DNA from: an uncultured Erysipelotrichaceae bacterium
Lineage (GTDB): Bacteria > Bacillota_I > Bacilli_A > RF39 > UBA660
Length of the DNA stretch: 63,796 nt
Assembly: GCA_902780395.1 (NCBI GenBank)
Contig: CACZFH010000006.1
Span: forward strand, 1 to 63,796
Reading direction: 5' to 3'
This document shows, one piece after another, positions 1-63,796 of the stretch (its first letter is position 1; every line of letters begins with the position of its first letter). Under the pieces are notes generated by a model. It saw only the letters and a program-made list of their open reading frames with translations, had not been told where the DNA came from and did not search any database. A program made the position numbers and the translations under genes.

Positions 1-49
1 TTTATCAAGGTTATTTCCGTTTAACATTCTAGAAACGGCAATAACTCTG

Positions 50-78
50 AAAAAGAAAAAAATCCGTTAAAAAACGGA
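50..78 (-). terminator. Rho-independent terminator
   Basis: Read on the minus strand, a 6-bp stem (TCCGTT/AACGGA at 63-78) with an A4-type loop is followed by a T-rich run (A-rich 50-62 on the plus strand). It lies just past the stop of the minus-strand membrane-protein gene ending at 117, so it closes that unit. Confidence 0.75.
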
Positions 79-116
79 CCTTAGTCTAAAAATTTACGTA
101 AAAAATCTAAACATAA

Positions 117-1211
117 TCATTCTTTACTAGTTTTCGTAAACACTTTATTGTTATCAGAAACAACAGGAGCTTCAACAAACTGTTCTAATACAGAATCTGG
201 CACCTTAACATTATTTAAATTATTAACTTTGTTTGAGGTTTCCAATACTTCTCTTTCATTTTCCGCATAATTATTCAATTCAGTTAAAGCTTTTCTAGCA
301 TAAATTGTTCCTTCATAATTAACAATTTGTTTAATAACTTTATTTATATTTTCATCAGATGATTCATATAAATCTTTTCTTGTTAAACCATTTTTTTCTA
401 AAACCATCTTAATTGCATTATTTAATTTAATATTGTTATATAATAAAAAGCCGCCTGTGAAAACTGCTCCTACTCCTAAACTAATAAGAGTAGATGGAAC
501 AGATACAAAACTACCACAAACACTTAAATTTGCTATAAAAGGAATCATTCCAAATAAAGATAAAATCAACTTGTCAACTGACTCTAAATTAATTGATTTA
601 TATAAAGATTCTATAATACTTAGCTTATCTAATTCTTCTTTACTCTCATTCAACTTTTGAGTTATATCATAATTATCTTGATTAGAATAATCTACTTTAG
701 CAGATTTTATAGAAAGATCATAAAGCAATTTCAAATTTGAAGTAGCCTTCAGATAAGATTTATATAAAGAAATAGACCTATTATTTAACTTGCTTTTTTC
801 CATTTTATTTTCATAATAAGTTGCAATTTTCTCTTCTTCTGATTTTGCATTTGTATACTCAAAAGCTTTTATATCTAATTTCAATACAGATCTAACAGTT
901 TTATATAATAGTGCACAAGCGCCTATCGTAACTCCCGTAAGCATTGAAGGAACAATAATAGTCGGAACAACACTAGGAATAATAGAAACAATAGTATTCC
1001 CACTAAAAGCAGAAAACCAATCCATAATTAAGAAAGAAAATGAACTGATACCCATAACAGCAAGAAATTTATTCTTTATAAGAGAATTATGTAAAAATAA
1101 TGTTTTTTTATCAATCTTCTCACATTGATAATTACATTCTTTATATTTTTCCAGTGTTTCACTAGCATATTTTTTTGATAATTCATTTAACAATTCTCTT
1201 CTATCCATCAT
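117..1211 (-). CDS. Hypothetical multi-pass membrane protein (364 aa)
   Basis: No family is recognised. The start chosen is the ATG ATG pair (MMDRREL...) 3-4 bases after an AAAGGAAGAG ribosome site; an 11-codon longer reading would begin on top of the -10 box. The protein has a charged N-terminal region, two hydrophobic segments at about residues 50-110, a Lys/Glu-rich central coiled-coil-like stretch, a second hydrophobic pair at about 220-270 and a polar C-terminal tail. It has its own promoter and terminator and stands immediately downstream of rplL, where many Firmicutes carry a small methyltransferase gene or rpoB. Codon use looks like that of the neighbours. The function cannot be inferred from sequence; a role as a membrane-anchored coiled-coil scaffold is only speculation. 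Confidence 0.75.
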   Translation of the reverse strand: MMDRRELLNELSKKYASETLEKYKECNYQCEKIDKKTLFLHNSLIKNKFLAVMGISSFSFLIMDWFSAFSGNTIVSIIPSVVPTIIVPSMLTGVTIGACALLYKTVRSVLKLDIKAFEYTNAKSEEEKIATYYENKMEKSKLNNRSISLYKSYLKATSNLKLLYDLSIKSAKVDYSNQDNYDITQKLNESKEELDKLSIIESLYKSINLESVDKLILSLFGMIPFIANLSVCGSFVSVPSTLISLGVGAVFTGGFLLYNNIKLNNAIKMVLEKNGLTRKDLYESSDENINKVIKQIVNYEGTIYARKALTELNNYAENEREVLETSNKVNNLNNVKVPDSVLEQFVEAPVVSDNNKVFTKTSKE

Positions 1212-1232
1212 TATCTCTTCCTTTGACTTTGT

Positions 1233-1261
1233 ACTATAACACATTTAATTTTATATGTAAA
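1233..1261 (-). promoter_or_regulatory. Sigma-A-type promoter of the 364-aa membrane protein gene
   Basis: On the minus strand TTTACA (1256-1261), a 17-base spacer, then TATAGT (1233-1238). It lies between the rplL terminator and the chosen start. Confidence 0.6.
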
Positions 1262-1262
1262 C

Positions 1263-1294
1263 AAAAAAAAAGAAGTTAATATTATTTAACTTCT
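1263..1294 (-). terminator. Terminator of the rplJ-rplL unit
   Basis: The minus-strand stem AGAAGTTAA/TTAACTTCT (9 bp, perfect) is followed by about nine T residues. It overlaps the end of rplL and shows that the ribosomal protein operon stops here instead of continuing into rpoBC. Confidence 0.9.
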
Positions 1295-1653
1295 ACAGTA
1301 GCTCCAGCTTCTTCAAGCTTAGCTTTGATTTCATCAGCTTCAGCAGTTGGAATATTTTCTTTTACAACACCGTTTGCATCAACGATATCTTTAGCTTCTT
1401 TTAAACCTAAACCAGTAATTTCCTTAACTACTTTAATAACAGCAACTTTAGCAGCTCCAGCATCAGCAATTGATACAGTAACAGCAGTTGGACCTTCATC
1501 AGCAGCAGCTCCACCAGCAGCTGGTGCAGCAACAGCAACAGCACTAGGATCTACTCCAAATTCCTCCTTCATTGCATCTACTAATTCTTTAATTTCTAAT
1601 AAATTCATTTCTTTTAAACTACTGATAAAATCTTCTTTTGTTAATTTAGCCAT
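1282..1653 (-). CDS. rplL: Large ribosomal subunit protein bL12 (L7/L12)
   Basis: 123 aa, the normal length for bL12. The N-terminal dimerisation domain (about 1-35) is followed by an Ala/Gly-rich hinge (about 41-52) and the conserved C-terminal domain containing [20 protein letters not shown], which recruits translation GTPases to the ribosome stalk. It is preceded by AGGAGGAAATAAG and separated from rplJ by 35 bases, so it is cotranscribed with L10, its stalk partner. It is the last gene of the operon, ahead of a strong terminator. Confidence 0.98.
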
Positions 1654-1688
1654 TCTTATTTCCTCCTATATTAATTATTTTCTATTTA

Positions 1689-2183
1689 TTAATTATCTTC
1701 TTTTTGTTGACTATATAAGTCTAAGCAAATTGATAAGTCTCTTACAAGACCAATCATACCACCAGCAAGCATAGTAAGTAATCCATCTCTTGATGGAATA
1801 GTAGCATATTCAGCTAACTTAGCTTGGTCTGCTTTTTCTCCATCTACAATCCCTACTTTTAAAACTAATGCTGGGTGGTCTTTAGCAAAGTCAGATAAAA
1901 CCTTGATTGGAGCAATTTGGTCTTCACTAAATGCGAAAGCACTTGGACCAGTTAATCCTTCTGCAAGATCAATCCCTAAATCATTAAAAGCCCTAGCCAT
2001 TAAAGTATTCTTATATACTTTATAATCTGCATTAGATTCTCTTAATTTTACACGTAACTCTTTAGCTTCACTATCAGTTATACCACGATAATCAAATAAT
2101 ACAATTGACTTAGCATTAGAAGTACGATCTTTAATTTCATCTATAACAGCTTGCTTTTGCTCTAAGATTGCTTTACTTGCCAT
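1689..2183 (-). CDS. rplJ: Large ribosomal subunit protein uL10
   Basis: 164 aa, matching the uL10 family (N-terminal rRNA-binding domain with LFDYRGITDSEAKELRVKLR, then YKVYKNTLMARA). It anchors the L7/L12 dimers to 23S rRNA. Ribosome site GAAGGAGGTGTGTT lies directly before ATG. The gene sits below a canonical L10 leader with its own promoter, so L10-L12 synthesis is probably feedback-regulated by the L10(L12)4 complex independently of rplK-rplA. Confidence 0.98.
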   Translation of the reverse strand: MASKAILEQKQAVIDEIKDRTSNAKSIVLFDYRGITDSEAKELRVKLRESNADYKVYKNTLMARAFNDLGIDLAEGLTGPSAFAFSEDQIAPIKVLSDFAKDHPALVLKVGIVDGEKADQAKLAEYATIPSRDGLLTMLAGGMIGLVRDLSICLDLYSQQKEDN

Positions 2184-2204
2184 AACACACCTCCTTCATA
2201 TATT

Positions 2205-2318
2205 GAGGGATGCCATAAAAAAGTTCCTTTACCAGACAGCAAAAGAACTTTAATTACTTAGTAATAAGTCCTCGGCAGGATTTATTTTTACACCTGCTGT
2301 CTATGGCACCTACAAATC
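2205..2318 (-). ncRNA. Ribosomal protein L10 leader (autoregulatory 5' UTR)
   Basis: The minus-strand transcript contains the hallmark closing pairing GTGCCAT/ATGGCAT (2303-2309 with 2210-2216), the internal motif AGACAGCAGGTG and the CCTGCCGAGG segment of the Firmicute L10 leader family (Rfam L10_leader, recognised by eye). A 3' hairpin AAAGTTC/GAACTTT with a T6 run (2215-2251) can act as an attenuator. In this family, binding of the L10(L12)4 complex represses downstream expression. Confidence 0.88.
2215..2251 (-). terminator. Attenuator hairpin within the L10 leader
   Basis: The minus-strand stem AAAGTTC/GAACTTT (2245-2251 with 2220-2226) is followed by a T run just upstream of the rplJ ribosome site. 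This is consistent with premature termination as the readout of the leader. Confidence 0.6.
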
Positions 2319-2324
2319 GATATT

Positions 2325-2353
2325 ATTATAACCTATATATTATTATTTGTCAA
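2325..2353 (-). promoter_or_regulatory. Consensus promoter for the L10 leader-rplJ-rplL transcript
   Basis: A perfect TTGACA (2348-2353), 17-base spacer and TATAAT (2325-2330) on the minus strand. The -35 box overlaps the last codons and stop of rplA. The start point would fall at about 2318, right at the beginning of the L10 leader. Confidence 0.85.
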
Positions 2354-3038
2354 AACTATTTTCAACTTTAATTCCTGGACCCATTGTTGAAGAGATAGAA
2401 ATATTCTTAATATAATCTCCTTTAACAGTAGCAGGTTTAATACGAATAATTTGAGCAACGAATGCATCCAAATTAGCAATTAAATCTTCTTCAGAGAATG
2501 ATGCTTTTCCAATAACTCCATGAATATTACCAAAACTATCAGTTCTATATTCAACACGTCCAGCTTTTACTTCTTCTACTGCTTTAGCAATATCTAAAGT
2601 AACTGTACCAGTTTTTGGATTTGGCATTAAACCCTTAGGTCCTAAAACTCTACCTAATTTTCCAAGTAAAGGCATCATATCAGGAGTTGCTATCATAGTA
2701 TCAAATTCAAACCAATTTTCTTTTTCAATTTTTTCTAAGATATCAGTATCTCCTACATAATCTGCTCCAGCATCGCGTGCTTCTTGTGCTTTTGGTCCTC
2801 TAGCAACAACTAAAACTCTTTGAGTTTTTCCAGTTCCTTTAGGAAGTACAATAGCACCTCTTAATTGTTGATCAGCTTTCTTAGTATCAAGATTTAATCT
2901 CATAGCAACTTCAATAGAACCATCGAATTTACTTGTAGAAGTTTCTTTAACTAATTTAACAGCTTCTTCTTTAGAATATACTTTACTTTTTTCTATTTTA
3001 GATACAGCTTCTGTATATTTTTTACTTCTTTTTTTCAT
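2343..3038 (-). CDS. rplA: Large ribosomal subunit protein uL1
   Basis: 231 aa, the usual length. L1 signatures include [18 protein letters not shown] and [20 protein letters not shown]1 forms the mobile stalk that helps release deacylated tRNA and, in many bacteria, represses its own mRNA. AAGGAGGAAATAAA precedes ATG. The 72-base gap to rplK holds a short GTGG...CCAC hairpin that looks like an L1-type mRNA site. Confidence 0.98.
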
Positions 3039-3054
3039 TTTATTTCCTCCTTAT

Positions 3055-3082
3055 GTGGTAAAAGCGGATTATTTCCTTCCAC
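3055..3082 (-). promoter_or_regulatory. Candidate L1-binding hairpin ahead of rplA
   Basis: On the minus strand AGTGG-AA-GGA...TCC-GCTTTTA-CCAC forms a stem with an asymmetric internal loop immediately before the rplA ribosome site. L1 autoregulation through mRNA mimics of its 23S site is established in several bacteria. Assigning this hairpin to L1 is inference from position and resemblance. Confidence 0.45.
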
Positions 3083-3110
3083 TAGGTATAACCTATAGAA
3101 TAATTATGAA

Positions 3111-3542
3111 TTACTCTTGACCTTCAATAGCAATTCCCATATTTTTAGCAGTTCCAGCAACTATCTTCATTGCTTCTTCAACAGTATAAGCATTTAAATC
3201 TGGTAGCTTAATCTCAGCAATTTCTCTCAATGTGTCTTGAGAAATAGTAGCAACAACTTCGCTTGATCCCTTTGTAGACCCTTTTTTAATCTTAGCAAAT
3301 TTCTTTAATAAAAATGCTGTTGGTGGAGTCTTAATTACGAAATCAAAACTTCTATCTTCATATATTGAAATTTCAACTGGTAAAACATCTCCCATTTTTT
3401 CACGAGTAGCTTCATTATACTTCGTACAAAAATCTTGAAGATTAATACCTGCAGGTCCTAAAACAGTTCCAACTGGTGGAGCCGGTGTAGCTTTTCCTGC
3501 TTCAATTTGTAATTTAATTTTTTTAACTGCTTCCTTTGCCAC
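3111..3542 (-). CDS. rplK: Large ribosomal subunit protein uL11
   Basis: 143 aa with the L11 signatures GKATPAPPVGTVLGPAGINL and TPPTAFLLKKFAKIKKGS. L11 sits at the GTPase-associated centre and is needed for stringent-response sensing by RelA-type enzymes. GTG at 3542 is chosen because AGGAGG lies 8 bases upstream; an upstream in-frame GTG overlaps that ribosome site. It is cotranscribed with rplA. A 330-base leader separates it from nusG and carries its own promoter. Confidence 0.97.
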   Translation of the reverse strand: MAKEAVKKIKLQIEAGKATPAPPVGTVLGPAGINLQDFCTKYNEATREKMGDVLPVEISIYEDRSFDFVIKTPPTAFLLKKFAKIKKGSTKGSSEVVATISQDTLREIAEIKLPDLNAYTVEEAMKIVAGTAKNMGIAIEGQE

Positions 3543-3574
3543 GAAAAACACCTCCTATAATATTAGTTTTCGCG

Positions 3575-3629
3575 AGTGGTCCAAATAGCTTGATTCCCGC
3601 TTTTATAAATGCAAACCATGCTTCCCACT
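3575..3629 (-). promoter_or_regulatory. Structured leader of rplK (candidate L1 or L11 autoregulatory site)
   Basis: The minus-strand leader starts AGTGGGAAGC and ends GGACCACTCGCG. An AGTGG/CCACT closing stem encloses about 45 bases. The same AGTGG...CCAC theme recurs before rplA. This resembles the repressor target placed upstream of rplK in other bacteria; the assignment is inference. Confidence 0.4.
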
Positions 3630-3666
3630 AAACTTACCACTATATATAAAATATAGCTGCGTAAGT

Positions 3667-3695
3667 ACTATATCATAAACATCACAATAATGCAA
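3667..3695 (-). promoter_or_regulatory. Promoter of rplK-rplA
   Basis: Minus-strand TTGCAT (3690-3695), 17-base spacer, TATAGT (3667-3672). It lies between nusG and the structured rplK leader. The rest of the 3697-3876 interval shows only a start-less 38-codon open stretch. Confidence 0.6.
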
Positions 3696-3876
3696 TATTT
3701 ATTTCCTCTTAGTTTTCTTAATACCAATTGATTTTTTGTCTCACTCATCAAAATCATGAACAAAAAAACACAAACTTTTCTGCTAAATAATGATCCATGT
3801 CAAATAAAACACCAGATTCTTTACAATATTTTAAAAATCTTGTAAATTTAAAACAATCAAATCCCCTAAATTAAAA

Positions 3877-4410
3877 TTATGCTTTTTCTATTTGCGAAAG
3901 TTCTACTTCTACACTAGTTTCTTGTCCAAATAAATCAACAAGTAAATTAACTTTACTAGATGGTAAATCAACTGAATCAACTGTTCCAAACATTCCTTGG
4001 AATGGTCCAGCAATAATCTTAACTTTTGCTCCTTCAGTAAGATCTGTATCAACATCCATTCTACTAATACCCATATTGCCAAGAATATTATCTACTTCAT
4101 AAGGTTGCAATGGTGTAGGTTTAGCACCTTTACCACTAGAACCAATGAATCCAGTTACCCCAGGAGTATTACGAACAACATACCATGCTTCATCAGTCAT
4201 CACCATTTCTACTAAAATGTACCCTGGAAACATTTTTTTTGTTTTTTCCTTAGTAACTCCATCTTTTACTTCAACTACTTTTTCTTCTGGAATAACAACT
4301 CTATAAATATAATCCTGCATATCCATAGATTCAGCTCTCATTTCAAGTTTTTCCTTTACTTTGTTTTCATGTCCAGAATAAGTATTAACTACATACCATT
4401 GTTTATCCAT
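3877..4410 (-). CDS. nusG: Transcription termination/antitermination factor NusG
   Basis: 177 aa. NGN domain (KQWYVVNTYSGHENKVKEKL; PGYILVEMVMTDEAWYVVRNTPGVTGFIG) and C-terminal KOW domain (EGAKVKIIAGPFQGMFGTVDSVD). It binds the RNA polymerase clamp, affects pausing, and couples to the ribosome or Rho. Ribosome site AAGAAGGAG precedes ATG, 14 bases after secE. The secE-nusG pairing is universal in this part of the chromosome. Confidence 0.98.
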   Translation of the reverse strand: MDKQWYVVNTYSGHENKVKEKLEMRAESMDMQDYIYRVVIPEEKVVEVKDGVTKEKTKKMFPGYILVEMVMTDEAWYVVRNTPGVTGFIGSSGKGAKPTPLQPYEVDNILGNMGISRMDVDTDLTEGAKVKIIAGPFQGMFGTVDSVDLPSSKVNLLVDLFGQETSVEVELSQIEKA

Positions 4411-4424
4411 AATATAACTCCTTC

Positions 4425-4742
4425 TTAATGTATTAATGATTGAACTAAAGCAAATATAATATCAATCAAATAGAAAAATCCAGCACAAAAGATTATAAAG
4501 AAAATCGTTGCAATCGAATATTTAATCATATTATCTTTAGTAGGCCAATGAACTTTTAAAAATTCACCCTTAACGCCATGACAAAAGATACGAAATCTAG
4601 TCCATAAACCTTTTTTACCAGATTCTTTCACTTTCTTTTTTGACACTACTTCTTTTTTTTCTACTTTTTTCTTTTTATCATTTTTTTTGATCTTAGCAGT
4701 ATTGTATGGATCTTCAACTACTTTTTTACGAACTTCAGCCAT
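4425..4742 (-). CDS. secE: Preprotein translocase subunit SecE
   Basis: 105 aa. A Lys-rich N-terminal extension (about residues 1-45) precedes the conserved amphipathic/TM module (GEFLKVHWPTKDNMIKYSIATIFFIIFCAGFFYLID). One membrane span near the C-terminus, as in Gram-positive SecE. It stabilises SecY in the translocon. The Lys-rich extension is longer than in B. subtilis (about 60 aa). rpmG, which often precedes secE, is absent here. Confidence 0.93.
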   Translation of the reverse strand: MAEVRKKVVEDPYNTAKIKKNDKKKKVEKKEVVSKKKVKESGKKGLWTRFRIFCHGVKGEFLKVHWPTKDNMIKYSIATIFFIIFCAGFFYLIDIIFALVQSLIH

Positions 4743-4803
4743 AAATTATTCACCTATTCCCTATTTTTTCAAAATAAAAACACTCCAAAGTGCTTACACC
4801 AAT

Positions 4804-4832
4804 AAAATAGCATAAACACATTGAAATGTCAA
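4804..4832 (-). promoter_or_regulatory. Promoter of secE-nusG
   Basis: Minus-strand TTGACA (4827-4832), 17-base spacer, TATTTT (4804-4809). The -35 overlaps the stop codon of the upstream gene. A 7-bp hairpin AAGCACT/AGTGTTT followed by a T-rich run lies downstream, before the secE ribosome site. It could be an attenuator or the terminator of the upstream gene. Confidence 0.6.
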
Positions 4833-5530
4833 GATAATATACTAACAAACCAAGAAATAACTCCGAATAAAGCCAAAAGAACAAAAGCAATCGTCGGAAT
4901 AATCAATAAATGAACAAAAGCAGCATCTTGATAACCACTAATTTGTTTATAAATATAATCATTATATTTCTTATTTGTTAAATCAGTTTCACTCTCATTA
5001 TCAAAAATAGACTCTTCTTGATTATCCACCTTTTCTCCAAATTGTTTTTTTAAATCTGCTAATTCTCTTTTAGCCTTTTCTACATCAAACTGGCAAAAAT
5101 AAATTGAAGCCCCTCTTTGAACAACTCCCCTATAGTAAGGGGCATCTCCAGCCGGTAAAAATTCCACAAAAGAATCAAAATTATTAATCAAAAAATCAGG
5201 GCTTAATTTTGCTAATGTATTAGAATACAAACCAATTTGAATAAACGCCGAATGAAAAATATCTTCTTTTATAATATTTTTTCTTTCCTCCTCATCATCA
5301 GGTAATTCCATCAACTTAGTAAATTGAATGCATTCCGGATTATCATACAATACAAAAATTAAAGATGGATGAAAAACCATTACACAATAGCCATGATCAT
5401 GTATATATTTAAGAGCTTTAGATAGAAATACAAATAAAGTTCTTCGATCATCTTCATCATGATGAAGGTTATACCAATCATATAAAGTAACAGCATTAAC
5501 TTCTTGTTTCTTATTAAATGGAACAACCAT
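4829..5530 (-). CDS. Hypothetical C-terminally anchored membrane protein with kinase-like N-terminal region
   Basis: 233 aa starting at the ATG 7 bases after ATAGGTGA (MVVPFNKK...). Residues about 1-165 are soluble and contain LSKALKYIHDHGYCVMVFHP and a following IFVLYDN, placed like the catalytic loop of an aminoglycoside/Ser-Thr kinase fold, but the HRD and DFG residues are missing. A Lys/Glu-rich stretch follows, and one hydrophobic segment at the C-terminus (FVHLLIIPTIAFVLLALFGV) would anchor it with the bulk in the cytoplasm. It occupies the rpmG position between sigH and secE. The pseudokinase idea is inference at low confidence. Confidence 0.7.
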   Translation of the reverse strand: MVVPFNKKQEVNAVTLYDWYNLHHDEDDRRTLFVFLSKALKYIHDHGYCVMVFHPSLIFVLYDNPECIQFTKLMELPDDEEERKNIIKEDIFHSAFIQIGLYSNTLAKLSPDFLINNFDSFVEFLPAGDAPYYRGVVQRGASIYFCQFDVEKAKRELADLKKQFGEKVDNQEESIFDNESETDLTNKKYNDYIYKQISGYQDAAFVHLLIIPTIAFVLLALFGVISWFVSILS

Positions 5531-5566
5531 AAAAATCACCTATCTTATATCCATTTTAACTCAAAA

Positions 5567-5596
5567 TAAAAAAAAAGACAATTTGATTAACTGTCT
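5567..5596 (-). terminator. Terminator of the mrnC-rlmB-sigH unit
   Basis: The minus-strand stem AGACAGTT/AATTGTCT (one G-U pair) is followed by nine T residues. It overlaps the stop codon of sigH. Confidence 0.8.
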
Positions 5597-6185
5597 ATTG
5601 ACAATAATAATTATGAATCCTTTTTCGCACTACATTTCTAACACTTTTTAAAATAACTCCAACTTTTCTACAAGAAATATCTAACAATTTACTAATTTCC
5701 AAATACTGAAACCCATTTAATCTTAATTCAAAAACAATTCCTTCTTCCCAGGATAAATCAAAAATAATAGACTTTAATAACTTTTCCATCTCTTTCTCAT
5801 CAAAAATAGAATCCATATTATTTCTATTATCAATACATGAAATATCATCAATAGAAATAGTATCAAAAAAAACATTTTTATATTTATCACTCATAAACAT
5901 TCTACAAAATGATAAAAGTCTTCTTTGAATACATAAAACAGCAAAAGAATAAAACAAGTTTTCTCTAGTATCATCAAAAGAAAACAAAGCTTTTTGAAAT
6001 CCAATAGTTGCCTCTTGTAAAAAATCTTCATAATCATATCCACTACTTTTATATCTTATATAAAAATCAGTAGCAAACTTTTTAATAATTGGTTGATACT
6101 TTTCATATAATATATTTTGAGAAAAATCATCATTTTCACGTATCATATAGATTAATTCATAATCATTATATTTCTTATAATTCAT
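5595..6185 (-). CDS. sigH: RNA polymerase sigma factor, SigH-like (sigma-70 family)
   Basis: 196 aa. Region 2 is visible as YDYEDFLQEATIGFQKALFSFD...FYSFAVLCIQRRLLSFCR (core binding and -10 recognition), and region 4 as a weak helix-turn-helix near ISKLLDISCRKVGVILKSVRN. The neighbour order mrnC-rlmB-sigH-secE-nusG matches B. subtilis, where SigH drives early sporulation and competence genes. The sequence is divergent and somewhat short (B. subtilis SigH is about 218 aa). It starts 6 bases after rlmB, so it is cotranscribed. Confidence 0.85.
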   Translation of the reverse strand: MNYKKYNDYELIYMIRENDDFSQNILYEKYQPIIKKFATDFYIRYKSSGYDYEDFLQEATIGFQKALFSFDDTRENLFYSFAVLCIQRRLLSFCRMFMSDKYKNVFFDTISIDDISCIDNRNNMDSIFDEKEMEKLLKSIIFDLSWEEGIVFELRLNGFQYLEISKLLDISCRKVGVILKSVRNVVRKRIHNYYCQ

Positions 6186-6190
6186 AATTC

Positions 6191-6892
6191 CTACTTTCTA
6201 TTCCGAATCATTTCATAAATCATAATCCCAGCTGCCACACTAGCATTTAAACTATTAGTAGTACCATACATAGGTATTTTAACTAAAAAATCACATTTTT
6301 TAGCCACTAAACTAGAAATACCTTCTCCCTCATTACCAATTACTAATGCTATTTTTCCACTATAATCGACACTTCTATAATCAATACTATCCTCTAAAGA
6401 AGTCCCAACGATCCAAAAACCAGCTTCTTTTAATTTTTCAATTGATTGAGCAATATTACTTACAGAAATAATCTTAATAGCATCTAAAGTACCCACACTA
6501 GTTTTCATAACAGTAGCATTTATAGGAACCTGTCTATCTTTTGGAATAATAATAGCTCCAATTCCAGCTGCTTCACAAGTTCTAATAATAGCTCCAAAAT
6601 TATGAGGATCTTCAATATGATCTAAAATAACAATATAATCATCAGTAGTATTTCTTAAATAATCTTTAAGATTATAATAAGAATAATCCGGAATATCTAG
6701 GATTATACCTTGATGTACTCCAGAACACAAATGATCCATTTCTTTTTTTGAATAATATTGGAAAGGAATATTTAATTTTTCACTAAGAGAAATAATCTCT
6801 TTATCAGAAAAATTATCTTGAAAATAGATTTTTCGAATATTTTTATTTTTTTGTAGAAGATCTTTAGCTACATTTTTACCAAATACTAACAT
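6191..6892 (-). CDS. rlmB: 23S rRNA (guanosine-2'-O-)methyltransferase RlmB / TrmH-family SPOUT enzyme
   Basis: 233 aa. Short N-terminal L30e-like substrate domain (about 1-70), then the SpoU/TrmH catalytic domain with motif 1 DHIEDPHNFGAIIRTCEAAG, motif 2 ALVIGNEGEGIS and motif 3 IPMYGTTNSLNASVAAGI. These are the S-adenosylmethionine-binding knot residues. Its place between mrnC and sigH corresponds to yacO of B. subtilis. Substrate specificity (G2251 type) is inferred from orthology. Confidence 0.92.
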   Translation of the reverse strand: MLVFGKNVAKDLLQKNKNIRKIYFQDNFSDKEIISLSEKLNIPFQYYSKKEMDHLCSGVHQGIILDIPDYSYYNLKDYLRNTTDDYIVILDHIEDPHNFGAIIRTCEAAGIGAIIIPKDRQVPINATVMKTSVGTLDAIKIISVSNIAQSIEKLKEAGFWIVGTSLEDSIDYRSVDYSGKIALVIGNEGEGISSLVAKKCDFLVKIPMYGTTNSLNASVAAGIMIYEMIRNRK

Positions 6893-6893
6893 A

Positions 6894-7268
6894 TTACTTT
6901 GTAAAGATGAAATTCATAATTTCATCAATCCTTTCTTCATTTTTTGATAATTCCAAACATCCAATTAAAGCTTCTAAACCAGTAGCATATTTATAAGTGA
7001 TAATATCACAATTCTTTGGATGAGAAGTAGTCTTATAATTTCTAGCTCTCTTCACAACATCCAATTCATTTTCTTTCAAAAAGTTATGATCTATCATTTC
7101 TTGCAAATAATAAGCCTGTCTCTTAGCACTGACATAAGTAATGGCTTCTTTTTGTAATTGATCAACATTCGGAATACCTTTATCAATTAAAAACTTTCTT
7201 ACATAATTCTCATAAATAGTATCACCCAAATAAGCAAGTACTAATACGTTGATTTCATTCACATTCAT
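6894..7268 (-). CDS. mrnC: Mini-ribonuclease III
   Basis: 125 aa from ATG (MNVNEINVLV) 7 bases after GGTGA. RNase III catalytic core without a dsRNA-binding domain: LAYLGDTIYENYVRKFL holds the E/D catalytic signature, and LEALIGCLELS holds the second acidic cluster. In B. subtilis it matures 23S rRNA ends. An extended -10 (TGTTATAAT) lies just upstream, so it may begin a transcript running through rlmB and sigH. Confidence 0.93.
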   Translation of the reverse strand: MNVNEINVLVLAYLGDTIYENYVRKFLIDKGIPNVDQLQKEAITYVSAKRQAYYLQEMIDHNFLKENELDVVKRARNYKTTSHPKNCDIITYKYATGLEALIGCLELSKNEERIDEIMNFIFTK

Positions 7269-7294
7269 ACAAATCACCAAACACATTATAACAT

Positions 7295-7324
7295 AAAGAA
7301 AAGAATTCGCGATATACGAATTCT
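7295..7324 (-). terminator. Terminator of cysS
   Basis: The minus-strand perfect 8-bp stem AGAATTCG/CGAATTCT (7302-7309 with 7317-7324) is followed by TTTTCTTT. It overlaps the cysS stop. Confidence 0.8.
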
Positions 7325-8717
7325 ATACTAACTCATAAGTTGTACCATCTCGAGTATCAATTAATTTTACTCCTTTAGCAAGTAAGTCATCTCTAATTTG
7401 ATCTGCTAAAGCAAAATCTTTATTCTTTTTTGCTTCTTTTCTTTCTTCAATCTTAGTTAATATTTCCGATTCTAAATCAGCATCAACTTTATTTTCTTCA
7501 ACAACCGTTAAATCCAAAGATAAAACTTTATCAAATTCCTCTACAATAGCAAACTTTGTACCATCAGATAAATCACCATCTTTTAATACCTCATAAGTTA
7601 AAGTAATCATATTAGAAGTATTAAAATCATCTTCTATAGCTTCACAGAACTTTTGAATATATTTATTTTTTTTATCTTCATCAATACTATCATGTTTTAA
7701 CTTAGACACTCTGTTTTTTAATTTATTATAAGCATTCTCAGCTCCAGCTAAAATATCAAATGTAAATGTTAATTGACTGTGATAATAAGAATTTAAACAC
7801 ATATAACGATAGCTTAGTGGATTATATCCTTTTTCTTGTAATAAAGAAACCGTTAAAAATTCTCCTTTAGATTTACTCATTTTACCAGTTTCATCATTCA
7901 AAAATCCTAAATGAACCCAATAATTGCACCATTTATGTCCTAAATAAGCTTCACTCTGTGCAATTTCATTAGTATGATGCGGAAATATAGCATCTTCAGC
8001 ACCACAATGGATATCAAGTCTTTCCCCTAAATACTTAATACTTATACCAGAGCATTCAATGTGCCATCCTGGATAACCTCTACCCCAAGGCGAATCCCAT
8101 TGAAGTTCTTGATTATTAAATTTAGAATTAGTAAACCATAATCCAAAGTCAAATGGATTTCTCTTAGATTGATCCTCACTAATATCTTCTCGAACTGCAA
8201 CCATCAAATCATCAGCATTTCTACCAGATAACTTATAATAATCAGCGTATTTAGAAGTATCAAAATAAACATTGCCATCTGATATATAAGCAAATCCTTT
8301 ATCAATTAACTTTGTAATCATCTTGATATACATATCTATATTATCAGTAGCATTAGATACTACATCTGGTTTTCTAATATTTAATTTAGAGCAGTCTTCA
8401 AAGAAACAGTTTGTATAATATGCTGCAATCTCTTTAGAAGTCTTATGTTCTCTTTTAGAAGCAACAAGCATCTTGTCTTCTCCACTATCTCCATCACCCA
8501 CTAAATGTCCAACATCAGTTATATTCATAACTCTTTCAACATCATATCCTAAGAACTTAAATCCTTTTTCCATAATATCTTCAGATATATAAGTACGTAA
8601 ATTACCTATATGAGCATAATGATAAACAGTAGGTCCACAAGTATACATCTTTACCTTATTTTCTTCATTAGGAATAAACTCTTCAACTGTTCTTGTTAAA
8701 GTATTATATAATTTCAT
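7323..8717 (-). CDS. cysS: Cysteinyl-tRNA synthetase
   Basis: 464 aa, class I synthetase. HIGH-type motif [13 protein letters not shown], zinc-site residues (CGPTVY; GWHIECS; HHTNE) and KMSKS motif [11 protein letters not shown], then a DALR anticodon domain with FNTSNM. The start is ATG before KLYNTLT, 5 bases after AGGTGA; upstream in-frame codons overlap the ribosome site. In B. subtilis cysS also precedes mrnC. It has its own promoter at the end of the Clp-like gene. Confidence 0.97.
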
Positions 8718-8736
8718 AAAATCACCTACCAACCAT

Positions 8737-8766
8737 ATTATAACAAAGATATAAAAAAAGATACAA
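8737..8766 (-). promoter_or_regulatory. Promoter of cysS
   Basis: Minus-strand TTGTAT (8761-8766), 18-base spacer, TATAAT (8737-8742), in the short gap after the Clp-like gene. Confidence 0.65.
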
Positions 8767-8770
8767 CGAA

Positions 8771-10885
8771 TTATACTGAATAATTCTTTAACAATTCCTT
8801 TAATTTATAAAAAGTACCATTATCCAAATCCATTTTCTTTGTAATATAGGCAATAATCTTATTCCGTTTTAAAGAAGAATAATCAGAATAATAATCTTGA
8901 ACATAAGCTATTAAATCATTCCGAGTAGGATTACAAAAATGATAAGATATAATATTTTGATCAAATTCATTATGAAAAGGATTAAAACCTACACTATAAG
9001 ATTCAAGAGCTGTAAGAAAAATAATACACTTACAAAGATATATTTTTTCCCCAAATCCATTCACAATATACCCAGTTTTAAATGAATCCCATAATCGCTT
9101 AATAAAATCAGTATGTCCCAAATGAATATTATCTATTATGATAATAGAAAAAGGATTATCAAATAACTCTTGAAATATATATCCATCTTTATAGGAATAA
9201 AAATCACCTAATAATTTATAAAAAGAGGAAGACTCTTGATAAAACTCTAAGTTAATATGAATAAAATGAAATCCAGAAAAAAGCTCTTCATAAATCTTTT
9301 GTGCTAAAAAAGTCTTTCCCACACCACTTTTTCCTACAAATAAAAAGACCAAAGGACTATTATTTAGAACATAATCATATTTAACTATTCTTTTCAAAAC
9401 ATCATCTATAATACTATCCAGACAAAATACAACTTTTTTTATTTCACTTTTAGCATAATGAATCTTATCTTTTATTTCTCCTTTTCTAGGAGCATGTACT
9501 TTTTGATATATTAACTCTTTCAAATCAGCTTTAGTAATAACAGGACAATTAGTATGATAAAAAACAATATTTTCATAAGAATTTCTATTAGCTAACTCCC
9601 TATTCTTATATAAAGTAGCCTGTTTAAAATGATGCTTCTGAATAGCATCATTTTTTAAACTCTCAAAATAATGAATATTATCTAACAATCCAGAAATTTC
9701 TTTTTCTCTTTCGTTTTTTATAGCAGACACATAAGAACAAACTTCATCTAACAAATCTACTGCCTTATCAGGTTGTTTGCCATAGAATAAGCAACTGTTA
9801 GAATAATCTAATAGAGATAATAAAACATTCTTAGTAAGTTTTACATGATGATATTTCTCGTAACTTTTTTTTAATCGTAATAAAATATTAAAAACATCCT
9901 CATCAGATAACTCCTCAATATAAATTTTATGAAATCTCCGATCAAAGGCTTTATCTTTTTTTATACTAGTAGAATATTCAAAAAAAGTAGTAGAACCAAT
10001 CATCTTAACATTTTCTCTTGCTAAATAGGGTTTTAAAATATTAGCAGCATCAATTGCACCTTCAGCCCCTCCAGCTCCCATCAAACTATGAGCTTCATCT
10101 ATAAATAATATAATATTAGAATTTTCCACTAATTCTTCAAGAATATTCTCCAATTTTTCTTCAAACTCACCTCTATACTTAGTACCTGAAACTAAAGAAG
10201 ATAAAGATATACTATAAATAGTTTTATTCTTTAAAGCACTAGGCACTTTTCCTAAAGAAATTCTTCTTGCTAATTCTTCAATAATAGCCGTTTTACCAAC
10301 ACCTGCTTCACCTATTAGTAAGGGATTTCCTTTCTTTTTTTTACATAAAATTAGAATAATTTCCTGAAGTTCCTTTTCTCTTCCAATAACAGGTTCATAA
10401 GAAGCAACTAAATTGTTTAGATTTATTCCAAATTTATCTAAATAATAAGTACTGTAAGAATAATTATTTGTATTTATAAAGTGTTCATAAAATATAGAAA
10501 CATCAATATTCATCCCAATCAACAACCTATTAGCAATACCATCACCCTCTTTTATAATGGATAAAAAAAGAGCCTTAGGAGTAATAACTTGTGAAGAATC
10601 TTTTACATAATTTCGAGATTGAACAATAATATGTTTCAATAGTGGAGTAAATAAAAACCAATCATTTGTCTTATTTCCAATTCCAATAATCTTTAATAAT
10701 TCTTCTTTTACAATATCATAAGTAACTCCATAAGCTGACAAATACTTACATATATCTAAATTATCATTCTTTAATATAGCTAATAATAAATGTTCACTTC
10801 CTACATAAGGATGTTTTAACTCATACATTTCTTTTTTTGCATCAACCAATATTTTCTGTGATTCTTCATCAAAAAAAAGATTCAT
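8771..10885 (-). CDS. ClpC-like AAA+ chaperone with degenerate second ATPase domain
   Basis: 704 aa (B. subtilis ClpC is about 810). Clp-N repeats span about 1-140. D1 is intact: Walker A GEAGVGKT (192-199), pore loop GTKYRGEF, Walker B ILFIDEAH (259-266), arginine pair FDRRF (315-318). A coiled middle region follows (about 390-440). D2 keeps Walker A GKSGVGKT (518-525), but Walker B is IIIIDN (581-586), so the catalytic Glu is Asn; the arginine-finger motif normally reading FLNRID is FDQNII, and the C-terminal small domain is short. I infer a Clp unfoldase with one active ring, or an adaptor-like derivative. It stands before cysS, near where ClpC operons lie in Bacilli. Confidence 0.82.
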   Translation of the reverse strand: MNLFFDEESQKILVDAKKEMYELKHPYVGSEHLLLAILKNDNLDICKYLSAYGVTYDIVKEELLKIIGIGNKTNDWFLFTPLLKHIIVQSRNYVKDSSQVITPKALFLSIIKEGDGIANRLLIGMNIDVSIFYEHFINTNNYSYSTYYLDKFGINLNNLVASYEPVIGREKELQEIILILCKKKKGNPLLIGEAGVGKTAIIEELARRISLGKVPSALKNKTIYSISLSSLVSGTKYRGEFEEKLENILEELVENSNIILFIDEAHSLMGAGGAEGAIDAANILKPYLARENVKMIGSTTFFEYSTSIKKDKAFDRRFHKIYIEELSDEDVFNILLRLKKSYEKYHHVKLTKNVLLSLLDYSNSCLFYGKQPDKAVDLLDEVCSYVSAIKNEREKEISGLLDNIHYFESLKNDAIQKHHFKQATLYKNRELANRNSYENIVFYHTNCPVITKADLKELIYQKVHAPRKGEIKDKIHYAKSEIKKVVFCLDSIIDDVLKRIVKYDYVLNNSPLVFLFVGKSGVGKTFLAQKIYEELFSGFHFIHINLEFYQESSSFYKLLGDFYSYKDGYIFQELFDNPFSIIIIDNIHLGHTDFIKRLWDSFKTGYIVNGFGEKIYLCKCIIFLTALESYSVGFNPFHNEFDQNIISYHFCNPTRNDLIAYVQDYYSDYSSLKRNKIIAYITKKMDLDNGTFYKLKELLKNYSV

Positions 10886-10957
10886 AATATCACCTCATGA
10901 TTATTTTATAATAATAAAAATAATTCAAACAACATAAAGAATCCACTAAAAAACGAC

Positions 10958-10984
10958 AAAAAAAAAGAGACTAGCTCTTTTTTC
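10958..10984 (-). terminator. Terminator of the IT-superfamily transporter gene
   Basis: The minus-strand stem AAAAAGAG/CTCTTTTT with loop CTAGT is followed by a long T run (plus-strand A run 10958-10966), just past the transporter stop. Confidence 0.7.
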
Positions 10985-10989
10985 ATTTA

Positions 10990-12771
10990 TTAGATAACTG
11001 CTAAAATTATGAAAACTATTAATAATACAACAAATAGTTCTAATAATAATTTCCAAATATTTTTCATCCAATCTTTATATGAAATTTTTAAATAAGATAA
11101 AGTTGCCAATAGTACAAGACTTGTTGGAGCAACTAAAGATGTTAATCCATACATAGCTTGGAAAATAATAGCTGCAGTACCATGCATATCAGAAGAATAA
11201 CCTAAACTTGCATAATAAGGTAATATACTTTGCATGCTATAAGATACATCTGAATTAAAGAATCCACTTAAGATTGCTACTACTACTGTAGTTGCCACAT
11301 TAAATCCCTTAGCAAAATCTAAAACAGCCTTATAAATTACTAATTGGAATGGATGATAAACAACCAATACCAATACTGTATAAGTTAAAATAACAATAAC
11401 AGCAGGACCTAATGCCCTCTTAGCACCTTGCTTGAAACCTAATCTTACATCTTCAAATGGAACCTTATAAATTATTACTAATAATAATACCATAAAAGTC
11501 ATTGGTAATAGTAAATCAGTTATTGTCCAACTTCCAAATGAATTAAAAGTACCTAATAATTTAGCAAAAAGTGGGAATCCAAATAAAGTAAATCCTTTAA
11601 CATTAGTAGTCATTTTATCAAAGAATGTATTATTAAAACCATTTTCTCCCCAAGAAATAAATGCCAATACAAACAATACAAACAATAAACAAAATGTAAG
11701 CATAAATGGCCAAATAGAATGTTTCTTTGTAGTATTTTCAGGAACATAGCAACTATCTTCCATCATATTTTCTTTAACAACAATTATATCTTCATCTTTT
11801 AATGCTGCTTTACGATCACTCTTACGAGATTTAGAAGATTTTGTTGTTTTCTTTCCACTAGATTTATGACTACTAGAAGAATGATTATTATTTTTAGAAG
11901 AAGTTTTTGTTTTCTTTACTTCAGTCTTCTCTTCTACAACTTTTTCAACTACTTTTTCTTCTGCTTTCTTAATAGTCTTCTTCTCAATTTTTACTTTAGA
12001 TCCATTATTTTTAATATACATTAAAATATTAAAAATAACTAAAGCAATTGCTACTAACAAGATTACAAAACGAACACCAATTTGATAATCAAAAGCTAAT
12101 CCCAAAGTACTAGCAGCTACTGAAACATTATTATAAGCAAATGTTGTTCCAATAAGACCAGCAATAATAGAACCAACTATTACCATAGCAGCAACCATTT
12201 TATCATATCCCATTAGTAAAATGATAGATACTATAAGTGGAATAAATAAAGCAAGTGCAAGATGTACTCCACAAATAGATACCAAAAATGCATTTAGTAT
12301 TACAAAAAATACTAATACTATTTTTTCCATACCTTTTGTCATATCTACTATCTTATCTAAGAAAGAACGATATGCTGGAATTTTATATAAAATTCCATAA
12401 AAACCACCAACTAGAATTACATAAAATGCAATATATCCAAAATAACTAAAAGCAGTTATAGGATAATTAAACAAATCAAATAATCCCATTTGAACGCGTC
12501 CCTGTTCTATATACTCACTTGAAAAATAAGCAGCAGGAAAAATCCAAGTAAGAACAAAGAATACCATAATAGTAACTAACACAACTTTAGCACTATTACT
12601 CTTATTGCCAAGGTTACTAAGTAATAATCCTAAAATAATAAGAGCTAACACTAATTCACAGATGAAAACCCAACCTTTAGCCTTAGTAACATCATGAAAA
12701 ATAATTGCAAGTGCTAATAAAAGTATAGTCCCTATTAATAGAACGACTTTCTTTATATTATGTTTTTCCAT
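10990..12771 (-). CDS. Ion-transporter-superfamily permease (YfcC/DcuC/AbgT-like) with charged central loop
   Basis: 593 aa with about 12 hydrophobic segments in two halves. The halves are separated by a cytoplasmic Lys/Ser-rich loop (about residues 260-335) that is unusually basic. GVHLALALFIPLIVSIILLMGYDK and the second-half FNSDVSYSMQSILPYYASLG resemble re-entrant helix regions of YfcC/AbgT-type transporters. Substrate is unknown; members of this superfamily carry organic anions or amino-acid derivatives. It has its own good promoter and terminator, so it is a single-gene unit. Confidence 0.75.
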   Translation of the reverse strand: MEKHNIKKVVLLIGTILLLALAIIFHDVTKAKGWVFICELVLALIILGLLLSNLGNKSNSAKVVLVTIMVFFVLTWIFPAAYFSSEYIEQGRVQMGLFDLFNYPITAFSYFGYIAFYVILVGGFYGILYKIPAYRSFLDKIVDMTKGMEKIVLVFFVILNAFLVSICGVHLALALFIPLIVSIILLMGYDKMVAAMVIVGSIIAGLIGTTFAYNNVSVAASTLGLAFDYQIGVRFVILLVAIALVIFNILMYIKNNGSKVKIEKKTIKKAEEKVVEKVVEEKTEVKKTKTSSKNNNHSSSSHKSSGKKTTKSSKSRKSDRKAALKDEDIIVVKENMMEDSCYVPENTTKKHSIWPFMLTFCLLFVLFVLAFISWGENGFNNTFFDKMTTNVKGFTLFGFPLFAKLLGTFNSFGSWTITDLLLPMTFMVLLLVIIYKVPFEDVRLGFKQGAKRALGPAVIVILTYTVLVLVVYHPFQLVIYKAVLDFAKGFNVATTVVVAILSGFFNSDVSYSMQSILPYYASLGYSSDMHGTAAIIFQAMYGLTSLVAPTSLVLLATLSYLKISYKDWMKNIWKLLLELFVVLLIVFIILAVI

Positions 12772-12789
12772 AATTAACCTCCCAATCTA

Positions 12790-12818
12790 ATTATAACGAT
12801 TTCGATTTGATTTTACAA
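12790..12818 (-). promoter_or_regulatory. Promoter of the YfcC-like permease
   Basis: Minus-strand TTGTAA (12813-12818), 17-base spacer, TATAAT (12790-12795), 19 bases before the ATG and followed by a GGGAGG ribosome site. Confidence 0.7.
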
Positions 12819-12849
12819 GCATTTACACTTTTTTTTAAAATTTTTATTG

Positions 12850-12877
12850 AAAAAAGAAAGAAATAATTCTTTCTTTT
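12850..12877 (-). terminator. Terminator of the 558-aa membrane protein gene
   Basis: Perfect 11-bp stem AAAAGAAAGAA/TTCTTTCTTTT with ATAA loop (plus strand), followed on the minus strand by T-rich sequence. Confidence 0.75.
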
Positions 12878-12881
12878 AAAT

Positions 12882-14558
12882 CTAAGACCTTTTTATTATT
12901 AGAGTCTTATTACCGACATGAAAAATAAAATAATCATTAGTAACTTGAATACCATTATTATCGGCTTTTAAAAATTTACTTATATCAACATCATCAATAG
13001 ACCCTATTTTATTATCATCTAAAAACACTTCCGCAGTTCCAACTCCATTTTGAAACTTTAAATCAACATAATATCCCTGATAAGAACGAGATAAATTATT
13101 CATTTTATATAAATATTTACCACTATTAATATCAAATACATAACATCCATTAAATACCAAATTATCTCCAACATAAATAACAGCAGTATCTAAATCAATT
13201 TGAACAGAATCAGGAATTTGAAATTCTTGAATTTTATTAAATGAAATATTATATAATACCAAAGTTTTATCCTTCAAAGTAATAACATGCTTTTTTAAAA
13301 CTTCATATAGTTGAAAATCATAATCAGTAAAATTGCCATCCTGATCAACAACAACATATTGGTTATCATCACTTTTAGAACTATTTTTTAAAAGAATGAC
13401 TTTATCACCACATGCTTTTACTTCAATTTTTTTATGGTTATCATAATAATCATATTGCTTTAAAGAAGAAATCTTTATAGTATTACCTATTTCTTTATAG
13501 CTCTTGTTAAGAACATGTAATACATCTCCCTTACCAGCAAAAAATAAACCATTAGAATATAAAATAACATCATATTTAAAATCCAGTTTAACAGTATCAT
13601 TAGAATCAACAATTCCACTTTTACCATCAACAACAGCTACAAACAAATCATCATCCAAATAAACCATTGTCTCATATTTAGGTTTTATAATAATTCTATT
13701 TTCAAGAACATCATATACACCATAAGAATACTTCTTTCCATCAGAAATATTATTATTTCTTTTATTTGAAACAATTGCATATCTTCCACCATAAATTTTT
13801 CGTTCATTAGAATCATTTACTTGAAGTAAATAAACTTGAGACATATCAATTTCTTTAATAGAATTAGTATCAACAAAAGATAAATGTGTTCCATTATCAT
13901 TATCACTATAGTAGCCAATCAACTTACTTCCATTAAGTAAAACTCTACCATCAGAATCAAATTTTTCCTCTTCTGATACATTAGTAATATTTCCAGATTC
14001 ATCTATCTTCTTAATAACATATTTAGTCTTTGATTCATCATTTCTTTCACACAGAAAGAAAGAATCTTTCATCATGGAGCAGACTTTGTCATCATCTTGA
14101 TATATTACTTTACCCTCTAAATTAGTAATGTATCCAACATCTTTATAATTAACAAATAAATGATTATCATTAATAAAAGAAGACTGTCCTTTAGTAATAT
14201 CAATAACAGTAGTAGTTGGTTTTCCTTCATCGTCATAGTTTTCTTCTGATGAATGATTAAAAGGAGTAATAGACCCTTTCCCCATAATTCTTGGAATCAA
14301 TAAAAAAGCAATAACAATTACCAAAATAACAATAATAAAACATAATAAGATAGTAGTTTTATTAATACTTTTCTTTTCCATAAAAGAATCATCATTTCTA
14401 TCCAGAATTTCAGTTTCCTCATCATGTTTTTTTGAAGAAGAACTTATTTTAACCTCATAATTATCTTCATCATCCATGATTTCTTGATCTTCATCTTCAT
14501 TATTAAACTCTACATTTTCTAAATTTTCCCTAATTTCGTCTAGCTCTTCATCATCCAT
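12882..14558 (-). CDS. Hypothetical membrane protein with acidic N-terminus and beta-rich extracellular domain
   Basis: 558 aa. Residues 1-65 are very acidic (DDEELDEIRENLENVEF and similar). One membrane helix (about 69-90, TTILLCFIIVILVIVIAFLL) is followed by about 465 residues of beta-strand-like sequence with repeats such as YGVYDVLENRIIIKPKYETM and GKSGIVDSNDTVKLDFKYD, reminiscent of WG-repeat/KWG beta-propellers. Topology puts the acidic tail inside and the propeller-like domain outside. It has its own terminator. No specific function can be given; a surface sensor or scaffold is a guess. Confidence 0.72.
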   Translation of the reverse strand: MDDEELDEIRENLENVEFNNEDEDQEIMDDEDNYEVKISSSSKKHDEETEILDRNDDSFMEKKSINKTTILLCFIIVILVIVIAFLLIPRIMGKGSITPFNHSSEENYDDEGKPTTTVIDITKGQSSFINDNHLFVNYKDVGYITNLEGKVIYQDDDKVCSMMKDSFFLCERNDESKTKYVIKKIDESGNITNVSEEEKFDSDGRVLLNGSKLIGYYSDNDNGTHLSFVDTNSIKEIDMSQVYLLQVNDSNERKIYGGRYAIVSNKRNNNISDGKKYSYGVYDVLENRIIIKPKYETMVYLDDDLFVAVVDGKSGIVDSNDTVKLDFKYDVILYSNGLFFAGKGDVLHVLNKSYKEIGNTIKISSLKQYDYYDNHKKIEVKACGDKVILLKNSSKSDDNQYVVVDQDGNFTDYDFQLYEVLKKHVITLKDKTLVLYNISFNKIQEFQIPDSVQIDLDTAVIYVGDNLVFNGCYVFDINSGKYLYKMNNLSRSYQGYYVDLKFQNGVGTAEVFLDDNKIGSIDDVDISKFLKADNNGIQVTNDYFIFHVGNKTLIIKRS

Positions 14559-14622
14559 AAAAACACCTACCTTATAAATAAATTATAATATTCCTTAAGT
14601 GCGATAACAAGTACTAACAAGA

Positions 14623-14649
14623 CAAAAAAAAGAAGTTATTGAACTTCTT
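14623..14649 (-). terminator. Terminator of the dus-RDD-lysS unit
   Basis: Minus-strand 8-bp stem AAGAAGTT/AACTTCTT with loop CAAT then eight T residues. It overlaps the lysS stop. Confidence 0.85.
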
Positions 14650-16132
14650 TTCCTCTCTCTCTCATAGTTGGGAATAATAATACATCACGAATAGATTCTT
14701 GTTCAGTAAATAACATAATCAATCGATCTATACCATAACCAATACCACCAGCAGGAGGCATTCCATATTCTAGAGCTTCCACAAAATCCATATCTATATC
14801 ATTTGCTTCTTCATTTCCTAAATCTTTCTCAGATAATTGAGCTTCAAATCTCTCTAATTGATCAATAGGATCATTTAACTCAGTATAAGCATTAGCACAT
14901 TCATGTCCAGAAATAAACAATTCAAATCTCTGAGTAAATCTACCATCTTTAGGATCCTTCTTAGTAAGAGGTGATATTTCAATAGGATGACCATATAAGA
15001 AAGTAGGCTCAATTAAAGACTCTTCAACATATTTTTCAAAAAATTTATTAACAATATGTCCATAAGCTTTTTCATGTTCTTCTAATTCAATTCCATGTTC
15101 CTCAGCTAATTTTAAACATTCCTCTACAGAATGAATTGAAACAAAATCAATTCCTGTTTTCTCTTTAATAGCATCAGTCATAGATATTCTTTTCCAATCA
15201 CCAGCTAAATCAATATCATGCCCTAAATAATGAAAAGTAGTTTTTCCACACACCTCATTAGCAATTGTTTTATACATAGACTCAGTTAATTCCATCATTC
15301 CTTCTAAATCAGAATAAGCTTGATATACTTCCATCAAAGTAAATTCTGGATTATGTTGAGTATCCATACCTTCATTTCTAAAAGTTCGACCAATTTCATA
15401 AACTGCTTCCATCCCACCAACTAATAATCTTTTCAATGGTAATTCTAAAGCAATTCTTAAATACATATCTAAATCTTGAGCATTATGATGAGTAACAAAT
15501 GGTCTAGCTGCTGCTCCAGTTAATAAAGTAGATAACAATGGAGTCTCTACTTCAACAAATCCACGAGAATCCAAAAACTTCTGAATAGTACGTATAATTT
15601 TAGGTCTCATAAAAGCCACTTTAGCAGATTCTTCATTCATCATCAAATCAACATAACGTCTTCTATATCTTTCTTCTTTATCAGTTAAGCCATGAAATTT
15701 CTCAGGCAAAGGTCTAAGTGCCTTAACTAAATGAGTATATTCTAAACATTTAATAGTAACTTCTCCTGTTTTAGTCTTCATTACTTTTCCATATACACCA
15801 ACAATGTCACCAATATCAGCAGATTTAAATAATTCATAAACTTTTTCTCCCACATCATTGATAGAAATATATACTTGAATAGAACCCGTTCTATCTTTAA
15901 TTGTAAAGAAAGAAGCCTTTCCCATTTTTCTAATAAACATAATTCTACCAGCTACTTTAGCAGTATCATCCATATTTTCAAAAGCATCATGTTCTATATC
16001 TTGATACTTTGAACGAATATCAGCTGCAAAATCTGTACGATCATATCTTTGACCAAAAGGATCTAAACCTAATTCTCTTAATTTTTCTGCTTTTTCTCTT
16101 CTAACTAATTCCTGTTCTGTAAAATTTCTCAT
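14636..16132 (-). CDS. lysS: Lysyl-tRNA synthetase, class II
   Basis: 498 aa. OB-fold anticodon domain (about 50-165), then class II motifs: motif 2 FRNEGMDTQHNPEFT and motif 3 GGIGYGIDRLIMLF. ATG (MRNFTEQEL) lies 5 bases after AGGAGGG; longer in-frame starts overlap that site. It overlaps or abuts the RDD-domain gene and follows dus, as in B. subtilis (yacF-lysS). Confidence 0.97.
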   Translation of the reverse strand: MRNFTEQELVRREKAEKLRELGLDPFGQRYDRTDFAADIRSKYQDIEHDAFENMDDTAKVAGRIMFIRKMGKASFFTIKDRTGSIQVYISINDVGEKVYELFKSADIGDIVGVYGKVMKTKTGEVTIKCLEYTHLVKALRPLPEKFHGLTDKEERYRRRYVDLMMNEESAKVAFMRPKIIRTIQKFLDSRGFVEVETPLLSTLLTGAAARPFVTHHNAQDLDMYLRIALELPLKRLLVGGMEAVYEIGRTFRNEGMDTQHNPEFTLMEVYQAYSDLEGMMELTESMYKTIANEVCGKTTFHYLGHDIDLAGDWKRISMTDAIKEKTGIDFVSIHSVEECLKLAEEHGIELEEHEKAYGHIVNKFFEKYVEESLIEPTFLYGHPIEISPLTKKDPKDGRFTQRFELFISGHECANAYTELNDPIDQLERFEAQLSEKDLGNEEANDIDMDFVEALEYGMPPAGGIGYGIDRLIMLFTEQESIRDVLLFPTMRERGKEVQ

Positions 16133-16146
16133 AATATCCCTCCTCA

Positions 16147-16761
16147 TCACTCTCTAACGACACTTGTATGAAACAATAAATCATGAACTGCTTTTCCATC
16201 TTTACGATTAGCAATCATAATTACAGAAATAAACATAATCAAATATTGAAATAATTCAAAAACACCAGAACCATAAAAATATGTTTCTTTAGTAGCAAAC
16301 AACATAAATATATACTTTAATAAAGATACTAGTACTAAATTAGCTATAAAAGAGCGAAAAATCATTTGATTAGTAGATAAATCACCATCATCTGATACAA
16401 CCCTTATCTTCATAATTTTCTTTCCTATTGTCTGACCATTATTATATATTTGATAAACAACAAAATATAATACATCTAAAAATATAACTACCAAAGATAA
16501 TAAACCAGAATATCTAGCTGTTTTATAATTAATATTGATATAAGAATCAATATAAGCATCAACATCAAAACTTTCACTTTTAGTTTGTTCTAATAATTGA
16601 ATTTCTTGTTGCTCAATCTTTTCCATCTTTTCAGCATCCATAAAAGGAGTAGAAATAATAGAAGCCAATAAAGAAACAAGAATCACATCAATACAGAAAG
16701 CTAAAAATCTTTGCAAAAATAATGCTTTTTTTGGCTTATCATCCTCTATTTTTTTTGACAT
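16147..16761 (-). CDS. RDD-family membrane protein
   Basis: 204 aa. RDD signature near the N-terminus (FLQRFLAFCIDVILVSLLASII) and GKKIMKIRVVSDDG in the second half, with about four membrane segments. The family includes osmolyte or sodium-related transport proteins of unclear function. It is sandwiched between dus and lysS and overlaps dus by 16 bases, so translation is probably coupled. Confidence 0.85.
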   Translation of the reverse strand: MSKKIEDDKPKKALFLQRFLAFCIDVILVSLLASIISTPFMDAEKMEKIEQQEIQLLEQTKSESFDVDAYIDSYININYKTARYSGLLSLVVIFLDVLYFVVYQIYNNGQTIGKKIMKIRVVSDDGDLSTNQMIFRSFIANLVLVSLLKYIFMLFATKETYFYGSGVFELFQYLIMFISVIMIANRKDGKAVHDLLFHTSVVRE

Positions 16762-17732
16762 AATACTTCCTCCTCAAATTCAATTAATATAGAAATTATA
16801 TCATGAATATTAGATGTTTGATAGACTTTATTTTTAATATCATTAGATCCCTTAATTCCTTTAAAATACCAGCCTATATGATTTCTAATCTCTAAACAAG
16901 CTATTTTTTCATCTTTTAATTCCTTTAATAAATTTAAATGTTGTAAACACATCTTAATCCTATCTTCAATTGTTACAGGAAAAAGTTCCTCCCCATTTAA
17001 ATATCTTAAAGTATTTTTTATTAACCAAGGATTTCCCAAAACTCCTCTACCAATCATAATAGCATCACAATGTGTTTCAGAAAGCATTCTCTTAGCATCC
17101 ATTGGCGTCTTTATATCTCCATTACCAATTACTGGAATTGAAACATTTTCTTTAACTTGTCGAATAATATTCCAATCTGCTTTTCCACTATAACCTTGAC
17201 TTCGAGTTCTTGGATGAACACAAATTGCACTAGCTCCAGCTTTCTCCACAATTTTAGCTACTTCTACAGCATTAATATGTTCATGATCCCATCCACTTCT
17301 TATTTTTACAGTAACAGGAATAGAAACGGCTTCAACAACAGCCTTTACAATCTCAAAAATTTTATCAGGATTCTTTAATAAGGCACTTCCTGCTTGAGCC
17401 CTAACAGCAACTTTAGGCACCGGACATCCCATATTTATATCAATAATATCTGGATGCATGTTTTCATAAACATAAATAGCAGCTTTAACAAAAGAATCAA
17501 CATCAGTTCCAAATATTTGTTGAGCCAAAGGTCTTTCTTCATCAGTCATCTTAAGCATATCTAATGTTTTTTGATTACCATACATAATAGCTTTATCACT
17601 AACCATTTCAGCATAAACCAAACCACAACCCATTTCTTTACAAATTCTCCTATAAGCCGAATTACTAATTCCAGCCATAGGAGCTAATACAACTTGATTT
17701 TTAATTGTAATATTTCCAATCTTCCATTCCAT
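16746..17732 (-). CDS. dus: tRNA-dihydrouridine synthase
   Basis: 328 aa FMN TIM barrel: VVLAPMAGISNSAYRRICKEMG, the catalytic-loop motif NMGCPVPKVAVRAQAGSALLKNPD (active-site Cys), VTVKIRSGWD, and VCVHPRTRSQGYSG-like sequence. ATG before EWKIGNI is selected, 6 bases after AAAAGGG. It reduces uridines in tRNA D-loops with NADPH. It heads the dus-RDD-lysS transcript, matching B. subtilis dusB/yacF. The exact target uridine is unknown. Confidence 0.95.
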   Translation of the reverse strand: MEWKIGNITIKNQVVLAPMAGISNSAYRRICKEMGCGLVYAEMVSDKAIMYGNQKTLDMLKMTDEERPLAQQIFGTDVDSFVKAAIYVYENMHPDIIDINMGCPVPKVAVRAQAGSALLKNPDKIFEIVKAVVEAVSIPVTVKIRSGWDHEHINAVEVAKIVEKAGASAICVHPRTRSQGYSGKADWNIIRQVKENVSIPVIGNGDIKTPMDAKRMLSETHCDAIMIGRGVLGNPWLIKNTLRYLNGEELFPVTIEDRIKMCLQHLNLLKELKDEKIACLEIRNHIGWYFKGIKGSNDIKNKVYQTSNIHDIISILIEFEEEVLCQKK

Positions 17733-17787
17733 ATGTAATCCCTTTTCCAATTCACGCTTAGTATATATGATTTTTTAAAATTAAACA

Positions 17788-17811
17788 AGAAAAAAAGATT
17801 CAAATGAATCT
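17788..17811 (-). terminator. Terminator of mscL
   Basis: Minus-strand stem AGATTC/GAATCT, loop ATTT, followed by seven T residues; overlaps the mscL stop. Confidence 0.8.
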
Positions 17812-18226
17812 ATTTTCTTGATTTCTTTAATAAGTCACGAATCTCTTCTAATAAGATAACTTCATCAGTTTTAATTGAATCTTTCTTTTCTTCTTTCTTA
17901 CCTACAGCCAAAACTTTATTAACAAATTTTAAAAGTAAGAATAGAATAAAAGCCATAATAATGAAATTAATAACAGCTGTTATAAAATCTCCGTATTTAA
18001 TAACTTGACCACCATAGATTTTAAGGGTTCCACCAACTTCAGCTCCACCAATTCCATTAATTAATGGATTAATAAAATCTTCTGTTAAAGCAGTTACAAT
18101 ACCTTGAAATGCTCCACCTATAATAACACCTATAGCCATATCCATAACATTTCCACGTAAAATAAATGCTTTAAACTCAGCTATAAAACCCTTTCCCTTC
18201 TTAGCAATTTCTTCTCTTTTTGCCAT
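17810..18226 (-). CDS. mscL: Large-conductance mechanosensitive channel
   Basis: 138 aa, the typical length. KGFIAEFKAFILRGNVMDMAIGVIIGGAFQGIVTAL is TM1 with the gate-lining Gly/Ala residues; TM2 is FITAVINFIIMAFILFLLLKF; a charged C-terminal bundle follows. It opens under membrane tension to release solutes in hypo-osmotic shock. AAAGGAGTGAGAG precedes ATG. Single-gene unit with its own promoter and terminator. A second, MscS-type channel lies at 61 kb. Confidence 0.97.
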   Translation of the reverse strand: MAKREEIAKKGKGFIAEFKAFILRGNVMDMAIGVIIGGAFQGIVTALTEDFINPLINGIGGAEVGGTLKIYGGQVIKYGDFITAVINFIIMAFILFLLLKFVNKVLAVGKKEEKKDSIKTDEVILLEEIRDLLKKSRK

Positions 18227-18248
18227 ATTCTCTCACTCCTTTAGCTAT

Positions 18249-18276
18249 ATTATAATATAAAAATAGCATTTTTCAA
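18249..18276 (-). promoter_or_regulatory. Promoter of mscL
   Basis: Minus-strand TTGAAA (18271-18276), 16-base spacer, TATAAT (18249-18254). Confidence 0.65.
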
Positions 18277-18309
18277 GAAAAAAGAACTAGTATTGTTGAA
18301 ATAGTCAAT

Positions 18310-18337
18310 AAAAAATAGACACTTCCTTTAGTGTCTA
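18310..18337 (-). terminator. Terminator of the divIC-tilS-ftsH unit
   Basis: Minus-strand perfect 8-bp stem TAGACACT/AGTGTCTA, loop AAAGGA, followed by six T residues. Confidence 0.88.
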
Positions 18338-18352
18338 CTTTTATCTTACTGC

Positions 18353-20326
18353 TTAAATAGTATCTAATTCTTTTAATAATTCTGCCTTATTCATCTTTGA
18401 GTAATTTTTAATACCTTTTTCTTTAGCAAGTTCTCTTAATTTAGTAATAGATAAAGATTCTAAATTATTTTCATCTTCTTCTGGCATCTTCCCATTTTCA
18501 ACTAAATAGTCAATTTGTTCTTTAGTTAATGTTTCATATTCTAATAAAGTTTCAGCAATTAATTTTAACAAATCTTTATTTTTCTTAATAATATCTTGAG
18601 CATTTTGATGACAATTATTAATAATCTTTCTCATTTCCATATCAATCTCATTAGCAACTTCATTAGAAAAATGTTGAGGTTTATTATAATCTCTTCCTAA
18701 GAATACACTACCTTCTTGTTGCTCGAATTGTAATGGTCCTAAATCACTCATTCCATATTCAGTTACCATAGCTCTAGCAATTTTAGTAGCTTTTTCAAAG
18801 TCATTATGAGCACCTGTAGTAATCTCACCAAAAGTAATCTCTTCAGCACTTCTTCCACCTAATAATCCAGTAATTTCTTCTAATAAATCAGACTTAGTAG
18901 AACATAATTTTTCTTCAGTTGGAACCATCATATTATATCCACCTGCAGAACCACGAGGAATAATTGTAACTTTTTGAACATCACTAGCATTTTTCAATTT
19001 TAATCCAATAACAGCATGACCAGCTTCATGATAAGCTACCAATTTACGATCATTCTCACTATATTTATGACTTACTTTTGCAGGACCCATTAAAACACGA
19101 TCAGTAGCTTCATCAATTTCACTCATACTTATTTCATCTTTATTACGACGAACAGCTAATAAAGCAGCTTCATTTAATAGATTTTCTAAATCAGCACCAC
19201 TAAATCCAGGTGTTCTTTTAGCTAAATTTTGAAGAGTAATACCTTCTGCTAAAATTTTATTTTTAGCATGAACAGCTAATATTTCTTCACGACCTCTAAC
19301 ATCTGGTAAATTAACCGTTACTTGTCTATCAAATCTTCCTGGACGAAGCAAAGCAGGATCTAATACATCAGGTCTATTTGTTGCTGCAATAATAATTATT
19401 CCTTCATTAGCACCAAAACCATCCATTTCAGTAAGCAATTGATTTAATGTTTGCTCTCTTTCATCATGTCCTCCACCTAAACCAGTTCCTCTTTGACGAC
19501 CAACAGCATCAATTTCATCAATAAAGATTAAACATGGCGCATTTCTCTTAGCTTGTTGAAACATATCACGTACACGACTAGCTCCAACTCCAACAAATAA
19601 TTCAACAAAGTCAGAACCACTAATAAAGTAAAAAGGTACATTTGCTTCTCCAGCAACAGCCTTAGCAAGTAAAGTTTTACCAGTTCCTGGAGGCCCCATT
19701 AATAATACTCCTTTAGGAATTCTAGCACCTAACTTTTGAAATTTCTTTGGTGCTTTCAAGAAATCAATTAACTCTTTAACTTCTTCCTTTTCTTCTTTTA
19801 AACCAGCTACATCTTTAAAAGTAACCTGATTATCATCACTACTTAATCTAGCCCTACTTTTACCAAAATCTAAAGAATTCTTATTACCTGCCATTTGCTT
19901 ATTAAAAAACCAAAAAGCAGCCCCTAAGAAAATCAAAATAGGTAAAACATTTACTATAATAATCAATAAAGAAGATGAATCAGGATCAGGTTCAACAGTA
20001 AGTTTGAACTCTTGATTATCACTAGCAATAATTAGTTTTTTCATAACTTCTTCACTAAGAGGTAAAGAAGCTTCAAACGATTCATTTTCATCATAACCAC
20101 TTAAAGTACCAGTAACTTCATAAATTCCACCACTATTTCTAGCAACTAACTTTAATTCAGTAATCTTTCCCTTATCTAACTTTTCTATAAATTCATCATA
20201 AGAAAACTCATGAACATTACTATTTAAAACGTTAAAAAAATAAAAAACTCCTAATATTATAATAGCCAAAAATAAATATGGTAATAATCCTTTCTTTAAA
20301 GTTTTATTATCGATTTTATCTTTCAC
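18353..20326 (-). CDS. ftsH: ATP-dependent zinc metalloprotease FtsH with C-terminal SAP/Rho_N-like tail
   Basis: 657 aa. Two membrane spans flank an extracytoplasmic domain (about 20-125). AAA domain with [16 protein letters not shown], Walker [10 protein letters not shown] and SRH GRFDRQ; M41 protease domain with zinc motif HEAGH. The last ~34 residues ([20 protein letters not shown]... to KAELLKEL) look like a SAP or Rho N-terminal helical motif, which is not standard in FtsH. GTG (VKDKIDNK) is preferred because AGGAGG lies 7 bases upstream; the ATG two codons earlier is 1 base from it. It follows tilS directly, as in B. subtilis (hpt missing). Confidence 0.95.
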
Positions 20327-20337
20327 ACACATTCCTC

Positions 20338-21651
20338 CTAACTGTATTTCAATATTATATCATAATCTTCGTTCTTTTTTTTGTCAAATTTGGATTTTTT
20401 TATACCTGGAATCCATACTACTCTATCTAAAGAATCAACAACAATTGGCCAAGATTCCCTATTCTCTATAGATATTTTTTTATCTATAAAAATATCCTTT
20501 ATCTTTTTAGAACCATTCATTCCCTTAACTGCTATTCGATCACCTAATTTTCTAGTACGAATAATCAATGGTAGAGTAATTTCATTGCTATTAAGTCTGC
20601 AAATATTATTACTATTATCATCAGTAAAGTCAATTTCCTCAATAATATGATTATTAGGTAATGAACTAAAATGATCAAATTCAATCTCATAATTTGATAT
20701 TTCATCAACTTTTCTAATAAAATTAACTTCATTATAATTCTTCTTAGCAATCACATCATTAGGTAGATTAATAAAAGCATTAGCTTTTTTACTATTAATT
20801 AATTGTAATATTAACTGAATATGCTTATCACCCAATAATATTAAATCATCTTGATAAAAATCACTCAAAATATAATACAATATTTCTTTTTGTATAAATT
20901 CATCTTCATTCAAAAATAAATCTATCTTTATTATATCCCCAGTTAATACTCTATTAATAGCTTTTTTTCTCTCTTTATCAATAAACTTACTTGCTTCTTG
21001 TAAAGACTTACTAAATTTTAAGAATTTTAAATGAGCATCCTTTTCTTCTTCTTTCAAAAAAGGAAGTACATATTTACGATAACGATTTCTAGTATAAGTA
21101 TCTTTATTATTGGAACAATCAATAAAATAAGGTACTTGATTTATCTTATCATATTCTTCTAATTCTGCCTTTGTATAAAAAATAAGCGGTCTAGCAATCC
21201 AATAGTCGTCCATATCAATTAATTCTTTAAAACCACTATAACCATTTAGATTAGAACCTCTAACAATTCTCATCAAAATAGTTTCAATCAAATCATCTCC
21301 ATGATGAGCTGTCATTAAATAATTAGCATCATATTTATGCACAATGGACTCAAAAAAATGATAACGTATATTTCTAGCTTCATTATGAAAATTATCATCA
21401 CCATAGTTTTCTATTACCATCGATTCAAAAACCAAATGATTATCCTCACAATACTTCTTTAAAAATAAAGCTTCATCATAGCTTTCTTTTCTTACATTAT
21501 GATTAACGTGGGCAATAATAATAGATAGTGAATACTTATCTCGAATCTTTAATAGCATATCTACTAATGCCATAGAATCAGGACCAGTTGAACATCCAAC
21601 TACAATAATATCATTTTTATGAAATGAAAAATGCTCTTCGATATTTATCAT
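20338..21651 (-). CDS. tilS: tRNA(Ile)-lysidine synthetase
   Basis: 437 aa. PP-loop ATPase domain: the usual SGGxDS is STGPDS here (VVGCSTGPDSMALVDM), followed by HVNHNVRKES, MTAHHGDDLIETILMRI and RNRYRKYVLP; TilS-specific C-terminal domain with KLGDRIAVKGMNGSKKIKDIFIDKKI. It converts C34 of tRNA-Ile(CAU) to lysidine. The Thr in the PP-loop is a variant to note. It lies between divIC and ftsH, the B. subtilis order. Confidence 0.95.
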   Translation of the reverse strand: MINIEEHFSFHKNDIIVVGCSTGPDSMALVDMLLKIRDKYSLSIIIAHVNHNVRKESYDEALFLKKYCEDNHLVFESMVIENYGDDNFHNEARNIRYHFFESIVHKYDANYLMTAHHGDDLIETILMRIVRGSNLNGYSGFKELIDMDDYWIARPLIFYTKAELEEYDKINQVPYFIDCSNNKDTYTRNRYRKYVLPFLKEEEKDAHLKFLKFSKSLQEASKFIDKERKKAINRVLTGDIIKIDLFLNEDEFIQKEILYYILSDFYQDDLILLGDKHIQLILQLINSKKANAFINLPNDVIAKKNYNEVNFIRKVDEISNYEIEFDHFSSLPNNHIIEEIDFTDDNSNNICRLNSNEITLPLIIRTRKLGDRIAVKGMNGSKKIKDIFIDKKISIENRESWPIVVDSLDRVVWIPGIKKSKFDKKKNEDYDIILKYS

Positions 21652-21706
21652 GAAACACCTCCGTTAATCAATCATTATTATAACAGAAAAAAAAGAAAAA
21701 TAGCTA

Positions 21707-22006
21707 TTATTCTTCTGGAATTTGTAAAATAAATTCTCCTTCTTTAGAATATAGATATTTTTCTCTAGCATATCTAGCAACATAATCAGGATTTTGTAAT
21801 TTATTAGCATCTACTTTTAATTCTTCTTCTTTTTCCTTTAAAGTTAATAGTTCCTCTTCTAATAATTTTTTTTCTTGATATTTATCAAATATTTCTACCC
21901 AATACCGACCGATAGTAAATGTCATGACAAAAATAATAATAATAGAAGTCAACCCTAGAAAAAGCATTCTTCGTCTAGCTTTTATTTCACTTTTAGACTT
22001 TGCCAT
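21707..22006 (-). CDS. divIC: Septum formation initiator DivIC/FtsB-like
   Basis: 99 aa from ATG (MAKSKSE) 5 bases after AGGTGA. One membrane span (about 15-37, MLFLGLTSIIIIFVMTFTIG), a leucine-zipper-like coiled coil (EKKLLEEELLTLKEKEEEL) and the family tail NPDYVARYAREKYLYSKEGEFI. It belongs to the DivIC-FtsL-DivIB division subcomplex. A TATAAT box stands shortly upstream. Confidence 0.92.
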   Translation of the reverse strand: MAKSKSEIKARRRMLFLGLTSIIIIFVMTFTIGRYWVEIFDKYQEKKLLEEELLTLKEKEEELKVDANKLQNPDYVARYAREKYLYSKEGEFILQIPEE

Positions 22007-22077
22007 TACATTCACCTACCTTTTCAACTTATATTATACCGCTAAATAGCCATATAAAACCAAGAAAACAACAATTT

Positions 22078-22359
22078 TTACGAGGATTTTACACTATTTC
22101 TATTAAAAATTTGATACATGAGTAAAAAACCTAAAAGAATCGACAGAAAAAAATAGATATGAAGGACTCCATCATTTATAAATAAAAGAATAATAAAATA
22201 CAACAAAGAACAAAAAACACCCAAAATACTGACAAAAATCTGATTAAAAATAACACTTTTAAAAAAACGATTACAGAAACACTTCTTAAATAAAAAAAAC
22301 AGAATAATTCCATAGAGAAAAGAAAAAATAAGACTAATAATTTGTATTTTCAAATCCAT
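22078..22359 (-). CDS. yabQ: YabQ-like small membrane protein (sporulation)
   Basis: 93 aa, three hydrophobic segments. Identification rests mostly on position: directly after yabP and before divIC, the order yabP-yabQ-divIC of spore formers, where YabQ is a spore cortex membrane protein. Its sequence is divergent and much shorter than B. subtilis YabQ (about 210 aa). The start follows the yabP stop by 2 bases with no clear ribosome site, suggesting coupling. Confidence 0.6.
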   Translation of the reverse strand: MDLKIQIISLIFSFLYGIILFFLFKKCFCNRFFKSVIFNQIFVSILGVFCSLLYFIILLFINDGVLHIYFFLSILLGFLLMYQIFNRNSVKSS

Positions 22360-22361
22360 AA

Positions 22362-22655
22362 TTATCGAAATAAACGACTAAACACACCTTCTTCTTTTCC
22401 TTTTTTCGTTTGATCTAATACATAATCTAGTGAATTAATATCTCCTTTTATAGTTAAATTACCAGCTAGTGTATCCAGCTTAATAAGTTCTAAATTTTCA
22501 CCCTTTATTACCAAAAATCCCATAGTAGTTTCTAATAAAAAATGAAGATTATCAAAATTTTCAATTTTTTTTACCCCAGAAATAACAAGTGTCTTTCTTT
22601 CTAACAAGTTTATACCATGATTATAATTATTAATAGTTGAATTATCTTTATCCAT
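22362..22655 (-). CDS. yabP: Sporulation protein YabP (YabP/YqfC family)
   Basis: 97 aa from ATG (MDKDNSTINN) after TAGGAGGATAATT; an upstream hydrophobic in-frame stretch lies before the ribosome site and is excluded. HGINLLERKTLVISGVKKIENF and GFLVIKGENLELIKLD...GNLTIKGDINSLDY match the YabP family: a small protein made in the mother cell, needed for spore cortex or coat formation in B. subtilis. Confidence 0.85.
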   Translation of the reverse strand: MDKDNSTINNYNHGINLLERKTLVISGVKKIENFDNLHFLLETTMGFLVIKGENLELIKLDTLAGNLTIKGDINSLDYVLDQTKKGKEEGVFSRLFR

Positions 22656-22701
22656 AATTATCCTCCTATTAAATAATATGAATATAATTAAAAAATAGAA
22701 C

Positions 22702-22726
22702 AAAAAAAAAGATGCTATTGCATCTT
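22702..22726 (-). terminator. Terminator of spoVG
   Basis: Minus-strand stem AAGATGC/GCATCTT, loop AATA, nine T residues; overlaps the spoVG stop. Confidence 0.88.
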
Positions 22727-23003
22727 ACTCTTCTTCAGATGGTGCATCTTCAGTTTTTTCATATTCATCTAATATTGTTTTTTCAAACATAGCACGTACT
22801 TCCGCATTAATTGGATGAGCAATATCACGATACACTCCAGCGGCATTCTTCTTACTTGGCATCGCAATAAATAGACCGTTGTCACCATCAATAATTCTAA
22901 TATCATGTACAGCAAAACTATCATCTATTAAAATAGATGCAATTCCCTTCATACGAGAACCTTCTTTTTCAATTTTACGCACATTTACAGATGTAATCTT
23001 CAT
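22725..23003 (-). CDS. spoVG: SpoVG family regulatory RNA/DNA-binding protein
   Basis: 92 aa. Family signatures ITSVNVRKI, ASILIDDSFAVHDIRIIDGDNGLFIAMPSKK and RDIAHPINAEVRAMFEKTILDEYE. SpoVG binds RNA/DNA and pleiotropically affects sporulation, cell division and virulence in Firmicutes. ATG before KITSV (9 bases after GGAGG) is chosen; an ATG two codons earlier is only 3 bases from GGAGG. Single-gene unit. Confidence 0.95.
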   Translation of the reverse strand: MKITSVNVRKIEKEGSRMKGIASILIDDSFAVHDIRIIDGDNGLFIAMPSKKNAAGVYRDIAHPINAEVRAMFEKTILDEYEKTEDAPSEEE

Positions 23004-23084
23004 CAGCATATTCCTCCCTCTTAAAGTATAAAACTTTATAACATTATTTTATAATAACAAAAATGAAAAATCAATACATTTATA

Positions 23085-23297
23085 TTAAGATATAATTATT
23101 ATATTTTTAATAATATAATCACTATAAGAAAAAGATTTAATTACACCATCTACAGTTTCTATAATAAATATAGAAGGAAAACATTGAATAATTCTTCCCT
23201 CAAATTTCTCATTTTGATTTCTCATCCCCCGATAAAAAAAAGTATGAAAATGATTTAATTCGTGAATAATTTCCTTTTTGATAGACTCTAAATACAT
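23085..23297 (-). CDS. veg: Veg family protein
   Basis: 70 aa, slightly shorter than B. subtilis Veg (86 aa). FEGRIIQCFPSIFIIETV...VIKSFSYSDYIIKNI matches the Veg beta-rich fold (SH3-like). In B. subtilis Veg stimulates biofilm matrix genes by antagonising SinR. It overlaps the end of yabG by 10 bases, the yabG-veg order of B. subtilis. Confidence 0.88.
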   Translation of the reverse strand: MYLESIKKEIIHELNHFHTFFYRGMRNQNEKFEGRIIQCFPSIFIIETVDGVIKSFSYSDYIIKNIIIIS

Positions 23298-24073
23298 CTA
23301 GGATACCCCACATACATTGTTCCATTAGTAATAATTCCACCAATCCCATCACTACCATATTTTGTTTTTTCAATCAAATGAATTAAATCAATACTTTTAT
23401 TTTTATCTGACAAAGCTATTGAAGAAGCAATTATAGCAGGATCTAAAGCATGAATATTAATGCGTTTAGGACTAGAAGCAAAATTAGCACCTGCCTTAAT
23501 TAGTTCTTCATAATTTGATTGGCATGCTCCAGCAATAATAATTAGCTTATCCTGACTTTTTTCATATTTTCTAGCTTCTTTTATTGCTGATATAAAATAC
23601 CCAGAGTTTTGATAATTTCTCAAATCCTCTTTATGATTTTTTTTAGCGTAATAAGCGTCATGCCCTGTAATAACAATAATATCCGGCCGATACTCTTCTA
23701 ATAATGATTGTATTTTCAAAGAAATAGATTTTTCTGGAATAGTAAGACCATTAGCCTGAATTCCCATATATTGATAAAACTTCATACATCGATCAAGATA
23801 AGTATCATCCCCATCGATATGTAAGATTTTACCAGGAATATAAAAATAATGATTGCGATTCATTGACAAATCTTTCATATTTCTCTCAATTACTTCATCA
23901 TCATCTTCTTCAACATTTTGAACAATTTTTAAATCATCAATATCAGCATCTGCCAATAATCTAACATTAACACCTTTTAAAAGTACCACTTGCCCATTAA
24001 TACTAATTATTTCAAAAACAATATCATTTTTATATGAATTACGACTAACCAAATTCCCAACATTTAATTTCAA
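23288..24073 (-). CDS. yabG: Sporulation-specific cysteine protease YabG
   Basis: About 262 aa. Signatures: LNVGNLVSRNSYKNDIVFEI (N-terminal SH3-like), KILHIDGDDTYLDRCMKFY and DIIVITGHDAYYAKKNHKED, IIAGACQSNYEEL (catalytic His/Cys region), NIHALDPAIIASSIA. YabG processes spore coat proteins. A TTG start (LKLNVGN) 8 bases after GGGAG is preferred; a TTG five codons earlier overlaps that site. Its presence implies current or recent sporulation capacity. Confidence 0.92.
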   Translation of the reverse strand: MKLNVGNLVSRNSYKNDIVFEIISINGQVVLLKGVNVRLLADADIDDLKIVQNVEEDDDEVIERNMKDLSMNRNHYFYIPGKILHIDGDDTYLDRCMKFYQYMGIQANGLTIPEKSISLKIQSLLEEYRPDIIVITGHDAYYAKKNHKEDLRNYQNSGYFISAIKEARKYEKSQDKLIIIAGACQSNYEELIKAGANFASSPKRINIHALDPAIIASSIALSDKNKSIDLIHLIEKTKYGSDGIGGIITNGTMYVGYPRCI

Positions 24074-24101
24074 AGCATCAACTCCCAATTAAATGTATGA
24101 A

Positions 24102-24131
24102 TAAAAAAAGAAAATAGAAGTACTATTTTCT
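24102..24131 (-). terminator. Terminator of rsmA
   Basis: Minus-strand 9-bp stem AGAAAATAG/CTATTTTCT, loop TACTT, then seven T residues. Confidence 0.88.
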
Positions 24132-24923
24132 AAGAGCATTAGCTAAAGCCACAAATATCTCAACATTAAGCATCTCAGCACGAACATTTAAATCATAATT
24201 ATAAGTAGCCAAAACATTTTCAATAATCTTCAAATCATATTTTTTCAGATTGTTACGAAGCTTTTTCCGTTTAAATTGAAAAGAATCTTTCAATAATTGT
24301 TCAAAAAAAGAAAAATCATTTAATTTTAGCTTATCTTTCCTCTCCGTAAATGAGACAACTACACTATCCACATTAGGCTCAGGTATAAATTGTTTTCTAG
24401 AAACCAAAAACTCTTTCTTTATATCATAAAAATAATTCAATAAAACAGTAATAGAACCATATTCCCTACTTCCTGGACTAGTACTAAAGCGATTTCCTAC
24501 TTCTTTTTGAACCATCATAACAATTTTATTAAAATGAATTTCAGACTTCAATAATTTCAATAAAATAGGTGTAGTAATATAATAAGGAACATTACTAACA
24601 AAATAAATACTATCATATGAATAATTAGAAATATCAGATAATAAATCAGAATCTAAAAAATCTTGAAATAAAACATCAACATTAGAACAATCTTCAATTC
24701 TTTTATATAATTCATCAGCTAAATCAATATCAATTTCATATGCCAAAACATTTTTAGCTCTATTAGCCAATTCTTTTGTCATAATGGCACCACCAGGTCC
24801 TACCTCAATAACTAAAGAATTTTTATTAACCCCACTGACATCAACAATTCTTTTAACAATATTAATATCTTTCAAAAAATTTTGACCAAATTTTTTTTTA
24901 AATTTTACATCATATTTCTCCAA
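24123..24923 (-). CDS. rsmA: 16S rRNA (adenine1518/1519-N6)-dimethyltransferase
   Basis: 267 aa. KFGQNFLKD, VIEVGPGGAIMTKELANRA (SAM motif I), FVSNVPYYITTPILLKLL (NxPY catalytic motif), RKQFIPEPNVDSVVVSF. It dimethylates two adenines near the 3' end of 16S rRNA. A TTG start before EKYDVKFKKK is supported by GGTGA 5 bases upstream; the longer reading has no ribosome site. In B. subtilis rnmV precedes it; here that position holds the SipW-type cassette. Confidence 0.96.
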   Translation of the reverse strand: MEKYDVKFKKKFGQNFLKDINIVKRIVDVSGVNKNSLVIEVGPGGAIMTKELANRAKNVLAYEIDIDLADELYKRIEDCSNVDVLFQDFLDSDLLSDISNYSYDSIYFVSNVPYYITTPILLKLLKSEIHFNKIVMMVQKEVGNRFSTSPGSREYGSITVLLNYFYDIKKEFLVSRKQFIPEPNVDSVVVSFTERKDKLKLNDFSFFEQLLKDSFQFKRKKLRNNLKKYDLKIIENVLATYNYDLNVRAEMLNVEIFVALANALRK

Positions 24924-24956
24924 AAAGATCACCAACCGACAATTATTATAAAACAC

Positions 24957-24995
24957 CTATAAAAAAAAAGAAAGAATTAAATCTTTTTCTTTTTC
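24957..24995 (-). terminator. Terminator of the SipW-type signal peptidase gene
   Basis: Minus-strand imperfect stem of A/G and C/T tracts (AAAGAAAAAGA with TCTTTCTTT) followed by a long T run; overlaps the stop of the peptidase gene. Confidence 0.6.
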
Positions 24996-25570
24996 ATCAT
25001 CTTAAAAATTCTTCCAATATCATAAAGAATAAAAATCAAAGCAGGAATTAATAAACATATAAAATAATGAATTGGTTTTTCAAAAAATGATTTAATATAT
25101 CCTACTTTAGGAATTTTAAATAACACTTTTCCATAAATGTTATCAGTTTTTACATAAGTAGGATCTTCAACATAATTATTATCACCCTTAGTTGTATAAA
25201 TAGATTCCTTACTACCAACACTTTCCTTATTAACAATTCTATGAGTAACTAGCAAACCTTTATAGTTAGCATCATTAGAAATAAAAGTAACAATATCACC
25301 AACATCATATTGATCATTATCTAATCTTTTAATAACAATAGCATCATTTACTCCTATAGTAGGAACCATACTAGGAGAGACAATTAAATATGTACCAAAT
25401 AAAGGATTCTTAGAACTATGATTTTTAGAAAAAAGAAGTAAATCACCAACATAAATAAAAAACAAACTACTTAAAAGCAACATTAAACAAAGAATTGCTA
25501 TCAAAATAGACCTAGCAATAATATGACAAAAATAAAAAAAGGTCTGCCTAATAATTATTGTATTAGTCAT
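24977..25570 (-). CDS. sipW: Signal peptidase I, SipW/ER type (Ser-His)
   Basis: 197 aa from ATG (MTNTIII) after AGGAGTGATGAT. N-terminal TM (about 20-45), SPSMVPTI with nucleophile Ser67, a second region LVTHRIV with His110 in place of the Lys of prokaryote-type SPases, and TTKGDNNYVEDP with Asp130. A C-terminal TM follows (about 165-188). The Ser-His dyad is the mark of ER-type SipW, which matures TasA-family fibre proteins in Bacillus. It sits next to two exported paralogous proteins that are likely substrates. Confidence 0.9.
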   Translation of the reverse strand: MTNTIIIRQTFFYFCHIIARSILIAILCLMLLLSSLFFIYVGDLLLFSKNHSSKNPLFGTYLIVSPSMVPTIGVNDAIVIKRLDNDQYDVGDIVTFISNDANYKGLLVTHRIVNKESVGSKESIYTTKGDNNYVEDPTYVKTDNIYGKVLFKIPKVGYIKSFFEKPIHYFICLLIPALIFILYDIGRIFKMMKKKKI

Positions 25571-25630
25571 ATCATCACTCCTAACTATAACCAATTATAA
25601 TACCAAATAAAAGAAAAAACTATAAATCCT

Positions 25631-25660
25631 AAAAAAAAAGAAGTAACTTGACACTTCTTT
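25631..25660 (-). terminator. Terminator of the two-gene exported-protein operon
   Basis: Minus-strand 7-bp stem AAGAAGT/ACTTCTT, 8-base loop, nine T residues. Confidence 0.8.
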
Positions 25661-26252
25661 ATTTAGCACGACCATATATCTGAACTTCCACTTCAATATT
25701 ACCAGATTCCATTAAACTAGTCTCTGATAGCCATATCCGTAATCTATAATTATCATCCTCTGATTTAGACTTTTTCTTCTTACAAAGAATCATACTTCCA
25801 GCGGGACTTCCTAAATCTGTTTTCTTTTTAATACCAGAAAAACTGGTTGACTCTAATACTGAAGTGTAAGTACCACTTTTTTCATATTCTAAATAAACTT
25901 TAATATCACTATCTTTAACAGTTGTTTTCTTAGTATTTTTAACTAAAGCTATTTCATATTCAATCATAGAAGCATTATCTAAAGATGTAGAAACAGAAAA
26001 ATCAAAGTACTCCCCTTCCTTCAAGTTTTTCTTAGCAATAATTTCTGTTGTTGGAGTTATTTTCTCTAAACTCAATCCCGGAAAATTATTAGTATAATTT
26101 AAAACTACTTTTCCTCCTACCTCTTCCATATCAATAACTTTTTCTTTGCGATTAACAAAAGCAATAAAACCAGAAATAGCTAAAATAAATAGAAAAAAGC
26201 ATATACCAAAAACAAAATAATAAAATTGATCAATTCCCTTTTTTTCTTTCAT
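25659..26252 (-). CDS. Exported or membrane-anchored beta-rich protein, paralogue A (possible SipW substrate)
   Basis: 197 aa. Short N-terminal segment with charged residues, one hydrophobic span (about 10-31, FYYFVFGICFFLFILAISGFI), then a beta-rich exported domain with KEGEYFDFSVSTSLDNASMIEYEIAL and a C-terminal NYRLRIWLSE...GNIEVEVQIYG. The C-terminal motif (LR-hydrophobic-WLS-E/D, then alternating strand) recurs in the next gene, so the two are paralogues. TasA/camelysin-like jelly-roll similarity is suggested by the SipW neighbour but not proven by sequence. Starts 9 bases after paralogue B. Confidence 0.7.
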   Translation of the reverse strand: MKEKKGIDQFYYFVFGICFFLFILAISGFIAFVNRKEKVIDMEEVGGKVVLNYTNNFPGLSLEKITPTTEIIAKKNLKEGEYFDFSVSTSLDNASMIEYEIALVKNTKKTTVKDSDIKVYLEYEKSGTYTSVLESTSFSGIKKKTDLGSPAGSMILCKKKKSKSEDDNYRLRIWLSETSLMESGNIEVEVQIYGRAK

Positions 26253-26261
26253 AAAAATCTC

Positions 26262-26852
26262 CTATTTTACTCTCACATCTATATCAATCTTAAAATCCTC
26301 TGGAATCATAGATACTCTATAATTATCAGATAACCACATATGAAGTTTTAGTGTTTCTTTACTATTACCCATCAAAATACCTGTATATAGTAACTTAGAA
26401 GAAGTCCTATCTTTTAAATAAGGAAAACTATAGAAAACAGGTATGGAGTTTAATTCATATCCAGTTAAAGGATTATTATCCGAATTAGTTAAATATAATT
26501 TAACATACTTATCACTAATTTCTTTTCCTTCAATTGCTTGCTTAGTCGCAATAACTTCATAGTATAATTTATCTTTTCCTTTGTTAGAGATAGAAAATTC
26601 CAAATAGCCTTGAACTCCTTCTTCCGTCCCAACACCATTGAATTTTTTTCCCAAAGAATCAGAAACAGGTAATTTATTCTTTATTCCAACAATATCAGAT
26701 GATTCAAACCTAACAAATAACTGATCATTATTTGCTCTTGAATGAGTATTTTTTTTACGATAATTACCATAAATCAATACTCCAATAATAACAACTAAAA
26801 AAAGAACTAGTAAAAGAATTTTTTTACCTTGTTTAGAACTCAAATTCTTCAT
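26262..26852 (-). CDS. Exported or membrane-anchored beta-rich protein, paralogue B (possible SipW substrate)
   Basis: 196 aa from ATG (MKNLSSKQGKK) 5 bases after TTGGAGGAAC. Lys-rich n-region, hydrophobic segment (about 13-31), then DQLFVRFESSDIVGIKNKLP, a region GYLEFSISNKGKDKLYYEVIA and the shared C-terminal LKLHMWLSDNYRV...FKIDIDVRVK. It is the upstream gene of a two-gene operon with paralogue A, ending at the terminator at 25631-25660. The cassette occupies the place of yabE-rnmV of B. subtilis. Confidence 0.7.
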   Translation of the reverse strand: MKNLSSKQGKKILLLVLFLVVIIGVLIYGNYRKKNTHSRANNDQLFVRFESSDIVGIKNKLPVSDSLGKKFNGVGTEEGVQGYLEFSISNKGKDKLYYEVIATKQAIEGKEISDKYVKLYLTNSDNNPLTGYELNSIPVFYSFPYLKDRTSSKLLYTGILMGNSKETLKLHMWLSDNYRVSMIPEDFKIDIDVRVK

Positions 26853-26896
26853 AACGTTCCTCCAACCCACTTATTATCATAACGATATCATATTTT

Positions 26897-27649
26897 CTAT
26901 TTCAAGTCAAACAATCGAGTAGCATTTTCCGTAGTAATATCAGACACTTCTTGAATACTAATATTTAATATATCAGCTATTTTTTCAGCAATCAATGGAA
27001 TATACTTAGAAGAATTAATTGTTCCACGATAAGGAGATGGAGTAAGATAAGGAGCATCCGTTTCTAATAAAATAGAATGAATTCCAATTTCTTCAACCAC
27101 TTTATACAAATTACTATTCTTAAATGTAACAACTCCACCAATGCCTATCATATATCCCATAGAAATATATATCTTAGCAGTCTCCTTACTACCACTAAAG
27201 CAATGAATATCTCCTTTTACATTTGGAAATTCCTTTAAAATAGATATAGTATCTTCTGTAGCATCCCTACTATGAATAACAACTGGTAAATGATACTTTT
27301 CAGCAAGTTCCAATTGTTTACGAAATAAATTTTTCTGCTTATTTATATTTTCTTTACCATAATGATAATCCAAACCAATCTCTCCAATTCCGACAACAGG
27401 AAAAGATTGAATTTGTTTTTCCAATAACAATAAATCATCAGTAGTAATTAAATCAGCTTCACTAGGATGATAGCCAATAGTAACATAAATACAAGAATAA
27501 TTGGAAGATATTTTCAATGATTCAACAATAGATTCCTTAGTACATCCAGATATAATTATTTTAGAAATACCACTTTCCAAAGCTTCTTTAATAACCAAAT
27601 CAATATCATCATAATCTTCTATTGAAATATGACAATGTGTATCAATCAT
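26897..27649 (-). CDS. tatD: TatD-family metal-dependent DNase
   Basis: 251 aa TIM-barrel hydrolase: MIDTHCHIS (HxH metal site), VGIGEIGLDYHYGKE, LPVVIHSRDA, GDIHCFSGS and LLETDAPYLTPSPYRG. ATG at 27649 follows GGTGATTTT. Deoxyribonuclease activity is known in the family; its physiological role is unclear. It follows metG as yabD follows metS in B. subtilis, but a terminator separates them here. Confidence 0.95.
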   Translation of the reverse strand: MIDTHCHISIEDYDDIDLVIKEALESGISKIIISGCTKESIVESLKISSNYSCIYVTIGYHPSEADLITTDDLLLLEKQIQSFPVVGIGEIGLDYHYGKENINKQKNLFRKQLELAEKYHLPVVIHSRDATEDTISILKEFPNVKGDIHCFSGSKETAKIYISMGYMIGIGGVVTFKNSNLYKVVEEIGIHSILLETDAPYLTPSPYRGTINSSKYIPLIAEKIADILNISIQEVSDITTENATRLFDLK

Positions 27650-27679
27650 AAAATCACCATCCAATAATAGTATATCACA

Positions 27680-27711
27680 AGAAAAGAATAAGACATCTCT
27701 TATTCTTTTGA
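27680..27711 (-). terminator. Terminator of dut-metG
   Basis: Perfect 12-bp stem AAAAGAATAAGA/TCTTATTCTTTT with a 4-base loop; the minus-strand 3' side continues CTTG, so its T tract is part of the stem. Confidence 0.75.
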
Positions 27712-29226
27712 AACATCAATCCTCATAAACAATGGACTAGGAGATCCTAACTCATAAGAAATAGAAGAATTATAATCAAAATCTTTACAATCAGTATTTA
27801 ATTGAGAAAGGATAAGTCTACTCGTATCAGGCATAAAAGGCTCTAAAAATACTGCACTAACCCTAATAGATTCCAATAAATGATACAATACAGTTTCTAA
27901 GCGATCCTTTAAATTTTCATCTTTAGCCAAAATCCATGGCGTTGTATCATCAATATATTTATTACTTGAACGTAATAAATTAAATATTTCAGAAATAGCA
28001 TCACTAATCATTAAATCATCCATTTTTTCAGTAACTCTAGCATCCAATGATCGAACACTCTTTATAAACTCCTTATCAACTGATTCTTCAATTTTTTTAT
28101 CTGATATTTTACCACCAAAATATTTATTACCCATAGAAATAGTTCTTTGAACTAAATTACCCAAAACATTTGCCAAATCACCATTAATTCTCTCAATTAA
28201 CAAATCTTTAGTAAATACACCATCACTTGCAAAAGGTATTTCATGTAAAAAATAGTATCTAATAGCATCTACACCAAATTCTTCAACCAAATCATCAGCA
28301 TAAATAACATTACCTTTAGATTTACTCATCTTACCATCACTCATAATTAACCATGGATGTCCAAATACTTGTTTAGGAAGTGGAATATCTAAACTCATCA
28401 AAAAGCATGGCCAATAAATTGTATGAAATCTAATAATGTCTTTTCCAATTAAATGTAAATCAGCAGGCCATTTATATTTAAATTCATCAGTACAATTATC
28501 AACATCATAACCAATATTAGTAATATAGTTAGTTAAAGCATCTAACCAAACATAAACTACATGTTTTGGATCAAAATCTACAGGAATACCCCAAGTAAAA
28601 GAAGTACGAGAAACACATAAATCTTGAAGACCTGGCTTAATGAAGTTATTAATCATCTCATTCTTTCTTGCAACTGGTTGAATAAATTCAGGATGAGATT
28701 CAATATATTCTTCTAATTGCTTTTGATATTTACTTAATTTAAAGAAATAAGCTTCTTCACATTTTTCTTCAACATCTCTTCCACAATCAGGACACTTTCC
28801 ATCAACTAATTGACTATCAGTCCAGAAAGACTCACAAGGAGTACAATAATGTCCCTTATACTCTCCCTTATAAATATCTCCCTTATCAAACATATATTTA
28901 AAAATATGTTGAACCACTTTTTCATGTTTAGGATCAGTAGTACGTACAAATCTATCATAACTTGTATTCATAATATCCCAAATACGCTTAATTTCAGCTG
29001 CCTTTTCATCAACAAATTCTTGTGGAGTTTGTCCAGCATCTTTAGCCTTTAACTCTATCTTTTCTCCATGTTCATCAGTACCAGTTTGAAAATAAACATC
29101 AAAACCTTTCATTCTTTTAAATCTAGCAATAGCATCAGCTAAAACAATCTCATAAGTATTACCAATATGTGGCTTACCAGAAGTATATGCAATTGCTGTT
29201 GAAATATAATATTTTTCTTTTTCCAT
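27700..29226 (-). CDS. metG: Methionyl-tRNA synthetase
   Basis: 508 aa. HIGH-type motif YTSGKPHIGNTYEI, zinc knuckle CTPCE...CPDCGRDVEEKC, WLDALTNYI and KMSKS motif [10 protein letters not shown]. It ends after the helical anticodon-binding domain and lacks the C-terminal tRNA-binding/dimerisation domain of the longer B. subtilis enzyme (about 664 aa). It is 2 bases after dut and under the T-box leader at about 29.73-29.96 kb, so it is likely induced when methionyl-tRNA is uncharged. Confidence 0.97.
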   Translation of the reverse strand: MEKEKYYISTAIAYTSGKPHIGNTYEIVLADAIARFKRMKGFDVYFQTGTDEHGEKIELKAKDAGQTPQEFVDEKAAEIKRIWDIMNTSYDRFVRTTDPKHEKVVQHIFKYMFDKGDIYKGEYKGHYCTPCESFWTDSQLVDGKCPDCGRDVEEKCEEAYFFKLSKYQKQLEEYIESHPEFIQPVARKNEMINNFIKPGLQDLCVSRTSFTWGIPVDFDPKHVVYVWLDALTNYITNIGYDVDNCTDEFKYKWPADLHLIGKDIIRFHTIYWPCFLMSLDIPLPKQVFGHPWLIMSDGKMSKSKGNVIYADDLVEEFGVDAIRYYFLHEIPFASDGVFTKDLLIERINGDLANVLGNLVQRTISMGNKYFGGKISDKKIEESVDKEFIKSVRSLDARVTEKMDDLMISDAISEIFNLLRSSNKYIDDTTPWILAKDENLKDRLETVLYHLLESIRVSAVFLEPFMPDTSRLILSQLNTDCKDFDYNSSISYELGSPSPLFMRIDVSKE

Positions 29227-29228
29227 AA

Positions 29229-29714
29229 TTATCCATCCCTTTCATTAGTAGAACCAAATCCGCCTATTCTAACATTTTCTATATCTTCTTCATCATCTAC
29301 AACAAAATATTTAATAAAAATACCCTGTCCAAACGATTCACCTTTTTTAATAATAAAAGTTTTATCTCCCTCATTTTGTAAAGCAAACCACATATGACCT
29401 TCATTACCTACATTATTATAAAAATCACTATCAACAATTGCTACTTGATTACACATTCGAACATTCCAATGATATCCAACACTACCTCTAACAAATAAAA
29501 GTAATGTCTCATCTTCTGGAAATACTGCCTTAATACCTGTAGGAATTTTAACTATTTCTCCAGGATTAATAGTAATATCTTCAATTGCCATAAAATCATA
29601 ACCTGCACTTAACTTTGTTTTCCTTATTGGTTTTTTATATTCATCATACAGTTTCTTATCATTCTTAATATCTTTAGCAAATTGCTCAAATGAAATTTTC
29701 TCAAACTTTCTCAT
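29229..29714 (-). CDS. dut: Deoxyuridine 5'-triphosphate nucleotidohydrolase (dUTPase)
   Basis: 161 aa from ATG (MRKFEKI) after GAGGTATAG. Trimeric dUTPase motifs: AGYDFMAIED (motif 1), LLFVRGSVG (motif 2), NQVAIVDSDFYNNVGNEG (motif 3, altered from the usual ID-DYRG), GESFGQGIF (motif 4), IGGFGSTN (motif 5, normally RGGFGSTG). It removes dUTP and supplies dUMP. It is the first gene below a T-box leader and is cotranscribed with metG, an unusual pairing. Confidence 0.88.
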   Translation of the reverse strand: MRKFEKISFEQFAKDIKNDKKLYDEYKKPIRKTKLSAGYDFMAIEDITINPGEIVKIPTGIKAVFPEDETLLLFVRGSVGYHWNVRMCNQVAIVDSDFYNNVGNEGHMWFALQNEGDKTFIIKKGESFGQGIFIKYFVVDDEEDIENVRIGGFGSTNERDG

Positions 29715-29727
29715 AATTCTATACCTC

Positions 29728-29957
29728 AAAAAAAGATTATCACAATATAAGGACGAATTACTCGCGGTACCACCTTATTTTGCAATAATCATATTACACA
29801 CTTAATACGTTAACGCCGTCCACGCCTATATCTACATATCGATATAGAAGTTCAGAAGCCATACAGTTTTTATTCTATTTATACCCTTTTCCACCAACAG
29901 AGCTCTCTAAAATAAATAATAAGAATAAAACGCTCTTCATCAAAACATTTCAAACAT
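29728..29957 (-). ncRNA. T-box leader (probable methionine) of dut-metG
   Basis: The minus-strand transcript contains the T-box core GGTGGTACCGCG (29763-29774) with its antiterminator partner CGTCCTTAT, a stem I region with AGAGAGCTCTGTTGGTG, and a candidate specifier ATG (29860-29862) followed by a purine in AACTGTATGGCTT. T-boxes read uncharged tRNA and permit readthrough. ATG as specifier agrees with metG downstream. A helix GATTATTGCAAAATAAGG/CCTTATATTGTGATAATC (one mismatch, two G-U) ends in T7 at 29728-29734, the likely terminator; the T7 abuts the dut ribosome site. Confidence 0.9.
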
Positions 29958-29963
29958 GCCAAT

Positions 29964-29992
29964 ATATTAGCACAATAATTAATATTATGCAA
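29964..29992 (-). promoter_or_regulatory. Promoter of the T-box-dut-metG transcript
   Basis: Minus-strand TTGCAT (29987-29992), 17-base spacer, TAATAT (29964-29969), located just past the stop of the upstream gene. Confidence 0.65.
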
Positions 29993-29994
29993 TA

Positions 29995-30657
29995 CTATTC
30001 AAAATCATTTAATAATCTAGAATTTTTCATAGTAAAAGTATAATGATTCCCTTGCTCTTTTATACTATTGATTAGAGTTGTATCTTTAATTAAGACTTTT
30101 ATATCAAATAAATCTAAAATTTGTTTTTGATATTGTTTCTTCAAATATTTAGTAACTTCATTAATATAATTATCAGATATATCATTCAAAACATTAGAAG
30201 GAATCATTTTTTTTATTTTACAAATTAATTTTTTTTCAATAGAAATAGATATTTGATCTTTAATAGTTTTTTTCATATTTTTATTTAAAGCAACAAAATC
30301 TTTTTTATAAAAATTAATAGCTTCTTTCCTATTTATTAAATCATATTTATTAACCTTATCAATTAAATAATCTATTCTCATTTTATTTATTTTATAACAG
30401 CACATAATAACATCATTACGATAAAAATCAAGTGCTTCATCTAAAAGAACAGTATCTAAAACAATCTGCTTTCTCTTAGCTAAACTAATCATTTTACTAC
30501 GAATAAGATCCATTGAATCCAAAGGAGGTTTTATAAAAAAAGGTTTTACATCATCTTCAACTAAAGCGTTTGTATTATTTTGTATTATCTCAACTAAAGC
30601 CTTTTTATAATTATTAATATGCTGATTTTTTATTTCTTGAAGCATAGTCTCATCCAT
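29995..30657 (-). CDS. Hypothetical Lys-rich helical protein (220 aa)
   Basis: No family recognised. Start ATG (MDETMLQEI) 7 bases after AGGAGG; an in-frame extension upstream lacks a ribosome site. The protein is rich in Lys, Ile and Asn, predicted almost all helical, has no membrane segment and no obvious catalytic motif. It lies between mfd and the T-box. Composition agrees with neighbouring genes, so there is no sign of recent transfer. Confidence 0.65.
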   Translation of the reverse strand: MDETMLQEIKNQHINNYKKALVEIIQNNTNALVEDDVKPFFIKPPLDSMDLIRSKMISLAKRKQIVLDTVLLDEALDFYRNDVIMCCYKINKMRIDYLIDKVNKYDLINRKEAINFYKKDFVALNKNMKKTIKDQISISIEKKLICKIKKMIPSNVLNDISDNYINEVTKYLKKQYQKQILDLFDIKVLIKDTTLINSIKEQGNHYTFTMKNSRLLNDFE

Positions 30658-30700
30658 ACAACATCCTCCTAGTATATTAAATGTAACAATTGAAAAAGAA

Positions 30701-33700
30701 TTAGTCAATAGACTTTATTGGATTTTCTTCAATTTTATTTAGCAAAGAAACTAAATAAAAAATAGGATGTTTCTCTAATTTTATTATATCCAAAACAATT
30801 ACTAAACTTAATCCTCTACTTATAAATCTAAACATATTCGATATTTGAAAAGCATCCATAAATAATTCTTCTGTATCCATTTTTTCCACAACATTTTGTG
30901 GAAAAACCATTTCAATGGAATTTCTATTTTGATGAACAGAGGAAATTCCTAAACGATTAACTAATTTTTCAAACCATTCTTCATACATATAGATAATTAA
31001 ATCTTCACTTAACTTACCAAAGCGATCTTCAAGCTCCAATTTAACTTTCTGAAAACTATTTTCATCTTCAATACTATTGATTAATTTATGTATTTCTATT
31101 TTCAAATCATCTTCACTAACATAACTATCTTCAATGTGCGTAGAAACGTTAATTAACTGTTTTGTATCAGAAGAATCTGTATCAACAACATCATTAGATA
31201 CAGTTGATTTATTTTGAATTTTCATAACTTCTTCTTCTAAAATTTTTAAATACAAATCAACACCAACACTATCAATAAAACCAGCTTGCTCACTACCCAA
31301 AATATCACCTGCACCACGAATTGATAAATCACGAGTTGCGATGGAAAAACCACTACCTAATTCAGTAAACTCTTTAATAACATTCAATCTTTTAATAGCA
31401 GTTTCAGTTAAAGATTTAAAAGGTTGATACATTAAATAAGCATAAGCAAATTTATCACTACGACCAACTCTTCCTCTAATCTGATACAATTGGCTAAGAC
31501 CAAATCTATCCGCATCCATAATGATTAAAGTATTAACATTAGGAATATCAATACCAGTTTCAATAATAGTAGTACAAATTAATATATCAAAACGATAATT
31601 AATAAAATCATAAATTGTATTTTCAAGTTCACTTTTATTCAATTGACCATGAGCTATTCCGATTCTAGCATCAGGTGCTAAAGATTGAATTCTATTAGAA
31701 AATTCTAAAATTGATTGTACTTTATTATATAGAATAAAAACTTGACCATTCCTAGACATTTCTTTATAAATAGCATCCCTTAAAATTTGCTTATTCTCTT
31801 CAACAACATAAGTTTGTATAGGGTAACGATTAATAGGAGGTGTTTCAATTAAAGATAAACTACGAATCCCAACTAAAGACATTTGTAAAGTACGAGGTAT
31901 TGGCGTAGCCGTCAGAGTTAAAACATCAACATTAGTTTTATATTGCTTTATCTTTTCCTTATGAGCCACTCCAAATCTTTGCTCTTCATCAATAATTAAT
32001 AAACCCAAATCTTTTACTTTAACATCATCACTAAGTAAACGATGAGTACCAATTACCATATCAATAGTTCCATCTTTTAAACCATTAAGAATACGCAATA
32101 CCTCTTTAGGAGAGGTAAAACGATTTAACAACCCAATATTTACAGGAAAATTTTTAAATCTATCTAAAGCATTTTCATAATGTTGACTAGATAAAATAGT
32201 AGTAGGACATAAAAACAAAACTTGCTTAGAATCCAAAATAGCTTTAAAAGAAGCAACAAAAGCTACTTCCGTTTTACCAAAACCAACATCTCCACATAAT
32301 AATCTATCCATCGGAACAGAAGATTCCATATCCTCTTTTATTTGAGATATCGCTCTTTTTTGATCTTTAGTTAATTCATAAGGAAAATCATTTTCAAAAT
32401 CAATGGACAATTCACAATCTTTAGAAAAAGCAAATCCTTTTTTAGCCTCTCTCTCAGCATACAAATGAATAAGCTGATTTGCCATATCCGTAACCTTAGA
32501 GCGAACTCGTGCCTTTGTTTTTTGCCATTCACTACCACCTAATTTATTGATTTTAGGAGAAGAACCCTCTCTTCCTGAATATTTACTTAACAATTCAATT
32601 TTTTCAACAGGTATATAGATCTTATCTGAACCTTGATATAATACTTCAAGATAATCCTTTTCAATTCCATTCAAAGCTAAGGTCTTAATACCATTATATA
32701 TACCAATTCCATGAGTATTATGAACAACATAATCTCCAACTACAAGTTTATTTATATCATGAATAGAAGAGCCATACTTATATTTTGTACCATACTTTTT
32801 CTTTTTTATATTATTTTGAAATAATTCATTTTCAGATAAAACAACAAAGTTATTAAAAAGAAAACCTTGATTAAATTCACCTTCTACAATATTAACTTTA
32901 CCAACTTTAATATCAGAAAAATTAGTTTCAAAAACTTTCATAGTAAGATACTTTAATAAACTACGAATTTGATACTTTTTTAAAATAATAACAACCGTTT
33001 TATTCTGATTTATAGAATCTAAAATAAAAGAATTAATAGCCTCAACATTTTCATGAAATGGATTTATAGTTTTAACATTCATATCCAACATAGAAGAAAT
33101 ATAATCAAAGTTAGCTAAATTACGATAAGAATAATAATAAACTGGGAATTGAACATTTAACTCATTTAAATCAAACATATAAGGATGACAAAAAGAAATA
33201 TCTTTTTCTTCCTTATAAGTAGTTACATCATTCATAATATTTAAATAACTTAACTCTAATTGATCAAAATCCCTAAAGAAAGTAAAACAATCACCCATAT
33301 AATCCATAATATTAGAAACATTTTCATATAATGGTAAAAATTTCTGTTTACCAAAATGAATATCTTCGACTACCTTACTGGACAAAAATTCAGAAAAAGG
33401 TTTAACTTCAACCTGGGAAACAGAAGAAATAGATTTTTGAGAATCAGCATCAAAATATCTAATAGACTCAATTTCATCATCAAAGAATTCAACACGAATA
33501 GGATTGTCTTCATCAATAGCAAAAATATCAATTACAAAACCTCTAACGCCAAATTCACCAGTTTTATTAACAAGCGTATCTCTATAATATCCACAAGACA
33601 CTAATCTCTTAGTAAGCTCACTCGGAGAAATAATATCCCCTACTTTCAAATTAATAATAGAATTTTGATAATTACTCTTTAATGGCAAAAAACGTAAATA

Positions 33701-34030
33701 TCCCATTAAATTAGTAATAATAATCTTATTCTTATTTGAAATTAATTGATTTAATGTTTCCAAACGAGTAATCATTAAATCAGGAGACAAAGCCAAAGCT
33801 TCACTAGTTAAAAAATCATCCATAGGAAATAATAAAACATTAGAATTATAATTAGATAATGAATTATATAACTGATTTCCTTCAAATAATGAATTAACAA
33901 CAACTAAAATATTATTATCATATTGATGATTAATATAATTTAAATACAAACAAAAAAACTCATCGGTCATATTACATATACCCATGTTTTTCGTTAATTT
34001 TAAATCAAATAAATCATCAAAAAAATTCAT
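30701..34030 (-). CDS. mfd: Transcription-repair coupling factor Mfd
   Basis: 1109 aa. UvrB-like N-terminal domains, RNA polymerase-interacting CarD-like domain (KLVVGDYVVHNTHGIGIYNG), helicase motifs LLCGDVGFGKTEVAF, LLIIDEEQRFGVAHKEKIK, TLTATPIPRTLQMSL and RIGIAHGQ...RGRVGRSDKFAYAY, and a C-terminal TRCF domain. It pushes stalled polymerase off DNA and recruits UvrA. AGGTGATGAT precedes ATG. It is coupled to pth, as in B. subtilis. Confidence 0.98.
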   Translation of the reverse strand: MNFFDDLFDLKLTKNMGICNMTDEFFCLYLNYINHQYDNNILVVVNSLFEGNQLYNSLSNYNSNVLLFPMDDFLTSEALALSPDLMITRLETLNQLISNKNKIIITNLMGYLRFLPLKSNYQNSIINLKVGDIISPSELTKRLVSCGYYRDTLVNKTGEFGVRGFVIDIFAIDEDNPIRVEFFDDEIESIRYFDADSQKSISSVSQVEVKPFSEFLSSKVVEDIHFGKQKFLPLYENVSNIMDYMGDCFTFFRDFDQLELSYLNIMNDVTTYKEEKDISFCHPYMFDLNELNVQFPVYYYSYRNLANFDYISSMLDMNVKTINPFHENVEAINSFILDSINQNKTVVIILKKYQIRSLLKYLTMKVFETNFSDIKVGKVNIVEGEFNQGFLFNNFVVLSENELFQNNIKKKKYGTKYKYGSSIHDINKLVVGDYVVHNTHGIGIYNGIKTLALNGIEKDYLEVLYQGSDKIYIPVEKIELLSKYSGREGSSPKINKLGGSEWQKTKARVRSKVTDMANQLIHLYAEREAKKGFAFSKDCELSIDFENDFPYELTKDQKRAISQIKEDMESSVPMDRLLCGDVGFGKTEVAFVASFKAILDSKQVLFLCPTTILSSQHYENALDRFKNFPVNIGLLNRFTSPKEVLRILNGLKDGTIDMVIGTHRLLSDDVKVKDLGLLIIDEEQRFGVAHKEKIKQYKTNVDVLTLTATPIPRTLQMSLVGIRSLSLIETPPINRYPIQTYVVEENKQILRDAIYKEMSRNGQVFILYNKVQSILEFSNRIQSLAPDARIGIAHGQLNKSELENTIYDFINYRFDILICTTIIETGIDIPNVNTLIIMDADRFGLSQLYQIRGRVGRSDKFAYAYLMYQPFKSLTETAIKRLNVIKEFTELGSGFSIATRDLSIRGAGDILGSEQAGFIDSVGVDLYLKILEEEVMKIQNKSTVSNDVVDTDSSDTKQLINVSTHIEDSYVSEDDLKIEIHKLINSIEDENSFQKVKLELEDRFGKLSEDLIIYMYEEWFEKLVNRLGISSVHQNRNSIEMVFPQNVVEKMDTEELFMDAFQISNMFRFISRGLSLVIVLDIIKLEKHPIFYLVSLLNKIEENPIKSID

Positions 34031-34034
34031 ATCA

Positions 34035-34604
34035 TCACCTATTTTTTCGGTTATACTTACTCATTAAATCAGAAAAAGGTATTTTTAAATAATCATCTAA
34101 AACATCACAAACAGTTTCAAAAACACCCTGAATTATATCATTTTCACTCTTAGATAAAGATCCTAAAACATAATCTTTAGTATCCATATTTTTATTATTA
34201 GAAATACCTATTTTTAATCTTTTAAAAGAAGAAGAAGCTAAATAGCTTTCAATACTTCTTAAACCATTATGTCCACCACAAGAACCACTAGGCCTTAATT
34301 TAAAATTACCTAACAATAAGTCTAAATCATCAGCAATAATTAAAATATCATCTATTGAAATATTAAAATAATCAACTATTTTTTTTACAGATAAACCACT
34401 TAAATTCATAAAAGTATGCGGCTTTAAAAACAAAATTTTTTCACCATCAATAACAGTAGATAAATATTCCCCATCAAATTTCTTAGTCCACTTATCTAAA
34501 ATATTCTTTTTTTGTAAATAATAATCCACAGCATTAAAACCAACATTATGCCTTGTATTTTTATATTCTTTTCCAGGATTACCTAACCCAACAATTAATT
34601 TCAT
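34035..34604 (-). CDS. pth: Peptidyl-tRNA hydrolase
   Basis: 189 aa. KLIVGLGNPGKEYKNTRHNVGFNAVDYY contains the catalytic His and Asn; FLKPHTFMNLSG and DDILIIADDLDLLLGNFKLRPSGSCGGHNGL complete the active site. It rescues tRNAs from dropped-off peptidyl-tRNA. Located between rsmI and mfd; GGAAGTGATTGT precedes ATG. Confidence 0.97.
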   Translation of the reverse strand: MKLIVGLGNPGKEYKNTRHNVGFNAVDYYLQKKNILDKWTKKFDGEYLSTVIDGEKILFLKPHTFMNLSGLSVKKIVDYFNISIDDILIIADDLDLLLGNFKLRPSGSCGGHNGLRSIESYLASSSFKRLKIGISNNKNMDTKDYVLGSLSKSENDIIQGVFETVCDVLDDYLKIPFSDLMSKYNRKNR

Positions 34605-34608
34605 ACAA

Positions 34609-35448
34609 TCACTTCCTATTATGATATTCTTGATAAATAATAGATTTTGCTACATTTCTCTCCTTAGCAACAAGTTTTATAGCATCTTTTTCAGATAGGC
34701 CATCTTCAACATATAATTTTACATGATTAACTACATCCAAATTACTATAGTCAGTTATGGATTGATTACCCTCAACAATAATAACAAATTCGCCTTTTAA
34801 AGTATCTACAGAAGAAATAACATCAGAAATTTTACCACGTATCACTTCTTCATGAATCTTTGATAATTCCCTACATAACGCAATAGAACGATTACCAAAA
34901 ACATTCAAAAGATTTTCTAACATATTTTTTAAACGATGAACAGATTCATAAAAAATAATAGTATATGGATAAGCCTTCAAAGAAGATAATTCTGATAATT
35001 GCTTATTTCCCCTATTATGTAAAAAACCATAAAACAAAAAAGGAGATGGATTCAAACCAGAAATAGTCAAAGCAGGAACAAAAGCAGTTGGCCCAGGCAA
35101 AGAAATAACATTATAACCATTTTCAATAACAGAACGAGAAATAACAAAGCCCGGATCACTAATAATTGGCGTACCTTGATCTGTAACTAAACCTATATTT
35201 TTTCCATCTTTTAAAGAAGAAATAACCATATCCACAATTTTAGATTCATTATATTCATGACAACTTACTAACCTAGTATGAATATCATAATTTTTTAAAA
35301 GAATTCCAGTCATCCTAGTATCCTCACATAACAAAATATCAACACTTTTTAAACAATTAAGAGATCTTATAGTGATATCTTCTAAATTACCAATTGGTGT
35401 AGGTATTAAATATAAGCATGGACTACCATCATAACTCTTTTGAATCAT
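34609..35448 (-). CDS. rsmI: 16S rRNA (cytidine1402-2'-O)-methyltransferase
   Basis: 279 aa tetrapyrrole-methylase fold: LYLIPTPIGNLEDITIRSL, LLCEDTRMTG, GLVTDQGTPIISDPGFVISR, SLPGPTAFVPALTISGL, FYGFLHNRG and FYESVHRL. Its start overlaps the end of trmN6 by 4 bases, so translation is coupled. Confidence 0.97.
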   Translation of the reverse strand: MIQKSYDGSPCLYLIPTPIGNLEDITIRSLNCLKSVDILLCEDTRMTGILLKNYDIHTRLVSCHEYNESKIVDMVISSLKDGKNIGLVTDQGTPIISDPGFVISRSVIENGYNVISLPGPTAFVPALTISGLNPSPFLFYGFLHNRGNKQLSELSSLKAYPYTIIFYESVHRLKNMLENLLNVFGNRSIALCRELSKIHEEVIRGKISDVISSVDTLKGEFVIIVEGNQSITDYSNLDVVNHVKLYVEDGLSEKDAIKLVAKERNVAKSIIYQEYHNRK

Positions 35449-36173
35449 GATAAAACCTCCTTTTGTAATCTATCATACTCTAATGTATAATTACCAGAAA
35501 GGTCATATTGAATAAGTGGCTTTTCCACAATTAACCCAACATTTCCACATTTCTGTGCTTCAATATATACCAAAAAAGATTCTTTTTCAATGCTTTCATG
35601 AATAAATTTAATTTTTTTTGGTTCCAAGTTATATTTTTTTAATTTATCCAATATTTCAATTAAACGAGTAGTTCTATGTACAATACAAATATTACCATGA
35701 TCTTTTAAAATTTTTTTTGCACAATCAAATAATTCATCCAAATCTAAAAAAATTTCATGTCTAGCAATAGTTTTCTCATTTGAAAAATTATAAGTAGAGT
35801 TTTTCTCAACTTTAAAATACGGAGGATTACACAATAATAAATCAAATTCATTTAAATGATTCATAGAAAAATTTTTAACATCATCACAAATAATAGTAAT
35901 TCTATCATCTAAATGATTATATAAAACTGACTTATCAGCCAAATCAGCAATTTCTTTCTGTATTTCAACCCCAATTATAGATTTATTACACCGCTTAGAA
36001 AGAATCAAAGGTACAATACCATTACCAGTACAAAAATCGACAATTTTTTTATCACGTAATCGAATAGTAGCATAATTAGCTAAAATAATACTATCTAATG
36101 AAAAAGAAAAAAAATCAGAATTCTGATATATTTTTAAATCTTTATATCCTAAAACATCATCTAATCTTTCCAT
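35445..36173 (-). CDS. trmN6: tRNA1(Val) (adenine37-N6)-methyltransferase family protein
   Basis: 242 aa. SAM-dependent methyltransferase: KIVDFCTGNGIVPLILSKR (motif I) and LLLCNPPYFKV (NPPY, N6-adenine chemistry). Equivalent to yabB of B. subtilis, in the conserved order holB-ricT-yabB-rsmI. Its target in this organism is inferred only. Overlaps ricT by one base. Confidence 0.9.
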   Translation of the reverse strand: MERLDDVLGYKDLKIYQNSDFFSFSLDSIILANYATIRLRDKKIVDFCTGNGIVPLILSKRCNKSIIGVEIQKEIADLADKSVLYNHLDDRITIICDDVKNFSMNHLNEFDLLLCNPPYFKVEKNSTYNFSNEKTIARHEIFLDLDELFDCAKKILKDHGNICIVHRTTRLIEILDKLKKYNLEPKKIKFIHESIEKESFLVYIEAQKCGNVGLIVEKPLIQYDLSGNYTLEYDRLQKEVLS

Positions 36174-36961
36174 TATTCTTCTTCCTTTGAAAATTCAACA
36201 ATTCCTTTTTCCTTTAAATCGACAGAATAAGTCTTTTTAAAAACATCTAAAGCAACAACTTTACCCATACCTAAAGGAGTATCGGCGACTAAACCAATTT
36301 TAGGTAAATCTTTTTTTAATTCAGTATAAGTATCATTTTCATATCCTAAACAACATAACAATCTACCACATATACCATTGATTTTAGAAGGATTAAGTGC
36401 TAACATCTGATTTTTTGCCATATTAATAGAAACACTATTAAAATCAGTTAAAAAAGAATTACAACATAAAAATAATCCACAAGGCCCTAAACCACCAATT
36501 TTCTTAGCTTTATCACGAACACCAACTTGTCGAAGTTCAATTCGAGTCTTATACTTAGCAGCTAATTTCTTCGCAAGTTCTCTAAAATCAACCCTATTAT
36601 CAGATAAAAATGAGAAAATTAATTGAGAATTATCAAAATAATAATAAGCATCAACAAAATTCATATCTAAATCTAAAGAAGAACTTAACTTTTTAGCTTC
36701 CGTCAAAGCTTTCTCAGCATTTTCCTTATTTTTTGAATATTTTCTTAGATCATCATTAGTCGCAATCCTCAAAACTTTTTTTAAAGGTAATACTAAATTT
36801 TCATTTTTTTCTTGATAATTTTCAGTACATACAATACCTAACAATAAACCACTTTCAGTTTCAAAAATAACAGAATCACCTTTTTTTAAATTAAAATCAC
36901 CTGGCGATAAATAATAAATATTTTTAGATGTTTCAGAACTAACAACAACAACGTCAATCAT
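36173..36961 (-). CDS. ricT: Regulatory iron-sulfur-containing complex subunit RicT (YaaT/PSP1 family)
   Basis: 262 aa. PSP1 domain with Cys motifs GGLGPCGLFLCCNSFL and NGICGRLLCCLGYENDTY. RicT with RicA and RicF supports RNase Y-dependent mRNA maturation and influences Spo0A phosphorylation, biofilm and competence in B. subtilis. AGGAGGTTAAATT precedes ATG. It follows holB. Confidence 0.95.
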   Translation of the reverse strand: MIDVVVVSSETSKNIYYLSPGDFNLKKGDSVIFETESGLLLGIVCTENYQEKNENLVLPLKKVLRIATNDDLRKYSKNKENAEKALTEAKKLSSSLDLDMNFVDAYYYFDNSQLIFSFLSDNRVDFRELAKKLAAKYKTRIELRQVGVRDKAKKIGGLGPCGLFLCCNSFLTDFNSVSINMAKNQMLALNPSKINGICGRLLCCLGYENDTYTELKKDLPKIGLVADTPLGMGKVVALDVFKKTYSVDLKEKGIVEFSKEEE

Positions 36962-36964
36962 AAT

Positions 36965-37816
36965 TTAACCTCCTAATATAAATCTAGAAAACAAAGAATC
37001 TAACCACAATTTATAATTAACATTAAAATCAAGTTTAGGTATTTCATCTTCAATAATAGATAAATATATAAGAATTTTATCATTACCAATATTATCTAAA
37101 ATAGAAATAATATCATTTGGAACTCTTTGATAATTCAAATATAATCCATTAATATATTGAACAAAAATATTTTCTAAAGAATGGAATCCATCAATTGCAG
37201 CATTTTTATCAAACAATTTTGTAATAATATTTTGATAATTAAGAAAGAAATCTCTTGGATTAATAAACATTCTTAATAAATCTACTAGTCCATCATCATT
37301 CAAAGTCATATCAACATCTTTTCGATTTAAAGAAAGAATCTGACATCGAGATAAAATAGTATCTAAAATATGGTACCTGTTATCAGTTAATAAAATAGCT
37401 ATAATATTATCCTCAGGTTCTTCCAAAAATTTCAAAATTGTATTTGCAGAAGCAGGATTTAATTTTTCAGCATTTTTTATTAAATAAATTCTTTTTCCAT
37501 CAAGCAATGATTTATTACTAAAATCTTTTTGTAAATTCAATAATTGATTCTTTTTAATATAATTACCATCAGATTCTATAATAAATAAATCAGGATAAAA
37601 ACCACTATCAACTAAATGAACAATATTATCAGAAGATTGGCACATTTTTTCATAAGAACAATCTAATAATATCATTTTTATAAAATCAAATACACATTTT
37701 AAATCCTCATCATAATTTGAGAGTTCTATAATATAGGAATGGGATAACTTATGATTCTTAATAATAGTATCCACATAATGAAAGAACTTATCATAAGTCA
37801 ATGAATTATTACTCAT
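36965..37816 (-). CDS. holB: DNA polymerase III delta' subunit
   Basis: 283 aa from ATG (MSNNSLTY) after GTGAGGTG; a hydrophobic in-frame extension upstream is excluded. It resembles the clamp-loader fold: LLDGKRIYLIKNAEKLNPASANTILKFLEEPEDNIIAILLTDN and ILSRCQILSL (SRC motif). Walker A is not recognisable, as usual for delta'. Part of the clamp loader with DnaX, which is encoded 1.2 kb upstream. Confidence 0.9.
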   Translation of the reverse strand: MSNNSLTYDKFFHYVDTIIKNHKLSHSYIIELSNYDEDLKCVFDFIKMILLDCSYEKMCQSSDNIVHLVDSGFYPDLFIIESDGNYIKKNQLLNLQKDFSNKSLLDGKRIYLIKNAEKLNPASANTILKFLEEPEDNIIAILLTDNRYHILDTILSRCQILSLNRKDVDMTLNDDGLVDLLRMFINPRDFFLNYQNIITKLFDKNAAIDGFHSLENIFVQYINGLYLNYQRVPNDIISILDNIGNDKILIYLSIIEDEIPKLDFNVNYKLWLDSLFSRFILGG

Positions 37817-37823
37817 AAACACC

Positions 37824-38009
37824 TCACAGAATATAATAACGAAATAATAACAAGCTAATAATACCAAAAACATCAAAAATAGATACTAAAATAACAGTAA
37901 ATATATTAATAGGTAATACCATATAAAAAGAAACTGCTAACATATTATAACAAAATAATATAAATGAAGAAATAATAATCTTCTTGAAAAAATAGTAAAA
38001 CAAATTCAT
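37824..38009 (-). CDS. bofA: BofA-like pro-sigma-K processing inhibitor
   Basis: 61 aa with two or three hydrophobic segments; the C-terminal LPINIFTVILVSIFDVFGIISLLL matches the BofA pattern (P-N-hydrophobic stretch, then G near the end). Start ATG after GGTGATAATT. The order dnaX-ybaB-recR-bofA is that of B. subtilis, where BofA holds SpoIVFB inactive. Part of the identification comes from context. Confidence 0.75.
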   Translation of the reverse strand: MNLFYYFFKKIIISSFILFCYNMLAVSFYMVLPINIFTVILVSIFDVFGIISLLLFRYYIL

Positions 38010-38047
38010 AATTATCACCAATAATAATTATGAAAAAAAATAATTAA

Positions 38048-38644
38048 CTATTCTATATCTTTTCTATCGCTAAGAGCTCTCTCTAAAGTCAAACTATCAA
38101 TATATTCCATATCTGCCCCAATAGGTACTCCACTAGCTAACCTAGTAATTTTAATACTTAAATCGTCTAATATTCTTTTAATATATAAAGCAGTAGTCTC
38201 TCCTTCTATATTTGATTTAAAAGCAAAAATAATTTCAGTAAAATTTTCATTATGAATACGATCTAATAATTGACTAAGGCCAATATCTTCAGGATTAATT
38301 CCATCTAACGGAGAAATCAATCCATCTAAAACATGATATTTACCATGAAAAATACCTAACTTTTCAAATATAAAAACACTTTTAGAATCTTCTACAACAC
38401 ATAAAACATGATTATCTCGAGAAGTATCAGAACAAACAAAGCATTTATCTTGATCAGTTAAAGTATTACAAATAGAACATTTATGTATAGAAGATTTTAC
38501 ATCAGTTAAACTTTCTGAAAATAATTCAATTTGTTCATCATCTAAATCAAGTATAGCAAAAGCAAATCTCTCTGCAGTTTTTTCACCAATACCAGGAAGA
38601 TACTTAAAAGCTTCAATTAAGTTTTTTAATGAATCAGGATACAT
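38048..38644 (-). CDS. recR: Recombination protein RecR
   Basis: 198 aa. Helix-hairpin-helix FKYLPGIGEKTAERFAFAIL, four-cysteine zinc finger CSICNTLTDQDKCFVCSD, and Toprim domain with LCVVEDSKSVFIFEK. It works with RecO and RecF to load RecA. Directly downstream of ybaB, 6 bases apart, as in most bacteria. Confidence 0.97.
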   Translation of the reverse strand: MYPDSLKNLIEAFKYLPGIGEKTAERFAFAILDLDDEQIELFSESLTDVKSSIHKCSICNTLTDQDKCFVCSDTSRDNHVLCVVEDSKSVFIFEKLGIFHGKYHVLDGLISPLDGINPEDIGLSQLLDRIHNENFTEIIFAFKSNIEGETTALYIKRILDDLSIKITRLASGVPIGADMEYIDSLTLERALSDRKDIE

Positions 38645-38650
38645 AAAATA

Positions 38651-38944
38651 TTAGAATAAACCAGGTATATTACCAAATTTACCCATCTTCTTCTCCATCA
38701 TATCATCTATTTTCTTATTAGCTTGATTAACTGCAACCACAATCATATCCTGTAATGCCTCTACATCATCAGAATCTAAAGAATCTGCATTAATTTTAAC
38801 ACTGACAAGTTCTTTAGTACCTTTTAAAACAACAGAAACTAGAGAACTTTCACCAACAAATTCTGTATTATCAATCTCTTCCTTAATTTTTAACATATCT
38901 TTTTGCATAGCTTGAGCTTGTTTTAACATAGCTTGCATATTCAT
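38651..38944 (-). CDS. ybaB: Nucleoid-associated protein YbaB/EbfC family
   Basis: 97 aa. MQAMLKQAQAMQKDMLKIKEEI forms the helical part; VVLKGTKELVSVKINADSLDSDDVEALQDMIVVAVNQA matches the family core. It binds DNA as a dimer. Between dnaX and recR with tight spacing. Confidence 0.95.
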   Translation of the reverse strand: MNMQAMLKQAQAMQKDMLKIKEEIDNTEFVGESSLVSVVLKGTKELVSVKINADSLDSDDVEALQDMIVVAVNQANKKIDDMMEKKMGKFGNIPGLF

Positions 38945-38956
38945 AAAATCACTCCC

Positions 38957-40753
<1,797 letters not shown>

Positions 40754-40772
40754 AATAAAACCTCCTAAAACT

Positions 40773-40782
40773 ATTATACCAC
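40773..40782 (-). promoter_or_regulatory. Extended -10 promoter of dnaX
   Basis: Minus-strand TGGTATAAT (TATAAT at 40773-40778) 20 bases upstream of the dnaX ATG. No good -35 element is present. Confidence 0.55.
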
Positions 40783-40807
40783 TTTAATTCAAATAAGTGC
40801 ACACACT

Positions 40808-41007
40808 GACAAAGAAAAACCCATCTATTTGTTTTTCAGAAAAAAAAACAATCTGAAGGTAAACATCATTATAAATGCATAATTGCCTGCAAATACAAAT
40901 TATGTAAAACCATTTATAAAATGTGTACTTCAGATTGCACATACCTAAACAAATAGATCTTAACTATCCCAAAATTTTAAAATTGAGGAAACTCAGTTCT
41001 TTTTGTC
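40808..41007 (-). ncRNA. Candidate structured noncoding RNA (6S-like rod) between tadA and dnaX
   Basis: A strong minus-strand promoter opens a roughly 200-nt transcript with no open frame. Pairings seen: end closing GACAAA/TTTGTC (41002-41007 with 40808-40813); 12-bp stem ATCTATTTGTTT/AAACAAATAGAT (40947-40958 with 40823-40834); an asymmetric central bubble; CAATCTGAAG/CTTCAGATTG (40928-40937 with 40849-40858); TTATAAATG/CATTTATAA (40911-40919 with 40869-40877); apical CATAATT/AATTATG. A T5 run (40815-40819) follows the 12-bp stem and GGG. Size and rod-with-bubble shape recall 6S RNA; identity is inference. In B. subtilis this slot holds SRP RNA, which here lies elsewhere (41536). Confidence 0.65.
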
Positions 41008-41013
41008 GTGATT

Positions 41014-41042
41014 ATAATATCATATTTTTTTATATTTGACAA
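41014..41042 (-). promoter_or_regulatory. Promoter of the structured RNA
   Basis: Minus-strand TTGTCA (41037-41042), 17-base spacer, TATTAT (41014-41019); an overlapping TATAAT is at 41011-41016. Confidence 0.7.
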
Positions 41043-41064
41043 AACTTAGATAAATATAAAAAAA

Positions 41065-41514
41065 TTATTTCATTCTTTGCTTTTTAAAAAAAGAATTTAA
41101 TAATTTTTTTGAACGATCAACATCTAAATCACTGTAAAAAGAAACAGCTGGATTAGTTTTATCAACAGAAAAAATTGATTGAATCAATTTCGAATTACTA
41201 GAATCAGAATTAGAAAGCGCAGAATATACATTTTTAATTCTAGATTGTTTAATAGCACTAGCACACATTGGGCAAGGATCTAAAGTAACATAAATATCAC
41301 AATCATCTAGTCTCCAATTATTCAACTTTTTCTCAGCTTCTAAAATAGCTTCAATTTCAGCATGAGAAATAACAGAATTATTATTCTCTTTTTTATTAAA
41401 ACCAAAGGAAATAATAGTATCATCTTTTACAATAACTGCACCAATTGGTACTTCATCTTCTAAATATGCTTTATTTGCATACTCAAAAGCAACATCAAAA
41501 AATTTATAATTCAT
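41065..41514 (-). CDS. tadA: tRNA-specific adenosine-34 deaminase
   Basis: 149 aa from ATG (MNYKFFDVAFEYA) after GGTGATTGTT. Zinc deaminase motifs HAEIEAI and PCPMCASAI. It converts A34 of tRNA-Arg(ACG) to inosine. A longer in-frame reading upstream is spurious: it would run through the SRP RNA gene. The order SRP RNA-tadA-dnaX region is related to that of B. subtilis. Confidence 0.96.
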   Translation of the reverse strand: MNYKFFDVAFEYANKAYLEDEVPIGAVIVKDDTIISFGFNKKENNNSVISHAEIEAILEAEKKLNNWRLDDCDIYVTLDPCPMCASAIKQSRIKNVYSALSNSDSSNSKLIQSIFSVDKTNPAVSFYSDLDVDRSKKLLNSFFKKQRMK

Positions 41515-41535
41515 AACAATCACCAAAAATAAAAA

Positions 41536-41606
41536 GTGCACATGAAAGGAGGATCTAAAGGCTGCTATTTTCCAATCCTGACCTGTTTCAATCACTTTCA
41601 TTGCAC
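41536..41606 (-). ncRNA. ffs: Signal recognition particle RNA (small bacterial type)
   Basis: Minus strand: 5' GTGCAATGAAAG pairs with CTTTCATGTGCAC at the 3' end (one bulge), and helix 8 is clear: CAGGTCAGGATTGGAAAATAGCAGCCT holds the GGAA-type loop and the conserved AGCAGC side (broken into parts here: GTCAGG, GGAAA, AGCAGCC). T5 followed by TATTTTT terminates it. About 71-75 nt; it lacks the Alu domain of the B. subtilis 6S-type scRNA. It binds Ffh for cotranslational targeting. Confidence 0.93.
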
Positions 41607-41612
41607 AAACAT

Positions 41613-41641
41613 ATTCTATATTAAAATAATTAAAAAGTAAA
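41613..41641 (-). promoter_or_regulatory. Promoter of the SRP RNA gene
   Basis: Minus-strand TTTACT (41636-41641), 17-base spacer, TAGAAT (41613-41618), 7 bases before the first paired base of the RNA. Confidence 0.7.
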
Positions 41642-41722
41642 TATAAATACAATAAAATAATAGGATTATTAATTAAAAAATATAAAAATTATTTTTCAGA
41701 AAAGCCATTTACTCTTAACTAA

Positions 41723-41738
41723 TGTTTCACGTGAAACA
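41723..41738. promoter_or_regulatory. parS site 1
   Basis: Perfect TGTTTCACGTGAAACA palindrome. Confidence 0.95.
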
Positions 41739-41772
41739 TATCATCTTTAATTACAGTTTTTTCACTATAATT

Positions 41773-41786
41773 ATTTCCAGGGAAAT
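41773..41786. promoter_or_regulatory. Noc-binding site 1
   Basis: ATTTCCAGGGAAAT; one base off the consensus centre. Confidence 0.8.
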
Positions 41787-41806
41787 ATTTTCTAATTTTA
41801 ATTTAA

Positions 41807-41822
41807 TGTTTCACGTGAAACA
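41807..41822. promoter_or_regulatory. parS site 2
   Basis: Perfect parS palindrome, 84 bp from site 1. Confidence 0.95.
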
Positions 41823-41856
41823 TATTGTCTCTAACTACAGTTTTTTCACTATAATT

Positions 41857-41870
41857 ATTTCCCAGGAAAT
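41857..41870. promoter_or_regulatory. Noc-binding site 2
   Basis: ATTTCCCAGGAAAT; one base off the consensus centre. Confidence 0.8.
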
Positions 41871-41889
41871 ATTTTCTATTCTAATTCAA

Positions 41890-41905
41890 TGTTTCACGTG
41901 AAACA
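41890..41905. promoter_or_regulatory. parS site 3
   Basis: Perfect parS palindrome, 83 bp from site 2. Confidence 0.95.
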
Positions 41906-41939
41906 TATCATTTTCAATTACAACTTATTCACTATAATT

Positions 41940-41953
41940 ATTTCCCTGGAAAT
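41940..41953. promoter_or_regulatory. Noc-binding site 3
   Basis: ATTTCCCTGGAAAT; one base off the consensus centre. Confidence 0.8.
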
Positions 41954-41973
41954 ATTTTCTAATTTTAATTCAA

Positions 41974-41989
41974 TGTTTCACGTGAAACA
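41974..41989. promoter_or_regulatory. parS site 4
   Basis: Perfect parS palindrome, 84 bp from site 3. Confidence 0.95.
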
Positions 41990-42023
41990 TATTATCTCTA
42001 ATTACAGCTTTTTCACTATAATT

Positions 42024-42037
42024 ATTTCCCGGGAAAT
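42024..42037. promoter_or_regulatory. Noc-binding site 4
   Basis: Perfect ATTTCCCGGGAAAT. Confidence 0.88.
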
Positions 42038-42057
42038 ATTTTCTAATTTTAATTCAA

Positions 42058-42073
42058 TGTTTCACGTGAAACA
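42058..42073. promoter_or_regulatory. parS site 5
   Basis: Perfect parS palindrome, 84 bp from site 4. Confidence 0.95.
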
Positions 42074-42107
42074 TATTGTCTCTAATTACAGCTTTTTCAC
42101 TATAATT

Positions 42108-42121
42108 ATTTCCCGGGAAAT
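42108..42121. promoter_or_regulatory. Noc-binding site 5
   Basis: Perfect ATTTCCCGGGAAAT. Confidence 0.88.
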
Positions 42122-42141
42122 ATTTTCTAATTTTAATTCAA

Positions 42142-42157
42142 TGTTTCACGTGAAACA
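42142..42157. promoter_or_regulatory. parS site 6
   Basis: Perfect parS palindrome, 84 bp from site 5. Confidence 0.95.
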
Positions 42158-42191
42158 TATAGTCTCTAATTACAGCATTTTCACTATAATT

Positions 42192-42205
42192 ATTTCCCGG
42201 GAAAT
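42192..42205. promoter_or_regulatory. Noc-binding site 6
   Basis: Perfect ATTTCCCGGGAAAT. Confidence 0.88.
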
Positions 42206-42312
42206 ATTAATTCATTAACAATGATAACTTAAAGTATGTTTTATTAATAAAATAATATCAAGATAAATTAATAAATGTGAAATTAAGAATATTATGAGAA
42301 AAGAAAATATTT

Positions 42313-42321
42313 TTATCCACA
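42313..42321 (+). promoter_or_regulatory. Isolated DnaA box beside the parS/Noc array
   Basis: Perfect TTATCCACA between the array and the gyrA terminator. The rest of 42206-42346 shows only AT-rich sequence and a TATAAT on the plus strand at about 42335 that leads into the terminator. Confidence 0.6.
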
Positions 42322-42346
42322 GGGGTAAAAACGCTTATAATATAGC

Positions 42347-42377
42347 AAAAAAACAGATTAAATAATCTGTTTTTTTT
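42347..42377. terminator. Terminator of gyrB-gyrA (bidirectional)
   Basis: Stem AACAGATT/AATCTGTT flanked by an A7 run on one side and T8 on the other, so it works in both directions. It lies just past the gyrA stop. Confidence 0.88.
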
Positions 42378-42400
42378 AAAAATAATATACAATTTAAATA

Positions 42401-44878
42401 TTAAGATTCAGAAACTGCGTCCTCTGTTACTTTTTCAGAATCATTAAGCTCACTATCATGATCCTCTTCCTTCAAAACCAAAGCTACTGTAGATACCTTT
42501 TGGTCATCCTTTAAATTAATTAATCTTACACCCTGAGTAGCTCTCTTTAAAGTAGATACTTGTTCCAAAGGAAGCTTAATAATAATACCACTATTTGTTA
42601 TTATCATTAAATTCAAAGGAGAATTAGGAGCTAAACATTTAAGTGATGCAATCATACCATTCTTATCAGTTACATTAAGAGCTTTAACACCCTTGCTACC
42701 TCTGTGTGTTAATCGATACTCATCAATAATAGTTTGTTTTCCATAACCATTTTCAGTAACAATTAATACAAGATCACCAGGTTGTACAACCTCTGCACCA
42801 ACAACAACAGCACCATTAAGTTCCATTCCCTTAACTCCAGAACTACTTCTACCCATTGAACGAACTTCTTCTTCATTAAATCTAACAAGTCTACCATTAC
42901 TTGCTCCAATAACAATTTCATTTTTTCCACAAGTGCTGTTAACACTTATAAGTTCATCATTATCCTTCAAAACAATAGCAATTTTACCACCTTTTCGAAT
43001 ATTATCAAATTCCTCAATAGGTGTTCTTTTAACAATACCATTTTTTGTAGCAAACATTAAATATTTTGTATCTTCATCATTTTGACCAATACTAACTATC
43101 GAACTAATGTTCTCGTCCTTTTCTAAAGGTAATAAATTAATAACAGGTAAGCCTTTTGATTGTCTAGAAAATTCAGGAACCTCATAACCTTTCATTCTAT
43201 AAACTCTACCTCGATTTGAGAAGAATAAAATATAATCATGAGTACTCATAGAAATTAAATGTTCTACAAAATCCTCTTCATTTGTAGCCATTCCTTTAAT
43301 ACCTACACCACCCCTATTTTGAGTTTTATAAGTATCTGTTCTTAATCGCTTAATATAACCATTTCTAGTTAAATTGATAATAACATCTTCCTCTGGTATC
43401 AAAGATTCATCTTCAATGTATTCAATAGCTGTCATATCAATATTAGTACGTCTTTCATCACCATATTTTTGTTTAATTTCAAGAAGTTCATTTTTAATTA
43501 CCTCTAATACCTTCTCATCACTAGCTAAAATTGCCTTTAATTCAGTTATTGTATTTAATAAATCACTTAATTCATTTTCTATTTTTTCTCTCTCTAATCC
43601 GGTTAAACGGCGTAATCTCATTTCAAGAATATTAGTTGCTTGAATCTCAGTTAACTTAAAATTACTCATCAAACCAGCTTTAGCATCATCATCAGATTGA
43701 GATCCACGAATTAATTTAATAACAGCATCAATGTGATCAAGAGCTATTTTTAAACCTTCTAAAATGTGAACTCTTTTTTCAGCAACATCCAAATCAAATC
43801 TAGTCCTACGTATTATTACTTCCTTTTGATAATCAATATACTTAGATATAATTTCCTTTAATCCTAATGTTTTAGGAACGCCTTGATCTAGCATCAAGAA
43901 AATAATTCCATAAGTAGTTTGAAATTGAGTATGCTTATATAATTTATTTAAAACAACTTGTGCATTAGCATCCCTTTTTAAAGTAATTGTAATCTTAATT
44001 CCATCTTTTAAATCAGAATGATAATCAGCAATTCCATCAATTACTTTATTATGAACTAATTCAGCTACTTTATTTTTTAATTCCAAAGTATTAACACCAT
44101 AAGGAACCTCATCAATAATAATTAATTGTTTGCCATTTTCCTCTTCAATAGTAGCCTTACTACGAACAGTAATAGAACCCCGACCAGTTTCATAAGCCTT
44201 ACGAATTCCACTATTTCCTAAAATAATAGCACCCGTTGGAAAATCAGGACCTTTTATATACTGCATTAACTCATCTAACTCAATATCAGGTTTATCAATG
44301 TAAGCAACACAACCATCAATAACTTCACCTAAATTATGAGGTGGAATATTAGTAGCCATACCAACAGCAATACCAGTAGTTCCATTAACTAATATATTAG
44401 GAAAACGAGAAGGTAAAACTTCAGGTTCCCTCTCACTCTCATCAAAATTAGGAATAAAATTAACAGTATCTTTATTAATATTTCTTAATAATTCCAAAGA
44501 GATTTTTGATAATCTTGACTCAGTATAACGCATAGCAGCAGCACCATAACCTTCAATATTACCAAAATTACCATGTCCATCTACTAACATATATCGATAA
44601 GAGAAATCTTGTGCCATTCTTACCATAGCTTCATAAATAGAAGAATCACCATGAGGATGATATTTACCCATAACATCTCCAACAATTCTTGCACTCTTTT
44701 TATGAGGTTTATCAGGAGTATAACCAGATTCATACATAGAATATAAAATTCTTCTATGAACAGGCTTTAAACCATCTCTTAAATCAGGTAATGCCCTAGC
44801 TACAATAACACTCATAGAATACTCTAAAAATGAATCTTGTACTTCTTTAACAATATTATTTTTTTCTAATCTATCCAT
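42401..44878 (-). CDS. gyrA: DNA gyrase subunit A
   Basis: 825 aa. N-terminal [28 protein letters not shown], active-site [11 protein letters not shown] (Tyr), and a C-terminal beta-pinwheel with GyrA box [10 protein letters not shown]. The GyrA box favours gyrase over topoisomerase IV. It ends in an acidic tail. GGAGGGTTTATT precedes the second of two in-frame ATG/TTG codons. It follows gyrB by 12 bases. Confidence 0.97.
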
Positions 44879-44890
44879 CAATAAACCCTC

Positions 44891-46819
44891 CTAAATATCC
44901 AAATTCTCTACATAAGTTGCATTAGTTTCAATAAATTCACGACGAGGCTCAACCTCTTCACCCATTAATTTAGAGAAAACTTCATCAGCAGCCATAGCAT
45001 CTTCAACCGTAATCTGACGCAAAACACGAGATTTTATATCCATAGTAGTTTCATTTAATTCCTCAGCATCCATCTCTCCTAAACCTTTCATACGAGTAAT
45101 TTCATATTTAGTATTAGGAGATAAATTAGCTAAATATTCATCTCTTTCATCTTCATTTAATACATATTTAATTGTTTTACCATGCTTAATACAGAATAAA
45201 GGTGGTTGTGCTGCATAAATATGACCAGCTTCAACAATAGGTCTGAAGAAACGATAGAATAATGTTAATAATAAAACACGAATATGACTACCATCTACAT
45301 CAGCATCGGTCATAATAATAATTTTATGATATCTTAATTTCGATAAATCAAATTCTTCACCTATTCCAGTACCAAATGCAGTAATAATAGTTCTTATTTC
45401 TTCATTACCTAAAGCCCTATCAAGTCTAGCTTTTTCAACATTTAATATCTTTCCTCTTAAAGGCAGAATTGCTTGAGTCATAGAATCTCTACCCTTAATA
45501 GCAGAACCACCTGCAGAATCTCCCTCGACTAAAAAGATCTCAGAAATAGTAGCATCTTTACTCTTACAATCAGATAATTTACCATAAAAATTAGTTACAT
45601 CTAAATCACCTTTACGACGAGTTAATTCTCTTGCTTTTTTAGCAGCAACTCTTGCCCTACTAGCTGTCATTGATTTATCTACAATTACTCTAGCTTGATC
45701 AGGATTTTCAAGAAGAAAACGTTCAAATGCTTCAGAAAATATTTTATCAGCAATTCCTCTAACTTCACTATTTCCTAATTTAGTTTTTGTTTGTCCCTCA
45801 AATTGAGGATTAGGATGTTTAACCGAAATAATCATAGTTATTCCTTCTCTAACATCCTCACCAGTTAAAGGATCATCTTTTTCCTTAAGTAAATTATTAG
45901 CTGTTGCATACTTATTTAAAATCCTAGTTAATGCTCTACGAACACCATCTTCATGAGTACCACCTTCAGGAGTAGTAATATTATTAACAAAAGAATAAAT
46001 ACTTTCATTATAAGTTTCATTATATTGAAGAGCTACTTCAACCTTAATATCATTTTCTTCTCCTTCAACATCAACTATAGTTTCATGAATAGGAGTTTTA
46101 CTTTTATTAAGCATAGCAACATATTCTACTAAACCACCTTCATAATGAAAAGAATCCTTTTTATCAGCTTCTCTCTCATCAAATAAAGAAATTCTTAATC
46201 CCTTATTTAAAAAAGCTAACTCTTTTAAACGATTTTTTAAAATATCATAATCATAAACTGTAGTTTCAGTAAAAATATCATCATCAGGTAAAAAGTGAAC
46301 AGTTGTACCAGTTCTATCTTTATCACATTGATCAATTATCTTTAATTCATCATCAGGATGACCACCATGACTAAATCTTTGATAATAAACATTTCCATTC
46401 TTATAAACTGTTACCTCTAACCAATCACTTAAAGCATTAACTACACTAGCACCAACACCATGTAATCCACCAGATACTTTATATCCTCCTCCACCAAACT
46501 TACCACCAGCATGTAATACTGTATAAACTGTTTCAACAGTACTTTTACCAGTTTTTGGATGAATATCTACAGGAATTCCACGTCCATCATCTTTTACAAT
46601 GATACTATTATCTTTACAAATAGTAACTTCTATATGAGTACAATAACCTGCTAAAGCTTCATCTATGGCATTATCCACAATTTCCCATACTAAATGATGT
46701 AATCCTCTTGAACTAGTAGATCCAATATACATGCCTGGTCTTTTACGAACTGCTTCTAGTCCCTCTAATACCTGTATAGCTGATGAATCATACTCTTTTA
46801 ATACTTTTTCTTCATTCAT
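44891..46819 (-). CDS. gyrB: DNA gyrase subunit B
   Basis: 642 aa. GHKL ATPase: [52 protein letters not shown]; Toprim: [53 protein letters not shown] is standard. It forms the A2B2 gyrase with GyrA. It follows recF by 8 bases; remB/yaaB of B. subtilis is absent. Confidence 0.98.
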
Positions 46820-46827
46820 AATACTAC

Positions 46828-47940
46828 CTACTTTCTATTTATCTCGCCATTTTTCACATGAAAAACATAGGCATTTTCAACATATTTCTTTTGTATATTT
46901 TTTAAATCAGTAGTAGTAATAATACTTTGAATATCATTACTACTAATTTTCTTTAATAATTGATTTCTTTTTTTTATATCAAATTCACTAAATATATCAT
47001 CTAATAATAGTACAGGTGAAGTACCACAAAACTCCTTAAAAATCTCTATTTCAGATAATTTAAATGATAAAATAGCTAGTTTTTGTTGTCCTTGAGATCC
47101 AAAAAATTTTAAATCATGTTGATTATATTCAAAATAAAAATCATCTCTATGAGGACCATATAGAGTCATACCATAATTAAGTTCTTTCATATAATTTTTC
47201 TTAAATAAATGTTTTAATCTCTTTCTCAATGACTCACTATCAAATTCTTCTATTTCAATATTAGGGACATATTTAACAGAAATTCCTTTATCTTTAGAAA
47301 TATCATAATAATGTGAATCAATAGACAAATTAACCATATTAATATAATCATTTCTTTTTTGATAAATAAACACCGCTTTTTCAATTAATTTATCAGTTAG
47401 AATATCCAAATAAGTTTTATCAGCTATATTATTATTAAATAACACTTTCAAATACTCATTTCTAGTTTTTAACAATTTATTATATTCATTGTAATATTGA
47501 AGATATTCTTTTGATATTTGAGACAATTGAATATTTAACAAATTTCTTCTAACACTAGGAGATCCTTTAACTATTTCTAAATCATCAGGAGTAAAAACAA
47601 TTATATTTAAATAAGAAATATAATCAGCAACTTTTCTAATTTCAGTCTTATTAACCCATAATTTCTTATAATCATCAGTCATCTCAATTTCCAATTTTGA
47701 AATAATCTTATTTTTTTTAATAGTACCAGTAAGTTTACACTTTTTTTTATTAAACTGAATAACATTAGGATTAACACCGATTCTATGAGATTTAGTAAGT
47801 GCTAAAAAAGTAATTCCCTCTAAGATATTAGTCTTTCCTTGAGCATTATCTCCAACAAAGATATTCATGCCATTTCCTAAAGAAATAGAAGTATTAGAAT
47901 AATTTCTAAACCCAACTAAAGAAATTTTACTTATTATCAT
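46828..47940 (-). CDS. recF: DNA replication/repair protein RecF
   Basis: 370 aa SMC-like ATPase: Walker [15 protein letters not shown], signature [17 protein letters not shown], Walker [14 protein letters not shown]. It helps load RecA at gaps with RecO and RecR. The ATG has no strong ribosome site of its own and overlaps the TGA of an 8-codon leader frame (ATGA), suggesting translational coupling. Confidence 0.97.
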
Positions 47941-47963
47941 TTTAACCCATTTAAAAAGCTCAT
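47937..47963 (-). CDS. Eight-codon leader peptide coupled to recF
   Basis: ATG at 47963 is preceded by GGGGATAGGTGATTAT, a good ribosome site, and encodes MSFLNGLK, with its TGA overlapping the recF ATG. It could serve to bring ribosomes to recF, or be a leftover of a former upstream gene (the yaaA/rlbA slot). No independent evidence of expression. Confidence 0.45.
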   Translation of the reverse strand: MSFLNGLK

Positions 47964-48008
47964 ATAATCACCTATCCCCTAATACAGTATCTCTATACAC
48001 ACAAACCT

Positions 48009-48018
48009 ATTATACCAC
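48009..48018 (-). promoter_or_regulatory. Extended -10 promoter of recF-gyrB-gyrA
   Basis: Minus-strand TGGTATAAT (TATAAT at 48009-48014), after the comK-like terminator. No convincing -35. Confidence 0.5.
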
Positions 48019-48036
48019 AAATGGCCTTAAAAAGCA

Positions 48037-48065
48037 CAAAAAAATAGTTATTTTTAACTATTTTT
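48037..48065 (-). terminator. Terminator of the comK-like gene
   Basis: Perfect minus-strand stem AAAATAGTTA/TAACTATTTT with AAAA loop, then T-rich sequence. Confidence 0.8.
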
Positions 48066-48500
48066 ATGGTTTCTAAGAATTAAATCCAACCTAGAGGCCC
48101 TAGATAATTGATTTTCCATTGTTCGATAAGAACAATCCACTACAATTTCAGTATTATTATCAAAAATAACCTTAGTTGTATTAAAATCATTTTTCTCAAT
48201 ATTTTTAACTCTTTTTAAAGAAATCCAGACACAATCTTCAGCTAATGGAGAAGTTGTTGGAAAAACAATCAGATTATTCTCATCCTCAACTACAATAGGT
48301 ACTTTATATTCAGCACCTAAAATATCTCGAGCTCCATTTTTTCTTCCTTCATAAGTACTACCAAAGTATTTACAACTATCCTCCATAATTTTAAAAGGTT
48401 TTTCAGGAACAATATATTGAGTTTCATCCTCATATATCATACTTGAATTTCCTTCATTGGGTACAATTGCTAAAGTACCCCTACTTATTTCATAATTCAT
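48054..48500 (-). CDS. comK: ComK-family competence transcription factor
   Basis: 148 aa. Aligned by eye with B. subtilis ComK: EISRGTLAIVP (B. sub. EVNGATIAVLP), PFKIMEDSCKYFGSTYEGRKNG (PLQIVDRSCRFFGSSYAGRKAG), VPIVVEDENNLIVFPTTSP (PPIMVDPSNQIFLFPTLSS), WISL, and VVDCSYRTMENQLSRASRL (ELPISYNSFENQVYRTAWL). About 40 C-terminal residues of the Bacillus protein are missing. Single-gene unit between dnaN and recF, with a hairpin TGAAAGC/GCTTTCA directly ahead of the AAAGGGGGA ribosome site. ComK activates DNA-uptake genes in Bacillus and in some Listeria and Staphylococcus. Confidence 0.88.
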   Translation of the reverse strand: MNYEISRGTLAIVPNEGNSSMIYEDETQYIVPEKPFKIMEDSCKYFGSTYEGRKNGARDILGAEYKVPIVVEDENNLIVFPTTSPLAEDCVWISLKRVKNIEKNDFNTTKVIFDNNTEIVVDCSYRTMENQLSRASRLDLILRNHKNS

Positions 48501-48513
48501 ATAAATCCCCCTT

Positions 48514-48536
48514 TGAAAGCAATATACACGCTTTCA
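48514..48536 (-). promoter_or_regulatory. 5' UTR hairpin before the comK-like gene
   Basis: 7-bp perfect stem TGAAAGC/GCTTTCA with a 9-base loop, ending next to the ribosome site. It may modulate translation; inference only. Confidence 0.4.
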
Positions 48537-48621
48537 CAAATTTTATATCACATCATTTTGTCGTAATATGTCAATTTTTGTAGAAAAAGAAAAAAATATT
48601 TGATTTCTATTTATATAATAC

Positions 48622-48658
48622 GCAAAAAAAATATTTTTCCACAAAAAAAGTGGAAAAA
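48622..48658 (-). terminator. Terminator of dnaN
   Basis: Minus-strand 9-bp stem TTTTTCCAC/GTGGAAAAA with a T7 loop, followed by TATTTTTTTT. Confidence 0.75.
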
Positions 48659-48666
48659 ATCCACTA

Positions 48667-49794
48667 TTAATAAGTACGTATAGGTAATACTAATTGAGTT
48701 AAACTCTCATCTTCTGTTGATTTAATTAGAATTGGTTTAATTTCCCCAACAAAATGTAAATCAATAGTTGTAGTAGAAAAACTCTTTAATGCTTCCATCA
48801 TATATTTTGCACTAAATGAGATTTTAATATCTTCATCATTACTTTTTTGAATCTGCATCTTTTCTTCAACCCTACCTATTTCAACAGAACTACTCTTAAG
48901 AAGTAAGGTATTTCCACTAGTTTCCAATGTAACAATATTCTTCTCTTTATCACTAGTTAAAATACTAACACGATCAATTACATTATATAAATCATTTAAA
49001 TTAGTACTAATAACTAACATAGAATCACTAGGTAATAAATTAGAAGTATTAGGATAAGTACCATTAATCAATCTAGACTCAAATTTTAAATTACCAGTCT
49101 TAAATAATATCTTATTATTAAAAATATGCAATTCAACTATTTCTTCATCACTACCTAATATTTTAGTAAATTCTAATAAATTATGGCTTGGAATTACAAT
49201 ATTATAGTTTTCTTCACTAGATTTATCTAAATGAATAACTTTTCTAGCTAAACGATAAGAATCTGTAGAATTACATTCTAATAAATCTCCAACAATATTA
49301 AAGTTTATACCAGTCAAAACAGGCTTACTTTCTTCATTTGATGAAGCAAAAGCTGTTTGATAAACAATATTTTTTAGTGTACCAGCTGTTACATCAATTT
49401 TCTTCTTACTTTCTTCAAGACCAATGTTAGGATATTCACTTTCACTAATACCATTCAAATTAAATTCACTATTTTCAGTAAAAATTAATATCTTTAAATC
49501 ATCTATAACCTCAATATTAACAAACTCTTCAGGTAATTTACGAACAATATCTAAAATATATTTACCTTGAATAATAATACTACCTTCACTCTCTATTTTA
49601 AAATCTTCTTCTTTATTAGCTTCTATAGTAGTTTGAATAGTAATATCATTATCACTAGCTGTTAGTATTAATTTCTTCTTTTTTAATTCAAATTTTACTC
49701 CTGCTAATACTGGTATTAAATTTTTAGTTGAAATAGCTTTTGATACTTTACTTAATGATTCTAACAATAATTCCTTTTTAATTGTAAATTTCAT
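48667..49794 (-). CDS. dnaN: DNA polymerase III sliding clamp (beta subunit)
   Basis: 375 aa, three-domain beta clamp: MKFTIKKELLLESLSKVSKAIS at the N-terminus, GVKFELKKKKLILTASDNDITI, central NIVYQTAFASSNEESKPVLTGI and the C-terminal QLVLPIRTY tail, typical of the ring edge that binds partner proteins. It follows dnaA with its own promoter and DnaA boxes. Confidence 0.97.
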   Translation of the reverse strand: MKFTIKKELLLESLSKVSKAISTKNLIPVLAGVKFELKKKKLILTASDNDITIQTTIEANKEEDFKIESEGSIIIQGKYILDIVRKLPEEFVNIEVIDDLKILIFTENSEFNLNGISESEYPNIGLEESKKKIDVTAGTLKNIVYQTAFASSNEESKPVLTGINFNIVGDLLECNSTDSYRLARKVIHLDKSSEENYNIVIPSHNLLEFTKILGSDEEIVELHIFNNKILFKTGNLKFESRLINGTYPNTSNLLPSDSMLVISTNLNDLYNVIDRVSILTSDKEKNIVTLETSGNTLLLKSSSVEIGRVEEKMQIQKSNDEDIKISFSAKYMMEALKSFSTTTIDLHFVGEIKPILIKSTEDESLTQLVLPIRTY

Positions 49795-49826
49795 TTATAA
49801 TTCCTTCTTTCTTATATATATTTATA

Positions 49827-49855
49827 TTATTACTGTGGAAAAAGTGAAAAGTCAA
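49827..49855 (-). promoter_or_regulatory. Promoter of dnaN with overlapping DnaA-box-like site
   Basis: Minus-strand TTGACT (49850-49855), 17-base spacer, TAATAA (49827-49832). The spacer contains TTTTCCACA (49834-49842), so DnaA could occlude this promoter. Confidence 0.6.
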
Positions 49856-49904
49856 TTTTTTCCATGAAATATCAAAGTTTTAATTAACATATTCTTGTGG
49901 ATAA
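49834..49904 (-). other. DnaA-box cluster downstream of dnaA (second half of a bipartite origin)
   Basis: One perfect box TTATCCACA (minus strand, 49896-49904) and one near box TTTTCCACA (49834-49842) in the dnaA-dnaN gap. B. subtilis also has box clusters on both sides of dnaA; bipartite function here is inference. Confidence 0.6.
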
Positions 49905-49925
49905 AAACTTTAAAAACTCCATTTT

Positions 49926-51308
49926 TTAAACAACCCCTATATCTTTTTTCAATTTTTCAATAATATTTGCTAAATCTTTATTAGTTTTTATTTCATTTTC
50001 AATTTTTTCAACTGAGTGCATTACAGTAGTATGATCTTTACCACCAAATTCAGTACCAATCTTTGGAAATGACTCTGTAGTCATATCTCTACATAGATAC
50101 ATAGCAATCTGCCTAGGAAATGATATATTGGAGCTTCTTTTTTTACTTCGAATATCTTCTACGGTAATTTGAAAATACTCTGAAACAATTTTTTGTATTC
50201 TTTGAATATCATTTTTCTCCCCTATTCCGGTACTTATAAAGTCTTTTAAAGCCTCAATTGCTAAATCTAAAGTTATTCTTTCTCCTCCCATAATAGCCGA
50301 ATAGGCAAGCAATCTTGTAACTGAGCCTTCTAACTGTCTTACATCAGGACCAATATTAGAAGCAACATATTCAACAACTTCATCTGGAATATCCTGCTCA
50401 CAATTACCAGCAATGATTTTTTTCTTTAGAATTTCAATTTTTAAAGCATGTTCAGGAGGATAAATATTAACTGTTAACCCCCAAGTAAATCGAGTACGTA
50501 ATCTATCTTCCAATAACTTTAAATCTGTAGGAGAACGATCAGAAGAAATAATAATCTGTTTACTATCATTATATAAGTTATTAAATGTATGAAAAAACTC
50601 TTCCTGACTTTTCCCCGCTCCTCCTAGAAACTGTATATCATCTATCAATAATACATCGATATTTCGATATTTATTCTTAAAGAAATCAATATAATTAAAA
50701 TTAGTACCACTGTCATCTTTACGATTAGCTTTTACAAAATCTTGCCTAAATTGTTCACTTGTGACATATAATACCCGTTTATTAGTATTTTCAACAATAT
50801 AATTACCAATAGCATGCATCAAATGTGTTTTTCCTAAACCACTATTTCCATATAAAAACAAAGGATTATACATATGTCCAGGATTTTCAGCAACACTCAA
50901 TGCAGCAGCATGAGCAAATTTATTACTATTACCAACAATAAAATTATCAAATGAATATTTTTTATTAAGATTATTATTAATATTTTCATTATCTTTTGTA
51001 ATAGTAACAGTAGATTCATTCACTTTTTTCTTTTCTTGTTGTTTCTTTTCTTCTTCTTGAATTTCTTCATTTAATAAAAAACATAACTCATAAGTATTAC
51101 CTGTAAGATTTTGTAAATTATTAATAATTAATTCTGAATAGTTATCCATTAAATGTTTCTTATGAATTAGCATACTTACAATAATATAAGCTTTATCATC
51201 TTCTAACTTATATAATTTAGTATCTTGAAACCAAGTAGAATATGAGATAGTTGATAATTCATTTTTGATTTGTTCTAAAAGTTTTGACCATATCACGTCA
51301 TAATCCAT
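49926..51308 (-). CDS. dnaA: Chromosomal replication initiator protein DnaA
   Basis: 460 aa. Domain I (about 1-85), linker, AAA+ domain with GNSGLGKTHLMHAIG, Walker B VLLIDDIQFLGG and arginine-finger region RLRTRFTWGL, and the domain IV helix-turn-helix with GKDHTTVMHSVEKIE. ATG (MDYDVIW) is supported by GGGGAG 8 bases upstream; a longer reading overlaps it. It binds the boxes flanking its gene to open the origin. Confidence 0.98.
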   Translation of the reverse strand: MDYDVIWSKLLEQIKNELSTISYSTWFQDTKLYKLEDDKAYIIVSMLIHKKHLMDNYSELIINNLQNLTGNTYELCFLLNEEIQEEEKKQQEKKKVNESTVTITKDNENINNNLNKKYSFDNFIVGNSNKFAHAAALSVAENPGHMYNPLFLYGNSGLGKTHLMHAIGNYIVENTNKRVLYVTSEQFRQDFVKANRKDDSGTNFNYIDFFKNKYRNIDVLLIDDIQFLGGAGKSQEEFFHTFNNLYNDSKQIIISSDRSPTDLKLLEDRLRTRFTWGLTVNIYPPEHALKIEILKKKIIAGNCEQDIPDEVVEYVASNIGPDVRQLEGSVTRLLAYSAIMGGERITLDLAIEALKDFISTGIGEKNDIQRIQKIVSEYFQITVEDIRSKKRSSNISFPRQIAMYLCRDMTTESFPKIGTEFGGKDHTTVMHSVEKIENEIKTNKDLANIIEKLKKDIGVV

Positions 51309-51326
51309 ACAACCATCTCCCCACAA

Positions 51327-51642
51327 GATTCATTAATTACCATTTATTCTACACGAGAATAATTAAAAAAGAAACCACTTTTTTTATAATTTTTTTTTAT
51401 AAATAAAAGATATAATTATCCACAAAATATTCTACATAAAAAGTGTTGAAAAAAAAAGAAATATTACAAAAAAATAATTATTAACAGATAATCCACCGTA
51501 TTATCCACAGTTAAAATTATCGTAATATAACCAAAATAATAAGTTTTCCACATTTTCCACAGATTTTTATAAACAGAATAGGAAAAAGTTTTCAACAAAC
51601 CTGTTGAAAATGTGAATAATTAATTTAAAAAAGAAGTTTTCA
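51327..51642. other. oriC: Chromosomal replication origin region (oriC)
   Basis: AT-rich gap between divergent dnaA and rpmH. Perfect DnaA boxes TTATCCACA at 51416-51424 and 51501-51509; TTTTCCACA abutting twice at 51544-51552 and 51553-51561; near boxes TAATCCACC (51489-51497), TTTTCAACA (51589-51597) and its inverse (51602-51610 and 51444-51452). An A/T-only stretch at about 51371-51415 is a candidate unwinding element. Transcription polarity of the whole window switches here. Confidence 0.92.
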
Positions 51643-51672
51643 TTGACAAATCAACAATCTTATTATTATAAT
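51643..51672 (+). promoter_or_regulatory. Promoter of rpmH-rnpA-yidC-khpB
   Basis: TTGACA (51643-51648), 18-base spacer, TATAAT (51667-51672), then a GGAGGTGG ribosome site. Confidence 0.8.
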
Positions 51673-51702
51673 AATGTAGATTTATGTCTGGAGGTGGAAC
51701 AA

Positions 51703-51825
51703 GTGAAAAGAACATATCAACCTAATAATAAGAAGAAAGCAAAAAGATTAGGATTTTTTGCACGCAAAAAAACAAATGTATTAAATCGCCGTCGTCGTAA
51801 AGGACGTAAAAGTCTTTGTAAATAA
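51703..51825 (+). CDS. rpmH: Large ribosomal subunit protein bL34
   Basis: 40 aa with a GTG start (VKRTYQPNNKKKAKRLGF) 7 bases after GGAGGTGG. The usual bL34 is 44 aa; the loop between GF and the RRRRKGRK tail is about four residues shorter (FARKKTNVLN). First gene of the rightward operon and adjacent to the origin, as in nearly all bacteria. Confidence 0.95.
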   Translation: MKRTYQPNNKKKAKRLGFFARKKTNVLNRRRRKGRKSLCK

Positions 51826-51828
51826 AAT

Positions 51829-51852
51829 ACCGCTGCTAAACAGTGGTTTTTT
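51829..51852 (+). terminator. Hairpin (partial terminator) between rpmH and rnpA
   Basis: Stem ACCGCTG/CAGTGGT (one G-U), loop CTAAA, then T6. Since rnpA has no separate promoter visible, it may be leaky and set a high L34 to RnpA ratio. Confidence 0.7.
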
Positions 51853-51871
51853 ACTCTAAAGGAATGGTTAT

Positions 51872-52228
51872 ATGAGAAAGTTATATATTGTAAAAACAAA
51901 TAGAGATTTTGAAAATATTATAAAAAATGGTTTTTGTCTTAAAAATAAATATTATATTATTCATTCTTTACCCAATGAACTACCATATGATAGATTTGGA
52001 ATATCTGTAAGCAAAAAATTAGGAAATGCTGTTTTTCGTAATACTTATAAGAGAAAAATAAGATCTATCATAGATAAATATAAAAAAAACTATGTAAATA
52101 AGAAAGATTATATTATAATATTAAGGAAAGAGGCAATTAATATGCCATATGATTTATTAGAAAGGGAATTCTTTTCTTTAATAAATAATAATAAGAAAGG
52201 GTTAAATAATGAAAAAGAAAAAAAATAA
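51872..52228 (+). CDS. rnpA: Ribonuclease P protein component
   Basis: 118 aa. FGISVSKKLGNAVFRNTYKRKIRSII corresponds to the RNR motif; the canonical RNRxKR reads RNTYKR. It supports the catalytic RNA in tRNA 5' maturation. AAAGGAATGGTTAT precedes ATG; the end overlaps yidC by 20 bases. Confidence 0.95.
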   Translation: MRKLYIVKTNRDFENIIKNGFCLKNKYYIIHSLPNELPYDRFGISVSKKLGNAVFRNTYKRKIRSIIDKYKKNYVNKKDYIIILRKEAINMPYDLLEREFFSLINNNKKGLNNEKEKK

Positions 52229-53144
52229 GATTAAAATTATAATTATTATAATGTTACTATTAATAACAACTGGCTGCTCTACTGTATTAAAAGATAGTAA
52301 CAATAAAGCTGTAAAAAATGAAAATACAGGACAAACATTAATGTCTAATATTCTTTGTAAGCCAACCAATCCTAAAACTACAAAAATATATGAAAAATAT
52401 AAAGTAGATTTAAGTAAACTACCTGAATGTTCTGAATTTAAAATAACATCTGGAAAATATGAAGGTCTTTGGAATACATTCTTTGTAAAACCGTTAGCGT
52501 TTATTCTATTAAAATTAGGTGTATTAATAAAGAATTATGGTTTATCAGTTATTATTATTAGCTTATTAATTAGATTAATAGCTTTTCCAATTACTAGGAA
52601 GACAGCATTACAATCAGAATTAATGAAAAAAGCTCAACCAGAGTTGAATAGAATTCAGAAAAAATATGAAAATAAACAAGATCAAGAATCATTAATGAAA
52701 CAAAATCAAGAAATGATGGCTGTTTATAAAAAATATAATATTAATCCCCTATCTGGATGTTTATTTGCTTTTATCCAATTACCAATTTTTATAGCATTCT
52801 TTGAAGCAGTTCAAAGAACACCAGTTATATTTGAAGACAAATTTCTAGGATTACAGTTAGGAACAACCCCATCTGTTGGAGTTACTTTACCTACTTTCTA
52901 TGCCTATTTAATATTAATGGTTTTAATAGCTGGAACTACATTCTTCTCATTTAAAATGAATTCAACAGGAAATATGGAAGATCCAACTATGAAGATGATG
53001 CCAACTATGATGTCAATAATGATAGTAGTTACTGCCCTATTTATGCCAACTGGTTTAGGTATTTATTGGGTAACTTCTAACTTATTTACAATAGTGCAAA
53101 ATATATTAGTGAAAAGGAGTAAAGAAGTACATGGAAAAGCATAA
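52209..53144 (+). CDS. yidC: Membrane protein insertase YidC/OxaA (lipoprotein type)
   Basis: 311 aa. Lipoprotein-like signal (poly-Lys, poly-Ile core, then LLLITTGCST with Cys23). 60KD_IMP domain with LSVIIISLLIRLIAFPITRKTALQSELM (TM with conserved Arg), YKKYNINPLSGCLFAFIQLPIFIAFF and TGLGIYWVTSNLFTIVQ. It inserts membrane proteins alone or with SecYEG. Same place as spoIIIJ of B. subtilis. Confidence 0.96.
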   Translation: MKKKKNKIKIIIIIMLLLITTGCSTVLKDSNNKAVKNENTGQTLMSNILCKPTNPKTTKIYEKYKVDLSKLPECSEFKITSGKYEGLWNTFFVKPLAFILLKLGVLIKNYGLSVIIISLLIRLIAFPITRKTALQSELMKKAQPELNRIQKKYENKQDQESLMKQNQEMMAVYKKYNINPLSGCLFAFIQLPIFIAFFEAVQRTPVIFEDKFLGLQLGTTPSVGVTLPTFYAYLILMVLIAGTTFFSFKMNSTGNMEDPTMKMMPTMMSIMIVVTALFMPTGLGIYWVTSNLFTIVQNILVKRSKEVHGKA

Positions 53145-53748
53145 TTATGTAGGAAAATCCAAAGAAGAAGCAATACAACTTGCCAAAGAAGATTTACAAG
53201 AAGTAGAAGAAAATCTTTTTATCAGAGAATTAGAAACAACAAAAGGTGGACTTTTTAGAAGTAAAAAAGTAGAAATAGAAGTCATTGAAAAAAGAGAAGT
53301 AATAAAAGATATCAAAGATTATTTAATAAAAATCCTAAAAAGTATGGGATATAACGTTAACATTGAAGTAAAAAATAAAGAAGAAGTACCTAAATATATT
53401 ATTTTCTCTGATAATGATGCTCTATTAATTGGCAAAAATGGTAAGAATCTAAAGGCCTTATCAATGGTAGTAAGTCAATATTTAAATACAGAATTAGGTC
53501 GAAATTATAAATTTATGATAGATGTAAATGAATATAAAGAAAAAAGAGAAAAAACATTAGAAAGACTTGCTAAAAGAATTGCCCGTGAAGTAGCGGCTAC
53601 TAAAGTAGAAGTAAAATTAGATTCTATGAATTCTTACGAAAGAAGAATAATTCACAATGCTCTAACCAATAACAAAAAGGTTTATACAGAAAGTGAAGGA
53701 GAAGAACCTAATAGATATGTTGTTGTGAAGCCAAAAGAAGAAGAATAA
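53131..53748 (+). CDS. khpB: RNA-binding protein KhpB (Jag/SpoIIIJ-associated)
   Basis: 205 aa. Jag-N domain (YVGKSKEEAIQLAKEDL), type II KH domain with LIGKNGKNLKALSMVVSQYL, and R3H domain with YERRIIHNALTNNKKVYTESEGEEPNRY. It binds RNA with KhpA and affects cell elongation in other Firmicutes. Overlaps yidC by 14 bases. Confidence 0.96.
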   Translation: MEKHNYVGKSKEEAIQLAKEDLQEVEENLFIRELETTKGGLFRSKKVEIEVIEKREVIKDIKDYLIKILKSMGYNVNIEVKNKEEVPKYIIFSDNDALLIGKNGKNLKALSMVVSQYLNTELGRNYKFMIDVNEYKEKREKTLERLAKRIAREVAATKVEVKLDSMNSYERRIIHNALTNNKKVYTESEGEEPNRYVVVKPKEEE

Positions 53749-53774
53749 TTAAAATAAGAGTGTCCAATCACCAA

Positions 53775-53802
53775 AAAGAAAGAAAAAACTTTCTTTTTTT
53801 TT
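53775..53802 (+). terminator. Terminator of the rpmH-khpB operon
   Basis: Stem AAAGAAAG/CTTTCTTT, A-rich loop, T9 run. Confidence 0.85.
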
Positions 53803-53830
53803 GTGAAAAAATAGATAAATATGCTATAAT
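53801..53830 (+). promoter_or_regulatory. Promoter of mnmE-mnmG-rsmG
   Basis: TTGTGA (53801-53806), 18-base spacer ending TGC, TATAAT (53825-53830): an extended -10 promoter. Confidence 0.7.
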
Positions 53831-53857
53831 ACTACCAGAAAAAAGAGGAGGGAAAAT

Positions 53858-55219
53858 ATGAACGATACAATATGTGCAATTGCTACATCACAAGGAATAG
53901 GTGCAATTGCAATAGTAAGAATTAGTGGAGAAGAAGCTATTTCCATAGTAAATAGTATTTTTAAAGGAAAAGATTTATCAAAAGTAGATTCACACACCAT
54001 TAATTATGGTCATATTGTTAATCAAGAAGAAATAATTGATGAAGTATTAGTATCAGTAATGAAATCTCCTCGAACCTTTACTACTGAAGATGTGGTAGAA
54101 ATTAATACCCATGGAGGAATAGCTCCAACAAATAAAGTATTAGAGTTATTACTTGAAAAAGGATGTCGTTTAGCAGAGCCAGGAGAATTCACCAAAAGAG
54201 CATTTTTAAATGGTAGAATAGATCTATTAGAAGCAGAAGCTGTAATGGATATGATAGATGCTAAGACGGAAAATCAAAGAAAAATGGCTGCTAATCAAAT
54301 AGATGGAAAAACATCATCTTTGATTAATGAATTAAGAAATGATATGGTTCAAATAATTTCAAATATTAATGTGAATATAGATTATCCTGAATATGATGAT
54401 GTAGATATCATAACTAATGATTTACTAATACCAAAAGTTATGAAATTAAAAGAAAAAATAAAGAAAATATTAAAAGAATCAGAAAATGGTAAAATAATCA
54501 AAGAGGGAATTAAGACATCCATTATAGGTAGACCTAATGTCGGAAAGAGTTCATTATTAAATGCATTACTACAAGAAGATAAAGCAATTGTTACCAATAT
54601 AGCCGGAACTACAAGAGATATTGTAGAGGGGCAAATTCAAATCAATGGTATTGTATTAAATATGATTGATACAGCTGGAATTAGAGAGACAGAAGACATA
54701 ATAGAAGCTATTGGAGTAGAGAAAAGTCTAAAAATTATGGAAGAATCAGATTTAGTTTTATTTATGTTAAATAATAATGAAGAATTAACTGATGATATGA
54801 AAGAACTATTAGATAAAGTAAAAAATAAAAAATATATCGTTTTAATAAACAAAATAGACTTAGAAAATAGATTAAATAAAGAAGAAATAAGAATAGATAA
54901 AAACAAAATAGTTGAACTAAGTATCACTGAGAATAAAGGAATAGATGAATTAAAAGAAAAAATAATAGAATTATTTAATATAGAAGAAATAGAAACAAAA
55001 GATCCAACATATTTAAGTAATACAAGAAGTATTAGTATCTTGAAAAGATGTTTAAAAAGAATAGAAGAGATAGAAGAATCATTAACAAACAATGTTCCTA
55101 TCGATATGATTGAATTAGATATAAAAAATATTTGGGAAGAACTAGGTACCATAAATGGTTCAACATATGAAGAAGAATTATTAGACGAGATGTTTAAAAG
55201 ATTTTGCTTAGGTAAATAA
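53858..55219 (+). CDS. mnmE: tRNA uridine-5-carboxymethylaminomethyl GTPase MnmE
   Basis: 453 aa. N-terminal folate-binding domain (TICAIATSQGIGAIAIVRISG), G domain with GRPNVGKSSLLNALL, TTRDIVEG and DTAGIRETED, and the C-terminal FCLGK with the catalytic Cys. With MnmG it modifies U34 of several tRNAs. AGAGGAGGGAAAAT precedes ATG. Confidence 0.98.
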   Translation: MNDTICAIATSQGIGAIAIVRISGEEAISIVNSIFKGKDLSKVDSHTINYGHIVNQEEIIDEVLVSVMKSPRTFTTEDVVEINTHGGIAPTNKVLELLLEKGCRLAEPGEFTKRAFLNGRIDLLEAEAVMDMIDAKTENQRKMAANQIDGKTSSLINELRNDMVQIISNINVNIDYPEYDDVDIITNDLLIPKVMKLKEKIKKILKESENGKIIKEGIKTSIIGRPNVGKSSLLNALLQEDKAIVTNIAGTTRDIVEGQIQINGIVLNMIDTAGIRETEDIIEAIGVEKSLKIMEESDLVLFMLNNNEELTDDMKELLDKVKNKKYIVLINKIDLENRLNKEEIRIDKNKIVELSITENKGIDELKEKIIELFNIEEIETKDPTYLSNTRSISILKRCLKRIEEIEESLTNNVPIDMIELDIKNIWEELGTINGSTYEEELLDEMFKRFCLGK

Positions 55220-55232
55220 AGAAGGTGAGAAA

Positions 55233-57110
55233 ATGTATGAAATAATTGTAGTAGGAGGAGGACATGCCGGTTGTGAAGCCGCATATGCTTCAGCCAAAAA
55301 AGGGCATAAAACACTACTAATAACAGGCAATCTAAAAAATATAGCTGATATGCCATGTAATCCCCATATAGGAGGAAGTGCTAAAGGAATAGTTGTTCGT
55401 GAAATAGATGCTCTTGGTGGAATCATGGGAAAAATTGCTGATAAAACTCATCTTCAAATCAAAATGTTAAATAGTGCTAAAGGACCAGCAGTCCAATCAT
55501 TAAGAGCTCAAGGAGATAAAATAGCCTATCCTAAAGAAATGTTAAATACTTTAAATACTTTAGAGCATCTTGAAATAAAAGAAGGAATGGTAGAAGACCT
55601 TATTGTTGATAATAAAACAGTAAAAGGTATTATTCTAGAAGATGGCGAAAAAATAGAGTCAAAAATAGTAATTTTAACAACAGGTACTTATCTAAAAGCC
55701 GATATTTTAGTTGGTAATACTAGGACAAGACAAGGACCACATGGAGAAAAACCATCTCAACACTTAAGTGATAAATTAAGAGAATATGGTTTTATTATCA
55801 AAAGATTAAAAACAGGTACTCCCCAAAGAATTGATAAAAATTCAATTGACTTTTCCAAAACAAAAGTAGAACCTGGTGACGACAAATATTTAACATTTAG
55901 TTTTGATTTAGAACCTCAATACAAAATAGAAGATCAAATTCCTTGCCACCTAACTTATACAACAGAAGAAACTCATAGAATAATAAGAGAAAATCTAAAT
56001 AAGTCATCTATGTATGGAGCATTAGATGATATTGAGGGAATTGGGCCAAGATATTGTCCATCTATAGAAGATAAAGTAGTTAGATTTAAAGATAAAGAAC
56101 GACATCAATTATTTATAGAACCAGAAAGTAGATATTATGATGACATGTATCTACAAGGATTTTCAACATCAATGCCAAAAGAAGTTCAAGAATTAATGGT
56201 GCATAGCTTACCTGGTTTTGAACACGCCAAAATATTAAAATATGGTTATGCAATAGAATATGATGCCATTTATCCAACCCAATTAAAGGCTTCTTTAGAG
56301 ACAAAAGTATTAGAAAATCTATTTACAGCAGGTCAAATAAATGGGACAAGTGGTTATGAAGAAGCTGCCTGTCAAGGATTAATGGCTGGAATCAATGCAT
56401 CACTAAAATTAGAACAAAAAGAGCCATTAGTATTAAAAAGAAATGAAGCATATATAGGAGTCCTAATTGATGATTTAATAACAAAAGGAATTAGAGATCC
56501 ATATAGATTATTAACAAGTAGAGCAGAATATCGCTTATTATTAAGAAGTGACAATGCCGATCAGAGACTAAGAAAATATGGCTATGAAGTAGGCCTAATT
56601 AATGATGAACAAATAACAAAACTTAAGATAAAAGAACAAAAAATTCAAGAATGCCTAGAATGGGCAAAAAATCAAAAATTAAAAATAACCAAAGAAGTCA
56701 GAGAAAGATTTGAAGAACAAAACTATTCTGTTCCTAATGCTACATTATCCTTTGAACAATTACTTGGAAGGCCGGAAATAAAATTCGCTTTTCTAGAACA
56801 ATTTCAACATATTCCTTATGAAGAAGCTATCAAAGAGCAAGTAGAAATATATTTAAAATATAAAGGATATATTGAAAAGTCATATAAGGAAGCTGAAAAA
56901 ATGTTAAAACTAGAAAAAAAACAAATTCCACAAGATATTGATTACGATAAAATTAAGAATATTGCTAGTGAAGCTAGACAAAAATTAAAAGAAGTAAGAC
57001 CGACTACAATTGCCCAAGCAATTAGAATCAGCGGAGTAAACCCTTCTGACATTTCAATTCTTTCTGTATATTTGAAAAAAGAATATGGAAATAATCAAAA
57101 AAATAAATAG
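55233..57110 (+). CDS. mnmG: tRNA uridine-5-carboxymethylaminomethyl synthesis enzyme MnmG
   Basis: 625 aa. FAD site IIVVGGGHAGCEAAYASAKKGH; CNPHIGGSAKGIVVREIDALGG; second dinucleotide region ILTTGTYLKADI; C-terminal GSGYEEAACQGL-type motif (NGTSGYEEAACQG). Partner of MnmE, 13 bases downstream of it. Confidence 0.98.
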   Translation: MYEIIVVGGGHAGCEAAYASAKKGHKTLLITGNLKNIADMPCNPHIGGSAKGIVVREIDALGGIMGKIADKTHLQIKMLNSAKGPAVQSLRAQGDKIAYPKEMLNTLNTLEHLEIKEGMVEDLIVDNKTVKGIILEDGEKIESKIVILTTGTYLKADILVGNTRTRQGPHGEKPSQHLSDKLREYGFIIKRLKTGTPQRIDKNSIDFSKTKVEPGDDKYLTFSFDLEPQYKIEDQIPCHLTYTTEETHRIIRENLNKSSMYGALDDIEGIGPRYCPSIEDKVVRFKDKERHQLFIEPESRYYDDMYLQGFSTSMPKEVQELMVHSLPGFEHAKILKYGYAIEYDAIYPTQLKASLETKVLENLFTAGQINGTSGYEEAACQGLMAGINASLKLEQKEPLVLKRNEAYIGVLIDDLITKGIRDPYRLLTSRAEYRLLLRSDNADQRLRKYGYEVGLINDEQITKLKIKEQKIQECLEWAKNQKLKITKEVRERFEEQNYSVPNATLSFEQLLGRPEIKFAFLEQFQHIPYEEAIKEQVEIYLKYKGYIEKSYKEAEKMLKLEKKQIPQDIDYDKIKNIASEARQKLKEVRPTTIAQAIRISGVNPSDISILSVYLKKEYGNNQKNK

Positions 57111-57151
57111 TAAAAAAATCTAGATTATTATAGAAAAAGAGTGTGAAATAG

Positions 57152-57787
57152 ATGAATAAAGAACAATTTATAAAATCATTACAAGAATTAAACATAGAAA
57201 TTACAGAAGAACAAATAAATAAATTAGAAAAATTCTATCAATTAATGGTTGAATGGAATCAAAAGATTAATTTAACAAGAATAGTAGAAAAAGAAGATGT
57301 CTATTTAAAACATTTCTATGATAGTTTAACAATAGCCAAAGCCATTGATTTAACAAAAGAAAAAACACTTTGTGACGTTGGTACAGGAGCCGGATTTCCT
57401 GGAATAGTATTGAAAATAATATATCCAAATTTAAAAATAACATTGATAGATTCACTGCAAAAAAGAGTAAATTATTTAAATATTATAATAAAAGAATTAG
57501 AATTAAAAGATATAGAAGCTATTCATTTTAGAGGAGAAGATTATAAAGGAAAATTTGATGTAGTAACATCAAGAGCCGTAGCAAATATAGAAAAATTAGT
57601 GAATTATACAATGCATTTGCTTTCGAAAAATGGCATATTTATAGCTATGAAAGGAAATGTCGAAGAAGAATTAAATGACCAAGTTATAGAAAAATTATCC
57701 AAAAGATATAAAATAGAAAATATAATAAAATTTAAACTACCATTAGAGAATAGTGATCGAAGCTTAGTAATTATGAAAAATAGATGA
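57152..57787 (+). CDS. rsmG: 16S rRNA (guanine527-N7)-methyltransferase
   Basis: 211 aa. SAM motif TLCDVGTGAGFPGIVLKI, KRVNYLNIIIKELEL, FDVVTSRAVANIEKLV. Third gene of the mnmE operon, as in B. subtilis (gidB). A terminator follows. Confidence 0.97.
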   Translation: MNKEQFIKSLQELNIEITEEQINKLEKFYQLMVEWNQKINLTRIVEKEDVYLKHFYDSLTIAKAIDLTKEKTLCDVGTGAGFPGIVLKIIYPNLKITLIDSLQKRVNYLNIIIKELELKDIEAIHFRGEDYKGKFDVVTSRAVANIEKLVNYTMHLLSKNGIFIAMKGNVEEELNDQVIEKLSKRYKIENIIKFKLPLENSDRSLVIMKNR

Positions 57788-57813
57788 AACATGCAAGAAA
57801 GCATGTTTTTCTA
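57787..57813 (+). terminator. Terminator of mnmE-mnmG-rsmG
   Basis: Stem AAACATGC/GCATGTTT with loop AAGAAA and T5. Confidence 0.82.
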
Positions 57814-57824
57814 TAAAAAATAAG

Positions 57825-57853
57825 TTGAAAGAAAACAAAAAATACTATATAAT
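57825..57853 (+). promoter_or_regulatory. Promoter of noc
   Basis: TTGAAA (57825-57830), 17-base spacer, TATAAT (57848-57853). Confidence 0.75.
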
Positions 57854-57895
57854 GTTAACATAGGAAAACTAAAAAGAATAAAGTGAGGGGTTATT

Positions 57896-59236
57896 ATGTA
57901 TCCAGATGATAAAGATGAAGTAGTACAATTATACCTAGATGATATTATTCCAAATAGATTTCAACCACGTGAAGTATTTGATGAAAAAGCGCTAAAAGAA
58001 CTAGCTGTATCTATCAAAGAACATGGAGTTATACAACCAATCATTGTTAGAAATGTAAATGGAAAATATGAAATTATCGCAGGAGAAAGAAGATATAAAG
58101 CATCTGCCTTAGCAGGTTTAACGAAAATCCCAGCTATTATCAGAGATTTAGATGATAAAGAAAGTTCCAAAGTAGCATTATTAGAAAATTTGCAGAGAAA
58201 GAACTTAAATCCTATAGAAGAAGCTAGAACATATCAAAAAATATTAGAAATAGACGAAATGACACAAGAAGAATTAGCAAAAACAATGGGCAAAAGTCAA
58301 TCTGCTGTTGCTAATAAAATCCGTCTATTATCTTTACCTGAAGAGATTCAAGATGCCCTATTAAAAGAAGAAATATCAGAAAGACATGCAAGAACATTAT
58401 TGAATTTAACTGATATAGAAGAACAAAAAACTATGTTAAAGAAGGTAATTGATAATAAGATGAGTGTTAGAGCTCTAGAAGATGAAATCAAAGAAATGCA
58501 TCCAAAAGAACCAAAAACACAAGAAAATGACATAGCGTCAATAGATTTTGTTAATAGTAATCCATTAATGCCAACAGCTGAATTACCAAAAGACACATCT
58601 AACTTTGGAAAAGTAACATTGGCACCTCCAACTGAAGGAGAAGCAGGAAATGAAAATGAATTAAATAAGACTCATAAGTTCATTAATTTTGGAGAAATTG
58701 GCAAAGAAGATGATGATGAGGATGAAGGAGGTAATTCAATTGAGTTACCAACTGCAATAACACCAGTGGATGTTAATAAAATAAAAGAAGAAGCAACAGA
58801 TATTAAGCCTGAATCATCAGAAGAAGGAGATTTAGATAGTTTATTAAACATAGGTAACCCAATCTCACCCAAACCATCTAATCAATTTATAACTCCAGCT
58901 GAAAAAATCGTAAAAACTGATTCAGAAATAGAAGAAAAAGAAGCTAACTCTGATTATTTCAAAATACCAGAATTTGATTCTGAACCTGAGCCAGTATCAA
59001 CAATTGATTCTACGGATAACAACATGTTCTTAAAACCAACATCTACCCCAGAAGTAAATAAAGAAGAACCAATTGAAACAACTTCTAATTATACAATTGA
59101 ACAAGCAACAGATAAAATTAGAAAACTAGTAACAGATTTAAAAGAACATGGAATAATAATAAATACAGATGAGATGAATTTTGAAAAATCTTATCAAATA
59201 ATTATTAAGATAGATAAAACAGAAGCAGAAAAGTAG
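57896..59236 (+). CDS. noc: Nucleoid occlusion protein Noc (ParB-type CTPase) with long acidic linker
   Basis: 446 aa (B. subtilis Noc 283). ParB/CTPase core: GERRYKA (64-70) and ENLQRKNLNPIEEA (97-110). HTH: GKSQS (132-136), ANK (139-141) and SERHAR (161-166), the Gln/Lys/Arg residues linked to Noc-site rather than parS recognition. The C-terminal dimer domain (about 395-446) resembles Noc. The order rsmG-noc-parA-parB supports the name. Two oddities: translation starts at MYPDDKDEVV, so the amphipathic membrane-binding N-terminal helix of Bacillus Noc is absent; and about 190 acidic, disordered residues (205-394) separate the HTH from the dimer domain. GTGAGGGG precedes ATG. Confidence 0.93.
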   Translation: MYPDDKDEVVQLYLDDIIPNRFQPREVFDEKALKELAVSIKEHGVIQPIIVRNVNGKYEIIAGERRYKASALAGLTKIPAIIRDLDDKESSKVALLENLQRKNLNPIEEARTYQKILEIDEMTQEELAKTMGKSQSAVANKIRLLSLPEEIQDALLKEEISERHARTLLNLTDIEEQKTMLKKVIDNKMSVRALEDEIKEMHPKEPKTQENDIASIDFVNSNPLMPTAELPKDTSNFGKVTLAPPTEGEAGNENELNKTHKFINFGEIGKEDDDEDEGGNSIELPTAITPVDVNKIKEEATDIKPESSEEGDLDSLLNIGNPISPKPSNQFITPAEKIVKTDSEIEEKEANSDYFKIPEFDSEPEPVSTIDSTDNNMFLKPTSTPEVNKEEPIETTSNYTIEQATDKIRKLVTDLKEHGIIINTDEMNFEKSYQIIIKIDKTEAEK

Positions 59237-59253
59237 AGAAATCTACTTTTTTT
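59229..59253 (+). terminator. Terminator of noc
   Basis: Stem AAGTAGA/TCTACTT, loop GAAA, T7; overlaps the stop codon. Confidence 0.85.
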
Positions 59254-59322
59254 ATGAAAATCATTTAAAAAAAGAACATTCTTTGATACAATATAAAAGT
59301 AATATGGAAAATGGGTGATTAG

Positions 59323-60111
59323 ATGGGAAAGGCAATTTCATTAGTAAATCAAAAAGGTGGAGTAGGAAAAACAACAAGTAGTATTAATCTTTCAGCATCA
59401 TTAGCAGTATTAGGTAAAAAAGTATTACTAATTGATCTTGATCCACAAGGAAATACCACAACTGGAGTAGGTATTAACAAGGGAGAAATAGAAAGAAGTA
59501 TTTATGATGTTTTAATTGGAGAATGCAAAATAACAGAAGCAATTATTAAAACAAGATATAAAAATTTATATGTTATTCCAGCCACAATTAATTTAGCAGG
59601 ATTAGAGTATGAATTAATTGAAAAAAGTAATAGTGATGCTAACTTTAAAAAAGGAGAACAACTAAAAATAAGCTTAATGGATATAAAAGATAGTTTTGAT
59701 TTTATTATTCTAGATTGTCCACCATCCCTATCTCTAATAACAACCAATGCTCTAGCTGCATCAAATTCAGTAATAATCCCTGTTCAATGTGAGTTTTTTG
59801 CTCTAGAAGGAATTACCCAATTACTAAAAACAATTATGATGTCTCAAAAAACATTAAATCCTACATTAGATATTGAAGGAGTATTACTTACAATGTTGGA
59901 TTCTAGAACGAATCTAGGTTTTGAAGTAGTTGAAGATATTAGAAAATTCTTTAAAGAAAAAGTATATAACACGATTATTCCAAGATTGGTAAGATTGACA
60001 GAGGCTCCATCACACGGAGAACCAATCATAGCTTATGATCCAAAAAGTAGAGGTTCAGAAGCTTATCTAAATCTAGCAAAGGAAGTGATTGAAAGAAATG
60101 GAAAACAATAA
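59323..60111 (+). CDS. parA: Chromosome partitioning ATPase ParA/Soj
   Basis: 262 aa. Deviant Walker A KGGVGKTTSSINLSASLA, A' motif LLIDLDPQGNTTTG, Walker B FDFIILDCPPSLSLIT. It binds DNA nonspecifically as ATP dimers and interacts with ParB; in B. subtilis it also controls DnaA. A weak promoter (TTTAAA-17-TACAAT) lies in the 85-base gap after noc. ATG follows GGGTGATTAG. Confidence 0.97.
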   Translation: MGKAISLVNQKGGVGKTTSSINLSASLAVLGKKVLLIDLDPQGNTTTGVGINKGEIERSIYDVLIGECKITEAIIKTRYKNLYVIPATINLAGLEYELIEKSNSDANFKKGEQLKISLMDIKDSFDFIILDCPPSLSLITTNALAASNSVIIPVQCEFFALEGITQLLKTIMMSQKTLNPTLDIEGVLLTMLDSRTNLGFEVVEDIRKFFKEKVYNTIIPRLVRLTEAPSHGEPIIAYDPKSRGSEAYLNLAKEVIERNGKQ

Positions 60112-61009
60112 TACAACAGAATCAGGAATTCCAAAGAGAAGAGCTTTAGGAAGAGGGTTAGAAGAATTATTTAATAGTGAAGTATTGGATTACAATACAG
60201 TAGAAGAAAAAATAGTTAGTAATTCATCTAAAGATGAAATAACAATGGTAAAAATAAAAGACCTAAGAAGTAACCCATATCAGCCAAGAAAGAATTTTGA
60301 TCAACAAGCTTTAGAGGAACTAGCAAGCTCCATTAAAGAACATGGAGTATTCCAACCAATTATTGTAAAAAAATCAATTAAAGGCTATGAAATAATAGCC
60401 GGAGAAAGAAGAGTTAAAGCTTCAGAATTAGCAGGTTTAGAAGAAGTGCCAGCTATTATTAGAGATTTTAATGATACTCAAATGATGGAAATAGCATTGC
60501 TAGAAAATCTTCAAAGAGAAAACTTAAGTGCTATTGAAGAAGCAACAGCATATAAGAAATTACAAGAAACACTTTCTTTAACTCAAGAAGAATTAGCTAA
60601 AAGATTAGGAAAAAGTAGAAGTCATATAACAAATATGTTAGGATTATTAACTCTTCCAGAAGATATTCAAAATGAAGTAAACAATAAATTAATATCTATG
60701 GGACATGCTAGAGTTCTAAGCAAATTAGAAAATATAAATCAACAAGAAGAATTAGCTAAAAAAATAATAGAAGAAGGAATAAGTGTTAGAAAACTCGAAG
60801 AAATAAGTCAAGAAAATGATGTAGTAAAAACAAATCCTCAAAAATCTAAAATAAAGGTTCAAAATGAGTATAGTTATTTACAAGAAGAATTAAGTGAAAA
60901 ACTAGGCACAAAAGTAACTATAAAAAAGAATAAAATTGAAATAAGCTTTGTAAATGAAAATGATTTAAATCGCTTATTAGAATATATGAATATAGAGGTA
61001 GGAAAATAA
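60098..61009 (+). CDS. parB: Chromosome partitioning protein ParB/Spo0J
   Basis: About 303 aa. N-terminal ParA-stimulating segment (KRRALGRGLEELF), CTPase motifs GERRVKA and ENLQRENLSAIEEA, HTH with GKSRS and SMGHAR (Arg and Gly at the parS-specificity positions), C-terminal dimer domain. It overlaps parA by 14 bases; ATG (MENNNTTES) is chosen, though a TTG 9 bases upstream is also possible. The matching parS sites are the six in the array at 41.7-42.2 kb. Confidence 0.96.
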   Translation: MENNNTTESGIPKRRALGRGLEELFNSEVLDYNTVEEKIVSNSSKDEITMVKIKDLRSNPYQPRKNFDQQALEELASSIKEHGVFQPIIVKKSIKGYEIIAGERRVKASELAGLEEVPAIIRDFNDTQMMEIALLENLQRENLSAIEEATAYKKLQETLSLTQEELAKRLGKSRSHITNMLGLLTLPEDIQNEVNNKLISMGHARVLSKLENINQQEELAKKIIEEGISVRKLEEISQENDVVKTNPQKSKIKVQNEYSYLQEELSEKLGTKVTIKKNKIEISFVNENDLNRLLEYMNIEVGK

Positions 61010-61010
61010 T

Positions 61011-61826
61011 ATGAAAGTAGATATTTCAGGAACAACCATCGACTTAAAAATTATAATACTGCCAATTATATATATTGTAATAGGAGTGGTTATCTTTCGC
61101 ATTATAAAAAAAATAATTCAAAAAGCCATTAATAACAAAAGAAATTTAAAGATAACTCAAAAGCAAAGAGTACAAACTCTAAGTATATTAATTATTAACA
61201 TAATAAAATATCTAATTGTAATATTTGTATCATTAGCAATATTATCATTATATGGAATTAATGTGAAATCCATATTAGCTGGATTAGGAATAGGAACTGC
61301 TATTATAGGATTAGCTTTTCAAGATCTTGCTAAAGACTTAATTGCAGGTTTTTCTATTATTACCGAAGGTGAATATGAAATAGGAGATACCATTGAAATA
61401 GACGGTTTTATGGGAGAAGTAGTATTCATAGGACTAAGAACAACAAGAATAAGAAATATAAAAGGAGCAACCAAAATCGTAGCTAATCATTATATGGATA
61501 ACATTATTAATTATAGTTTGAATAATTCATTAGCTATAGTAGATGTTTCAATAGCCTATGAATGTGAATCAAAGAAAATAGAAGAAGCTTTCCAAAAACT
61601 ATTTGATAAATGTAATGGTAAATTAGAATTTGCCACCAAAGATTTAGAGTTATGGGGAGTAAATGAATTAGGAGATTCAGGAGTAATATATCGTATAGCA
61701 GTAGAAACAAAACCAATGAAACAATTTGTTACTGAAAGATTCCTAAGAAAAGAAATAAAAAAAGTTTTTGATGAAGCGGGAATCAAGATTCCGTATACTC
61801 AGATTGAGGTGCATAATGGAAAATAA
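61011..61826 (+). CDS. Small-conductance mechanosensitive channel, MscS family
   Basis: 271 aa. Three membrane segments; pore helix region SILAGLGIGTAIIGLAFQDLAKDLIAGFSII with Gly/Ala packing; GDTIEIDGFMGEVVFIGLRTTRIRN is the beta domain. Homologous gene position next to spo0J occurs in B. subtilis (yyaD-yyaC region has ykvI/yyaE-type neighbours; order only loosely alike). One base after parB. Confidence 0.93.
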   Translation: MKVDISGTTIDLKIIILPIIYIVIGVVIFRIIKKIIQKAINNKRNLKITQKQRVQTLSILIINIIKYLIVIFVSLAILSLYGINVKSILAGLGIGTAIIGLAFQDLAKDLIAGFSIITEGEYEIGDTIEIDGFMGEVVFIGLRTTRIRNIKGATKIVANHYMDNIINYSLNNSLAIVDVSIAYECESKKIEEAFQKLFDKCNGKLEFATKDLELWGVNELGDSGVIYRIAVETKPMKQFVTERFLRKEIKKVFDEAGIKIPYTQIEVHNGK

Positions 61827-62001
61827 AAATTACCAATTAGGATCAATCGTTATCATGAAGAAACAGCATCCCTGTGGTACTAATGAATGGGAAATAGTAA
61901 GATTAGGAGCAGATATAAAAATAAAATGCCTTAATTGTGGAAGAACAGTACTAATCCCAAGAATTGATTTTAATAAAAAAATAAAGAAAGTAAAAGAATA
62001 G
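61816..62001 (+). CDS. DUF951 family protein
   Basis: 61 aa from ATG (MENKNYQLGSIVIMKK) after GAGGTGCATA. KKQHPCGTNEWEIVRLGADIKIKCLNCGRTVLIPRIDF matches the DUF951 pattern with three Cys forming a likely zinc site. Overlaps the mscS-family gene by 11 bases. Similar proteins (YyzM) accompany parB genes in many Bacilli; function unknown. Confidence 0.92.
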   Translation: MENKNYQLGSIVIMKKQHPCGTNEWEIVRLGADIKIKCLNCGRTVLIPRIDFNKKIKKVKE

Positions 62002-62013
62002 AAAGGATTTAAT

Positions 62014-63609
62014 ATGAAAAACAGACCAAGATTAAAACTGAAAAAGTTTTATTTCCATCCAATTACTATTTTTTTATTACTTACACTATTAGTAATAGTT
62101 TTAAGTGGATTATTAAATTTGCTACAAGCACAAGCTACTTATAATACGGTAAATGTTAATACAAATGATTTAGAGCCTACTTTAATTGCCGTAGAAAATT
62201 TATTATCATATGATGGACTTAAATATATAATAAGTAATGCCGCTAAAAACTTTCTATCATTTGCTCCGTTAAGTATGCTACTAATGTCATTAATAGGAAT
62301 AACGATAGCTGAAGGAACAGGTTTTATAGAAACTCTCACCAGAAGGCATTTAAAAAAACTTTCTAAATCTGGATTAACATTTACTGTAATATTTATTGCT
62401 ACAATATCATCATTAATAAATGAAGTAGGGTATGCTATATTAATTCCTTTAGCAGCTCTAATCTATTTTATTAATAATAGGAATCCTATTTTAGGAATCA
62501 TCACAGCGTATTGCGGAGTAGCATTTAGTTATGGAGTATCAATTTTCGTAGGATCGATGGAAATATCATTGATTAATTATACTAAACAAGCAGCTTTATT
62601 AATAGATGAAAATACTCATATAGCTTTAACGTCTAATTTGATTTTTATTATAGTTGCTTCTATTATTACTTCAATTGTAGGAACACTTATTATTGAAAGA
62701 ATAATTGCTCCAAAGATTGGAAAATATAAAAAGGAAGATGAATTTTCCAAGACAGAGCAATACAGGATTGTTAATCTAGAAGAAGAAGAGCAAAAAGAAA
62801 TAGAAAAAGAAAAATATGAAAAAAGAGGTTTACAATTTGCTTTAGTAACTTCCATTATTTTATTATTAATATTTATCTATGCCTTAATACCAAATCTTCC
62901 AGGTTCGGGATTATTATTAGATATGAAAGAAAAAATATATGTAAAACAATTATTTGGAGAAAATTCTTATTTTCAAGATGGTTTTACTTTCTTAGTATCA
63001 TTAGTATTTATCTTAGCAGGAATTGCTTATGGTATAGGAAGTAAATCAATAAAAAATGATAAAGAGATAATAGAAAATGCTAGTAAAAATTTTCAAAATT
63101 TAGGAAGTGTATTTATCTTATTGTTTGTAATGAGTCAATTCATTGCCATTTTTAGAAAAAGTAATATTGGTATGGTAGTAACAGCCTGGCTAGCAAATCT
63201 TTTGGGACACTTGTCATTGAATGGATTACCATTAATAATTGTTTCAATCATTTTTATAGCAGTGGCAAACTTATTATTAACTTCACCATCGAGTAAATGG
63301 CTAATCTTTTCTCCAGTAGTAGTTCCAATGTGTATGCAGGCCAATATATCTCCTCAATTTGCTCAGATTATTCTTAGAGTAGGAGATTCAATGACTAAAG
63401 GATACACTCCATTATTAGCTTCTTTTGTAATATTTATAGGATATTTAAATGTTTACAATTTGCACAAGGATAAGCCATTCACAATTCATAAATCATTAGA
63501 AATAATCACACCATATTTCTTGATAATGTCTATTACTTGGATATTAATCATAGTAGGATGGTATATATTAGGATTACCAATAGGACCAGGAGTTTATCCA
63601 ACTTTATAA
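62014..63609 (+). CDS. abgT: AbgT-family transporter
   Basis: 531 aa, about 11-12 hydrophobic segments. SFAPLSMLLMSLIGITIAEGTGFIETLTRR, ISSLINEVGYAILIPLAALIYF, SPSSKWLIFSPVVVPMCMQANISPQFAQ (hairpin re-entrant loop, Ser-rich) and GDSMTKGYTPLLASF are typical of AbgT, which export p-aminobenzoate/sulfonamide or import p-aminobenzoyl-glutamate. Last gene of the parA-parB operon; substrate here is unknown. GAAAGGATTTAAT precedes ATG. Confidence 0.9.
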   Translation: MKNRPRLKLKKFYFHPITIFLLLTLLVIVLSGLLNLLQAQATYNTVNVNTNDLEPTLIAVENLLSYDGLKYIISNAAKNFLSFAPLSMLLMSLIGITIAEGTGFIETLTRRHLKKLSKSGLTFTVIFIATISSLINEVGYAILIPLAALIYFINNRNPILGIITAYCGVAFSYGVSIFVGSMEISLINYTKQAALLIDENTHIALTSNLIFIIVASIITSIVGTLIIERIIAPKIGKYKKEDEFSKTEQYRIVNLEEEEQKEIEKEKYEKRGLQFALVTSIILLLIFIYALIPNLPGSGLLLDMKEKIYVKQLFGENSYFQDGFTFLVSLVFILAGIAYGIGSKSIKNDKEIIENASKNFQNLGSVFILLFVMSQFIAIFRKSNIGMVVTAWLANLLGHLSLNGLPLIIVSIIFIAVANLLLTSPSSKWLIFSPVVVPMCMQANISPQFAQIILRVGDSMTKGYTPLLASFVIFIGYLNVYNLHKDKPFTIHKSLEIITPYFLIMSITWILIIVGWYILGLPIGPGVYPTL

Positions 63610-63637
63610 AAAGTATTTCAGATGAAATACTTTTTTT
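63607..63637 (+). terminator. Terminator of the parA-to-abgT operon
   Basis: 12-bp stem AAAAAGTATTTC/GAAATACTTTTT with loop AGAT, then a T-rich run. Confidence 0.88.
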
Positions 63638-63669
63638 ATTTATAAGGAAAGTGCGTTTAAAATAACCAC

Positions 63670-63698
63670 TTGGCAACCGAACAAATGTATTATATTCT
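63670..63698 (+). promoter_or_regulatory. Promoter of the TnpB-like gene
   Basis: TTGGCA (63670-63675), 17-base spacer, TATTCT (63693-63698), then TTAGGAGG before the ATG. Confidence 0.55.
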
Positions 63699-63718
63699 AA
63701 ATTTAGGAGGTTTGGTAT

Positions 63719-63796
63719 ATGTATAAAACATTTAGATTTCGTATGTATCCTAATGATAATCAAATTGTTTTAATTCATAAAACATTTGGTTGTTAT
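63719..63796 (+). CDS. TnpB-like (IS605/IS200 OrfB family) protein, 5' end only
   Basis: 26 codons before the window ends: MYKTFRFRMYPNDNQIVLIH then KTFGCY. The pattern K-x-F-R-hydrophobic-R-hydrophobic-YP...Q...L/I..TFG-C is the N-terminus of IS605-type TnpB (the family giving rise to Cas12). TTAGGAGG lies 8 bases upstream. Whether the gene is intact cannot be judged. The element's left end should lie just after the terminator at 63607-63637. Confidence 0.75.
   Translation, partial: MYKTFRFRMYPNDNQIVLIHKTFGCY

Follow-up and report, generated by a model that had tools for sequence, protein, structure and literature searches.

The window analyzed here, a stretch of 63,796 nucleotides on contig C6 of a metagenome-assembled genome, carries an 84-bp tandem repeat at positions 41721-42208, for which Tandem Repeats Finder gave a period of 84, 5.8 copies and 92% matches. 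The repeat is bordered on its origin side by gyrA (42401-44881, minus strand), which serves as the syntenic anchor, and on its other side by the small SRP RNA gene ffs (41523-41617, minus strand), followed by tadA and dnaX. Each of its approximately six copies pairs a parS with a Noc-binding site (NBS), and motif searches bore out the original prediction that six perfect parS (TGTTTCACGTGAAACA) alternate strictly with six NBS of the ATTTCCCGGGAAAT type beside gyrA. The parS copies, all exact, lie at 41723-41738, 41807-41822, 41890-41905, 41974-41989, 42058-42073 and 42142-42157 (repeat and sites are listed without strand). The first three NBS (41773-41786, ATTTCCAGGGAAAT; 41857-41870, ATTTCCCAGGAAAT; 41940-41953, ATTTCCCTGGAAAT) each carry a single mismatch in the central two bases, and the last three (42024-42037, 42108-42121 and 42192-42205) are exact. 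The order parS-NBS-parS-NBS is kept throughout, with 49 bp from the centre of a parS to that of the following NBS and 34 or 35 bp from there to the next parS. Across the window, eight parS-like matches with up to three mismatches were counted, against 0.35 expected by chance.

Between copies of the array the parS are invariant, the changes in NBS are confined to their centre and the spacers are more variable. The comparison of site with spacer variation returned p=0.02 for the part common to the six copies and p=0.06 for the five full copies, which is modest evidence that parS and NBS change more slowly than the spacers. Positions 1 and 6, by which an NBS is told apart from a parS (PMC7383237), are unchanged in all six NBS. 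Since the copies are not identical and the flanks are unique, the array is not a pure assembly artefact, and a repeat that collapsed or was falsely expanded during metagenome assembly, a concern attached to the original prediction, is made very improbable by independently assembled relatives that carry arrays at the same locus. Several relatives' contigs do end inside such arrays, the one point in favor of an artefact, so that the copy number given here could be an underestimate. Two other ways of reading the repeat were tried and rejected. As a promoter or operator repeat, it held 13 promoter-like sites compared with 9.9 +/- 2.8 in shuffles, and no repeat-wide promoter; a 109-aa open reading frame with MFHVKH repeats (41889-42218, plus strand) is a by-product of translating the 84-bp repeat and not a coding repeat, albeit one liable to be taken for a protein by gene callers.

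The predicted cognates of both site types, a parS-type ParB and an NBS-type Noc, are encoded in the same window in the usual order rsmG-noc-soj-spo0J, with the Noc and ParB genes 15.7-18 kb from the array. The parB/spo0J gene (60089-61009, plus strand) specifies a protein of 306 aa that best matches Spo0J (6sdk, E 6e-66) and has an N-terminal RRALGRGL of the ParA-stimulating type; parA/soj lies at 59323-60111 (plus strand). The noc-like gene (57896-59236, plus strand) specifies a protein of 446 aa with ParB_N and HTH_ParB domains and a long acidic disordered linker. By sequence, this protein best matches solved Noc structures (7nfu, 5e-63, versus 8e-51 for the Spo0J entry 1vz0), and it scores 290.9 bits against NCBIfam TIGR04285, below the curated cut-off of 315. 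Four specificity positions were aligned using what we take to be the B. subtilis Noc sequence, the N-terminal and DNA-binding parts of which agree with the 7ol9 alignment; at these positions the window ParB has R-M-T-G (R173, G201), the parS type, and the window Noc has Q-K-S-R. Q173 and R201, plus a lysine at either 179 or 184, are reported to suffice for NBS specificity (PMC7383237), and the Q/K/R specificity residues are retained in 66 of 70 Noc proteins of the family. The CTP-pocket motifs GERR and ENxQR are likewise invariant at the level of sequence in 40 family Noc (alignment A1).

The oriC region was placed in the dnaA-rnpA gap (51330-51870, no strand assigned) from three DnaA boxes (51416, 51501 and 51611) and a GC-skew switch, and the array lies approximately 9 kb from it on the gyrA side. 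A pattern search for dispersed equivalents of the sites was extended to the whole genome (1.83 Mb in 73 contigs, 96% complete). The array was the only place where NBS with no more than one mismatch occurred, and parS-like sites with up to two mismatches occurred outside it as three singles (C15:24197, C2:24103 and C8:50702). The first of these (L007 in this genome, G000) departs from parS at one base and lies in a prophage, next to ERF and SSB-like genes that were named from their sequences; the other two are weaker matches.

Related genomes, in which the original prediction had proposed to look for the repeat, also carry mixed clusters at the gyrA-tadA locus, and there the clusters extend into tadA-dnaX. 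A composite pattern (an exact parS, 10-40 bp and TTTCCNNGGAAA) was present in 45 of 386 family genomes and in 34 of 150 genera, and none of the family genomes had the reversed pattern. Among 84,980 species scanned, more than 112 stretches with the composite pattern were recovered, nearly all from uncultured Bacilli-type metagenome-assembled genomes; the records of relatives are titled uncultured Bacilli, Tenericutes, Mollicutes or Erysipelotrichaceae and include Candidatus Onthousia and Candidatus Scybalousia, and an RF39-like order is a tentative placement. When relatives' stretches were annotated with the window proteins, almost all proved to be gyrA-tadA or tadA-dnaX intervals, and mixtures of parS and NBS were found at approximately 140 loci in the gyrA-tadA-dnaX interval. 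Because a search for pairs is biased toward finding them, stretches of up to 10 kb after gyrA were also taken from 80 family genomes picked independently of pairing, some of whose contigs end just past gyrA. These regions, about 0.66% of the DNA, carry 137 of the 144 exact parS and 115 of the 161 exact NBS. In other families of the class the exact NBS 14-mer is rare (9/253). Family genomes mostly have 1-8 NBS each, and many members have only one or two, some of them several kb away from the parS cluster, so that the clade as a whole does not depend on strict pairing; two genomes of the same genus (G157 and G330) are without close parS-NBS pairing. Extra NBS, separated from the parS cluster by a few kb, recur at the same positions in or beside dnaX, ybaB and recR (L044, L047, L098, L027 and L028). 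Among 317 distinct exact NBS from relatives, the site is embedded in an extended palindrome, AAATTATTTCCCGGGAAATAATTT, that varies mostly in its central two bases.

Strictly alternating arrays of at least five sites were found at at least 19 loci once duplicates had been removed, with units of approximately 62 to 215 bp; the longest (L052) has nine 75-bp units, another (L100) has seven, and the array of the window is third. Similarity between the spacers of arrays from different genera is weak (z mostly 1-3) and comes partly from shared NBS flanks. Since alternating arrays with unlike unit lengths and spacers occur in many genera, the layout seems to have arisen repeatedly, and we read the recurrent arrays as repeated amplification of local parS-NBS units. 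Tandem arrays of parS alone, with units of 28, 37 or 55 bp and up to approximately 19 copies, occupy the same gyrA-side locus in other genera (L254, L264, L270, L216 and L218).

These arrays bear on the suggestion that the locus is essentially a parS cluster, in which NBS are bystanders brought there by a general origin bias and alternation reflects the tandem duplication of one chance unit. Duplicating a single unit would produce alternation automatically, parS-only arrays are common in the family (for example, 37 bp x19 in G180 and 55 bp x10 in G135), and enrichment of NBS toward the origin has also been described for S. aureus and B. subtilis (PMC5540599). Against this, chance duplication fits poorly with the recurrence of alternating arrays with other units and spacers in so many genera, and in the 10-kb regions after gyrA 54 of 130 NBS lay within 100 bp of a parS-like site, six times more than under random shifts in the same 10 kb (8.8, with a maximum of 24). 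The pattern of variation among the six copies of the window, with NBS altered only centrally and parS not at all, also speaks against bystander sites, and we consider this explanation unlikely.

Covariation between protein and site points in the same direction as the specificity residues. Exact NBS were absent from five of seven genomes without a Noc-grade match compared with 14 of 119 genomes with one (126 genomes; p=0.0008), Noc absence being taken from E-values in metagenome-assembled genomes that may have gaps. Several of those examined among the 14 Noc-positive genomes without an exact NBS have sites with one mismatch. Both Noc proteins changed at position 173 (VKTR and EKSR) come from genomes without exact NBS (p=0.038, in a comparison for which NBS-free genomes had been deliberately over-sampled). 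The two lines of covariation, with Noc absence and with residue 173, support the NBS as the predicted target of the Noc of this clade.

B. subtilis Noc cannot bind the membrane or inhibit division without its 10-residue N-terminal amphipathic helix (PMC4331003, PMC8429893). Residues 4-5 of the window Noc align with residues 24-25 of solved Noc chains, and compared with B. subtilis Noc the start of the protein is set back by approximately 20 residues. In 70 family Noc, the sequence ahead of the NRFQPR box can reach a median of 17 residues at most, versus 40 in B. subtilis, and N-terminal alignment found the membrane helix in none of the 70. The family Noc linker is disordered, acidic and rich in N, E and P, with a median of 182 aa, and inspection by eye revealed no evident amphipathic segment in it. 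The linker changes fast, and three short conserved motifs within it, D.[IV]D.I..xA.DI, KF[IF]N[FY] and DLD.LL (window 57896-59236; loci L163-L191 and L272-L311), were picked after the linkers had been inspected and occur in 16, 28 and 27 of 69 linkers, respectively, against shuffle maxima of 1, 2 and 6; they are possible partner-binding motifs. In sister families of the class (L312, G432; L313, G411; L327, G608) the Noc N-terminus varies from helix-like (MFNLF...) through short (MALFNRK...) to nearly absent, a variation that should be useful for dating the gain or loss of membrane targeting.

With the membrane helix missing, "Noc" should not be read here as denoting canonical membrane nucleoid occlusion. 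Together with the concentration of NBS at the gyrA-side locus, its absence makes a membrane-based, chromosome-wide occlusion role unlikely, and the Noc of this clade is probably without one. A more restricted form of canonical occlusion could still be envisaged, in which Noc is tethered to the membrane through another segment and the block on division is limited to the vicinity of the origin. In its favor are the identity of the protein and its NBS specificity, and the C-terminal domain of MinC was not found in the 96%-complete assembly by a search that detects B. subtilis MinC, so that the cell may need another way of controlling division. Spo0J and Noc of B. subtilis, moreover, jointly keep Z rings from forming early at midcell (PMC6852036). 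However, the helix is missing throughout the family sample, the linker offers no obvious substitute, and B. subtilis works with approximately 70 NBS dispersed over most of the chromosome (PMC4331003); origin-restricted membrane occlusion is therefore quite unlikely.

A role in replication has also to be weighed, namely that Noc here mainly controls replication initiation, as in S. aureus, with the array acting as an origin-proximal regulatory reservoir. The 9 kb separating the array from oriC would suit such a role, and S. aureus Noc restrains initiation (PMC5540599). In the fetched regions of relatives, DnaA boxes are approximately five-fold denser near parS/NBS sites than elsewhere, half of them coming from two loci, but the enrichment is patchy and could stem from intergenic sequence as such, and nothing tied the array directly to DnaA. 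In S. aureus, moreover, the effect was judged not to rest on DNA binding by itself (PMC5540599), and a primarily replicative function appears rather unlikely. A perfect DnaA box (TTATCCACA) is present at 42313-42321, 108 bp past the array of the window, and at L208 DnaA boxes lie inside the repeat units. Because Spo0J and Noc hold back Z rings in B. subtilis and Noc restrains initiation in S. aureus, division and replication outputs are both plausible for this clade.

Taken together, the confined sites, the syntenic and recurrent locus, the specificity residues and the missing helix make it likely that the array is an origin-proximal centromere on which two related CTP-dependent clamps load next to each other, a reading that predicts binding, co-loading, spreading and function. 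ParB (60089-61009) would nucleate on the six parS, close as a clamp and spread, engaging ParA and presumably SMC, with segregation as its task. The Noc paralogue (57896-59236) would nucleate on the six interleaved NBS, take up CTP and close, and the two clamps would then slide over common DNA flanking the origin. Noc would probably mark the origin domain, where its linker motifs could recruit or inhibit a division or replication partner. The compact two-clamp centromere of the original prediction is partly supported by the two nearby cognates with the expected residues, by NBS-type sites restricted to the array, by the position on the gyrA side of oriC and by the recurrence of the locus; the Noc itself departs from expectation in having no membrane-targeting helix. 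More tentatively, the centromere of the whole clade may be a two-clamp locus, in which a membrane-free Noc, whether it predates the gain of the helix or has lost it secondarily, sits beside ParB as second clamp and origin marker, and which repeatedly turns over into new alternating arrays. Such a system would make testable how a Noc clamp that sits only at the origin acts, whether two orthogonal CTP clamps interfere on one DNA and how Noc evolved from ParB, and the alternating arrays offer, as they stand, short DNA substrates on which two such clamps can be studied.

Tandem sites for ParB-family proteins form the partition locus of some plasmids, as in sopC of F and parS of pSM19035. Those centromeres load one protein, whereas in the chromosomal array of the window the predicted sites of two paralogous clamps alternate. 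Several parS near oriC, as in the window, are known from Pseudomonas, Streptomyces and Listeria (PMC7333895). To our knowledge, these clusters have no interleaved second clamp site and no tandem units in the gyrA-tadA-dnaX interval. S. aureus Noc, which is linked to replication control, is like that of the window in having origin-biased NBS with an identical core consensus, but 41 NBS loci are spread over the origin half of its chromosome compared with one array here, and the part of the report that we could consult makes no mention of a parS-NBS array (PMC5540599). A search confined to the open-access literature turned up no description of parS/NBS arrays in alternating or tandem form, which agrees with the array having been put forward as of an undescribed kind; the array is not unique, though, being a tandem version of the mixed locus seen across the clade, which reaches greater lengths in L052 and L100. 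The parts are known, and what appears to be new is the fused alternating locus, its fixed position across the clade and the membrane-free Noc confined there. The closest parallel is the ParABS (Spo0J-Soj-parS) and Noc-NBS systems of B. subtilis, with which the window shares the proteins, the two 16-bp palindromes, the rsmG-noc-soj-spo0J order near oriC and the logic of specificity. In B. subtilis the parS sites are separate and scattered, NBS are chromosome-wide and Noc has an N-terminal membrane helix, whereas in the genome studied here both site types are fused in one 488-bp array, NBS occur nowhere else and the helix is lacking. Across the clade, parS and NBS appear united at one locus, with a Noc freed from the membrane.
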